Shown: positions 1 to 40,097 of the stretch, piece by piece | Layout: each line of letters begins with the position of its first letter | Position numbering within the stretch: position 1 is the stretch's first letter | NCBI GenBank assembly: GCA_003136315.1 | Contig: PLDW01000325.1 | Coordinates: forward strand, 930 to 41,026 | From: Gemmataceae bacterium | GTDB lineage: Bacteria > Planctomycetota > Planctomycetia > Gemmatales > Gemmataceae | Direction of reading: 5' to 3' | Length of the DNA stretch: 40,097 bases | Notes under the pieces: model-generated | The model's input: only the letters and a program-made list of their open reading frames with translations | Told to the model about the DNA's origin: nothing | The model's database searches: none | Program-made: the position numbers and the translations under genes

Positions 1-1841
1 TGGAGTTCGTCGGCCTGATCCAGATCGAGGGAGGTCTGGTAGTCGAGTCGGCAACGCGCGAGCCGCGCTGCCAGGTGTTCGGCCCCTCCCTCGGCGGCCC
101 GTCGCTCCGCCTGCGTCAGAGGGATTGCTGCCCGCCAGCTATCATCGTCTCGGAGTGCGGCCTCGGCCTGATCGAGAAGCAACTCGATCGCCTGGGCGTT
201 CCGCGCCAGCCGCTCTTTCTCGATCTGAGCCCGCCGTTCTTTCTCGACCTGCTGGCGGAAGGCGTCAACCTTCCGCTCATTCTCGATCCGGGCCAACTCC
301 GCTTGCTGCTTTTGCTCCAGTCGTTCCTTCTCGACCTGCTGGCGGAGAGCTTCGGCCTGCCGCTCGGCATCGATCCGGGCCAACTCCGCACGCTGCTTTT
401 GCTCCAGTCGTTCAGTCTCGATCTGCTGGCGGAGGGCGTCGGCTTGCCGCTCGGCATCGATCCGGGCCAACTCGGCTCGCTGCTCTTGCTCCATTCGCTC
501 CTTCTCGGCCTTCCGCTCGGTCGCCTGTTTATCCTGCCACCACGCGCCGATCCCAACGCCGAAGACCAGCAACACCCCGGTCGCGGCCAAAGCGAGTTGC
601 ACCCGTCGCCGTTTCCGCCCTTCGGCCGCTTTCACCTCGGCTGCGCGCAGATCCCCCTCGGCCCGGACCCGATCCAACTCCGCACGCTTGGCCCGCTCGA
701 TGGCTGCGGCACGGAGGCTGGCCACCGCCTCCGCCACTTCTCCCCCGTCGGATGGCCGGTCGTCTTTCTCCACCGCCATGCACTTGACACAGAGGGAGAC
801 CAACTCCGGGTCTGCCCCGCACGCAGCCAACCGGGTGAAGGCATCCTCCAACTTCCCCCGTGCAGCCATCTGGCGGGTGGACTCGGCATCGACCCCCAGA
901 TACGGCGGCTTTCCGGTCAGGATCACACAGAGGATTGCTCCGAGCCCGAACACGTCGCTACGGGCATCGATCTGGTCGACCGCTCCGATCGCCTGCTCGG
1001 GAGGCATGAAGGCCGGGGTTCCCATGATGCTCCCGGCCCGCGTCACCACCCCCGGATCTCGCGATGTGTAAATCTCGGTGAGGGGTGCGGTGATGTCCAT
1101 CCCGTCGGACTCCTCGGCCTGGGTCCGTTCCAGGCCCAGTCGGCCCGACTCACCGAAGACCTTGGCGAGTCCCCAGTCCATCACCTGGACCTCGCCAAAC
1201 GCCCCCACCATGATATTCGCCGGTTTCAGATCTCGATGAATCACCCGGCGGTTGTGAGCGTAAGCGATCGTTTGGGCAATCTGTTCGAAAACGGCTAGCA
1301 ACCGGGATGGGTCGGGCCGCTCACCGGCCAGGATGTCGGCCAGGGTCTGGCCCTTGATCAGCTTCATGGCGATGAACGGGCGGCCGTCGGTAAGCGTCCC
1401 GAGGTCGTGAACGGGCGGGATTCCGGGGTGCTGGAGTTGGCCGGTAATCCGTGCTTCGTCGATGAACCGGGAGGAGGTCCGGGGGAAGTTCTGAAGGTCC
1501 AGCCGAAGAACCTTGATCGCGACCTCCCGATTCAGGCTGCGGTCGTGGGCAGCAAACACTTCGCCCATTCCACCACGGGCGATCGCATCGTGCAGGTCGT
1601 ATCGGTCGGTGGAGCCGGCCGGCATAGTGAGCGGAGCGGTGGGTGTACCGGGAAACGTGCCTGTTGGACGCCGGGAGGCGGACAGGCGAGTCGCGCCAGA
1701 CGAATCTGCGGGCCGATCCTCGGGTGCAAGAGTCAGGGTGGGGTTTTCGTGGTCGACCGGCTCGTGGTCGGCCGTCGGAGCCGGGACCGAGGCGTCGGCT
1801 GGGATCGACGACCGGCTTGGAGCGTCAGATGGGGGGGACAC
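1..1841 (-). CDS. Membrane Ser/Thr protein kinase with coiled-coil repeats, partial (C-terminus beyond window)
   Basis: The reverse strand encodes a Hanks-type Ser/Thr kinase cut off by the left window edge (about 613 residues present). I chose the GTG at 1841 because GGAGG lies 7 nt upstream; an in-frame ATG at 1625 has no such site. Residues 1-75 are a Pro/Thr/Asp-rich leader. The Gly-rich loop (ARGGMGEVF) follows, then VAIK with Lys110, HRDLKPAN with catalytic Asp204, and DWGLAK, a common planctomycete variant of DFG. The activation segment reads MGTPAFMPPEQA. After the kinase domain comes one membrane helix (LALAATGVLLVFGVGIGAWW), then a long charged coiled coil built from three 29-residue repeats. 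The topology suggests a cytoplasmic kinase tied to an extracytoplasmic coiled-coil sensor or scaffold (inference). It lies 175 bp downstream of the FHA/sigma54 activator on the same strand and may be co-transcribed. Kinase identity is certain; the ligand is unknown. Confidence 0.93.
   Translation of the reverse strand, partial: MSPPSDAPSRSSIPADASVPAPTADHEPVDHENPTLTLAPEDRPADSSGATRLSASRRPTGTFPGTPTAPLTMPAGSTDRYDLHDAIARGGMGEVFAAHDRSLNREVAIKVLRLDLQNFPRTSSRFIDEARITGQLQHPGIPPVHDLGTLTDGRPFIAMKLIKGQTLADILAGERPDPSRLLAVFEQIAQTIAYAHNRRVIHRDLKPANIMVGAFGEVQVMDWGLAKVFGESGRLGLERTQAEESDGMDITAPLTEIYTSRDPGVVTRAGSIMGTPAFMPPEQAIGAVDQIDARSDVFGLGAILCVILTGKPPYLGVDAESTRQMAARGKLEDAFTRLAACGADPELVSLCVKCMAVEKDDRPSDGGEVAEAVASLRAAAIERAKRAELDRVRAEGDLRAAEVKAAEGRKRRRVQLALAATGVLLVFGVGIGAWWQDKQATERKAEKERMEQEQRAELARIDAERQADALRQQIETERLEQKQRAELARIDAERQAEALRQQVEKERLEQKQQAELARIENERKVDAFRQQVEKERRAQIEKERLARNAQAIELLLDQAEAALRDDDSWRAAIPLTQAERRAAEGGAEHLAARLARCRLDYQTSLDLDQADEL
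241..501 (-). repeat. Three tandem 87-bp repeats in the kinase coiled coil
   Basis: Three in-frame 87-bp units start at 241, 328 and 415. Each encodes 29 residues of the pattern EQKQxAELARI-xxER-xxAxRQQ-xExER. The two right-hand units are the most alike, and the left one has diverged at several residues. The unit length preserves the reading frame, so copy number could change without breaking the protein. Confidence 0.9.
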
Positions 1842-2016
1842 AAGGCACCTCCGGACAGAGATACCGTGGGATGATAACACAAGCCGGAGCGTAACGGGAT
1901 GGGGAAATGGTCTGAGAAATGGGGAGTTGGAGGTTTCCGACGGAATGGTTGGCCTGGTGTAGGGAGGGACCAGCGGGTGACCGATCCACTGCGCCCACTC
2001 GATCGTTGGGGTCACT
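1842..2016. other. Gap between sigma54 activator and kinase
   Basis: These 175 bp hold the GGAGG ribosome-binding site of the kinase at its left edge. A possible weak stem (GTGACC near 1976 with GGTCAC near 2010) lies just after the activator stop codon. No small gene is visible. Confidence 0.4.
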
Positions 2017-4017
2017 TCACCCGGCTGCTCCAGACACCCATTCGGGTCCGAGCGGGACGGCCGGGGGGGCCGGAGTGGTCGGGGGGGAGTGGTTGGCCAG
2101 GGCGTCCCGGTCAATCCCCTTCTTCTTGATCTTGGTGTGGAGCGTGTCCCGGCTCATTCCGAGGAGTTTGGCCGCGTGGCTGACGTTCCCGCCAGTCTGG
2201 AGCAGAGCCCGACGGATGGCCCAGGTCTCGATCTCGTCCATATCCAGGCTGGGCGGCAGGTCGACGGCCGGTGACGACGGTACTGCTGCCGCGAGTTCCG
2301 TCATCCCAGTGAGCGGGACCGCGTCGGCGTCCAGCAGGTCGTTCTCGCTCATCACCGCAGTGCTCTCGATCACAGCTCGCAACTGGCGGACGTTCCCGGG
2401 CCAGCCGTAGGCCTGGAGTTTCCGCATTGCGGCAGGGGTCAGTCGAAAGTTCCGCCGGCACTCGGCCGACACCTTGGCCAGAAAGAATCCGGCCAGTTCG
2501 GGGATGTCTTCGGGGTGTTCACGCAGTGGTGGAACCCGGATCTGGATCACCTTGAGCCGGAAGAACAAGTCTTGCCGGAACCGCCCGGCCTTGACGTCCC
2601 GTTCGAGATCCCGATGCGTCGCGGCGACGATCCGGACATCCACTTTCATGTCCTGAGTGGACCCGACCGGGCGAAATGCTTTGCCCTCGATGACACGCAG
2701 CAGCTTGGCCTGGCAGTCCAGGGAGAGTTCCCCGACTTCGTCCAGAAACAGGGTTCCCTCGTCGGCCTGTTGGAACAATCCGGGGTGGTCGCGATCCGCC
2801 CCGCTGAATGCCCCCTTCTTGTACCCGAAGAGTTCGGCCTCAAGCAGTGTCGGAGCAATGGCTGCGCAGTTCACCACGACCAGGGGGCCATCCGCCCGAC
2901 GGCTGTTCCGGTGCGTCGCCAGAGCGACCAGTTCCTTCCCCGAGCCGCTCTCCCCATGAACCAGAACGGTATAGGACTGAGGGGCGGCCCGGAAGATCTG
3001 TTGGCGGAGGACGATCACCGCCGAGCTTTCGCCGATGATCTCGTCTGCGGCCGGGGTGTGGGTACGCAGCCGGCTGTTCTCGGCCTCCAGGGTCCGCCGG
3101 GTGCGGTGGATCTCCAGCCCGTGAGCCAGATACCCGGCGACTGCCTCAATGAACCGCACGTCCCGCTCTTCGAACGCTCGGGCGGAGCGGTACACATGCA
3201 GCGCTGCGAATGACGACCCGGACGCCTTGAGCGGGATGCAGATCGCGTCGGTGAACGACGACAGGCTGTCGGTCGGGGGGTGGGCCGAGGTTAGATCCGG
3301 GAACAGCCAGACGGTCTTGCCGGTCTGGGACGCCCGTTGAGTCAATCGCCGACTGAGCTGCAGATCAACTGACACCGACTCAGGCATCAGCACTTTCGGG
3401 GTCGGGTCATCCGGGTCGAAGCTCAAATAGCCGGTAAGGCGGGCGGTCGTCTGGTGAAGGATGGTCCGGAGGGCAAGGGCGATCAGGTCGTGAGGGGTCT
3501 GGGCCTCGACCGCCCCGGCCATGAACTTGCACAGAGCGGTCAACTCGTCCACCCGCAGTTGTTTAGCCGACTCCTCGGGGGGTGGGTCATCGGGAAACGG
3601 CCGACCGAGCGGATGTTCGTGGATCTTGGTCGCGCCGTTTTGGCTCGCGGCCGATGGGCGGGCGGGAACCTGAAGAGTGGGCGGAGCAATCAGTGGGGAC
3701 GGGTTAGGCCGCACCCCCACTCGGACATCGGTGGAGAATCGCAGGATCACTTCCCCGATCTTGATCTTCCGCCCATCGGTCAACTCGACTGCCCCGCTCA
3801 CCTTACTCCCGTCCAGTCGGGTGCCGTTGAGCCCGAAATCTCGGAGGTGCCAACGACCCTCCTCGTAGTAGATCTTGGCGTGCAGCCGGGAGGCGAGTTC
3901 GTCTCGGAGAATAAACGTGTTGTCCCGACTCCTGCCAAGTGTCACAGGGTGGCCAGGGGAGAGATCGAGGGCGGGGGGCAGGCAATCACCGGCCTCGACA
4001 GTGAGTCTCGCACGCAT
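2017..4017 (-). CDS. FHA-GAF-AAA+ sigma54-dependent transcriptional activator with Fis-type HTH
   Basis: This 666-residue protein has four recognisable parts. Residues about 5-95 form an FHA phosphothreonine-binding domain (GRS 28-30, SRLH 43-46, NGTRL 64-68). Residues about 155-305 look like a GAF sensory domain. Residues about 325-550 are the AAA+ sigma54-interaction domain, with Walker A GESGSGKE (355-362), Walker B FLDE (424-427) and an FRQDLFFRL arginine-finger region (480-488). Residues about 597-635 are a Fis-type helix-turn-helix. The loop that contacts sigma54 reads GAFSGA (402-407) instead of the usual GAFTGA. FHA-containing activators are usually switched by Ser/Thr kinase phosphorylation, and a kinase gene follows directly downstream, so the two probably form one pathway (inference). 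A GGAG sits about 13 nt upstream of the ATG. The gene is divergent from leuD. Confidence 0.94.
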   Translation of the reverse strand: MRARLTVEAGDCLPPALDLSPGHPVTLGRSRDNTFILRDELASRLHAKIYYEEGRWHLRDFGLNGTRLDGSKVSGAVELTDGRKIKIGEVILRFSTDVRVGVRPNPSPLIAPPTLQVPARPSAASQNGATKIHEHPLGRPFPDDPPPEESAKQLRVDELTALCKFMAGAVEAQTPHDLIALALRTILHQTTARLTGYLSFDPDDPTPKVLMPESVSVDLQLSRRLTQRASQTGKTVWLFPDLTSAHPPTDSLSSFTDAICIPLKASGSSFAALHVYRSARAFEERDVRFIEAVAGYLAHGLEIHRTRRTLEAENSRLRTHTPAADEIIGESSAVIVLRQQIFRAAPQSYTVLVHGESGSGKELVALATHRNSRRADGPLVVVNCAAIAPTLLEAELFGYKKGAFSGADRDHPGLFQQADEGTLFLDEVGELSLDCQAKLLRVIEGKAFRPVGSTQDMKVDVRIVAATHRDLERDVKAGRFRQDLFFRLKVIQIRVPPLREHPEDIPELAGFFLAKVSAECRRNFRLTPAAMRKLQAYGWPGNVRQLRAVIESTAVMSENDLLDADAVPLTGMTELAAAVPSSPAVDLPPSLDMDEIETWAIRRALLQTGGNVSHAAKLLGMSRDTLHTKIKKKGIDRDALANHSPPTTPAPPAVPLGPEWVSGAAG

Positions 4018-4253
4018 ACGCCGGGGTCGCTCCGCGCAGGGCCGGCCACGATTCGGGGGGAACGCACTCCCCGAATCGAGTCCCGACCAACCGACCGATA
4101 GTTAGGAAAACTTTAGCACGCGAAATTCCCGGCGGACGGCCGCGCGGGAGGGTTACCGGTAGGTGGGAGAAGGGGTAAGGTAGCCGGCACCCCCTCGGAC
4201 TCGTTCCCATGAGGGAAGACGAGACAGGGGGGCAATTCGATGGACAAAAAGTC

Positions 4254-4820
4254 ATGCAATACCGATTTGAAGGCCGGGCCTACGTGCTGGGCGACAACAT
4301 CGACACCGATCAAATGATCCCGGCCCAGTATCTGACGTACAATCCCTCGATTCCGGCCGAATTCAAAATGTTTGGGAAATATGCCCTGAGCGGAGTTCCG
4401 GACGACGTGGCTGGGCTGCCCAAGGGACACGTCCCTTTTCATGGACCCGGCGACGAGTTCATCTCTCCCTACCAAATTCTCATCGGCGGGAAAAACTTCG
4501 GCTGTGGCTCAAGTCGGGAACATGCCCCGATCGCTCTGGCTGCCGCCGGAATTGTTGCTGTTGTGGCCGAATTTTACGCTCGAATTTTTTACCGCAACTC
4601 GGTCAACGGTGGTTACCTGATCCCGCTCGAAACGAAGGCCCGACTGGTCGATGTGGTTTGTACCGGTGACAACCTCGTCATTGATATCCGGACATCAAAA
4701 CTCACCAACACCACCACCGGCGACTCCTGGGAGCTGCTCCCACTTGGCGAGGTCGCCCCGATCCTGGAGGCCGGCGGCCTGTTCCCCTACGCCCAGCGTG
4801 TCGGAATGCTGGCGAAGTGA
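4254..4820 (+). CDS. leuD: 3-isopropylmalate dehydratase small subunit
   Basis: LeuD is the small (swivel-domain) subunit of isopropylmalate isomerase, which converts 2- to 3-isopropylmalate in leucine biosynthesis in the cytoplasm together with LeuC. Diagnostic segments are GDNIDTDQMIPAQYL near the N-terminus and GGKNFGCGSSREHAPIAL in the middle, with YRNSVNGGYLIP after them. I start it at ATG 4254 (188 residues), where the conserved region begins; an in-frame ATG at 4209 would add 15 residues. Neither has a well-spaced ribosome-binding site. The length fits the compact LeuD family. No leuC lies in the window, so the subunits are encoded apart or leuC is further away. It is transcribed divergently from the sigma54 activator across a gap of about 230 bp. 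Some archaeal-type homologs act on related substrates such as homoaconitate, but LeuD is the best call. Confidence 0.92.
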   Translation: MQYRFEGRAYVLGDNIDTDQMIPAQYLTYNPSIPAEFKMFGKYALSGVPDDVAGLPKGHVPFHGPGDEFISPYQILIGGKNFGCGSSREHAPIALAAAGIVAVVAEFYARIFYRNSVNGGYLIPLETKARLVDVVCTGDNLVIDIRTSKLTNTTTGDSWELLPLGEVAPILEAGGLFPYAQRVGMLAK

Positions 4821-5400
4821 GTTGAGTATTGTCGGATTGAGTGTTGAGTATCTAGCTAGGCGAGAACGCGACCTGAATCGAGGGATCGGCCAGGGCGGCG
4901 GAGGCGAAGAAGATGAGGAAGAGAGTTAGGATCTGGTTCAGGATAACTTCCCGAATCCGTTATAGTGGAACCAGCACGGTACTGCTGTATTCATGCCCAC
5001 TCAAAGCAGTGGGCATGGCACCCGTGACCCGGCGTGAGTGGCAAGCGGGATCTCTCGAACAGTTGCCGGGTGCCATGCCCACTGCTTTGAGTGGGCATGT
5101 TCGGGAAGTTATCCTGGACCATATCCTTAGACGGATCATGGCGCGACGGTAACCGTTTTTATGGCATCGGCAACGAGGATCACCATTTTCCGCAACGATG
5201 ATCAACGCCCACGGACTGCAAACCTAGACGATGCCCAACTGATACCTATAGCACACTCAGGCAGCCTATTCTCACTCAGACAGGCACGATTGTTCGCTCG
5301 CGTCTTGTAGTTGCGCTCAGCTGCCGATGCACGCGGTTGGACTTCGCTCGCGGGGCCTGCCTGGCCTGGAAAGCCAGACGCCAAATCAAGGATCGAGTTC
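4821..5400. other. Gene-free stretch with a composite inverted-repeat element
   Basis: No convincing gene is present between leuD and the DUF3592 gene. The left part carries the 188-bp inverted-repeat element described separately. From about 5122 to 5400 there is no long open frame with a plausible start. A short hairpin (CTGGC/GCCAG near 5360-5380) lies just before the next gene. Confidence 0.6.
4934..5121. repeat. Composite palindromic element (MITE-like) with terminal inverted repeats
   Basis: The ends are 22-nt inverted repeats (4934-4955 and 5100-5121) that differ at one position; the core is CAGGATAACTTCCCGAA. Inside lies a second inverted repeat of 32 nt (4993-5024 against 5067-5098). 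Each inner arm is itself a hairpin with a 9-bp stem, ATGCCCACT/AGTGGGCAT, and a 6-nt loop, CAAAGC or its complement. The left half carries about 37 extra bases between the outer and inner repeats. I see no clear target-site duplication. It encodes no protein, so it fits a non-autonomous mobile or REP-like element. Confidence 0.75.
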
Positions 5401-6204
5401 ATGAACATTACGACAATTCGCTTGCGTTGGTTGTACATGCGCGGCGTCTTCTGGTGGATGGGGCTGGCGTTCACGCTGATCGGCACAGCAGTTCTCCTGG
5501 TCGTCTTCACCTTATGGCAGGGCGAAGAAGGCTTCGCGGCGAACGCTCTTCAGGTTGGCGCCAAGGTCACGGGCAAGAAGACACACATCGAGAAGACGGG
5601 CAAGAAGGGGACGACTCCACGGACCGCATACCTTCTGGTGTACACGTACCAGGATTCCGCCCGACAGGAACACGAAGGCAGTGCCGAGGTTTCCGCCCAG
5701 ACCTGGGGCGACACAAAAAGCGGGGACGACCTGACCATTGAATATGATCGCACGAACCCGGCGAGTAGTCGGCTGGCCGGTAGCGAGAAGAGGATCCGGT
5801 GGGGACTGTGGGGAATGACCGGACTCGGTTCTCTCTTTGCCACGGCGGGGGTCCTGATGGCAGGGAGTGTGTGGATTGCGTCGGGGCGACGGGTCCAGCG
5901 GATTCGGACGGGGATGCCGGCAGTGGGGGTTGTCGAGGCTGTCGTCGAAAATGATTCAGCCCTGAAGGTCCCCAACACCTACCGGGTGCTGTACCAGTTC
6001 ACAGATGAACGGAACGCGACCTGGAAAGGCCGCGGTCCACCACAAGCGTGGTCCCGGACCGGTCGTTGGAAAGCGGGAGACGTCATCCTCGTGCTTTACG
6101 ACCCGCAGAACCCCGACCGGAACGAGGCAGACCTGTTCGAGGTCCGTTCGGAGGAGCTTGCGGCACTTCAGGAACAGACGGAGGGGGATGCCGCAACGGA
6201 TTGA
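5401..6204 (+). CDS. DUF3592-type membrane protein
   Basis: This 267-residue protein contains two copies of the DUF3592 pattern: a beta-rich domain ending in a GD-xxxxxYD-xxNP motif (TIEYDRTNPASS near residue 117 and LVLYDPQNPDRN near 240). Each copy follows a membrane helix: GVFWWMGLAFTLIGTAVLLVVFTLW near residues 15-40 and LWGMTGLGSLFATAGVLMAGSVWIAS near 137-163. DUF3592 proteins are widespread membrane proteins of unknown function, so no role is assigned. I chose ATG 5401, with AAGGA about 10 nt upstream. It has no co-directional partner: leuD is nearly 600 bp upstream and the kinase gene downstream runs convergently. Confidence 0.82.
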   Translation: MNITTIRLRWLYMRGVFWWMGLAFTLIGTAVLLVVFTLWQGEEGFAANALQVGAKVTGKKTHIEKTGKKGTTPRTAYLLVYTYQDSARQEHEGSAEVSAQTWGDTKSGDDLTIEYDRTNPASSRLAGSEKRIRWGLWGMTGLGSLFATAGVLMAGSVWIASGRRVQRIRTGMPAVGVVEAVVENDSALKVPNTYRVLYQFTDERNATWKGRGPPQAWSRTGRWKAGDVILVLYDPQNPDRNEADLFEVRSEELAALQEQTEGDAATD

Positions 6205-6652
6205 AGCGGCGGTGTCGAGGAGAGGAGCCACTTCTGGGTCAGCCTGTATGGCCCGCAGACTCGCTGAACTGCTAAACAGTCCGTTGACGCCAAGGGCTCT
6301 CGACCGTTTGTTGTCTCCCGATCGACCTCGGCTGCTTCCTGGTGTACAACCTCCTCCAGGTATGGGTTCTTGCACCCACGGGAACAATCACACCTTCACG
6401 ACGCACGTCGCAGCGCTTAGCTGGGGATCGGACGCAGCCCTACCCCCGGCGGCGTAGGCGAGCACACCAACGACACGACCACGGCAGACCCGTCCGCTCT
6501 GGACCAAGGGGTGTCCACCAACGGTGGTGTCCCCTGTCGTTCGCGTTTGCCCGCCGGGTGTCGCTGCGCTCAACCCCCGGCTACACGCTTCGACCCCGCT
6601 GGGTCGACTGGCGGTTGGGACGGGGAACTATCCGGGCCCGACCGGTTACCCC
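6205..6652. other. Convergent gap with palindromic sequences
   Basis: There is no supported gene between the DUF3592 gene and the convergent kinase gene. Several short palindromes occur. GCCGGG (6553-6558) pairs with CCCGGC (6576-6581), CGACCC (6591-6596) with GGGTCG (6601-6606) around a CGCT loop, and CCACC with GGTGG near 6517-6530. They may act as terminators for the two converging genes and resemble degraded intergenic repeats. No T-tract follows any of them. Confidence 0.5.
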
Positions 6653-8590
6653 CTATTCGAACCTCATCCGGATCAAGGCGGCCGCTCCGCCGCCCTCGAT
6701 CACCTCGGTCGCACCGTCGCGGGTCAGCCAGTCGGCGAACAGGATCGTCACGGGTTCGTCGCGGAACGGACGAGTGTCGAGTGGTGAGAAGTCGAACGTC
6801 AACTCCCCCTCGGCAGCAAGCGGCACCTTCGGCCGATGGCTGAGTTTCACGACCTTCTGGTAACCGGGCAAGTAATACAGCAGGCGAAGGTAGCCGCCTG
6901 GCCTCGGCGGAGAGGAGAAGCGATATTTGACCGTGCCCGTGAACGGTTGATGAGAGGTAATATGGTCATCCCTATCGATTCGGAGGTCGGACAGTTCAAC
7001 CGTCAGCCGAGCCCGAAAGGTCTTGGGTGAGCTTGCAATGGGTGTAAACAGCATTCCACGCTCGGTGATCCCAATCGCAACGGAGTCCTCCTGTTTCAAT
7101 ACGAACTGGTGTAACACGCGACCGCGCGCCACCAGAAACGTGGTTTGACCAGATTTCACCATCCCTGGTCCGAGGCGCAGAAGGAACCCATTAGGGCATC
7201 GGGGGAGATGTTTTTCGACCCCGTAGGCGATGTCCTGAACAATGGCGTGCTGGGGACCCCAGACGTTATTCTCGCGCACCCAGCCGACCAGTTGGTCGGC
7301 TGAGTGGCGGACCTGGGCAGTCTTTTGTTCGGTCGTCGCGAGGGCGTCGGGTCCAGCGTCTCGGGGCATCGGTGCGAGTTCGAGTTGCTTCGGGCATAGC
7401 GGGAGCGCGTCCGCGACAGGCAGCGGTTCCAGGGAAGGGGGGCGAGATGTCAGACCAAAGGGAACGGCAACCGCTGCCGTGATCACGACGACAATTGTCG
7501 CCAGTCCAATCGAACGCAAACGCAGGGACCGGGGTTGGGGCGGTTGCGTTGCGGCGGCAAGCTCGGCGGCAAGTTCGGCAGGCGTCATGTACCGTTCGGT
7601 TGGTCGCTTTGAAAGAAGTCGCCCCAGGATGGCCGCTACCCTGGGAGGCACGTCCGGACACGATGCGCGGATCGGCGGCGGTGGGGTGTCCTGGTGCGCC
7701 AGCAGCGCCTGGAGCGGGGTCGCGGCGAGGAATGGTGGCCGGCCCGTGAGCAGGAAATGCAGGGTGCATCCAAGCGAATAGAGGTCGGCGCGGGTGTCCG
7801 CAGAGTCGGGCTCGCGGCCTTGCTCGGGAGCCATGTAATCCGGCGTCCCGAGGGCATGGGAGGTCGCCTCCGCTCCACCACCCGCCTCCACAACCAGCCT
7901 CGACAGCCCGAAATCGACCACCTTGACTGTCCCACCGCGGGTCAGCAGCAGGTTCCCAGGCTTCACGTCGCGGTGGACGATCCCACACTCGTAGGCGTGG
8001 TGTAGCCCCAGCGCCGCCTGTTCGATCAGCCGACAGGCCTCGGCTGGTGGGAGCGGGCCGCGCCGGCGAACCAAGGCGTCGAGCGCCTCGCCGTCCACGT
8101 ACTCCATTACCAGAAAGTGTCGATCGCCGGCCTGGTCGGCGTCAAATGCGGCCACCACGTTTGGGTGATTCAACCGGGCCAGGGTCTTAACCTCGCTGGC
8201 AAAGCGGTCGGCAAAGCCCGGGCAGCCGGTCAACCGGTCGTGGAGAACCTTCAGCGCGACGATCCGGTCAAGAGGAAGCTGAAGGGCGCGGTAGACGACC
8301 CCCATCCCCCCAGAACCGATCCGGCCCAGGAGGCGATAGCGTGGGTGCCCGAGAAACTCCGAGGGGGTTTCTTCCGGCGTGGGCGTGTCGAGCGACTGAG
8401 GGCCGTCTCCGAGGGGAGTCGGCCTCATGGCCGCGGTTCGGATCAGCGCGGCCAGGTCGTCTTCGGGGAGCCGTTCCAGCGCGCGGCAACAGTCCGGGCA
8501 GCCAGTTACATGCCGCTCGATCGCCTCGTGCTCGGCCTTGCGAAGCTGTCCGGCATCGAATGCCACGAGTAGGTCGGGGGTGGGATGCAT
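6653..8590 (-). CDS. Membrane Ser/Thr kinase with N-terminal anti-sigma-type zinc finger
   Basis: The 645-residue product opens with a zinc finger of the anti-sigma type (H27-xxx-C31-xx-C34). The kinase domain follows: GRIGSGGMGVVY (89-100), VALKVL with Lys114, HRDVKPGN with Asp208, DFGLS (226-230) and the GTPDYMAPEQ activation segment. One membrane helix (about 360-381) leads to a C-terminal domain of about 250 residues, rich in predicted beta structure, that I do not recognise. I chose ATG 8590 because GGAG lies 5 nt upstream and the zinc finger begins there; upstream in-frame codons give a non-conserved extension. It is the third gene of a minus-strand set with an ECF sigma factor and a zinc-ribbon protein. 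The zinc finger suggests it binds that sigma factor and couples its release to phosphorylation (inference). The extracytoplasmic part would be the sensor. Confidence 0.93.
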   Translation of the reverse strand: MHPTPDLLVAFDAGQLRKAEHEAIERHVTGCPDCCRALERLPEDDLAALIRTAAMRPTPLGDGPQSLDTPTPEETPSEFLGHPRYRLLGRIGSGGMGVVYRALQLPLDRIVALKVLHDRLTGCPGFADRFASEVKTLARLNHPNVVAAFDADQAGDRHFLVMEYVDGEALDALVRRRGPLPPAEACRLIEQAALGLHHAYECGIVHRDVKPGNLLLTRGGTVKVVDFGLSRLVVEAGGGAEATSHALGTPDYMAPEQGREPDSADTRADLYSLGCTLHFLLTGRPPFLAATPLQALLAHQDTPPPPIRASCPDVPPRVAAILGRLLSKRPTERYMTPAELAAELAAATQPPQPRSLRLRSIGLATIVVVITAAVAVPFGLTSRPPSLEPLPVADALPLCPKQLELAPMPRDAGPDALATTEQKTAQVRHSADQLVGWVRENNVWGPQHAIVQDIAYGVEKHLPRCPNGFLLRLGPGMVKSGQTTFLVARGRVLHQFVLKQEDSVAIGITERGMLFTPIASSPKTFRARLTVELSDLRIDRDDHITSHQPFTGTVKYRFSSPPRPGGYLRLLYYLPGYQKVVKLSHRPKVPLAAEGELTFDFSPLDTRPFRDEPVTILFADWLTRDGATEVIEGGGAAALIRMRFE

Positions 8591-8685
8591 CGACTCTCCG
8601 GAACAGATGGAAGGAACCGACGACCAGGATCGCACTGGTCGCCGATCACTCTGGAGCGGGCGAACGAACCCACCTGGCCTGTCGG

Positions 8686-10458
8686 TTAACGGGGAACCAG
8701 CCAGCAATCGTCCAAGGTGATCTCTCGTTGCTTGTACGACTGGTAGACACCAGACACCACCACGATGTCTCCCGCTTTCACCTTCGCCAGGCGGTCCTTC
8801 CAGTCTGGGCTGAAGGTGGAGACCACGCTGAACCCCACAGCAGCCTTGTTCTTGCTGGTCTTGGGGACCGTGAAAGTGATTCGGCCATCGCCGACCGAGT
8901 CCACCTTGGCCGTCAGGGTGATGGTTTTACCCTTGAACGTTGCGTCCGCCTTGTCCGCGCTTTCCGCGAACTGTCCGGTGAAGTTCGAGAAGTTGAGAAT
9001 GTTGGCGGGCTGCGACTTCGCGACGCGGCAGTCGTTCAGTGTCACGACCCCGGTTCCGTTCGCAATCCCATGCATCTCGATTTCGGCCCCCCGGCCAGCC
9101 TTCAGCACAACCGCGAACGGTTCGGCGGTCAAGAGGCAGAGGATGAATTTGTCGCCCGCGGGTACCGTCAGCGTCACGCTGCCCCCGGTGGGTGAGGTGG
9201 AGGGGTCCGCCACCCCGACAATTCCTTTGACCAGTATCAGTTTGTCCTCGTACTTCGCGGCGTCCTTGATCAACTCCTGCACGGTCAGTTTCGCAACGGG
9301 CTCGGGTGCCTCGGATTTCGACCGGCCGACAAAGCGACACCGAGTCAGTTTCCCACCCAACTGCGGGCGGTGTTCGTACAGGCCCATGATCTCGTAGCGG
9401 ACACCGTCCTCGAGCTTCGGCACCTTGGCCCAGTCATCCTTCTTGAATGCGCCGGTCGAGTCGCTCCGGCCGTTGTCCCCGCGGAGTTCGACGGTGGTCT
9501 CGACCCGGCCGTCGGGGTAGTTCGTGGTGAAGGGATTCAGCAAACGGGCAATCACCACAACACACTTGCCACTATACTTCTCGCCGTCCTTGAATAGGAT
9601 GTCGGCCGGGAGGGTGGCGACCGGCGGAGGGAGTTCGTCCGACTCGGTCCCGCCTGGACCGGCGCTGCCGGTTGATCGACGGAACTTGACCCACTCCTTG
9701 GTGCCAGCCGCGGAAACCTCCAGGTGGTCGGCATCGATCACCCGGATGTGGAAACCCATTACCTCCTCTTTCTCGCTCGCCTCCACCTTCCCGCCAAGGC
9801 CCTTCATCTCGGTGACAGTCACGTTCATCCCCAACAGTCCGTCACCGGGCGAACGGGCCATGTGCCATCGGCCACTCATCGACGCCCCAAGCATGATGGT
9901 GCCGACGAAGCGTTTGTCATTCGAGTCCAGTTCCAGCCGGGTGAATGGGAATTTGCGTAGCAACTCCGAGGGGTTCGCGGTCGGATCGTCACGCTCCCAT
10001 GTCCCGGCAACCCGATCGGCCGCCTGGCTGGCGGTGTAGGCGAGATACCCGATCACCCCCGCCCCGATCAGCACGAGAAGCAGGAACCCGCCGCACCCGT
10101 ACAGCCCGAGTTTGAACGCCAGTGAACGCTTCTTCCGGGGTCGCGAAGGCGGGTCGTCCGCACGCTTGCTCCGACCCTCGTCGGCTTTGTCGAGTTCGTC
10201 GGAGTGGGGGCGTTTGTTGGTCGGTTGGTCTTCAGGGGGTTCGACGGGCGGCGATGGAGACGCCGCGACCTCCGATTTCCGTCCGGAACGGGGCTCGGGG
10301 GTGTCCTCAAGGTCGGGGGTCAGAGCGGGCGGGATGGGCACCACCGCGGCCGGCACGGTGATCACCGCCTGACATGCGGAGCAACGAGCCCGCTTTCCAG
10401 CGGCTTCGTCTCCCACGCGAATTCGTTTTCCACAGTCGCACATCATGAGGATCGGCAT
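8686..10458 (-). CDS. Zinc-ribbon, single-pass membrane protein with repeated beta-barrel (OB-like) region
   Basis: The 590-residue product begins with a four-cysteine zinc ribbon (C7, C9, C26, C29). A Pro/Glu/Arg-rich linker follows, then one membrane helix (about 118-141, LGLYGCGGFLLLVLIGAGVIGYLAY). The first part of the exported region (WERDDPTANPSELLRKF onward) resembles planctomycete domains that test the size of a measured quantity, but I cannot name it. The rest has two or three segments of the form VTLTV-P-G-D-F and ITFTVPKTSK, ending in GDIVVVSGVYQSYKQREITLDDCWL, which resembles tRNA_anti-like OB folds. ATG 10458 is preceded by GGAG at 6 nt; an in-frame GTG at 10488 has no such site. 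It lies 76 bp after the ECF sigma gene and 95 bp before the kinase gene. Function is unknown; a cell-envelope sensor is a guess. Confidence 0.85.
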   Translation of the reverse strand: MPILMMCDCGKRIRVGDEAAGKRARCSACQAVITVPAAVVPIPPALTPDLEDTPEPRSGRKSEVAASPSPPVEPPEDQPTNKRPHSDELDKADEGRSKRADDPPSRPRKKRSLAFKLGLYGCGGFLLLVLIGAGVIGYLAYTASQAADRVAGTWERDDPTANPSELLRKFPFTRLELDSNDKRFVGTIMLGASMSGRWHMARSPGDGLLGMNVTVTEMKGLGGKVEASEKEEVMGFHIRVIDADHLEVSAAGTKEWVKFRRSTGSAGPGGTESDELPPPVATLPADILFKDGEKYSGKCVVVIARLLNPFTTNYPDGRVETTVELRGDNGRSDSTGAFKKDDWAKVPKLEDGVRYEIMGLYEHRPQLGGKLTRCRFVGRSKSEAPEPVAKLTVQELIKDAAKYEDKLILVKGIVGVADPSTSPTGGSVTLTVPAGDKFILCLLTAEPFAVVLKAGRGAEIEMHGIANGTGVVTLNDCRVAKSQPANILNFSNFTGQFAESADKADATFKGKTITLTAKVDSVGDGRITFTVPKTSKNKAAVGFSVVSTFSPDWKDRLAKVKAGDIVVVSGVYQSYKQREITLDDCWLVPR

Positions 10459-10534
10459 CACAAACTCCGGTGAACGAGTAGAGTTCACCGTGAAAGAGCA
10501 GATCCCGGCGATTCATTTCAGAGAAACTCGACAG

Positions 10535-11107
10535 TTAATCGATTAGCCCCTCAGCTTCCCTGCGGAACCGATTCAGCACCCGACTCTTGGCGATCCGTAC
10601 GGCGTTTGGGGTAATGCCAAGCCGGTCCGCGACATCGCTCGTCGGCAGGTCTTCGAGGACGAGTAGCCGAAACGCTTGCCAGGTGGCCGGTTCGAACTCG
10701 GGTTCGATCAACTCCAGGAGCCGCCGGGCAACGTGCCGATCGTGTTCCTCGTCCCAGATCCGACTCAGGTTACTGGACGGGTCTTCGAGTTGTGCGAGAA
10801 CGGGTTCGGGGTCCAACCCGCTTGAGCGGTCTCTGGCCCGCCAGAAGTTGCGGAGCCGGTTGACGGTCACCGTCCGCAGCCAGCGGCGGAAGGCACCGCG
10901 ACGGAAATCATGCTGAAAGCCGGGAAGTTCGCGGACAATCGCGGCGAGTACCTCCTGGGCGACGTCATCGACGTCCGAGGGCTGCAACCCATAGCGGACC
11001 ACCCACGCCCGGATCAATGGGGTGTACAGGTCCAGGAGTCTGCGCCAGGAAGTTGGGTCCGGGTGGGTGCGAAGCCGTTCGAGCAAGCTGACGGGAGTTT
11101 CGCTCAC
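10535..11107 (-). CDS. ECF-family RNA polymerase sigma factor
   Basis: This is a 190-residue sigma-70-family factor of the extracytoplasmic-function type. Region 2 is visible as LLDLYTPLIRAWVVRYGLQPSDVDDVAQEVLAAIVRELPGF followed by FRRWLRTVTVNRLRNFWR. Region 4 is the C-terminal helix-turn-helix DVADRLGITPNAVRIAKSRVLNRF. I chose GTG 11107 because planctomycete relatives begin close to SLLERLR. Upstream in-frame TTG and GTG codons, to 11221, would add up to 38 residues that look unconserved, and no candidate has a strong ribosome-binding site. It heads a minus-strand cluster with the zinc-ribbon membrane protein and the zinc-finger kinase. That neighbourhood fits the pattern in which ECF factors are controlled by co-encoded Ser/Thr kinases. 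Its target promoters cannot be read from this window. Confidence 0.92.
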   Translation of the reverse strand: MSETPVSLLERLRTHPDPTSWRRLLDLYTPLIRAWVVRYGLQPSDVDDVAQEVLAAIVRELPGFQHDFRRGAFRRWLRTVTVNRLRNFWRARDRSSGLDPEPVLAQLEDPSSNLSRIWDEEHDRHVARRLLELIEPEFEPATWQAFRLLVLEDLPTSDVADRLGITPNAVRIAKSRVLNRFRREAEGLID

Positions 11108-11313
11108 GGCGGGGGAGTTGGCTCGTGTGTCGTTGGGCGGCGATAGGATCAGTTTCGGCAGGGTGCGACGCGGCGTCAAGTTCACCGTCCGTTGCGTCGC
11201 TTCCCGTTCAAAATCGGGCAAGGTTCAGATCGTTGTCGAGTGCCGCCCGGCACGAGCACAGATCCGCCACCGTTGAACCCCGTAGCGATCAGGCCGCCTT
11301 GACTTCAACTTTT

Positions 11314-11323
11314 GGGTAGTGGC
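11314..11323. mobile_element. Probable terminus of the IS1-type remnant
   Basis: GGGTAGTGGC lies immediately after the transposase stop codon. The same 11-nt start plus a related continuation (a CAGTG segment followed by TTGATC) recurs at 27398. This suggests that it is the end of an insertion-sequence family present in this genome. Confidence 0.45.
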
Positions 11324-11725
11324 TTATGCCAGTGTTGATCGCTCCACCAACTCTCGCTGGGTCCACGGGCGGGATTCGAGCCCGGCAGCAACGGCTGGCG
11401 TCGTCTTCAGAGTCATATGAATCCGACCAAAGTTAAACCAAGCGAAGTGAAGAGCCATTGTTGCCCGATGGTTCTCCCATTTCTTGCTAAACGCATTCGT
11501 CAGCCGGGTCATGCGTCGGTCTTGCATCCGCACCGTTAGGTTGCCCCGTTCAACGTGACTCGTGCAAATCTGGGCCGGGTCGGGGTTGCCACAACACACT
11601 GTTTTGATTGTACCATTCACTTCGCCCGGGAAGTACCGGTGCTCATCAGCCTTGGTGGCGTGCTGATGACATAGTCCAAGATCCTTTAAACTCGTGAGAA
11701 CACCAGAGGATCTAAGGAACCGTAA
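11324..11725 (-). pseudogene. IS1-family transposase, C-terminal remnant
   Basis: The last 98 residues of this frame match the catalytic C-terminus of IS1-family transposases as found in Gram-negative bacteria and planctomycetes. Markers are CTSHVERGNLTVRM (with the catalytic Glu), RRMTRLTNAFSKKWENH, LHFAWFNFGRIHMTL and a closing TPAVAAGLESRPWTQREL. Upstream the frame stays open to 11725 (TSLKDLGL, then HATKADEHRYF) but meets tandem TGA codons there. The N-terminal half, with its HTH and first catalytic Asp, is missing. The gene is therefore broken and inactive. The adjoining bases up to about 11760 are noticeably AT-richer than the neighbouring genes, in keeping with foreign origin. From 11726 to 11915 I see no gene. 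Confidence 0.85.
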
Positions 11726-11915
11726 TCATCAGAGCGTTGTCCACTCTGAAACAATATTAGAAAATATCGTGTTGGTGCTGGCGGAGACCTACCCCCAGCA
11801 ATCGGAGGGTCGGGAGAGGCGTCGGGCATAACTACGCCATTCGGCAGGGTGGGGTTTGAGGGGCTACTTTAGTCACCTCAAGCAAGGGCGTCAACACCCA
11901 ACAGAAGTGGCTTTG

Positions 11916-12179
11916 CTATTTACCCCATCTTACATTCGCTGCCTTTCGCGCTGCCGCAACCCGCTGTTCTTGCGTCATTTTTACAGCCCGCGCCTTCCCG
12001 CCCTTTAGCCCACCTTTTCGACCCAGCGCAACCGCAGCCGGATCTTTCCCATCGACAGGAGGTGGGGTAGTCTGGGGTGTCGGTTCCCCGACAATGGCCT
12101 GGATAACGCCAAACGCGGTTAGATTCGGGTCGGGGAGCTTCGGTTTGCGTGAGCGGTTTAGCATACCAGTATTATCCAT
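11916..12179 (-). CDS. Small basic protein with Ala/Lys/Gly-rich C-terminus
   Basis: The 87-residue product has a neutral N-terminal half and a strongly basic end, AAVALGRKGGLKGGKARA then TQEQRVAAARKAANVRW. This tail recurs in many small bacterial proteins, often labelled histone-like or stress proteins, where it is thought to bind nucleic acid; no function is proven. The ATG at 12179 has a modest AGTAGG about 10 nt upstream. It lies between the IS1 remnant and a divergent glycosyltransferase, and could be accessory. A gap of 146 bp with palindromes separates it from the divergent gene. Confidence 0.75.
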   Translation of the reverse strand: MDNTGMLNRSRKPKLPDPNLTAFGVIQAIVGEPTPQTTPPPVDGKDPAAVALGRKGGLKGGKARAVKMTQEQRVAAARKAANVRWGK

Positions 12180-12210
12180 TGCTGGTTGCCTACTGGCAAG
12201 CTGAATCCCC

Positions 12211-12256
12211 GTCCGGAGCCGGAGAGCCGGACCGGACGACCCGACCTGTGGGTCGG
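12211..12256. repeat. Nested palindromes in a divergent intergenic region
   Basis: GTCCGG (12211-12216) pairs with CCGGAC (12232-12237), and the bases between repeat the GCCGGA word. A second hairpin follows directly: CCGACC (12241-12246) pairs with GGTCGG (12251-12256). They lie between two divergent genes, so they are more likely a repeat element or regulator site than a terminator. Confidence 0.5.
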
Positions 12257-12325
12257 CTGGTGACGCTCTTCCCGATCGGTTAGGCTTTCCTGCCTGTTGT
12301 GAGGATCACCCAGGGAGGGGTCACA

Positions 12326-14077
12326 ATGTCTGGGGCCGCGCGAGCCGGGTTGGTGGTGGCTCTTCTTGTGCCGCCGGGTGTCTTCCTGGCGTCAGCGGCG
12401 GAATTCCGGTCGGCCAACAGTGTCAGCCACGACGAGACGTTCTACCTGACTGCCGGTAAGGCCATTTTCGCTCGCAACGATTTCGATCCTTGCGCTCAAT
12501 ACGGAGTCGCCCCGCTCCCCGTACTCCTGGAGTACAGCCCGGCGATCCTGACTCGTGGCGATCAGGTCTCGGATAAGGTCTGGGGGTCGACCCCGGAGGA
12601 TCCGGCGTCCGTGGACCTGGCCCGTGCTACCACGGCTCTCGTCGTCGGGGTGCCGCTCCTCGTTTTTGTCGCGTTGTGGGCCTTCCGGCAGACGGGTTCG
12701 GTCGTCGCGGCTGGTGCGACGGGGTTCCTCGTCGCTCTCTCGCCGATGGTTTCGGCTCATGCCTCCGTGGCAACCACCGATGTCTGCTTCACCCTCCTGT
12801 TTCTGGCCGCCCTCCTCGCGATCGGAGCGCACGCAGCCTGTCCCACGGCCTGGCGATTCCTGCTTGCCGGAGGACTCGTGGGACTGGCGCTTTCCGCGAA
12901 ATATACGGGGTTGGTTCTCCTCCCGGTCGGATACCTGGTGGGTGTGATCGCCGATTTCCGATGCTCCCTGCCCATCCCCGCACGATTGGCGCGATTGGTG
13001 ATGGTCCATCCCGCTCGACAGCTCGGGCTCGCGGTCGTGGCTGTGTTGGTCGCCTGGGCGATCACGGGGTTCGAGGTCTCCCCGGTACCGATCTCGGCCC
13101 AGCCAGCGAGTGCGGTTCCAGCGGGGACAGGGATTCGCTCGGTCCTGGGGGACGGATCGGTCGCGGACCTGGCCATCAATCTGGGCCACCGACTCCACCT
13201 CCCGAGTCCGATTGTGGGGGCGTATCGACAGTACGCGATGGCTGCGGAGAGAACCTCGCCGACCTACCCCACGCAGTTGTTCGGGCAGGTGTACCCTACC
13301 GGGCATCGTCTCTATTACGTTTGGGCAATTATCCTGAAGAGTACACCGGCAGAACTTGTACTGTTCGTTGTGGCCGGCATCGGTGTCGTTGCCAGTTGTC
13401 GGTACGGGTTGAGCCGAGTGGGACGGTCGTGGGTTCCTGTTGTCGTCGGGGTTGGAACACTTCTGGTTCTGTTCAGCTTCTCCACAAAACAGTTCGGGCT
13501 GCGCTATCTTCTGCCAATCTATCCCACAGTCGTCGTGATTGCGGTGACCGGATTGCACACCCAGCTTGGTCATCGACCGGCGGTGTTTGCAGTGACACTG
13601 ACGGGGTTGATCGGCTGGCAAGCCGTGTCGGCGATTGCCGCGAGTCCGTACTCTCTGTCGTATGTCAACGAGATCGCCGGTGGACCAGGGCATGGACAGG
13701 AGTCTCTGGGGAATTCGGATGTGGACTGGGGCCAGGGGTTGATCGCCCTGGGGGAGTTCCTGGATCGGGAGGGGGAGTCGGCGGTGTTGGTTCGGGTGTT
13801 GGGCACCACTCCCCCAGTCGCATATGGAGTCCACGTTCTCCCGTGGCAATCTTACCCCGCTTCCCCCTGTCGCTACATCGCGGTCGGCGCGACGATGCTT
13901 CACCGGAACCCCGCTCTGGATCCCCGAGTCTGGCCGTTCCGCGGCCTTGTCCCTGTTGCAGTGGTAGGTGGGTCGATCCTGGTCTTCGACACGTCCGACC
14001 CAGCCGTCTGGCAAGCGTACTTGTGTGGGAATGAACGACATCGCGCGCTGGCCTCCAGAGCGACTGAGCCGCGATGA
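12326..14077 (+). CDS. GT39/ArnT-like polytopic glycosyltransferase
   Basis: The 583-residue product has the layout of dolichyl/polyprenyl-phosphate-dependent mannosyl- or aminoarabinosyl-type transferases. After a first membrane helix comes the family's acidic loop motif (SHDETFYLTAGKAIFARNDF, with the Asp-Glu pair). About nine to ten further helices follow, including TTDVCFTLLFLAALLAIGAHA and LLAGGLVGLALSAKYTGLVLLPVGYL. A C-terminal extracytoplasmic region carries the NEIAGGPGHG and SNVDWGQGL-like segments (here NSDVDWGQGL) found in many planctomycete homologs. It would transfer a sugar from a lipid carrier to protein or lipid on the outer face of the cytoplasmic membrane; donor and acceptor are unknown. 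I chose ATG 12326 because GGGAGGGG precedes it by about 6 nt; an upstream in-frame GTG at 12299 has no such site. Confidence 0.88.
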   Translation: MSGAARAGLVVALLVPPGVFLASAAEFRSANSVSHDETFYLTAGKAIFARNDFDPCAQYGVAPLPVLLEYSPAILTRGDQVSDKVWGSTPEDPASVDLARATTALVVGVPLLVFVALWAFRQTGSVVAAGATGFLVALSPMVSAHASVATTDVCFTLLFLAALLAIGAHAACPTAWRFLLAGGLVGLALSAKYTGLVLLPVGYLVGVIADFRCSLPIPARLARLVMVHPARQLGLAVVAVLVAWAITGFEVSPVPISAQPASAVPAGTGIRSVLGDGSVADLAINLGHRLHLPSPIVGAYRQYAMAAERTSPTYPTQLFGQVYPTGHRLYYVWAIILKSTPAELVLFVVAGIGVVASCRYGLSRVGRSWVPVVVGVGTLLVLFSFSTKQFGLRYLLPIYPTVVVIAVTGLHTQLGHRPAVFAVTLTGLIGWQAVSAIAASPYSLSYVNEIAGGPGHGQESLGNSDVDWGQGLIALGEFLDREGESAVLVRVLGTTPPVAYGVHVLPWQSYPASPCRYIAVGATMLHRNPALDPRVWPFRGLVPVAVVGGSILVFDTSDPAVWQAYLCGNERHRALASRATEPR

Positions 14078-14382
14078 GCCGAGAATTGTTCGAATTCGCG
14101 CGGAGTGCGGCCAGAACGCAGTCAGAACCGGGTTCGAGCCCCAGGCTGACCCCCCGTGCCCAGAAACCGGGAGTCCGGGTTCCCGGGATAAACTGGGATG
14201 GTGCGGTAGTCGTTGTTGGCGGAAGCACAGTCAATTCGACCGCGTTCGAGACCCATCTTGCCAACCAAATCCTTCCTCTCGACTGCCCGGAGTGTGGCTC
14301 AAGTCGCACCGGCTCACGGCCCGATACTGGCGAAACCGGTGATTCTGCTGTGTGTAGATCATTTTCCGAGGAGGGGGCTCCG
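14078..14382. other. Leader region before the DUF6134-like gene
   Basis: An open frame begins at ATG 14074, overlapping the glycosyltransferase stop as ATGA, and continues into the next gene. Its third codon positions are much less GC-rich than in neighbouring genes, and the predicted 103 residues look unlike a known domain. I therefore treat this stretch as probably non-coding. An AGGAGG ribosome-binding site at 14369-14374 serves ATG 14383. Confidence 0.5.
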
Positions 14383-15102
14383 ATGCGGGTCGGGATCGCG
14401 CGAGCGGCCATTTCCACTGCCCTGGTGGTGGTCGGATACTTCGGGCTCACGGCCTGCCGGATCGCCTGGGCAGCTCCCAACAATGAGGCCGAGAGTGCCG
14501 CTGCGGACCCGCTCGTGACCGAGGCCCGGACGTTCTCCGTGAAAGTCGACGGCAAACCGGCTGGGACGTTCACCATCACCTCGAAACCCGATGATGCAGC
14601 CGCAACCATAACGGTCTCCGCCGTCGCCGACATCCAGATCCGCAAGGGGCCATTCACTTACAAGTATTCACTACGGAGTTCGGAAACCTGGAAGGGTGAC
14701 CGGGTCACTGCGCTGGATTCGACCGCGAACGATGACGGGAAACGGCACTCCGTGAAGGCGACAGCCGCGGATGGCGGTTTGACGGTCACAGCTAACGGTC
14801 GAGTTCGGGCGGGTCGTGCTGATGTCCTTACAACGACCGGGTGGCGAGGACCTGACCCGAAGGCCCGCGACGTGAATCTACTCGACACCGAGGACGGATC
14901 GGAAACGGTGGTGCAGGTGCAGACCCTCGGCGCGTGTCAGGTGGCGATCAATGGGCAGATCGTGGACGGACAGAGGTATCGGCTGACCGGCAAGGGAGTA
15001 GACACCGAATGGTGGTTCGATGCGACTGGCCGCCCGATTCACCAGCGGATGATCTGGGACGGCCACAAGGTTGTGATGGATCTGACCGGTGTATCGAAGT
15101 AA
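14383..15102 (+). CDS. DUF6134-like exported protein (possible lipoprotein)
   Basis: The 239-residue product starts with a secretion signal (ARAAISTALVVVGYFGLTAC). This can be read as a lipoprotein signal with lipobox LTAC, or as a type I signal cut after AWA. The mature part begins ARTFSVKVDGKPAGTFTIT, the strand pattern of DUF6134 proteins, and is predicted to be all beta. It ends in a WWFDATGRPIHQRMIWDGHKVVMDL strand pair. DUF6134 has no established biochemical role. ATG 14383 is preceded by AGGAGG at 8 nt. An alternative start at 14074 (ATGA overlap with the upstream gene) would add 103 residues of poor coding character. It lies downstream of the glycosyltransferase on the same strand and may share its transcript. 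Confidence 0.8.
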   Translation: MRVGIARAAISTALVVVGYFGLTACRIAWAAPNNEAESAAADPLVTEARTFSVKVDGKPAGTFTITSKPDDAAATITVSAVADIQIRKGPFTYKYSLRSSETWKGDRVTALDSTANDDGKRHSVKATAADGGLTVTANGRVRAGRADVLTTTGWRGPDPKARDVNLLDTEDGSETVVQVQTLGACQVAINGQIVDGQRYRLTGKGVDTEWWFDATGRPIHQRMIWDGHKVVMDLTGVSK

Positions 15103-15187
15103 CTCGCTGTTGCGAGCCCGAAGAATAACGACTTACGGAAGCGCGGAATGGCCCTGGAACGAAGTGTCGAGAGACGAGATCTTGGGG

Positions 15188-15216
15188 TTGACAGCGCTTC
15201 GGGTGGGCCTTATATG
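15188..15216 (+). promoter_or_regulatory. Sigma70-like promoter
   Basis: A perfect -35 box TTGACA (15188-15193) is followed after exactly 17 bp by TATATG (15211-15216), which matches four of six -10 positions. It points at the small exported protein starting at 15253 and is the best housekeeping-type promoter I found by eye in the window. Confidence 0.65.
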
Positions 15217-15252
15217 CTCGCCCAGATCGATCCGAAAAATGGGGGGGAAGCC

Positions 15253-15537
15253 ATGCGAATCACATGGTTGATGCTTGCTTCCGTGCTGGGGAGCGCGGCG
15301 GCCGGGGCATCGGGTTGCAGTCTGTGTGATCAATGTTGTGGAGGGTCCGCGAAGCCGATCCCGCCTGCTACGGCCGGTAGTGGGACACTCCCGGGCGGCA
15401 CGGCCGTGAATCAACGAGTTCCAGGCACGCTGGATTCTCCGATGCGCCCCACTGGTATGGCCCCGGTGGGGACTGGAACGCCCATGAGTGGCGCTGCTCC
15501 AGTGAGTACTGGAGCATATGGCGGAACAGGCAACTGA
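15253..15537 (+). CDS. Small Cys/Gly/Pro-rich exported protein
   Basis: This 94-residue protein opens with a hydrophobic signal (MRITWLMLASVLGSAAAGASG) followed by a cysteine cluster, CSLCDQCC. The ASGC at the junction could be a relaxed lipobox, making it a small lipoprotein; otherwise it is simply secreted. The rest is Gly/Thr/Pro-rich, low in complexity, with three repeats of a PxGTGxP-like or PVSTGAYGG-like element and no recognisable domain. GGGGGGGAAG lies just upstream of the ATG, and its own TTGACA/TATATG promoter begins 65 bp before it. A strong hairpin terminator follows. Similar short Cys-rich exported proteins are common in planctomycetes and unstudied. Confidence 0.78.
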   Translation: MRITWLMLASVLGSAAAGASGCSLCDQCCGGSAKPIPPATAGSGTLPGGTAVNQRVPGTLDSPMRPTGMAPVGTGTPMSGAAPVSTGAYGGTGN

Positions 15538-15574
15538 ATTCCGATGCGGCTAATGATCTGAGCAGTCGATACGA

Positions 15575-15607
15575 ACTCGGGCCGATGGTAAGGTCATCGC
15601 CCCGAGT
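15575..15607. terminator. Bidirectional hairpin terminator between convergent genes
   Basis: ACTCGGG (15575-15581) pairs with CCCGAGT (15601-15607), and inside it CGATG (15583-15587) pairs with CATCG (15595-15599) around a 7-nt loop. It lies between the small exported protein (plus) and the TIGR03000 gene (minus), so it can end both transcripts. Confidence 0.7.
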
Positions 15608-15619
15608 GTAATGGTGAGT

Positions 15620-16330
15620 TCACCGACCGCCCGGGATGAGGTTCGGAGCAGTGAAGTCGACCCGGACGACCTCGCCAGCTCTGCCGGTTGCGGCTCTTTT
15701 GCTTTCGAGGGTTGCCCCCCGTTCCGACCAGCGGGCAGTCACCTCGAATCGGCTGTCTTGATCTGCCGGAACCGGAGGGGTGGCGAACAGTCGGTCCGAC
15801 CCCGTCAGCTTCATCTTCAATCCATCGACCCACACCTCAGCCTGAGGGTGGGGAACTTTGACTGACAGGAAAACACAGCCCACCGGACCTGGAGCCGCTT
15901 GCGTCGGGGCAAGAGGTGGAAGTTCCTCAATCATTACAGGGCTGGGGAGCAATCGGCCGCCCCGGTACCGGGGGTTAATCGGTCCCGGCCATCCGTAGTA
16001 TCCGACACCTCCACCGAGAGTGGGCCGTGTCCACCACTGATTCACGAGGTCATTATTGTTGGTCAGCACCCCAGGAATCGACCCGGGAACCGGGACTGGC
16101 GGACCATACAGGCTCAACCCGTTCGTCCAGTAACTGCCATACGCCCCCCGGAATCCTGGCCAACCGATATACGGGTAGATCGGCGCTGCGGTGTAAGGAC
16201 CGTAGGCACCCGGTCCAGAATAGACACCAATCCCAACACCCACCTGCGCTTTTGCTGGACCTGCAACGGCCAACAGGCACACAGGCAAGCTCAGTGCCAT
16301 CGCTCGGGACAAGAACGACCGGTGGGGCAT
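15620..16330 (-). CDS. TIGR03000 domain exported protein (paralog 1)
   Basis: The 236-residue product has a signal peptide (SRAMALSLPVCLLAVAGPAKA, cut before QVGV). A Gly/Tyr/Pro-rich segment follows, containing GWPGFRGAYGSYWTNG. The C-terminal TIGR03000 domain starts at VSLVKVPHPQAEVWVDG-like residues (VFLSVKVPHPQAEVWVDG) and ends TGRAGEVVRVDFT. TIGR03000 is a short beta domain frequent in planctomycete surface proteins, with no known biochemical activity. ATG 16330 has AGGTG a few bases upstream; an upstream in-frame ATG would read through the AGCT-repeat spacer and is unlikely. The next gene encodes a close paralog with the same order of elements, so this is a tandem duplication. Confidence 0.88.
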   Translation of the reverse strand: MPHRSFLSRAMALSLPVCLLAVAGPAKAQVGVGIGVYSGPGAYGPYTAAPIYPYIGWPGFRGAYGSYWTNGLSLYGPPVPVPGSIPGVLTNNNDLVNQWWTRPTLGGGVGYYGWPGPINPRYRGGRLLPSPVMIEELPPLAPTQAAPGPVGCVFLSVKVPHPQAEVWVDGLKMKLTGSDRLFATPPVPADQDSRFEVTARWSERGATLESKRAATGRAGEVVRVDFTAPNLIPGGR

Positions 16331-16352
16331 GAGGCACCTGGGGGGAGTTGTG

Positions 16353-16418
16353 AGCTTGTAGCTGATAGCTTGTAGCTTATAGCCGAAAACTTGCTGGCTA
16401 CATGCTCCAAGCTCCAAG
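16353..16418. repeat. AGCT-rich short tandem repeats
   Basis: Two 14-nt direct repeats, AGCTTGTAGCTGAT (16353-16366) and AGCTTGTAGCTTAT (16367-16380), are followed by CTCCAAG twice in tandem (about 16405-16418). They fill the 88-bp spacer between the two TIGR03000 genes and are unlike the surrounding GC-rich sequence. Confidence 0.8.
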
Positions 16419-17195
16419 CTATTTCTCCGTCGTAAAATCCACTGTCACAATCTCTCCGGGTTTTCCCGTTGCGGTCTTTTTGCGCTCGACCGTGACTCCG
16501 TCCTCGATCCACCGTGCGGTCAATTCGTAGTGAATCTCATTAGCGGTCGCCAATTCTGGCGATTCAAACACCCGATCCGTGCCGGTCTGGGCAGTCTTGA
16601 CACCCTCGACATACACCTCGGCTGAGGGTTGCGGCACCTTCACCGCGACGGTCAGATACCCACTGGCACCAGACCGAAGGCCCGTTGCCGTTCTTCCGCT
16701 TTGGTACGCCTCGTGTTTCCCGTAGGCGCGAGGGTCGGTCGGACCCCAGACGTTGATGCCCATCGATCGTGGCCTTGGCGAGGCCGCGTAAGTGCCGAAC
16801 CAGCCATAATAAAAGAGTCCAAGCCCAAGCCGCTTGTGGTTATTCAACAGATGGGGATCCCAATCGTCGATGTAGGTCGGGATGGGAGTGTAGACCGGTA
16901 CTGGCGTTTGAGATAAACGTGGTCCATTAGTGAAGAAACTGCCGAACGCACCCCGGTAGCCGGGCCAACCGACGAATGGGTAGTCGGCGGTGAGTTCCGG
17001 ACCGCCCGACAATCCGTAATAGCTCCAGTTTGGGGGTGGCGTTGGAATGAATTTTTTATGAGAGTGCAGGGGAGTGTTTCCGGGCCCGGTTGGGACGGGA
17101 TCGGCGACCGGAACCTGGGCCAACCCCGTCCCAGGGAAGAAGATGCAGACAAGCAGCATCGACGGGAGGCGGGTTATCGACAACCGATATGTCAT
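16419..17195 (-). CDS. TIGR03000 domain exported protein (paralog 2)
   Basis: The 258-residue product has a signal peptide (TRLPSMLLVCIFFPGTGLAQ). A Tyr/Pro/Gly-rich region with GWPGYRGAFGSFFTNG parallels GWPGFRGAYGSYWTNG of the neighbour. A C-terminal TIGR03000 domain runs from VAVKVPQPSAEVYVEGVKT to TGKPGEIVTVDFT. The two paralogs align over their length but have diverged in the middle, so the duplication is not recent. The ATG at 17195 follows GGGGGTGCC. It is the first gene of the pair and has 147 bp before it without another gene. It probably acts at the cell surface or in the periplasm; no binding partner is known. Confidence 0.88.
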   Translation of the reverse strand: MTYRLSITRLPSMLLVCIFFPGTGLAQVPVADPVPTGPGNTPLHSHKKFIPTPPPNWSYYGLSGGPELTADYPFVGWPGYRGAFGSFFTNGPRLSQTPVPVYTPIPTYIDDWDPHLLNNHKRLGLGLFYYGWFGTYAASPRPRSMGINVWGPTDPRAYGKHEAYQSGRTATGLRSGASGYLTVAVKVPQPSAEVYVEGVKTAQTGTDRVFESPELATANEIHYELTARWIEDGVTVERKKTATGKPGEIVTVDFTTEK

Positions 17196-17342
17196 GGCAC
17201 CCCCGGAACGGGAAGAGTGGTTGTAGTTGCATCAAAGGAACGACATCAAAGGGATCGACCCGCCAGAAGGTGAAGATCACCAGGGCGGGTCGATGCAATG
17301 GGGGAATTGGGATGAGGAGCCGGTGCCGATCAACCAGTCTGG

Positions 17343-20300
17343 CTATTTCGCTACTGCCGGAGGGATTTTCACAGCCGGAGCAACTGGCAGAATCACCCGG
17401 GTCGATCCAAGTCGCCCATCGAGCGTATGCCCGGCCACCAGGATTTGATAACCACCCGGAGCGTTTCCGGTGTGGAAAGTGAGGCTTGTCGACTTGCCAT
17501 CAGCCGGGAGGATGATGAGCGGCTGCCAGAGAATGGTATCCGTTCCCGCAATGCCTCCGCCAGCGGGAACGCCCAGGCGGGGCGCAGCGTATTCCCGTAC
17601 CAGAAGCGGGGGAATCGTCATGCTGGAAGACCGAGCGTCAGCCAGCAGGGTGGCGATCGCCTGCTCTTCAGCTAATTGGTGCGGAGTCAGTCCGGCGGGC
17701 TTCGCTCGCCCTGCTGGGACGGCTTTGGACGTCCGAGAGGGCACGACCAGATGGGCCGGGATGGCTTTTCCGGCATCTGGTCGGCCTGGCCACACGAGGG
17801 GAGGTCGGACTTCGCTCGTGTTCTGGGTTCCTTTCCCAGCCGGTGGATGGGGCACTGGGGGCTGGATGGAGGAAGTGACGAAGAGTTCCGGTCGTCCATC
17901 GCCAGGCCCAAGCGGTGCCATTCCGAAACGCTCATCGGAACCGGATGAAGATGGCCCGAGTATGGCTGAGGGAGGGCCGTCCGTTGTGGACGGGGCTTCC
18001 TTCAGAGTGGCGGCAGGGGGGTTGGTCGGCCCAACAGGGGGGGCTGCTGGTGGATCGTCTGCGCCTGGGAAGTTGGCATCCGGGTTGGGAGGCGGATTCG
18101 ACGCCAAAAGGGCGAGGTAGCCCGCCAGAGCGCCAGCCACGACCGTCGCGACCAACAGCGGTCTTGCCTCTTGCGGCCCCCGTGACCGGCTGATAGCGAC
18201 GACCCAGAGGGCCGCCGCCAGGAGCCCGAACGCCCCGGCGGCAACACCGGCCCACTCGGAGATTTCGGCAAGTGATTCAGCGGCCGACCGAGCCGAAGCC
18301 GCCAGGTCGGACAGTTCTTGCCGTCGTTCCTCATACTCCGAGAACAATCGGCGGGCCAGGGGTTCACCGGACCGATCCATCGCCACTTCGTCTCGCACTT
18401 TGCGGGCGGTGGCCACTTCCTTCTCCGCAGCCTCGTGCCGCGGTCGATACGTTTCAAACAGACGACGGTGTTCGCGAGTGGTAGCGACCTCTGCTGGGAC
18501 CGGGTAGGATCCGTTCATCACAAGCAGGCTCTCGGCAGCCAGCTTCCGTTTTGGTTCTCGTAACAGCCCGGCGAGGCTCTGCTGCTCGACGAATTTCCGC
18601 CAGCCCTGGGTGGCGAGAACGAGGTCGAGGGCATTGGCCGCCTGGGGATGATCGGTGAGCAAAAAGTCAGCATATTCCAGATCATCCGGCGTCTGGATCT
18701 CTCCCGCGAGCAGGAAGTGCGTGGGCAACGACCGGTCAGTGGAAGAGGGGGTGATGGCCGAGTTCACGACAGCGGCCCACAAGATCGCTGCGGCAGGGTT
18801 TCCCTTCTCGTCCTGTGCGGAGATCTTCAGATCAACCGGGCTTCCTGGTGCGAATGCGGCCCCAGGTTCCCCGGCCTTCACGGAAAGCTTCAGACGTTCA
18901 ACTGGTCGGCGGAAAACGAGCCGCTCGGCAACAGGAATCAGGTCGTTCGCCTTGGGGTCGTTGGCCTTGAGGGCAGCGGGATCGGGTTCCTGAAACACCG
19001 TGATACGGGTCACACCGCCACGGGGTTCGTCATTCGCGAGCAGCTTGATCTCTGTGGCGTTGCCGGGCTGGACAGTCACTCGCTGCATCTCGGCAAGTCG
19101 TCCGCGGATGTAAGCCCCCACCACCAGATTTCGTGCTGGACCGGTCGCCTGGAGCCGGACCCGGATGGGCTGACCCGGAGCCGTGACGGGATCGAGCACA
19201 GTCATCACGACCCCGTCCGCCACCGCTTTCGGGAGTTCAAACCCGGCGGGTCCACCCCGTCCGCCGTCTAGCTTCAACCGATACGTTTTGCCTATTTTGG
19301 GGGTCAATGTGAACGATGCCAGCCCATCCCCCGCACCAGGCACCGCGATGTCGGCAGGAGGAGAGACGATCTTCGCGACCTCCTCTACCCCGTCGGTCAC
19401 AACCCCCCGAACATTGACGGGTTGACCAGTCGGCGTTGTCATTCGGACGTACACCCGTGATGGCACCCCGGCGACCAATTGTCCCCCCTCCGGGAAGAAC
19501 TCGACATTCACGACCGGGACCCGTTCGGCAATCGTTTCCTCTCCCTCCGGAGTGCCGAAGGTGACCATCACGCGCACGTCCCCGCGAGTCGTCCTGGGCA
19601 ACCCGAACAGGATGCGAATCTGACCATCCTCGTCGGTGAACGGTACGGACATTCGCGGTACAACGATGGTTTTTTGCGGCAAGACACGCACGGCATCGAG
19701 TGGTTGGCCGTCCACTGTCACAACCACCGTGGCGAATGCAGCGACTGGCTTGCCGTCAAGCTGCAACAACCTGGCTTTGGCCACAACCGGTTGGCCTGGT
19801 GAGTACGATGCCGCATCGAACTGGATCGTCTTGGTGAACCGCTCGGGCGCGCCAGACCAGATCGTGATGGTCCGAACAGCGGGATAGGCAACGGCGGGAG
19901 GAACATCACCAGGGCCGGAGAACTCGTTCAGTGTCAGGAGGTATTCACCATCGGAGAGATCTGTCGGGAGGCTGAACATCCCACATCCCACACCACGGAT
20001 GGGATATCCATCGGGACCGGGGACAGGTTCGGCACGGCCACCAATCAGCCGAACCGCGGCAGTCGTGCCCTCCACTTGGGTCCCGGGTATCTCCCTCGTG
20101 GGGTTGTCCTTGCGGCGAAGCGAGTAATGGAGCACCTGTTCCTGGATCGGCGGGCGGAATGACACCCGGTCGAGGGTGAGTGATCGGAAGTAAACTGGCT
20201 CGCCGGGGCGGTAAGTTGGCTTGTCGGTGACAAGCAGGGTCGAGTAGACCGGGCCTGCCAGGCGGATCGGGTCTTCCAGATTGGTGCGGATTCCGGTCTT

Positions 20301-21158
20301 CTGGTCGACCGCGGCCACCGTCAGAAAAAGCTCAGACTGCGGGGAGAGCTGCGTCCACACGTTGGTCGGGATACGAACGGCCGCGGCGGTCTGGGGGACA
20401 ACCGGCTGGGTGTGCAAGACCGCGCCGGTCTGATCCCGGACCTCGGCCTCGATGCGTTGTCCTTCGAGGGCCTTCCCTCGGCTCTTGACCAACACCGTAA
20501 GATCGTTCGGAGCACCGGGTTGGAGAGTGAGGGGTTTCTCCACCGTCACCGCCACGTCCCGGTTTTTCGCGGCCTCGTCAGCCGTTCGGTCCGCAGCCAT
20601 CCACTCGGTGTGGAGGTTCTTCAGTCGCTCCTGGGCCGCGGTGAATCGCTGTTCCGCGTCGTGTCTTATTCGAGCCGCGTCGCCCTGAGTTTGGTCTAAT
20701 GCACCCCGCGCGTCGACCAGCCGAAACCCGGCCTCGTCCACGCTCTGGCGGGCGAGTTCGTACCGACCCGATCGGATCTTCAAGGGGATCAGGATTCCGG
20801 ACGCAAGGACCAGAAGGCTAGCTGCGATGGCCCATCGTGCCCACGTTCTCCGCCTCCCCCCTTGGGGGACCACGAGAAGACTGGAGGGAACGGTCGTTCC
20901 GGCTGTCTGTCCGTTGGTGGAGAAATCGGGAACGCCCGCCAGCGGAGCGGTGTCGGTGATGGGTGCCGAAAATTGAATGTGCGGAAACGAAATCTTGGCA
21001 GCGCGTGCGATGAGCGAATGGTCGTTGGCAGCGCGTGTGAGGCTAACAGCACAATCGGAGCACCCGGCCAGGTGCTCCTCGATCACGGCCGTTTCGGCCG
21101 GGTCGAGAAGCCCGTACAGGTGGTCGAGCAACAGGGGTTGGCAGTGTTCACACCGCAT
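17343..21158 (-). CDS. Zinc-finger anti-sigma protein fused to alpha-2-macroglobulin-like (MG2) exported region
   Basis: This 1271-residue protein begins with an anti-sigma zinc finger (C3, C6 and H29-xxx-C33-xx-C36). A membrane helix (about 107-127) and a short coiled coil follow. The extracytoplasmic region has an MG2 domain (about 303-400, YSTLLVTDKPTYRPGEPVYFRSL) and further macroglobulin-like beta domains. Two more membrane helices (AGVAAGAFGLLAAALWVVAIS and LLVATVVAGALAGYLALLAS) precede a Pro-rich stretch. The last 85 residues (REYAAPRLGV, then DTILWQPLIILPADGKST) resemble the A2M-family central strand region. No thioester motif of the GCGEQ type is present. I chose ATG 21158, where the zinc finger begins. 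The ECF sigma gene lies 167 bp upstream. It probably holds that sigma factor at the membrane and senses something outside (inference). Confidence 0.88.
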   Translation of the reverse strand: MRCEHCQPLLLDHLYGLLDPAETAVIEEHLAGCSDCAVSLTRAANDHSLIARAAKISFPHIQFSAPITDTAPLAGVPDFSTNGQTAGTTVPSSLLVVPQGGRRRTWARWAIAASLLVLASGILIPLKIRSGRYELARQSVDEAGFRLVDARGALDQTQGDAARIRHDAEQRFTAAQERLKNLHTEWMAADRTADEAAKNRDVAVTVEKPLTLQPGAPNDLTVLVKSRGKALEGQRIEAEVRDQTGAVLHTQPVVPQTAAAVRIPTNVWTQLSPQSELFLTVAAVDQKTGIRTNLEDPIRLAGPVYSTLLVTDKPTYRPGEPVYFRSLTLDRVSFRPPIQEQVLHYSLRRKDNPTREIPGTQVEGTTAAVRLIGGRAEPVPGPDGYPIRGVGCGMFSLPTDLSDGEYLLTLNEFSGPGDVPPAVAYPAVRTITIWSGAPERFTKTIQFDAASYSPGQPVVAKARLLQLDGKPVAAFATVVVTVDGQPLDAVRVLPQKTIVVPRMSVPFTDEDGQIRILFGLPRTTRGDVRVMVTFGTPEGEETIAERVPVVNVEFFPEGGQLVAGVPSRVYVRMTTPTGQPVNVRGVVTDGVEEVAKIVSPPADIAVPGAGDGLASFTLTPKIGKTYRLKLDGGRGGPAGFELPKAVADGVVMTVLDPVTAPGQPIRVRLQATGPARNLVVGAYIRGRLAEMQRVTVQPGNATEIKLLANDEPRGGVTRITVFQEPDPAALKANDPKANDLIPVAERLVFRRPVERLKLSVKAGEPGAAFAPGSPVDLKISAQDEKGNPAAAILWAAVVNSAITPSSTDRSLPTHFLLAGEIQTPDDLEYADFLLTDHPQAANALDLVLATQGWRKFVEQQSLAGLLREPKRKLAAESLLVMNGSYPVPAEVATTREHRRLFETYRPRHEAAEKEVATARKVRDEVAMDRSGEPLARRLFSEYEERRQELSDLAASARSAAESLAEISEWAGVAAGAFGLLAAALWVVAISRSRGPQEARPLLVATVVAGALAGYLALLASNPPPNPDANFPGADDPPAAPPVGPTNPPAATLKEAPSTTDGPPSAILGPSSSGSDERFGMAPLGPGDGRPELFVTSSIQPPVPHPPAGKGTQNTSEVRPPLVWPGRPDAGKAIPAHLVVPSRTSKAVPAGRAKPAGLTPHQLAEEQAIATLLADARSSSMTIPPLLVREYAAPRLGVPAGGGIAGTDTILWQPLIILPADGKSTSLTFHTGNAPGGYQILVAGHTLDGRLGSTRVILPVAPAVKIPPAVAK

Positions 21159-21325
21159 CTTGACCCGCTCTCCCTCCCACGGAGTGGGAAGGGCAATGAA
21201 GGACGCAATTTCAGTGATGGGTGGGGTAGGAGGGGTGGGTTGAACCCGAACCCTCACCAGGGCCGCGTTGCGAGTCGGGTCCTGGTGGTCCTACCACTCC
21301 CCGCGGCACACAGGCCGCACTTCGG

Positions 21326-21880
21326 TCATGAGTCGTCTTCCGGCCCCGGTTCGGGGTGCAGAATCTTGCGGAGCTTCTGGAGAGCCGTCCGCATCTGGGT
21401 TTTCACGGTCCCCACGGGAGCCCCGCGGAGTTCCGCGATTTGCTCGTAGGTGAGTTCGCCGTTTTGGCGGAGGAGAAATACCTCTTTCTCCTCCGGACGC
21501 AGGCCGGCGATTGCCGCCCGAAGCCGCTCAAGGGTCTCCTGGTCATCCATCGCCTGTCCCGGCGATTCTTCCCGGGCGGGGACAATCAGTTCGTCCTCGG
21601 GGAGTGGTCGGGACTTCCGGTTCCAGGCGCTGCGCTGGAAGTCCTTGGCTGCGTTGAGCCCGACCCGGAACACCCAGGCCCGGAGATTCTGGATCTCCGG
21701 CAAGGTGTGCCGGACCCGCCAGCACTTCATGAACGCCTCCTGCGCGGCGTCCTGAGCATCGTCCGCGTTGCCGAGGACGTACTGCAACGTGCTGACCAAC
21801 TCGTCCCGGATCTCATTGAACAGGGCCAGCAGCGCGGCACCGTCCGTCCGGTCGTTCGGAGTTGGGCCGGGCTGAGGCAT
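21326..21880 (-). CDS. ECF-family sigma factor paired with anti-sigma/MG2 protein
   Basis: The 184-residue product has the full ECF layout. Region 2 includes LFNEIRDELVSTLQYVLGNADDAQDAAQEAFMKCW and LRAWVFRVGLNAAKDFQR. Region 4 includes LRPEEKEVFLLRQNGELTYEQIAELRGAPVGTVKTQMRTALQKLR. It differs clearly from the other two ECF factors in the window and resembles the RpoE-like type regulated by zinc-finger anti-sigma factors. The ATG at 21880 has TAGGAG 4 nt upstream, so the start is well supported. The downstream gene encodes a membrane zinc-finger protein, the expected partner. Its own promoter should lie in the 386-bp gap shared with the divergent ECF gene, but I could not identify paired -35 and -10 boxes there. 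Confidence 0.94.
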   Translation of the reverse strand: MPQPGPTPNDRTDGAALLALFNEIRDELVSTLQYVLGNADDAQDAAQEAFMKCWRVRHTLPEIQNLRAWVFRVGLNAAKDFQRSAWNRKSRPLPEDELIVPAREESPGQAMDDQETLERLRAAIAGLRPEEKEVFLLRQNGELTYEQIAELRGAPVGTVKTQMRTALQKLRKILHPEPGPEDDS

Positions 21881-22266
21881 ACACTCCTACCTAACACGAC
21901 GAACCTGGGCAGGGAACCGATTGGGAAAAACCCGTGCCGTTCGCTTATGACTGACTCGGACAGCCGGTCAAACGGCGGGTTGTGTGGTAGCGATGCTATC
22001 GGCCACCCGCCAGAGGTGGCAAGGACAAAGGGCGGAGCAAGATTTTGAGGTCGTGGCGGAGTTGGGGGACTGTGTGGGGCATGACGGTCGCGGAATCCTG
22101 CTCTCCAGTCGATTCTACTCCCGGAGAGACCCCATTGGCATGTGCCCAGAGTGGCAGCCCTCCCCAAATTGCCCCAGAGGTCCAGTCGACTCTGGAAAGT
22201 GGCTTGCGACCGGGTTATGATCGAGCTGACATCGGCAAGCTCGGATGGGTTTACAGACGGTCCACC
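21881..22266. other. Divergent regulatory gap between two ECF sigma genes
   Basis: The 386 bp separate two ECF genes transcribed in opposite directions and should hold both promoters. I see a hairpin GCCACC (22002-22007) with GGTGGC (22015-22020). An open frame from about 22045 leads into the right-hand gene, but its start lacks conserved sequence. No independent gene is supported. Confidence 0.5.
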
Positions 22267-23010
22267 ATGCTACCTAACCCGCCACCCACCGCCAATCTGG
22301 CCCGGGACAGCCGTTTCGGGACCACACAATGGAGCCTGGTTCTCCAGGCTCAGGCCGACGACCCCGCCGCCCGGGATGCCCTCGCGGAGTTGTGTGGGCG
22401 ATACTGGTATCCGGTCTATGCGCACATCCGCGGCCGGGTTGGGCCGCAGGATGCGGCCGATCTCACCCAGGGGTTCTTCACCCACCTCCTCGAATCCGAC
22501 CTCCTTTCCGCCCCGCATCCCGCCAGGGGGAAGTTCCGGGCCTATCTCCTCGCCTGCTGCAATCACTTCCTCTCGAACGAACGCGACAAGGCTCGCACAG
22601 CCAAGCGCGGTGGGGGAAAGTCGCCACTTCCCCTCGACTTCACCGATGCCGATTCCCGTTACACGCGCGAACCAACCCACAGCAGCACGGCGGAACGCGA
22701 GTTCGACCGGCGTTGGGCCATCCGTCTGCTCGACGAAATCCTCACCCAACTCGAAAGGGAGTACACCGACGGCGGCAAGGAGGTTCTCTACCGCACTCTT
22801 CGTCCGGCTCTGACCGGGAGTCACGAGGCGGCCGGATACGCTGCGGTGGCAAAGGAACTGGGAATGACGACCGATGCCGTGAAGAAGGCCGCTCAGCGAC
22901 TGCGGGAACGATACCGGGTTCTGATTCGAGAGCGGGTTGCTGCGACCGTCGACCGCCCGGAGGACATTGATGAGGAGATCCGCGACCTGTTCGTTGCGGT
23001 CTCGGGCTGA
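22267..23010 (+). CDS. ECF-type sigma factor linked to a Ser/Thr kinase
   Basis: The 247-residue product belongs to the planctomycete/acidobacterial sigma-70 group that opens with a TTQWSLVLQA motif. Region 2 reads AALAELCGRYWYPVYAHIRGR-like (ALAELCGRYWYPVYAHIRGR) then DAADLTQGFFTHLLE. An LACCNHFLSNERDK segment and an extended inter-domain linker follow. Region 4 is AAVAKELGMTTDAVKKAAQRLRERYRVLIRERVAATV. The product is longer than typical ECF factors (about 190 residues), as usual for this group. These factors are commonly encoded next to Ser/Thr kinases that control them without a classical anti-sigma factor, which fits the kinase gene 77 bp downstream. ATG 22267 is chosen because the conserved part starts there; its ribosome-binding site is weak. 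Confidence 0.92.
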   Translation: MLPNPPPTANLARDSRFGTTQWSLVLQAQADDPAARDALAELCGRYWYPVYAHIRGRVGPQDAADLTQGFFTHLLESDLLSAPHPARGKFRAYLLACCNHFLSNERDKARTAKRGGGKSPLPLDFTDADSRYTREPTHSSTAEREFDRRWAIRLLDEILTQLEREYTDGGKEVLYRTLRPALTGSHEAAGYAAVAKELGMTTDAVKKAAQRLRERYRVLIRERVAATVDRPEDIDEEIRDLFVAVSG

Positions 23011-23087
23011 ATCGGTAGGAAATCGCAGAATTTCTGTCACCTTTGAGGGCAGTTGCTTCTGAACCAGATAGAAGCGGGATCGACAAC

Positions 23088-25262
23088 ATGCCAACCCCTG
23101 ACAACTGCCCCCGGTGCCGGACACCGATCTCTGTCGACTCTCCACAGGGGTTTTGCCCGGCCTGTCTGCTGCGGGTCGCGCTCGGGGACACCCCGGTTCC
23201 GGCCGGTGCCGTCAGGGTGGCCGCCGGTGCGGGGGCGATGGATGACCGGGAGGCCGCGCAGGTGGGGCCGGGGACAGTCGAATTTCGCGAAATCGGAACA
23301 GCCGATCTCACGTCGGCCGCCGACACCCTCGCCCACGGGATCAGGCCGGCCGACGACACCCCGGAGAACACCCCACGACCAATGCCAGTCGGTCCAGCGG
23401 GATCGCCCCTGACGCTCCCACATGATGGAACCTGGCAGGCGGGTGAGGGAACAGCCGACGACTTTGGACCGTCGACCGCCGACTTCCGGCCCGCGCCGGC
23501 TCACACCACGCACAGGGGGCCTCCCGGATATCAGGTGCTCGGGGAACTCGGGCGCGGTGGAATGGGGGCGGTGTACAAGGCCCGGCAGCTCGCCCTTGAC
23601 CGGGTTGTCGCGCTGAAGGTGATCCAGGGGATCGGGTTAACCGACCCGAGGGTGCTGGAACGATTCGCAGCCGAAGCACGGGCACTGGGCCGGTTAAAGC
23701 ACCCGAACATCGTTCAAGTGTACGACGTCGGGGAGGACAGCGGGTGGCCGTTTTACTCCCTGGAGTATGTCCCTGGTGGCTCCCTCGCCAGCCGACTTCG
23801 GGCCAGTGGCCCCCTCGATCCCAGGGTCGCGGCCGATCTGATCCGTGCCCTGGCCCGGGCAGTCGGTGCCGCCCACACAGCCGGGTTTCTTCACAGGGAC
23901 ATCAAACCGGCGAACGTACTCCTTGCCGAAGCCGATGAGCCCAAGACCGGGGCCACTGGCGGGGGCAGCGCGATCATTCCGAAGCTGACCGACTTCGGCC
24001 TGGTCAAGTGGCTAGACGAGTCGGATGGCCTGACCGGGACCGGATCCGTGATGGGGACGCCGAGTTACATGGCCCCCGAGCAGGCTGCGGGGCGAAATCG
24101 GGAGGTCGGTCCCCGAACCGATGTCTACGCCCTCGGGGCGACACTGTACGAGACACTCACAGGCGAGCCTCCGTTCTGGGCCGACACGCCAGTTGCCATC
24201 GTTGCCTCGGTGGTCAGGGACGATCCTGTTCGACCCGTGGTCAAGCGGCCGGGGCTGTCGGCCGAGCTGGAAGCGATCTGCCTCAAGTGCCTGGAGAAGG
24301 CCCCGGGCAGCCGCTACCCGTCCGCCGACGCCCTGGCCGACGACCTGGGCCGGTGGCTGCGGGGGGAATCGACACTGGCCCGACCCCTGGGCCGGGTGCG
24401 GCGACTCTGGCGGCGGGCGAAGCGACAGAGAGTGGCTGCGGCGGCCGTTTGCGGCGCACTGCTCGCAGCGGGTGGGGCGTTTGCTGCGGCCCAGTATCTG
24501 GGTCCGGAACCGGAAGTGGTGGAAGTGACTCCCGACCCCGACGCAAAGTTGAAGGAAATCCAGCGCGAACTGGCTGCCGGGAAGCGTGTGGTCCTGATCG
24601 GCCCGACGGGACTGCCCCGGTGGCACCGCTGGGCACTGGCCCCGGCGACTCTCGGGGAGTCGCAGGAGGTTCACGACCACACCTGCGGGCTTCAGACGAT
24701 GGAATGGAGCCTGCTCGAACTGGTGCAGGATCCCGGCAGTGAACATTACCGGTTCACGGCGGAGGTGCGACATGATCGCGGCTGGAATCTGGATACCATG
24801 ACCACCGGCGTTGGACTCTACTTCGGATACAACCACAGTGCGGACGTGAGGCTTGAAGCTCACCGTCTCGTGTGGGTCGCACTGTCCGAGATTCGGGAGA
24901 AGCCGATAAAAGGTTTACCCAATCCCCTCCCTCACGGGCTCAACTTGCGGCATGCGGTTTTAAACTGGGGAGACAAATGGCATGAGCCAATCCTACAGGA
25001 GGCCGGGGAAGACGGGTTACTTCCGTTCATCCCCAAGCAAGAACACCCCAGGCCGTGGAGGACAATTGTGGTGACCGTGACCCCATCCGAGGTCCGTGTC
25101 GAGATGCCCCAGGAGTGCCCCGGACGGGTTGTGTCGAAAACCTGGGACAAGCTGCAACTCAGCTCCGGCCCACCAATCACCCCCCAATCCCCACTCGGGA
25201 TCTGTGCAGCAAGCAGTCTGGTTTCTGTGCGAAATGTGATTCTGGAACCGTTACAACCCTGA
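23088..25262 (+). CDS. Zinc-ribbon Ser/Thr kinase with one membrane helix and C-terminal exported domain
   Basis: The 724-residue product starts with a zinc ribbon (C7, C10, C23, C26) and an acidic Pro-rich linker. The kinase domain shows GELGRGGMGAVYKA, Lys177 in VVALKV, HRDIKPAN with Asp271, DFGLVK (302-307) and the MGTPSYMAPEQA activation segment. Its C-lobe ends near ADDLGRWLRGES. One membrane helix (about 449-471) precedes an extracytoplasmic domain of about 250 residues (LKEIQRELAAGKRVVLIG, later RHDRGWNLDTMTTGVGLYFGY). That domain recurs in planctomycete kinases and looks like a lectin-like beta sandwich, so it may read an external ligand (inference). ATG 23088 has GAAGCGGGA upstream; the 15 codons before it lack conservation. 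It follows the ECF gene and precedes a small protein gene by 18 bp, forming a likely three-gene operon. Confidence 0.94.
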   Translation: MPTPDNCPRCRTPISVDSPQGFCPACLLRVALGDTPVPAGAVRVAAGAGAMDDREAAQVGPGTVEFREIGTADLTSAADTLAHGIRPADDTPENTPRPMPVGPAGSPLTLPHDGTWQAGEGTADDFGPSTADFRPAPAHTTHRGPPGYQVLGELGRGGMGAVYKARQLALDRVVALKVIQGIGLTDPRVLERFAAEARALGRLKHPNIVQVYDVGEDSGWPFYSLEYVPGGSLASRLRASGPLDPRVAADLIRALARAVGAAHTAGFLHRDIKPANVLLAEADEPKTGATGGGSAIIPKLTDFGLVKWLDESDGLTGTGSVMGTPSYMAPEQAAGRNREVGPRTDVYALGATLYETLTGEPPFWADTPVAIVASVVRDDPVRPVVKRPGLSAELEAICLKCLEKAPGSRYPSADALADDLGRWLRGESTLARPLGRVRRLWRRAKRQRVAAAAVCGALLAAGGAFAAAQYLGPEPEVVEVTPDPDAKLKEIQRELAAGKRVVLIGPTGLPRWHRWALAPATLGESQEVHDHTCGLQTMEWSLLELVQDPGSEHYRFTAEVRHDRGWNLDTMTTGVGLYFGYNHSADVRLEAHRLVWVALSEIREKPIKGLPNPLPHGLNLRHAVLNWGDKWHEPILQEAGEDGLLPFIPKQEHPRPWRTIVVTVTPSEVRVEMPQECPGRVVSKTWDKLQLSSGPPITPQSPLGICAASSLVSVRNVILEPLQP

Positions 25263-25280
25263 TCCCTCAAGGAGACATCC

Positions 25281-25649
25281 ATGTCGAATCCCAAAGGTAT
25301 TGTCACGATCTCGATCTCGACGCCGCCCTCCGGTACCTCGTATCCACAAACGGGATTGATGAACGCGGGCGGGTCGTTCAATTGCGGTTCCACAACGGCA
25401 CCTGCGGTCCAGTATTACACCTCGAGCTCGAACTCGGACACAGCCGGCACTCCCACCTGGACACCCGTCACAAATGTCACCATGAATGGCGACGGCTCCA
25501 CCTCGGGTACATGGAGCCAGGTCAACGCCGTCCTGCCAGGCACTGGGTCGACCTGGACGTTCCATGTCCGGCTCGTCATTACTGGACAAGATCCGGTTAC
25601 GAACAGCGTGTCAGGTCCACTGACGAGTAACGGCGATGGGTGCGAATGA
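25281..25649 (+). CDS. Small Ser/Thr/Gly-rich beta protein, function unknown
   Basis: This 122-residue protein starts 18 bp after the kinase stop codon with a good AAGGAGA site 7 nt before the ATG, so it is almost surely translated from the same transcript. I do not recognise a family. The sequence is rich in Ser, Thr, Gly and Asn, has only two cysteines (FNCGS and a penultimate GDGCE), and alternates polar and hydrophobic residues as in a beta sandwich (STWTFHVRLVITGQDP). There is no signal peptide or membrane segment, so export would need another route. It could be a substrate or ligand-binding partner of the adjacent kinase, but the sequence does not show this. Confidence 0.78.
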   Translation: MSNPKGIVTISISTPPSGTSYPQTGLMNAGGSFNCGSTTAPAVQYYTSSSNSDTAGTPTWTPVTNVTMNGDGSTSGTWSQVNAVLPGTGSTWTFHVRLVITGQDPVTNSVSGPLTSNGDGCE

Positions 25650-25682
25650 AGACCGGGAATGCACCACGGGTCGATCACGGGG

Positions 25683-25702
25683 GCCTGGGTGAGACCCCAG
25701 GC
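25683..25702. terminator. Bidirectional hairpin terminator
   Basis: GCCTGGG (25683-25689) pairs with CCCAGGC (25696-25702) around a 6-nt loop in the 85-bp gap between the small plus-strand gene and the convergent DUF1501 gene. No long T-run follows on either side. Confidence 0.6.
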
Positions 25703-25734
25703 TTGCCCGCCCACTCTGGCTGAGCCCTCTGCGA

Positions 25735-27177
25735 TTACGCCAGGATCTTCTCGACGACCTCTCCGTGAACATCGGTCAGTCGCATGTCACGACCGCCGAA
25801 GCGGAAGGTCAGTTTCTTGTGGTCGAATCCGAGCAAGTGAAGGATTGTGGCGTGGAGGTCGTGGACCTCGACTTTGTCCGTGACAGCGTGGTAGCCGAAG
25901 TCGTCGGTGGCACCGTGGGCGATGCCACCCTTGACCCCACCCCCGGCCAGCCACATCGTGAACCCGAACGGATTGTGATCGCGTCCGTCGGACCCCTGGG
26001 CGACAGGGGTGCGGCCGAACTCGCCGCCCCAGACCACGAGGGTCTTTTCGAGTAGCCCTCGTTGCTTGAGATCCTTGAGTAAGCCGGCAATCGGTCGGTC
26101 AACCGCGCGGGCGTTGTCCTCGTGCCCCTTTTTCAGGTTGCCGTGCTGATCCCAGCGATCGTGGCCGAGGTTTTGGCACAACAGTTCGACGAACCGGACC
26201 CCTTTCTCGACCATCCGCCGGGCGAGCAGGCACTGCCGACCGAAGATTTCGGTCTTTGAGTCGTCAATCCCGTACATCGCCCGGGTGGCCTGGGTCTCTT
26301 TCGACAGGTCCGTCAGCTCGGGGACGGCGGCCTGCATCCGGAACGCCAGTTCATAGTTGGCGATGGCAGCATCAACCGCATCGCTCTCCCCGAACCGCTC
26401 CTTCGCATTCGCATCCAGCTTGCGGATCAGATCACGCTTGGCAGCGCGAGATCGAGGGCTTTCCCCGCCAGGCGGGGTGAGATCGGCGACCGGGTGCGCT
26501 CCGTGCTGGAAAAGCGACCCCTGGTAAGCGGCCGGGAGAAAACCGTTGCCGAAGCAGTCGACCCCACCGGGCGGGATCATCCCACTGCCGAGGACGATAA
26601 ATCCGGGCAGGTCGCGGCATTCGCTACCCAGGCCGTAGGTGACCCAGGAGCCCACGCTCGGCCGGCCCTGCTGTCCGGAGCCACTGTGCATGAAGTAGTT
26701 GGCGTTCGTGTGCTCGGAGAAGTTGGAGACCATCGAGCGGATCACCGCGAGGTCATCGACGCACGTGGCGACGTGGGGGAAGAGACTGCTCACGGGTAGC
26801 CCACTGGCCCCGTATTTCTGGAACTTCCACGGGCTGGCGAGGGTGTTCCCGACCGCGTTGAACTGGGTGGGCTCGACCTTCGTTGGAAAGGGCTTGCCGT
26901 GATACTTCTCCAGAAGCGGCTTGGGGTCAAACGTATCGACCTGGCTCGGCCCACCGTCCATGAACAGGAAGATGACGTTGGTGGCCTTGGGGGTGAAGTG
27001 CGGTTTCCTGGGCGCAAACGGATTCGCGCTGGGCGCGGCCTGGGGTTCGGCCCCGCGGGAGTCCTCGGCAAGCAGCGCAGCGAGGGCGGCAGCCCCGAAG
27101 CCATTGGCGGAGCGAACGAGCATCTCCCGCCGGGTGAGAGGGCGGGTGGTGCGGTGGCAGGGGTAGTCGAATGGCAT
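25735..27177 (-). CDS. DUF1501 family protein with Tat signal
   Basis: The 480-residue product begins with a twin-arginine signal (LTRREMLVRSANGFGAAALAALLAED). The sulfatase-like DUF1501 fold follows: NVIFLFMDGGPSQVDTFDPKP, ATCVDDLAVIRSM, EHTNANYFMHSG, GRPSVGSWVTYGLGS, LPGFIVL, and ending GRTPVAQGSDGRDHNPFGFTMWLAGGG and HDLHATILHLLGFDHKKLTFRFGGRD. DUF1501 proteins are abundant in planctomycetes and normally sit beside DUF1549/DUF1553 (cytochrome-like) genes. That partner is absent here, so this copy is a solo. The catalytic role is unproven. ATG 27177 is the natural start at the signal; a longer open frame upstream runs through the spacer and looks non-coding. Folding in the cytoplasm before Tat export suggests a bound cofactor or metal. 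Confidence 0.93.
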   Translation of the reverse strand: MPFDYPCHRTTRPLTRREMLVRSANGFGAAALAALLAEDSRGAEPQAAPSANPFAPRKPHFTPKATNVIFLFMDGGPSQVDTFDPKPLLEKYHGKPFPTKVEPTQFNAVGNTLASPWKFQKYGASGLPVSSLFPHVATCVDDLAVIRSMVSNFSEHTNANYFMHSGSGQQGRPSVGSWVTYGLGSECRDLPGFIVLGSGMIPPGGVDCFGNGFLPAAYQGSLFQHGAHPVADLTPPGGESPRSRAAKRDLIRKLDANAKERFGESDAVDAAIANYELAFRMQAAVPELTDLSKETQATRAMYGIDDSKTEIFGRQCLLARRMVEKGVRFVELLCQNLGHDRWDQHGNLKKGHEDNARAVDRPIAGLLKDLKQRGLLEKTLVVWGGEFGRTPVAQGSDGRDHNPFGFTMWLAGGGVKGGIAHGATDDFGYHAVTDKVEVHDLHATILHLLGFDHKKLTFRFGGRDMRLTDVHGEVVEKILA

Positions 27178-27555
27178 ATCAGACCGGTCGGCGGGAGGAA
27201 CGCGGCGGGGTCGCGGGCCGGTGCCACACGACACCATTATCATCGCAGACAAATCGCCCCGCGGCGAGGGGAAAGGGGTGCCGTTCCGTCGATGCGCGAA
27301 TGCGGGTGATGGGAGCGAGGGCTTTGTTGAGTGGTCTGAGGGATTGCAGAATTCAGCGGCTCCGGCATCGAACTGGCCAGGGAGTCCAACCCATTTCGGG
27401 TAGTGGCTCAACAGTGTGTTGATCCGCTTTCCCGGCTCCCCAACTCCGCAGTCGGGCTTGACGGCGGGATCCGAATTCGAGGAGGCTGGCCGGATGGAGA
27501 TGGGTTCAGCGTGGGCCTGACGGGCTGCTGGACCGATGGATGGCGGAGGGTCTGT
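27178..27555. other. Divergent gap with possible insertion-sequence scar
   Basis: The 378 bp between the divergent DUF1501 and PEP-CTERM genes hold no supported gene. At 27398-27430 there is a stretch beginning GGGTAGTGGCT that resembles the end of the IS1-type remnant at 11314. No promoter boxes were recognised. Confidence 0.45.
27398..27430. mobile_element. Possible insertion-sequence end (scar)
   Basis: GGGTAGTGGCT (27398-27408) is identical to the first 11 bases of the IS1-type end at 11314. Allowing small gaps, the match continues through CAGTG, TTGATC and GCT. No transposase sequence follows here, so if real it is a solo end left by deletion or excision. Confidence 0.4.
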
Positions 27556-27930
27556 ATGATGCGTGGACTTCCCGTTCGGCCCCGATGGGTGCTGGTCGTC
27601 GCCGTCGCTGCAATGCTTGGCCGCGATGCAAAGGGTTTCTACTTCAGCGGTTGGCCGGCCAATCCCCCAGCTTCGCCCAGCCTGGTGCCCGCAGGGGCGT
27701 CCACCGCCGAGCGCCCACCGGGACTCAGTCAGGACCCACCACACCAGACTGCGACGACACCACAGGGTCCGAATCCTCAACCGACTCCGAATCCAACACC
27801 GACCTCCCCACTGCCCGGACATGGGTCGGAGCCGACCGCCCCTGAACCCGGCACGGCCGCGCTGGCTGCGGTGGGGCTGGGGCTCGTCGGACTCCTCCAA
27901 TGGCGGCGACGGACCTCCGCCCCACAGTAA
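27556..27930 (+). CDS. PEP-CTERM sorting domain protein
   Basis: The 124-residue product has an N-terminal signal (RPRWVLVVAVAAMLGRDAKG), a Pro/Thr/Asn-rich linker of about 65 residues, and a C-terminal sorting signal. That signal is PEPGTAALAAVGLGLVGLLQWRRRTS: the PEP motif, one hydrophobic helix and a basic tail. Such proteins are processed by exosortase after export, often in organisms that make extracellular polysaccharide; no exosortase gene lies in this window. ATG 27556 has GGAGGG 5 nt upstream; the ATG at 27559 is equally possible. There is almost no folded domain between the signals, so it may be a stalk or carrier protein. The neighbouring DUF1501 gene runs away from it, so it is probably monocistronic. 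Confidence 0.85.
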   Translation: MMRGLPVRPRWVLVVAVAAMLGRDAKGFYFSGWPANPPASPSLVPAGASTAERPPGLSQDPPHQTATTPQGPNPQPTPNPTPTSPLPGHGSEPTAPEPGTAALAAVGLGLVGLLQWRRRTSAPQ

Positions 27931-27963
27931 GGGAGCCGTCCGGAAATGACCGAGCACGGTTGT

Positions 27964-28066
27964 GGGTGCCACGGGCGGCTCGTCCGCCCGTGAAGGCGTT
28001 ACACTGGCGGACAATCCGTCCGGGGCACCCGATCCCCCGGACAATCCGCCCGTGGCACCCAATCCC
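27964..28066. repeat. REP-like palindromic and direct repeat
   Basis: A perfect 15-nt inverted repeat, GGGTGCCACGGGCGG (27964-27978) and its complement (28046-28060), brackets the element. Its left arm also forms a hairpin, ACGGGCGG (27971-27978) with CCGCCCGT (27984-27991). The right half holds two direct repeats of 28 nt, starting at 28009 and 28039, of the form GGACAATCCG-CCG-GGCACCC. Confidence 0.8.
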
Positions 28067-28267
28067 GCTGGTCGATTTTCTCCCGCCGCATGCCTAACCC
28101 CACCCCTGCGGAACACTTCAGGTTCTCCCCACCGGAACTCGTCGGCCGAGGTTCAGGTCTTGGGGGGGTTCGATTCTCCGCTGAACCCGTCTACCCTGAA
28201 CAGCAGACGGTTACCGCAGTGTGCCACTCGCGCGAACCCGCGAGGGCGCGGGAGCGTCTCTAAACCG

Positions 28268-28371
28268 TCAGCCGCCGCCCCACCGTCGGGGCCTACACGC
28301 AACCCCCTTTCGTAGAGGGTTCAGTCTGAAAGCTGAACTGCAACGTGGCACCGCAAACTTGCGGCGGTTGA
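28268..28371 (+). ncRNA. Structured element, unit A (candidate RNA or folded DNA)
   Basis: The outer stem pairs 28268-28278 (TCAGCCGCCGC) with 28361-28371, 11 pairs with one G-U. An internal loop has CCCACCGT on the left (28279-28286) and CAAACTT on the right (28354-28360). An inner stem pairs 28287-28293 (CGGGGCC) with 28347-28353 with one mismatch. Inside are the single-strand TACAC (28294-28298), a hairpin CCCTTT/AGAGGG (28305-28319) and a hairpin TTCAG/CTGAA (28320-28337). Strand is assumed from the orphan gene downstream. Confidence 0.5.
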
Positions 28372-28388
28372 CTTGGTCTCATTCAAAC

Positions 28389-28489
28389 CGCCCGCTGCCC
28401 AACCGGCGAAGCTTACACACCTTTCTTTCAGAGAGAGTCTCGTGTTCGGCCTGTCAGGCCGAATTCGCTTCGCGAACTTGCAGCGGGCG
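28389..28489 (+). ncRNA. Structured element, unit B (candidate RNA or folded DNA)
   Basis: The outer stem is a perfect 10-bp match of CGCCCGCTGC (28389-28398) with 28480-28489. The internal loop reads CCAACCG (28399-28405) and GAACTT (28474-28479), almost as in unit A. The inner stem is a perfect 7-bp match of GCGAAGC (28406-28412) with GCTTCGC (28467-28473). TACAC recurs (28414-28418). A weak hairpin CTTTC/GAGAG and a strong one, TTCGGCCT (28445-28452) with AGGCCGAA (28456-28463), complete the fold. The stems differ in sequence from unit A, but the pairings and loops are kept. Confidence 0.5.
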
Positions 28490-28528
28490 ACTTTTTCGGA
28501 GGAGTCTCCCGTAACTCCGCGTGCCGAC

Positions 28529-29098
28529 ATGAACGACCCGATCCCGCATCCTGCTTTGCTCAACACCTGGAAACACCATGCCGGCTGGATTCGCTGGCGG
28601 ATCACTCAGGCGGTGAGTGCGGGTCTGGCGGGTGTCGAGGCGCTTCCGACGGAGATGGCCGTTGTCGGAGCCCGCCTCATGGACCTCTACACCGGCCCTC
28701 TTTCCCCCTCAACCATCGGGACCACCCTCATCGCTCACCTCAGCGGGCTTGGACGGGTCGAGTACGCGAGTCTCGTCGAGTGGCTCCAGGAGCAGGGCGA
28801 GTATGCCCTGCACGAACTCCCGGACGGATCGAAGTGGACGATCCGACTCGGTCCGTCGGACGGCCGCTACTTGCACCTTCATCCTGGCCGGTGGGTGCCG
28901 AATACGATGCGGGTCCAGGCAAACACGCTCAAGTCTGCCGTGATGGCTCACGCTCACGCGGGATTGATCCGCAGCGATCCGGCCGACCTCGCTGTGGTGA
29001 ACGCGGCCCGACGCAACTACCTCGGGCTCCTGCCAGTGCGCGAACTCACCGGCGACGGCGGGCTCGGGGCGGTGATCGAAGCGTTGCGGGCAAGTTGA
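28529..29098 (+). CDS. Orphan protein, function unknown
   Basis: This 189-residue protein is not one I recognise. It appears to be an all-cytoplasmic alpha/beta protein with no signal or membrane segment. It opens HPALLNTWKHHAGWIRWRITQAV, has a small central beta region (YALHELPDGSKWTIRLGPSDGRYLHLHPGRW), then helices TLKSAVMAHAHAGLI and VVNAARRNYLGLLPVREL. Trp and His are frequent. Codon use fits the neighbouring genes. ATG 28529 is chosen because the longer in-frame extension to 28373 would be translated from structured unit B. The nearest purine-rich site, GGAGGAG, is 24 nt away, so initiation is unusual or regulated. It converges with the response-regulator gene, leaving 19 bp between them. 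Confidence 0.72.
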   Translation: MNDPIPHPALLNTWKHHAGWIRWRITQAVSAGLAGVEALPTEMAVVGARLMDLYTGPLSPSTIGTTLIAHLSGLGRVEYASLVEWLQEQGEYALHELPDGSKWTIRLGPSDGRYLHLHPGRWVPNTMRVQANTLKSAVMAHAHAGLIRSDPADLAVVNAARRNYLGLLPVRELTGDGGLGAVIEALRAS

Positions 29099-29117
29099 GT
29101 CACCCATCTGCCGCGCT

Positions 29118-30536
29118 CTATTCGCCGATCACCCGGTCGATGCTCAGGCCCAGTTCTCGCAGCTTGTAGCGGAGTGTGGATCGATTCAAGCCGAGCCGCT
29201 CCGCTGCCTGCCCCAGGTGTCCGTCCGTCTCGTGGAGCACCCGTTTGAACAAGATCCGCTCCACCACTGCAATCACCTGGGCGTGAAGGGTGCCCTCGCC
29301 GCGTTCCAACAGGTCGTCAATCATGGCCGCCACATCCACCCGGGTGGGGTCGGCGCTCACTGCGGGAGTCTCCGGCGTCCGACCACGAAGGGTCGCTGGG
29401 AGAAACTCCGGTAAGAGTAGCGGGCCGGCCGAACGGAGCATGGCCTCCTTCAACACACCCTGGAGTTCCCGGACGTTCCCCGGCCACCCATACTGCCGCA
29501 GACACGCCAGAGCTTCCGGATCGAACCCCTGGATGTTCAGACCCAACTCCTGATTGAACAGGAAGAGGAAGTGGTGCGCGAGTTCGGCGATATCGTCTGA
29601 CCGCTCCCGCAGCGGTGGTACACAGACCGTGACCCCCCGAAGGCGGTAGAACAGGTCTGCCCGAAACGCCCCGTCGCGAATCCGCCTGTCCAGATCCTGA
29701 TTGGTCGCTGCAATCACTCGGACCCGGGTCTGAATAGTTTCACGCCCGCCCACTCGTTCGAATTGCTGCTCCTGGAGGAGACGGAGAACCTTGGCCTGGG
29801 CCGACAGAGGCATATCCCCGATCTCGTCGAGGAAAATCGTCCCGTCGTCACACTGCTCGAACTTCCCGATCCTCTGTCGATCAGCCCCGGTAAAGGCACC
29901 GCGTTCGTGACCAAACAACTCGCTCTCGACGAGCCCCTCTGGTAAGGCTGCACAGTTGATCGCCAGGAATGGCCGCTCTGCCCGTCGGCTGTGGTGGTAG
30001 ATCGCACGAGCCACCAACTCTTTCCCCACTCCGCTCTCCCCCATGATCAACACGTTCACATCCTGCGGTGCTATCCGGCCAATCAGCTTACACATCTCCT
30101 GCATTGCCGGCGTCCGGCCAACAAGCTGCTCGCGTGGCTCCAAACCCGGCAGCACAGCCGGCACCCGCATGATGTACGCCGCCTCAAACGCGCGCCGAAG
30201 AATATCTGTCACCCGGCCAAACTCCAGGGGTTTGATCAGGTAATCAAACGCCCCCTGTTTCATGGCCTCAATCGCGGTTGTGGTGGTCCCATGAGCTGTG
30301 ATGAAGATGACCGGCTGCTTTGGCGAAATGGTGCGAATCGTCTCAAACACCTGGAGGCCCGTTCCATCGGGCAGTTGCAAGTCCAGGACGACAACCTCTG
30401 GCTGCTCCGCGCGAAAGAGTCGGACACCCTCACTGGCCGTACCGGCGGAGATCACCCGAGTCGTCTCATCCGCAAACAGCCGGGTGAATGTGTAGCAGAC
30501 ACTGGGTTCATCATCAACAATCAGGAGTGTCGGCAC
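29118..30536 (-). CDS. NtrC-family sigma54-dependent response regulator
   Basis: The 472-residue product has a receiver domain with phospho-acceptor Asp52 (VVVLDLQLPDGTG), acidic DDE at 8-10 and Lys102 (YLIKPLEF). Next is the AAA+ domain with Walker A GESGVGKE (166-173), an intact GAFTGA sigma54-contact loop (213-218) and Walker B FLDE (235-238). The Fis-type HTH is at the end (GHLGQAAERLGLNRSTLRYKLRELGL). When phosphorylated it should drive sigma54 promoters. I chose GTG 30536, which has GGAGG 8 nt upstream and starts directly at the receiver domain. It overlaps the stop of the upstream histidine kinase gene by 23 bp, so the pair is translationally linked. The targets are unknown; the efflux operon upstream is a candidate by position only. 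Confidence 0.95.
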   Translation of the reverse strand: MPTLLIVDDEPSVCYTFTRLFADETTRVISAGTASEGVRLFRAEQPEVVVLDLQLPDGTGLQVFETIRTISPKQPVIFITAHGTTTTAIEAMKQGAFDYLIKPLEFGRVTDILRRAFEAAYIMRVPAVLPGLEPREQLVGRTPAMQEMCKLIGRIAPQDVNVLIMGESGVGKELVARAIYHHSRRAERPFLAINCAALPEGLVESELFGHERGAFTGADRQRIGKFEQCDDGTIFLDEIGDMPLSAQAKVLRLLQEQQFERVGGRETIQTRVRVIAATNQDLDRRIRDGAFRADLFYRLRGVTVCVPPLRERSDDIAELAHHFLFLFNQELGLNIQGFDPEALACLRQYGWPGNVRELQGVLKEAMLRSAGPLLLPEFLPATLRGRTPETPAVSADPTRVDVAAMIDDLLERGEGTLHAQVIAVVERILFKRVLHETDGHLGQAAERLGLNRSTLRYKLRELGLSIDRVIGE

Positions 30537-32022
30537 GGGACAGCCCTCCCCCAGCGGCCGGGATCGTGATCGTGAAGCAAGCCCCACCCCCGGGTCGGTT
30601 GGCAGCGGTCAGACTGCCGCCGTGGGCCTGTACGACCCTTCGGGAGACACTCAGTCCAAGCCCAGTTCCGGCCGGTTTGGTGCTGACAAACGGGGTGAAA
30701 AGCCGGTCGGCGACCGTGGCATCGATTCCCGGGCCGGAGTCGGAGACGGTCAACCGAAGTTGGCCGTCTGGCTCTCGATCCAACCCGATGCCGAGTTGCC
30801 CACCCCCGGGCATTGCGTCCAGGGCGTTGAAGATCAAGTTGACCAGGACACCCTCGAACTGATCACGGTCAAGATCGGCAGCCATCGGTTCGGGCGGGAA
30901 GTGGAGTGTCAGTTGGACCGCTTGCTGCCGGAGGCGTTCCTGAACCAGATCGAGAACCTTTCGGACGAGCCCGGCGACATCCTCCGGCTGGTGCGCAGCG
31001 TCGAGGGGTCTGGCAAAGTCGAGGAGCGCCTGGACTTTCCGCTCGACTCGTCCAACTTCATCGTGAATAACCTGTAAATCTGTGTCGGAGAGTCCTTTCG
31101 GGCATCGTCCCCGCAATGCCGCGCCGACCAGCAATTTGATACTCGTGAGTGGGTTGCGGACTTCGTGGGCAATACTCGCAGCCAGTTGCCCGACCGTGGC
31201 CAGTTGCTCCGCCCGGAGACTCTCACATTCTTGCCTCTGCAATTGCCCCACGACCTCCCGGACTCGTTCGAGAATCGTACCCAGTTGCCTCTCCATCCCC
31301 TGGAGGTTGCCCCCCTCGGCGGTCAAGCGGAGGGACGCGACTTCCTGATCCAGATGGGCGTGGACATCATGCAGCCGGACACTCAGTCGCGTGATGAAAC
31401 GGCTCATCCCCCAAGCCATACCGAATCCGCCGACCAGTCCGCCCGCCGCCCCGATCACGCCCAGAAGAATCATCCGTGTCCTGGCAAGATCACTCTGCCT
31501 GGCGCTCATCTCAACCGTCTCCGCCATCGCGCGACGGTTGAGATCCAACAAATCTTCACACGGTTTCACGATGTGCCGGATTGGGTGACTGTCCCCCCAG
31601 CGGAGGAACTCGTCTGTGGTCGGGCCGATCGGGAACCGTCTGGATTGTTGCAACTCCTCGGAGTATCGCAGGTATCCCGCCTCGATATCATGGAGGACAC
31701 GCTTCTCTTCCTCCGTCGCGGCCCGACCACGGATATCGGCCAGGACTGTCTCGAAGGCGGTTTGATCCTGCTCGACCTTGGCCCACCGCTTGGGGGTCAT
31801 GTCCATGATGTAGATAAAACTGTGGAACCGGATCTGCCGGAGGTGAGTTTCCAGATCCTCGGCAGCCTGGAGACTCCGGACGTGTTCGGACACGATCTTA
31901 TCCCGGTCATCCTGAAGATGGTTGATCGAGCGGATGCCGAGCAGGCTAGATCCGAACAGAGTCAACGCGACCAACAGCGCTGGCATCGTCACCTGAAAGA
32001 CGACCTGGCGGTTGAGTGACAC
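30514..32022 (-). CDS. Membrane sensor histidine kinase
   Basis: The 502-residue product has a membrane helix at about 7-30, a periplasmic helical sensor region of about 150 residues similar to four-helix-bundle sensors, and a second helix at about 183-207. A linker resembling HAMP/coiled coil follows, then the dimerisation domain with phospho-acceptor His286 (AASIAHEVRNPLTS). The ATP-binding domain has an N box (NLIFNALDAMPGG, Asn399), G1 DSGPGID (428-434) and G2 GTGLGLS (452-458). It should phosphorylate the overlapping NtrC-type regulator. The start is GTG 32022, with GAGGA about 10 nt upstream. It is the first gene of the pair, preceded by a repeat-rich spacer. Confidence 0.95.
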   Translation of the reverse strand: MSLNRQVVFQVTMPALLVALTLFGSSLLGIRSINHLQDDRDKIVSEHVRSLQAAEDLETHLRQIRFHSFIYIMDMTPKRWAKVEQDQTAFETVLADIRGRAATEEEKRVLHDIEAGYLRYSEELQQSRRFPIGPTTDEFLRWGDSHPIRHIVKPCEDLLDLNRRAMAETVEMSARQSDLARTRMILLGVIGAAGGLVGGFGMAWGMSRFITRLSVRLHDVHAHLDQEVASLRLTAEGGNLQGMERQLGTILERVREVVGQLQRQECESLRAEQLATVGQLAASIAHEVRNPLTSIKLLVGAALRGRCPKGLSDTDLQVIHDEVGRVERKVQALLDFARPLDAAHQPEDVAGLVRKVLDLVQERLRQQAVQLTLHFPPEPMAADLDRDQFEGVLVNLIFNALDAMPGGGQLGIGLDREPDGQLRLTVSDSGPGIDATVADRLFTPFVSTKPAGTGLGLSVSRRVVQAHGGSLTAANRPGGGACFTITIPAAGGGLSRADTPDC

Positions 32023-32331
32023 GATTCGGGATCCTCGGACGAGAGATGCAGGACGTAATTGTTCTCAGTCGGGCGATCAGTCGCAAAACACTACCGAAAT
32101 GGTTCTAAGGAGTGCCCAGGGCTTCCGCCCTGGGCTCAGAACGAACGCCCCATCCGGGGCGAAAAACGAGCGGCCTGCGGCCGCACGGATCAGAGTTTTG
32201 AGCCGCGGAGCGGCGGCCGTTCTTAGCCCCGGGAGGAAGCCCTGGGAACCCACGCGATTCCAGGTGAGCATGCGATTCCCCCCGAAACTCTGAGCCCGAC
32301 CGGTCAGGCCCAAATCCGCAGCAGCCCATCA
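32023..32331. other. Spacer between RND operon and two-component operon
   Basis: The 309 bp hold no gene. Most of it is the palindromic element at 32115-32246. To its right, GCGATTCC occurs twice (near 32254 and 32273). The left 80 bp before the histidine kinase should contain its promoter, but no clear boxes were found. Confidence 0.5.
32115..32246. repeat. Large palindromic intergenic repeat with nested hairpins
   Basis: The outer arms (32115-32143 and 32218-32246) are 29-nt imperfect inverted repeats. Each includes CCCAGGGCTTCC, which folds on itself with GCCCTGGG on the left side. Between them are hairpins CGCCCC/GGGGCG (32146-32161) and GCGGCC/GGCCGC (32170-32184). The same words are, from memory, common in planctomycete intergenic regions. 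It may also terminate the RND operon. Confidence 0.8.
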
Positions 32332-35300
32332 CTAACCCTGGACGGGAGCCGTGGGTGAAACTTCGACTGTGGAGACCCCATTTTCCGCGGCTGGTGCGTG
32401 ACCGTTCACACTCACGTGGTGATGCCCATTGAGAGAGGGCTCCGACCCCAAGGAGTCCTTACTCAGATTTCCATCGGCTGGTGGCGGGGTTGGGGACGAG
32501 TGGTGGCTCCCAAACCTCTGGATGACGGAGTAGAAGACGGGGGTGAGGAAGATGCCGAAGGCTGTCACCCCGAGCATGCCGCTAAACACCGCCAGGCCCA
32601 GCGACTGCCGCATCTCCGCACCCGCACCCTGAGCGTACACCAGAGGAACGACGCCGAATATGAACGCGAAGCTCGTCATCACGATTGGCCGCAACCGGAG
32701 CCGGCAAGCCTCGACCGTCGCTTCCCGTCGGGGCATCCCATCCTCCTGTCGTTGCTTGGCAAATTCGACAATCAGGATCGCGTTCTTGCACGCCAGCCCG
32801 ACCAAAACCACGAACCCGATCTGCGTGAAGACTGTCACCTCGATACCCGCCCACCGCACCCCGACCACGGAGCAGAGCAGGCACATCGGAACGACCAGAA
32901 TGACCGCCAGCGGAAGCTTCCAACTCTCATATTGGGCGGCCAAGACCAGGAATACGAATACCACCGCCAGAACGAAGAAGTACATGGCCGAATTCCCGGC
33001 CTGATTCTGAAGGTAGGCCAGTTCGGTCCACTCAAATTGCATCCCGCGCTGCAACTCTTGCCGGGCGAGAGATTGCATCAACTCGATACCCTGTGCCGAT
33101 CCCGTCCCGGGGGCAGGGTTTCCCGTGATCGCTGCCGCCGAGTACATGTTGTAGCGCATCACGACGACCGGCCCACTCGTGTCCCGGACATCCATCACCG
33201 TCCCGAAGCGGACCATCTGTCCTTGTGCGTTCCGCGCCTGGAGCTGGAGAATGTCCGGTACGTGACTGCGGAATCGCGGATCGGCCTGGACGTTGACTTG
33301 CCACGTTCGGCCGAACTCGTTGAAGTTGTTCACATAATACGCCCCGAGATACACCTGGAGGGTGTCGAAGATGTCGCTGATCTGCACCCCCAATATCCGA
33401 CATTTGCTCCGATCGATCTCCAGGTGCAGCCACGGCGTATTCGCCCCCGCGCTGGTGAACAACCCTTCCAGGCCCGGAGTCTCATTCCCCCGTTGGACAA
33501 TCCGATCGCTCACTCGTTCGAGTTGAGCCAGATCGGTGTTCCCCCGAGCCTCGACGATCAGGTTGAACCCGCCAGTGGTGCCGAGTCCATCAACTGGCGG
33601 GGCACCGAACGTGGAAATCTCGGCCTCCCGAACCTCCTGTCGGCATCGCGCCTGGATCGAGGCGGCAATCGCGTCGGCGGTTCCCGAGGAGCCACGTCGC
33701 TTCTCAAACGGGTCTAACATCACATACATCGACCCCAGGTTCGGGGCGTTCGCATTCAGGATCAAAGAGCGGCCAGCGATCCCAACCGTGTGCGCGACAC
33801 CGGGTGTCTGACGGGCAACCGCCTCGATCTGGGTCATCGCCGTTTCGGTCCGCTCCACCGAGGCTGAGTCCGGGAGCCGGACGTTTAAAATCAAGTATCC
33901 TTTGTCCTGTTGCGGGATGAATCCGGTCGGAGTGCGGAGGAACTCCAGGTAGGTCATCACAAGCAAGCCGCCGTAGGCGAGGATGACGACTCCACTCACC
34001 CGGAGAATCCGATTGACCGCCCCTCCATACACTCCCGTCAAGGCATCGAATGCTTGATTGAAGCCCCGGAAGAACCCACCCAGAACCGTGTTGACCGGCC
34101 GGATAATGAGCCGCCCAATGATCCCTCCAACCAGCAACCCTGGAAGGGCGAACACCGCGATTCGGGTTCCCCATGCCCACCACCCCGCGGCGCCGCCTTC
34201 CTCAATGCCGCTGGAAGCCCCAGGCAAGCCGTACCGTCCACCCAGGTAGTCGGGGCCGATCTCGTAGGTCAGGATGCCGCCAAGTACCGCAAAGATCCAC
34301 CACGGCAGCGCCTCGCGGCGATGTTTGTGTCCAGCCGCCGCATCGGCCTTGAAGATCAGCACCGCCCGCGACGGGGTCATGGTCAAGGCGTTGACTGCTG
34401 AGATGATCGTGGAGACCGCGATTGTGACCGCAAACTGGCGGAAGAACTGGCCGGTGATGCCGCCAAGGAAACAGCACGGGACGAACACCGCGCTGAGCAC
34501 CAGGGTGATCGCCAGGACCGGCCCTGTGATTTCTCCCATTGCCTTGATTGTCGCTGTGCGTGGGTCGAGCCCAGTCGCCATCTGTCGCTCGATATTTTCC
34601 AGCACCACGATGGCATCATCGACCACAATCCCGATCGCCAGTACCAGGCCGAAGAGGGTCAGGCTATTCAGAGTAAACCCCATCAGGGACATGATCGCGA
34701 ACGTCCCGATCAAGGAGACCGGTACGTCGATCATGGGCAGAATCATCGCCCGCCAATCTTGAAGAAACAGAAGAACTACAATCGCGACCAGGATCACAGC
34801 GTCTCGGAGAGTGACGAACACCTCATTGACCGATTCCCGGATGAACGGGGTGGTATCATAGACGATCTGGTAATCCATCCCGTCCGGGAATCGGGTCTTC
34901 AACTCCCGCATCTTGGCGTACACCCGGTTGGCGGTCTCCAGGGCGTTTGATCCGGGTAGTTGGTACACGCACAACGCAACGGACGGTTTCCCATCCAGAG
35001 TGCAGGATTGGTCGTACTGCTGCGATCCGAGTTCGACCCGGGGTTGGCCGTCCGGGGTTCGAGTGACCACATCCTTGAGTCGAACAATCCCGGTTGCCGG
35101 CCCCGCCGTGTCGGTGTTGTCCTGGCTGGTGGCGGGCATGGCCGACCCAGTTGTCCCGGCCGTTGATCCATCCTGAGATCCTTTGATGATGATATCGGAG
35201 AATTCGTCCGGCTCAGTGAGTCGGCCCAGTGCGGTGACGGTGAGCTGAAATTGCTGCCCTTGCGGCACCGGCCGCTGGCCGATTTGCCCCGCTGCGACCT

Positions 35301-35943
35301 GAACATTCTGACGAGCGATCGCAGCGACCACATCCATCCCACTGAGATTCAGCGCGGCCAGTTTGTCCGGATCGAGCCAGGCGCGGAGACTGTAATCCCG
35401 CTGGCCAAGGTATGAGACTCCTCCCACCCCCTCCAGACGGCCGAGCTCGTCCCGGACATCAATCGTCGCATAATTGCTCAGGTAAAGATCGTTGTATAGA
35501 CCATTGGGCGAGACTAAATTGACGATCATCAGCGTATTCGGTGACATTTTCTTCACGGTGATCCCCTCGTTCTGGACAAGTTGGGGGATTACCGGGAGAG
35601 CGAGTGAGACTCGGTTCTGGACGAGAACCTGGGCCATGTCCGAGTCTGTCCCAAGTTTGAATGTGACGGTGAGTGTGTACGTCCCGTCGTTGGTACACCG
35701 GGATGACATGTACATCATCCCCTCCACTCCGCTGACCTGCTCCTCGATCGGCGCTGCAACCGTATCTCGAACGGTGGTCGCGTTCGCACCCGGATAGAAG
35801 GCCACGACCTGAACGGTGGGGGGTGTGACCTCGGGATAGAGGGCGACGGGCAAAGTCCCCACCGCCACCCCACCCGCCAGCATGATGACCAGCGAGATAA
35901 CGGTTGCGAAGATCGGACGGTCGACGAAAAATCGTGCGATCAC
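32332..35943 (-). CDS. RND efflux permease, HAE1/AcrB-type (second of pair)
   Basis: This 1203-residue inner-membrane transporter belongs to the hydrophobe/amphiphile-efflux RND family and should export lipophilic compounds using the proton gradient. It opens FFVDRPIFATVISLVIML, carries the porter-domain motif GANATTVRDTVAAPIEEQV, and has the TM4 proton-relay pair in GIVVDDAIVVLENIER (Asp442, Asp443). The second half repeats the layout (GFIPQQDKGYLILNVRLPD, VFLVLAAQYESWKLPLAVILVVP, GLACKNAILIVEFAKQ). It is longer than the usual 1030-1050 residues. It has about 28 extra residues at 257-284 and about 85 at roughly 536-620, the latter including two added hydrophobic segments between TM6 and TM7. 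GTG 35943 overlaps the upstream stop as GTGA, so translation is coupled. No membrane-fusion or outer-membrane partner gene is visible here. Confidence 0.95.
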   Translation of the reverse strand: MIARFFVDRPIFATVISLVIMLAGGVAVGTLPVALYPEVTPPTVQVVAFYPGANATTVRDTVAAPIEEQVSGVEGMMYMSSRCTNDGTYTLTVTFKLGTDSDMAQVLVQNRVSLALPVIPQLVQNEGITVKKMSPNTLMIVNLVSPNGLYNDLYLSNYATIDVRDELGRLEGVGGVSYLGQRDYSLRAWLDPDKLAALNLSGMDVVAAIARQNVQVAAGQIGQRPVPQGQQFQLTVTALGRLTEPDEFSDIIIKGSQDGSTAGTTGSAMPATSQDNTDTAGPATGIVRLKDVVTRTPDGQPRVELGSQQYDQSCTLDGKPSVALCVYQLPGSNALETANRVYAKMRELKTRFPDGMDYQIVYDTTPFIRESVNEVFVTLRDAVILVAIVVLLFLQDWRAMILPMIDVPVSLIGTFAIMSLMGFTLNSLTLFGLVLAIGIVVDDAIVVLENIERQMATGLDPRTATIKAMGEITGPVLAITLVLSAVFVPCCFLGGITGQFFRQFAVTIAVSTIISAVNALTMTPSRAVLIFKADAAAGHKHRREALPWWIFAVLGGILTYEIGPDYLGGRYGLPGASSGIEEGGAAGWWAWGTRIAVFALPGLLVGGIIGRLIIRPVNTVLGGFFRGFNQAFDALTGVYGGAVNRILRVSGVVILAYGGLLVMTYLEFLRTPTGFIPQQDKGYLILNVRLPDSASVERTETAMTQIEAVARQTPGVAHTVGIAGRSLILNANAPNLGSMYVMLDPFEKRRGSSGTADAIAASIQARCRQEVREAEISTFGAPPVDGLGTTGGFNLIVEARGNTDLAQLERVSDRIVQRGNETPGLEGLFTSAGANTPWLHLEIDRSKCRILGVQISDIFDTLQVYLGAYYVNNFNEFGRTWQVNVQADPRFRSHVPDILQLQARNAQGQMVRFGTVMDVRDTSGPVVVMRYNMYSAAAITGNPAPGTGSAQGIELMQSLARQELQRGMQFEWTELAYLQNQAGNSAMYFFVLAVVFVFLVLAAQYESWKLPLAVILVVPMCLLCSVVGVRWAGIEVTVFTQIGFVVLVGLACKNAILIVEFAKQRQEDGMPRREATVEACRLRLRPIVMTSFAFIFGVVPLVYAQGAGAEMRQSLGLAVFSGMLGVTAFGIFLTPVFYSVIQRFGSHHSSPTPPPADGNLSKDSLGSEPSLNGHHHVSVNGHAPAAENGVSTVEVSPTAPVQG

Positions 35944-38900
35944 GAGTGAGACTCTCCGTTCGTCTGAGCCGAGATGGTCGGTGGTATTGGTCGGACGGTG
36001 GCAAAGGTGGGGATCGACCGAGCTTGTAGCCCACGGATGGCTCTGAGCAGCAGCAACCCTACGGCGGTCCCGACGAAAAGCCCCCAGGGCCTGGTCCCAA
36101 TACCCACCTGGGCAAGTAACCAGCCACTCGCGTTGCCAAGCCCGCCAGCAACGGAATAGGAGAGGACGCTACGGACACGAGGAGATTGAAAGAGCCGGCT
36201 CTCGCTCATCCCCTGGATGACGTAGAAGAAGACCGGGGTGAGGAAGATCCCGAAGACGGTCACCCCGAGCATCCCACTAAAGACCGCCGTCCCAAGCGAT
36301 CGTCGCATCTCCGCCCCGGCTCCGGATGCGACCACCAGGGGGAGGACGCCAAAGATGAACGCGAATGATGTCATCAGGATCGGCCGCAGACGCAGTCTGC
36401 TGGCCTCCTTCGTCGCGTCATAGCACGACCGGCCTTCCAGGCGCAGGTGCTTGGCGAACTCCACGACCAGGATTGCATTTTTACATGCGAGTCCAACTAA
36501 CACGACTAATCCAATCTGCACAAAAATATTGACATCGCGATTGGTGAATCGGACTCCCGCAACCGAGCAGAGTAAGCAGAGCGGGACAACAAGAATGACC
36601 GCCAAAGGAAGGGTCCAACTCTCGTAGAGCGCCGACAGAGCAAGGAATACGCTGATGACCGACAGGAGGAACACGTAGATCGCGGTGTTCCCGGCCCGAA
36701 GTTGCATGAACATCAACTCGGTCCACTCGATTCGCATGGACAGCGGGAGTGTGTCGTCGGCCACCTTGTTGATGGCGTCGATGGCTTCCCCGTCGCTCAC
36801 TCCAGGCAGCACATTCCCATTGATCGGAGCGGCGGTGTACAGGTTGTATCGAGTCACCGAGATGGGGCCGCCAATCTCCTTCATCCGGCCCAGCGTGCCG
36901 AGCGGAACCATCTCCTTGTTTCCATTGCGGACCTGGAAGAGGCGGACATCCTCGGGTTGATTGCGGTACTGACCCTCGGCCTGGATCGTCACCTGCCAGT
37001 GTCGGCCGAAGTCGTTGTAACTGGTGACGTAAAGCGACCCAAGGTTCATGCTGAGGGTCTGGTTCACATCGTCCAGAGACAGCCCCAGGGCAGCGACCTT
37101 GGGGCGATCGATGTCCGCACGCAGTTGGGGGATCTTGGCACGAAACTGAGTCTTCGCGTCAGCCAGGTAGGGGAGTTTCTTGAACTTGTCGACTAAATTT
37201 TCCATTTGTTGTTCTAGCGATCGAACTCCAAGTCCGCCGCGATCTTCGACGATGAATTTGAAACCGCCTGCCGATCCGAGCCCGGGTACGGGAGACGCTC
37301 CGAACACCGTGACCTGGGCATCGGGAACTTCCTTGGCCCAGCGTTTCCGCAGTTTGGCCATGATCGCGACGTCGCGGAGGTCGGGGCTTTGCCGCTCTGC
37401 GAAGGGTTTGAGCACGATGAACATGGAGGCGAAGTTCGCACTATTGGCCTGGAGCAGGAAGGACATGCCGGAGTTGGTGATAGTGTGATTCACACCCGGA
37501 ACTTCCCGGGCAATTTGCTCGACCTTCATCACGGTCTTGTGAGTCCAATCCAGGGACGCAGCGTCGGGGAGTTGAACATTCACGATCAACCGGCCCTGGT
37601 CCTGCTGGGGGATGAACCCCTTAGGAGCTTGCTGGAATGTCACCACAGTCGTGACTAGCAGGCCAACGTATCCGATCATGACAATCACGTAAATCCGCAT
37701 CAATCGCCCGACTGCCCAGGCGTACAACGCAGTCCCTCGTGCGAATACCCAGTTGAAGAGTCGGCCGGAGAGCGACAAGGGGAGCATGACCCAGGCAACG
37801 AGGGATGCAACTGGGCTCTTCTGAGCCTTCTCTTCGTGTTTCCCTTTCAAGAGGATGGCCGCCAGGGCCGGGCTGAAGGTCAGTGAGTTAATTGTCGAGA
37901 TCACAGTCGAGGCGGCGATGGTGACGGCAAACTGACGGAAGAACTGACCGGTCATGCCACTGATAAATGCACAGGGCACGAACACCGCGCACAGCACCAG
38001 GGCGACCGCGACAATCGGCCCGGTTACCTCGCCCATTGCTTGCCGGGTTGCGTCCTTCGCAGCCAGCCCGCGTTCCAGCCAGCGCTCGACGTTCTCGACC
38101 ACCACGATCGCATCATCGACCACGATTCCGATCGCCAGAACCAGCCCGAACAGGGAGATATTGTTCAGACTGAACCCGAGGACCGCCATGACCGCAAACG
38201 TACCGAGGATGGCGACGGGCACCGCCAACAGAGGGATGATCGCGGCCCGCCAGCTTTGGAGGAAGACCACGACCACGACCGCGACGAGCCCAATCGCCTC
38301 GATCAAAGTCCAGACCACATCCTCGACGGATTCCTTGATGAAAGGGGTGGTGTCGTAGGCAATCGTATAATCGACACCATCTGGGAAACCGGCCTTGAGT
38401 TCCTCCATCTTGGCGCGGACCCGGTCCGCCACCTCCAGGGCGTTCGTCCCGGGGAGTTGGTACAGCCCAAACCCCACCGATGGCTGACCATCAAGGCTGC
38501 AGATCGTGTTATAGTTTTGGGCACCGACCTCGATCCGCGCGACATCTTTCAGACGCACGATCCCCGACACCGGTGCTGGTGTCCCCACCCCCAGCATCCC
38601 TCCGGCCAGCCCCAGTGCGCCGACCGTGCCACCGGCCGGGAGGATTCCGCTGGTTGTTCCGTTGGTGTTACCACTACCAGCCGCAGGGGGTGCTGTCAGG
38701 CTCACGGTCAACCCGCCCGTGGGGGCCACGGCTGAGGCGGTGTTGGTGGTCGTGACTCCGGTGACGGAGTCGCTGTATCCGGGGCCGCCCAGATTGCTGA
38801 CCCCCAGAGCGTCGAGGCCCAGAGCGTTGGTCAGGACGTTCGAGGTGGAGGTGTAGTACTCAGAAACCGCGGCCGATGCGAGTGGGCCGATACCGAGTGA

Positions 38901-39788
38901 TTGACTGCTGCTGCCGGCTGACTGCATTGCGCTGGATTGAGTGTTCTTTCGCGGAACCGGTCCGATCTTGCCGGCCGATCCCGCCGGAACCCCGGCCTGG
39001 GACATAATCGGGGGTGCCCCCCCAATTTTCACCACGATGTCTTCAAATTGTTCTGGCGCGGAGAGTCGACCGAGGGTATCGATCGGGAGCTGGAATGCCA
39101 GCCCCGAGGCCGCCGGGGGTTGCCCGATTCGGCCGGCGGGAGCATCCACGTTTTGAGTCGAGATCGCGTTGGCCACATCCATAGCCGTCACGTTCCGCGC
39201 GGCCATTTTTTGCGGGTCGAGCCAGATCCGCATGCTGTAGTCCCGCTGACCCTGGATCAAAACGTCCGAGATCCCATCCACCCGGAGTAATTCGTCCTTG
39301 GCATAGATGGTTGCGAAATTACTCAGATATTTGTCGTCGTAACGCCCATCTGGCGAGATAAAGTTGACGATCAGCAACATATCCGGTGTCTTCTTCCGGA
39401 TCGTGATCCCCTGCTGTTGGACCGCGGTCGGGAGTTGCGGCATCGCCAGCGCAACCCGGTTTTGGACCATCACCACCGCGGTCCGTAAGTCGGTGCCGAT
39501 GTCGAACGTAGCGGTCAGTGAGTACGACCCGTCGTTACCGGACTGGGACGACAGGTACAGCATCCCATCGATCCCGTTCACCTGCTGTTCAATTGGGGCT
39601 GCCACGGTGTCCGCCACCTCCTGGGCGCTGGCACCGGGGTAACTGATCGAGATCACGACGCTCGGGGGGGTGATCCGGGGGTATTGGGCGACCGGCAGAG
39701 CGAGGAGAGCGAGCGCACCGGTCAGGGTCATGAGCGCAGACAGGACGGTCGCGAAAATGGGTCGGTCGATGAAGAAGTTCGAGATCAC
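35940..39788 (-). CDS. RND efflux permease, HAE1/AcrB-type, with long Ser/Gly-rich insertion
   Basis: This 1282-residue RND permease opens FFIDRPIFATVLSALM and carries GASAQEVADTVAAPIEQQVNG and the TM4 motif GIVVDDAIVVVENVERW. The second-half motifs are GFIPQQDQGRLIVNVQLPD, LFLALSALYESWTLPLAVILVVP-like residues and GLACKNAILVVEFAKHL. Residues about 257-408, between DIVVKIGG and GIVRLKDVARIE, are a Ser/Gly/Thr/Ala-rich insertion of about 150 residues that typical family members lack. The C-terminus has about 80 extra residues with another hydrophobic stretch. GTG 39788 is preceded by GAGGG at 9 nt; a longer in-frame start at 39836 is less likely. It is first in the two-permease operon. A periplasmic adaptor gene is expected upstream but may lie beyond the right edge. 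Confidence 0.95.
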   Translation of the reverse strand: MISNFFIDRPIFATVLSALMTLTGALALLALPVAQYPRITPPSVVISISYPGASAQEVADTVAAPIEQQVNGIDGMLYLSSQSGNDGSYSLTATFDIGTDLRTAVVMVQNRVALAMPQLPTAVQQQGITIRKKTPDMLLIVNFISPDGRYDDKYLSNFATIYAKDELLRVDGISDVLIQGQRDYSMRIWLDPQKMAARNVTAMDVANAISTQNVDAPAGRIGQPPAASGLAFQLPIDTLGRLSAPEQFEDIVVKIGGAPPIMSQAGVPAGSAGKIGPVPRKNTQSSAMQSAGSSSQSLGIGPLASAAVSEYYTSTSNVLTNALGLDALGVSNLGGPGYSDSVTGVTTTNTASAVAPTGGLTVSLTAPPAAGSGNTNGTTSGILPAGGTVGALGLAGGMLGVGTPAPVSGIVRLKDVARIEVGAQNYNTICSLDGQPSVGFGLYQLPGTNALEVADRVRAKMEELKAGFPDGVDYTIAYDTTPFIKESVEDVVWTLIEAIGLVAVVVVVFLQSWRAAIIPLLAVPVAILGTFAVMAVLGFSLNNISLFGLVLAIGIVVDDAIVVVENVERWLERGLAAKDATRQAMGEVTGPIVAVALVLCAVFVPCAFISGMTGQFFRQFAVTIAASTVISTINSLTFSPALAAILLKGKHEEKAQKSPVASLVAWVMLPLSLSGRLFNWVFARGTALYAWAVGRLMRIYVIVMIGYVGLLVTTVVTFQQAPKGFIPQQDQGRLIVNVQLPDAASLDWTHKTVMKVEQIAREVPGVNHTITNSGMSFLLQANSANFASMFIVLKPFAERQSPDLRDVAIMAKLRKRWAKEVPDAQVTVFGASPVPGLGSAGGFKFIVEDRGGLGVRSLEQQMENLVDKFKKLPYLADAKTQFRAKIPQLRADIDRPKVAALGLSLDDVNQTLSMNLGSLYVTSYNDFGRHWQVTIQAEGQYRNQPEDVRLFQVRNGNKEMVPLGTLGRMKEIGGPISVTRYNLYTAAPINGNVLPGVSDGEAIDAINKVADDTLPLSMRIEWTELMFMQLRAGNTAIYVFLLSVISVFLALSALYESWTLPLAVILVVPLCLLCSVAGVRFTNRDVNIFVQIGLVVLVGLACKNAILVVEFAKHLRLEGRSCYDATKEASRLRLRPILMTSFAFIFGVLPLVVASGAGAEMRRSLGTAVFSGMLGVTVFGIFLTPVFFYVIQGMSESRLFQSPRVRSVLSYSVAGGLGNASGWLLAQVGIGTRPWGLFVGTAVGLLLLRAIRGLQARSIPTFATVRPIPPTISAQTNGESHS
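38565..39020 (-). other. Low-complexity insertion inside the RND permease
   Basis: This segment encodes about 150 residues dominated by Ser, Gly, Thr, Ala, Pro and Asn, with elements such as MQSAGSSSQSLGIG and GGMLGVGTPAPVSG. It sits in the periplasmic porter/docking region at the point where related permeases have a short loop. The paired permease has a smaller insertion (about 28 residues) at the same place. Confidence 0.75.
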
Positions 39789-40097
39789 GGGGCGCCCTCG
39801 GAGCGGTCGGAAGCCAGGGCCGGTGTTCGTTCTCACCCGGTGGGGAGGTAGATCGAGCTAAAACCCATCACGAAAGCACGAAAGACGAAGGAGTCGAAAC
39901 CAGCCTCTGGCTCCCCCTTCCCTCGTAGGGAAGGGGGCTGGGTGGTTAGGTTCTGCCTCCGGCTCCCCCTTTTTATACAGGAATCCGCTGAGGTTATCAC
40001 ATTCCTGGAGCGATCATCGGTCTAACGTGAGGGCGAGGCTCCTGCCGAGCGTGATGCTGGTGAAGCTCGGCAGTAGCCTCGCACTCCCGTGTGTGCG
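39789..40097. other. Gene-free right edge with two hairpin repeats
   Basis: I find no gene in the last 309 bp. CCCCCTTCCCT (39913-39923) pairs with AGGGAAGGGGG (39927-39937) around a CGT loop. GCGAGGCTCCTGCCGAGC (40033-40050) pairs with 40065-40082 at 17 of 18 positions. The promoter of the RND operon should be in the left part, but no consensus boxes were seen. Confidence 0.6.
40033..40082. repeat. 18-bp inverted repeat with 14-nt loop
   Basis: The two arms match at 17 of 18 positions and enclose 14 nt. It lies in non-coding DNA at the right edge and could be a terminator for an unseen upstream gene or another intergenic repeat family. Confidence 0.7.

Follow-up and report, generated by a model that had tools for sequence, protein, structure and literature searches.

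Tandem Y-type RNAs lacking a tRNA-like domain, probable partners of a diverged Ro60, in a Gemmataceae genome

Introduction

The closest described counterparts of the RNAs reported here are the Y RNAs. Rsr is reported to bind YrlA at its basal stem, and PNPase to bind the tRNA-like domain of this RNA to form RYPER, which acts on structured RNA; the Y RNA is also reported to gate access to Ro60 (PMC8394870, PMC4726728, PMC7790460). One of these papers also states that loss of Ro60 lowers Y RNA levels, and that in vertebrate Y RNAs the Ro60 site is a lower stem with bulges, the loop domains varying among members (PMC4726728). Our literature search, which was thin on subscription journals, found no papers on Y RNAs in planctomycetes.

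Here, we analyzed a stretch of 40,097 nucleotides (the window) from a Gemmataceae bacterium (assembly GCA_003136315.1, contig PLDW01000325.1, positions 930 to 41,026 of the forward strand). A preliminary description of the window had pointed to a tandem structured element upstream of an orphan gene, and had offered three readings of it, namely a tandem riboswitch-type regulator of that gene, a free pair of non-coding RNAs, or a DNA element that acts when single-stranded. We propose that the two units are probably Y-type RNAs of a diverged Ro60. What we call new is a tandem Y-type RNA that has no tRNA-like domain, lies away from the Ro60-like locus and has a probable promoter of its own.

Results

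Two tandem units with a common fold

The element consists of two units, U1 and U2, with the following parts.

28268-28371, plus strand: U1, first unit, a probable Y-type RNA (from fold, alignment and a match of covariance model R3 at 28263-28376)
28389-28489, plus strand: U2, second unit, a probable Y-type RNA (from fold, alignment and an R3 match at 28382-28496)
28268-28278 with 28361-28371, plus strand: outer stem of U1, 11 bp
28389-28398 with 28480-28489, plus strand: outer stem of U2, 10 bp
28279-28285 (CCCACCG) opposite 28355-28360 (AAACTT), plus strand: internal loop of U1, from the sequence
28399-28405 (CCAACCG) opposite 28474-28479 (GAACTT), plus strand: internal loop of U2, from the sequence
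28286-28292 with 28348-28354, plus strand: inner stem of U1, two of seven pairs non-standard
28406-28412 with 28467-28473, plus strand: inner stem of U2, 7 bp
28294-28298 (U1) and 28414-28418 (U2), plus strand: TACAC strand after the inner stem, from the sequence

Direct reading, alignment and folding against shuffled sequences confirmed that two units folding alike lie 121 nt apart from start to start, and U1 and U2 are homologous to each other. The preliminary description was correct in the coordinates and anatomy of the 10-11 bp outer stems, the CCMACCG/RAACTT loops and the TACAC strand. The 7-bp inner stem that it gave to both units is found in U2, whereas in U1 a G.A pair and, outermost, a U.C pair replace standard pairs. 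The distal part of each unit consists of two hairpins. None of 200 shuffles of U2 was equally stable (folding z -6.39), four of 200 were so for U1 (z -2.42), and none of 100 was as stable as the 336-nt region around the units (z -4.51). The reverse complements of U1 and U2 fold too (z -1.49 and -4.89, respectively). Because both strands fold, the strand of the RNA had to come from homologues.

Homologous RNAs in related genomes

Three covariance models were used: R1, built from U1 and U2 alone; R2, from 13 U-type RNAs; and R3, from 14 RNAs adjacent to genes for a Ro60-like protein (Ro-adjacent RNAs), no window sequence being included in the last. The search of planctomycete genomes with such a model, which the preliminary description had suggested, found homologues, many of them adjoining Ro60-like genes. 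R1 gave matches at E<=1 in 13 of the 95 genomes of the family, and genome-wide and local searches together yielded a convincing U-type RNA in 11 genomes: G000 (the genome of the window), G092, G012, G016, G019, G020, G023, G027, G028, G030 and G043. The U-type RNA of G092 is likewise tandem. The U-type set comprises 13 of 18 R1 matches; L021 was moved to the Ro-adjacent set, and L015, L016, L017 and L020, weak and unconvincing by eye, were excluded. The Ro-adjacent set comprises 14 of 16 matches, the two excluded being L075:3045-3127 (another hairpin) and that of G010 (a near copy of those of G012 and G009).

R1 located RNAs beside the Ro60-like genes of G030, G043, G088, G019, G011, G000, G012, G010, G009 and G092 (one listed for each), and several in G094 (three), G027 (two) and G020 (two, one of them at E 0.49). 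The Ro60-like locus of the window's own genome, G000:C201, was matched in the genome-wide R1 search at E 0.0116. The exact loop pattern was also tried as a finder; it matched three of the 95 family genomes, with the window's own U2 genuine and the hits in G011 and G045 unrelated by eye, and it was abandoned.

Searched with R3 on both strands, the window gave just two matches at E<=10, namely U2 (28382-28496, 60.9 bits, E 6.6e-16) and U1 (28263-28376, 34.0 bits, E 2.6e-8). Run directly on the loci, R3 recovered 13 of 13 U-type RNAs, all at E<=3.9e-4 and with the second unit of G092 as the weakest; this reverse test is not fully independent, because the 14 training RNAs were chosen by R1, which was made from U1 and U2. 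At 13 Ro60-like loci that had no convincing R1 match, R3 found RNAs in five, with as many as four consecutive copies at L075, and none in eight.

When R3 was searched over the 95 genomes under stricter filters, it listed 84 matches, distributed among 29 genomes, and recovered 5 of the 13 U-type RNAs. Forty-eight of the 84 (14 of them training sequences) are no more than 2.5 kb away from a Ro60-like gene, and all 48 share its strand; they are spread over 17 genomes, with at least two copies in 15 and at least three in 11. Two further matches adjoin canonical TROVE genes. Six of the 29 genomes have no Ro60-like match, and in two of these six the RNA adjoins a canonical TROVE gene. The window's own genome has five R3 matches, three in a row by the Ro60-like gene on contig C201, and U1 and U2 on C215.

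In 294 planctomycete genomes sampled from the phylum, R2 matched six at E<=0.1. The best matches besides the own genome, those of G228 (E 8.3e-5; distance 1.3 kb) and G354 (E 1.9e-4; distance 0.3 kb), are close to full-length Ro60-like genes; the remaining three, L176 among them, look like chance. Besides that of the own genome, the sample holds five full-length Ro60-like genes, and a local search found an RNA at three of them (G228, G354 and G334) and none at those of G138 and G240. Of the further R2 matches, two are unsupported: R3 does not match G026:C292, and it matches G034:C125 at E 0.14.

Additional members of the scaffold lie on small contigs and do not enter the alignment counts: G043:C183:385-493 (L145; R3 E 1.2e-14), which bears a T-arm-like hairpin, and G030:C1423:432-561 (L146; R3 E 3.1e-9). 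Arrays of two to four Y-type RNAs were seen upstream of Ro60-like genes (G000:C201:11943-12471, which is L070, and L075, L084, L082, L086 and L090). The distal modules differ in these arrays; in some, the T arm is preceded by an additional hairpin that resembles a long variable arm.

Covariation of the stems

Across the 13 full-length U-type RNAs, 89.9% of cells pair, compared with 77.1% in shuffles. Changes on both sides occur in 13 of 19 pairs, a count reached by 1 of 500 shuffles, and the covariation score is 0.495, compared with 0.245 in shuffles (0 of 500 reach the observed score) and at most 0.147 in slid controls. For 27 core sequences (arms only), the fraction of pairing cells is 86.7%, against 65.4% in shuffles, and the covariation score is 0.639, against 0.249 in shuffles (again reached by 0 of 500) and at most 0.147 in slid controls; both-side changes in 16 of 19 pairs are a weak measure by themselves here, being equalled by 11 of 500 shuffles. 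The stem sequences also differ between the two RNA classes (GCAGCGG and GTACGGG). The pairing figures flatter the structure, because the homologues are interrelated and were found with structure-containing models. Given the slid controls and the differing stem sequences of the two classes, however, the conclusion of covariation is in our view safe. Thus, the earlier claim that the structure is under selection, with stems that differ and yet pair, is borne out on the homologues; the preliminary description would have been refuted by a lack of homologues with covarying stems elsewhere, and such homologues exist.

A Ro60-like protein that tracks the RNA

The Ro60-like protein (496 residues in the data) is encoded in G043 by a frame whose end lies some ten bases upstream of the U-type RNA. 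It matched the Pfam family vWA_Ro60 (PF25045) at E 5e-4 with 20.5 bits against a cut-off of 27.7, and neither PF05731 nor PF25045 exceeded its curated cut-off in the Ro60-like protein. The AlphaFold2 model of the G043 protein is of middling quality (pLDDT 77.7, pTM 0.57). In a Foldseek search with this model, the top 12 PDB matches were all Ro60, Rsr or TROVE structures (E 1.1e-11 to 1.9e-8, TM 0.37-0.47, alignments of 471-536 columns), and the model itself has, at middling confidence, the helical-repeat part and the C-terminal vWA domain of the Ro60 fold. An hmmsearch of PDB sequences with the Ro60-like profile gave two TROVE proteins at E 0.0039, and hhalign of the profile with one TROVE stretch gave a weak match (probability 11.8%). 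D319, S321 and S323 are invariant across 16 Ro60-like sequences. We take the protein as a diverged Ro60 ortholog, an assignment suggested by its predicted structure.

Relatives of the Ro60-like protein were found in 25 of the 95 genomes, and 24 were used to assess co-occurrence: G005 (a fragment, E 1.9e-4) was excluded, and G028, where the protein was found in pieces, and G031 were counted although their matches are in pieces. The protein is present in 11 of 11 U-type genomes, compared with 24 of 95 overall (Fisher 3e-8); in 13 of the 24, no U-type RNA was found. The gene of the window's own genome is located at G000:C201:10280-11821, on a contig other than that of U1 and U2. We also considered canonical TROVE (PF05731) as the partner. 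It occurs in 15 of the 95 genomes but in just 3 of the 11 U-type genomes (Fisher 0.24), and none was found in G000. Since canonical TROVE fails to track the RNA, the diverged Ro60-like protein is preferred.

Lack of the tRNA-like domain

In the RNA found at G000:C201, a permuted tRNA-like insert has its T arm ahead of the D arm. A YrlA match from Rfam, at 26.1 bits, overlaps this RNA, which raised the question of Ro60. The Rfam family YrlA is RF02553, with a gathering threshold of 69 bits. In an Rfam search at E<=0.5 that covered 10 of 20 Ro60-like loci, YrlA overlapped several Ro-adjacent RNAs below that threshold, the best at 51.6 bits, and such sub-threshold scores are unspecific, being seen in 6 of 14 control genomes too. 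The YrlA consensus runs from the outer stem through the 3' loop aAaAcUuG, the inner stem and CUAc to a tRNA-like module, which is the order of the Ro-adjacent RNAs. The module of the third Ro-adjacent RNA in G094 scores as an ordinary tRNA (52.5 bits against a cut-off of 29). Of 199 genomes in the phylum sample, three contain YrlA above threshold. At 13 loci with YrlA matches outside the family (L101-L107 and L109-L114, three of them above the gathering score), R2 gave no match, and R3 picks up three canonical YrlA weakly, by way of the tRNA-like part.

A T-arm motif is present in 11 of 14 Ro-adjacent RNAs, compared with 0 of 13 U-type RNAs. Rfam searched over 28150-28560 at E<=10 gave three chance-level matches, none of them overlapping U1 or U2, and none by YrlA on either unit; judged by the T-arm motif, the units lack the tRNA-like domain of YrlA (T arm, D arm and acceptor-like stem). 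Given the lack of this domain, we file U1 and U2 as a Y-type variant without a tRNA mimic and not as YrlA. They do conform to a broad sense of Y RNA, both in structure, with 5' and 3' ends joined in a conserved stem, an internal-loop site and a variable distal part, and in homology, with R3 matches and a presumed Ro60 ortholog in the same genome. The element had been called apparently undescribed; this applies to the variant, which is absent from Rfam, but not to its kind, which is known and whose Ro-adjacent homologues match YrlA below threshold. The statement that the loops fit no riboswitch or ribozyme class agrees with the lack of Rfam matches on the units.

The scaffold was also seen with an unpermuted tRNA-like domain and an anticodon-like arm, away from Ro60-like genes, at L137 (G011:C1:557759-557897) and L149 (G019:C36:19029-19169). 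R3 matches of similar length, also away from Ro60-like genes, lie in G009:C4, G010:C1:8288629, G012:C1:7843431, G016:C14, G020:C1065 and G023:C2:1022177.

Transcription signals and the orphan gene

The units are flanked by the following features.

28234-28259, plus strand: putative ECF-sigma-type promoter, GAACC (-35-like), spacer and GCGTCT (-10-like), a motif found in related loci
28490-28496, plus strand: T-rich run (ACTTTTT) following the G+C-rich outer stem of U2, a possible terminator, from the sequence
28529-29098, plus strand: P0001, an orphan gene of 189 aa, the open reading frame downstream of U2

A motif GAACC-N14..18-[ACG][GA]TC[CTG] begins 27-30 bases before the aligned RNA start (first units) in 8 of 11 loci and was not found in those of G030, G043 and G028; no more than 3.9% of the dinucleotide shuffles of any locus contain it, the expression having been written after inspection of the loci. 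This motif resembles the consensus of ECF-sigma promoters, and its assignment to that type is putative. Six of the 11 loci have a separate G+C-rich hairpin with a T-run downstream of the RNA; there is none in the window, G092, G030 and G043, and that of G028 is very weak and was not counted. The place of the hairpin is taken in both the window and G092 by the second unit, which ends in a T-rich run. Judged by the promoter motif and the terminator-like ends, the RNA seems to be transcribed as a unit of its own, upstream of the orphan gene, and the ECF-like motif suggests, on sequence grounds, that expression may be stress-controlled.

Several other features of the window were recorded. A sigma factor gene of ECF-like size lies at 10535-11221 on the minus strand (Sigma70_r2, with region 4 just under cut-off), and protein kinase genes lie elsewhere in the window. 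Upstream of the promoter motif, at 28148-28185, lies a hairpin whose 7-bp stem (GGTTCAG/CTGAACC) is acceptor-like and whose loop resembles that of a T arm; its best Rfam match is mascRNA, at 18.5 bits against 42.5, which is probably chance, though odd near relatives of tRNA mimics. A 24-nt inverted repeat (27963-27986 and 28038-28061, 92% complementary) separates U1 from a frame that carries a PEP-CTERM motif, and a 29-nt direct repeat (28008-28036 and 28038-28066) overlaps it. The sole Rfam match in the window at gathering score is the group II intron family D1-D4-4, at 6242-6381 on the minus strand (52.1 bits against 49); no reverse transcriptase was found among 14 window frames scanned with Pfam.

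P0001 matched no Pfam family over cut-off and no NCBIfam family. Its AlphaFold2 model is confident (pLDDT 93.3) and matched no PDB fold at E<=0.001. Homologues are widespread (121 confirmed loci, 80 of which were kept), with records from Planctomycetota, Bacteroidota (e.g. Pontibacter and Chitinophaga), Ignavibacteria, Herpetosiphonaceae and Myxococcales. The frames near the relatives at L200 and L192 (ABC transporter, MacB/FtsX, pentapeptide and pyridine-nucleotide-disulphide oxidoreductase) are uninformative, and the frame ending upstream of the P0001 homologue in L032, L034 and L035 (G090, G045 and G006), judged by eye, is presumably that of an RlmI-type rRNA methyltransferase-like protein.

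Could the RNA be a leader of P0001, acting in cis by attenuation, by ligand binding as a tandem riboswitch, or through binding of the Ro60-like protein that controls read-through? A P0001 homologue does lie directly downstream of the U-type RNA, on the same strand, in 8 of the 11 genomes, and it is the next gene in five of the six loci that have a hairpin and T-run behind the RNA (in the sixth, that of G012, it is 20 kb from the RNA). However, we consider such a leader unlikely. The U-type RNA is found away from P0001 not only in G012 but also in G043, where it lies just after the Ro60-like gene, and in G028, where it precedes a frame that by eye looks carbamoyl-phosphate-synthase-like; its homologues adjoin Ro60-like genes; and R2, tested against 30 of the 80 loci of P0001 homologues, gave strong matches in just six Planctomycetota records (that of the isolate CJuql4, LR594584.1, being one; a further match of 12.6 bits was ignored) and none at the loci tested in other phyla. 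A reading after the glycine riboswitch is further weakened by the varied neighbor genes, by the 48 of 84 R3 matches near Ro60-like genes and by the multiple copies that are common there. With the positions of the hits checked, the tandem riboswitch-type regulator of the preliminary description thus lost ground, as the same type of RNA adjoins different genes. Riboswitch or ribozyme was also rejected as a class for the units, on which Rfam places no class and whose neighbors are not constant. In G030, the U-type RNA also lies just after the Ro60-like gene, and the Ro60-like gene, the RNA and the P0001 homologue are contiguous in that order, which suggests that the three were perhaps once together.

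Another possibility is that P0001, not the Ro60-like protein, is the partner of the RNA, as a separate RNP or a toxin-antitoxin-like pair on a borrowed Y RNA scaffold. The adjacency in 8 of 11 genomes counts in its favor, as do the co-occurrence of P0001 with the U-type RNA in 10 of 11 genomes (Fisher 9e-8) and a U-type distal module that is unlike that of most Ro-adjacent RNAs. Nevertheless, we regard it as distinctly unlikely: P0001 is widespread, and the loci tested outside Planctomycetota lack the RNA; G043 has the RNA and no P0001 homologue; and what is conserved in the RNA is what it has in common with the Ro-adjacent RNAs.

Finally, an element that acts as single-stranded DNA, whether an attC- or REP-like repeat or the end of a mobile element, is hardly credible although both strands fold and the copies are in tandem, given that blastn of the pair in its own genome matches the pair itself alone, that all 48 family members near Ro60-like genes lie on the strand of those genes, that the modules read as tRNA-like on that same strand, and that no attC core was seen by eye.

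Discussion

Among the readings offered in the preliminary description, the free pair of non-coding RNAs is thus the best supported. We put at roughly 0.8 the probability that U1 and U2 are free RNAs of the Y type, bound by the Ro60-like protein at the outer stem and internal loop and with the effector domain exchanged. The common scaffold would comprise a closed outer stem, a CCSACSG-like loop opposite a RAACTTG-like one, an inner stem and a TACAMAC strand. The Ro60-like protein encoded at G000:C201, with three more Y-type RNAs alongside, would hold U1 and U2 in the way that Rsr/Ro60 grips the lower stem of known Y RNAs. We infer this hold because the conserved part of U1 and U2 is the part common to the Ro-adjacent RNAs. 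The distal part would be an exchangeable module, mostly tRNA-like beside Ro60-like genes and represented by two short hairpins in U1 and U2. With the tRNA mimic gone, tethering of PNPase through that domain is not expected, and a Ro particle containing U1 or U2 may gate or tether something else, perhaps the product of P0001.

These observations suggest that a second type of Ro RNA particle exists. We also suggest, very tentatively, a modular Ro RNP in which one diverged Ro60 would serve a panel of Y-type RNAs with permuted tRNA, unpermuted tRNA or hairpin effectors, U1 and U2 being an ECF-driven class without a tRNA mimic that would recruit or control P0001 instead of PNPase. If this speculation is true, then a stress signal would change what the Ro particle does. 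Within a single genome, the copies retain the presumed Ro-binding scaffold but vary in their effector, a natural experiment that separates the two, and this clade bears on the functions of bacterial Y RNAs other than linking Ro60 to PNPase. In addition, a Ro60 ortholog missed by Pfam cut-offs would mean that the spread of bacterial Ro RNPs may be underestimated; covariance models are now able to find Y-type RNAs of this sort.

Comparison with known systems

Like the tandem aptamers of the glycine riboswitch, U1 and U2 are a pair of similar structured units that precede a gene; unlike that riboswitch, they have no Rfam match, and their relatives adjoin Ro60-like and unrelated genes. The likeness to YrlA (Salmonella; compare the DrY RNA of Deinococcus) extends to the end stem with an internal loop, the inner stem and the distal effector module, and both are encoded in genomes with a Ro60/Rsr ortholog, in our case the presumed one. 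In contrast to YrlA, U1 and U2 have two hairpins and no tRNA-like domain, are not located at the Ro60-like locus and have no Rfam match; their 5' loop is CCSACSG-like, whereas that of the YrlA of other planctomycetes is CGAATGC-like (by eye). The Ro60 site of human Y RNAs, CCGA opposite ACUUGA, resembles CCSACSG opposite RAACTTG, a likeness between motifs. With the vertebrate Y RNAs hY1, hY3, hY4 and hY5, U1 and U2 share a site in the lower stem, predicted in our case, and a loop domain that varies.
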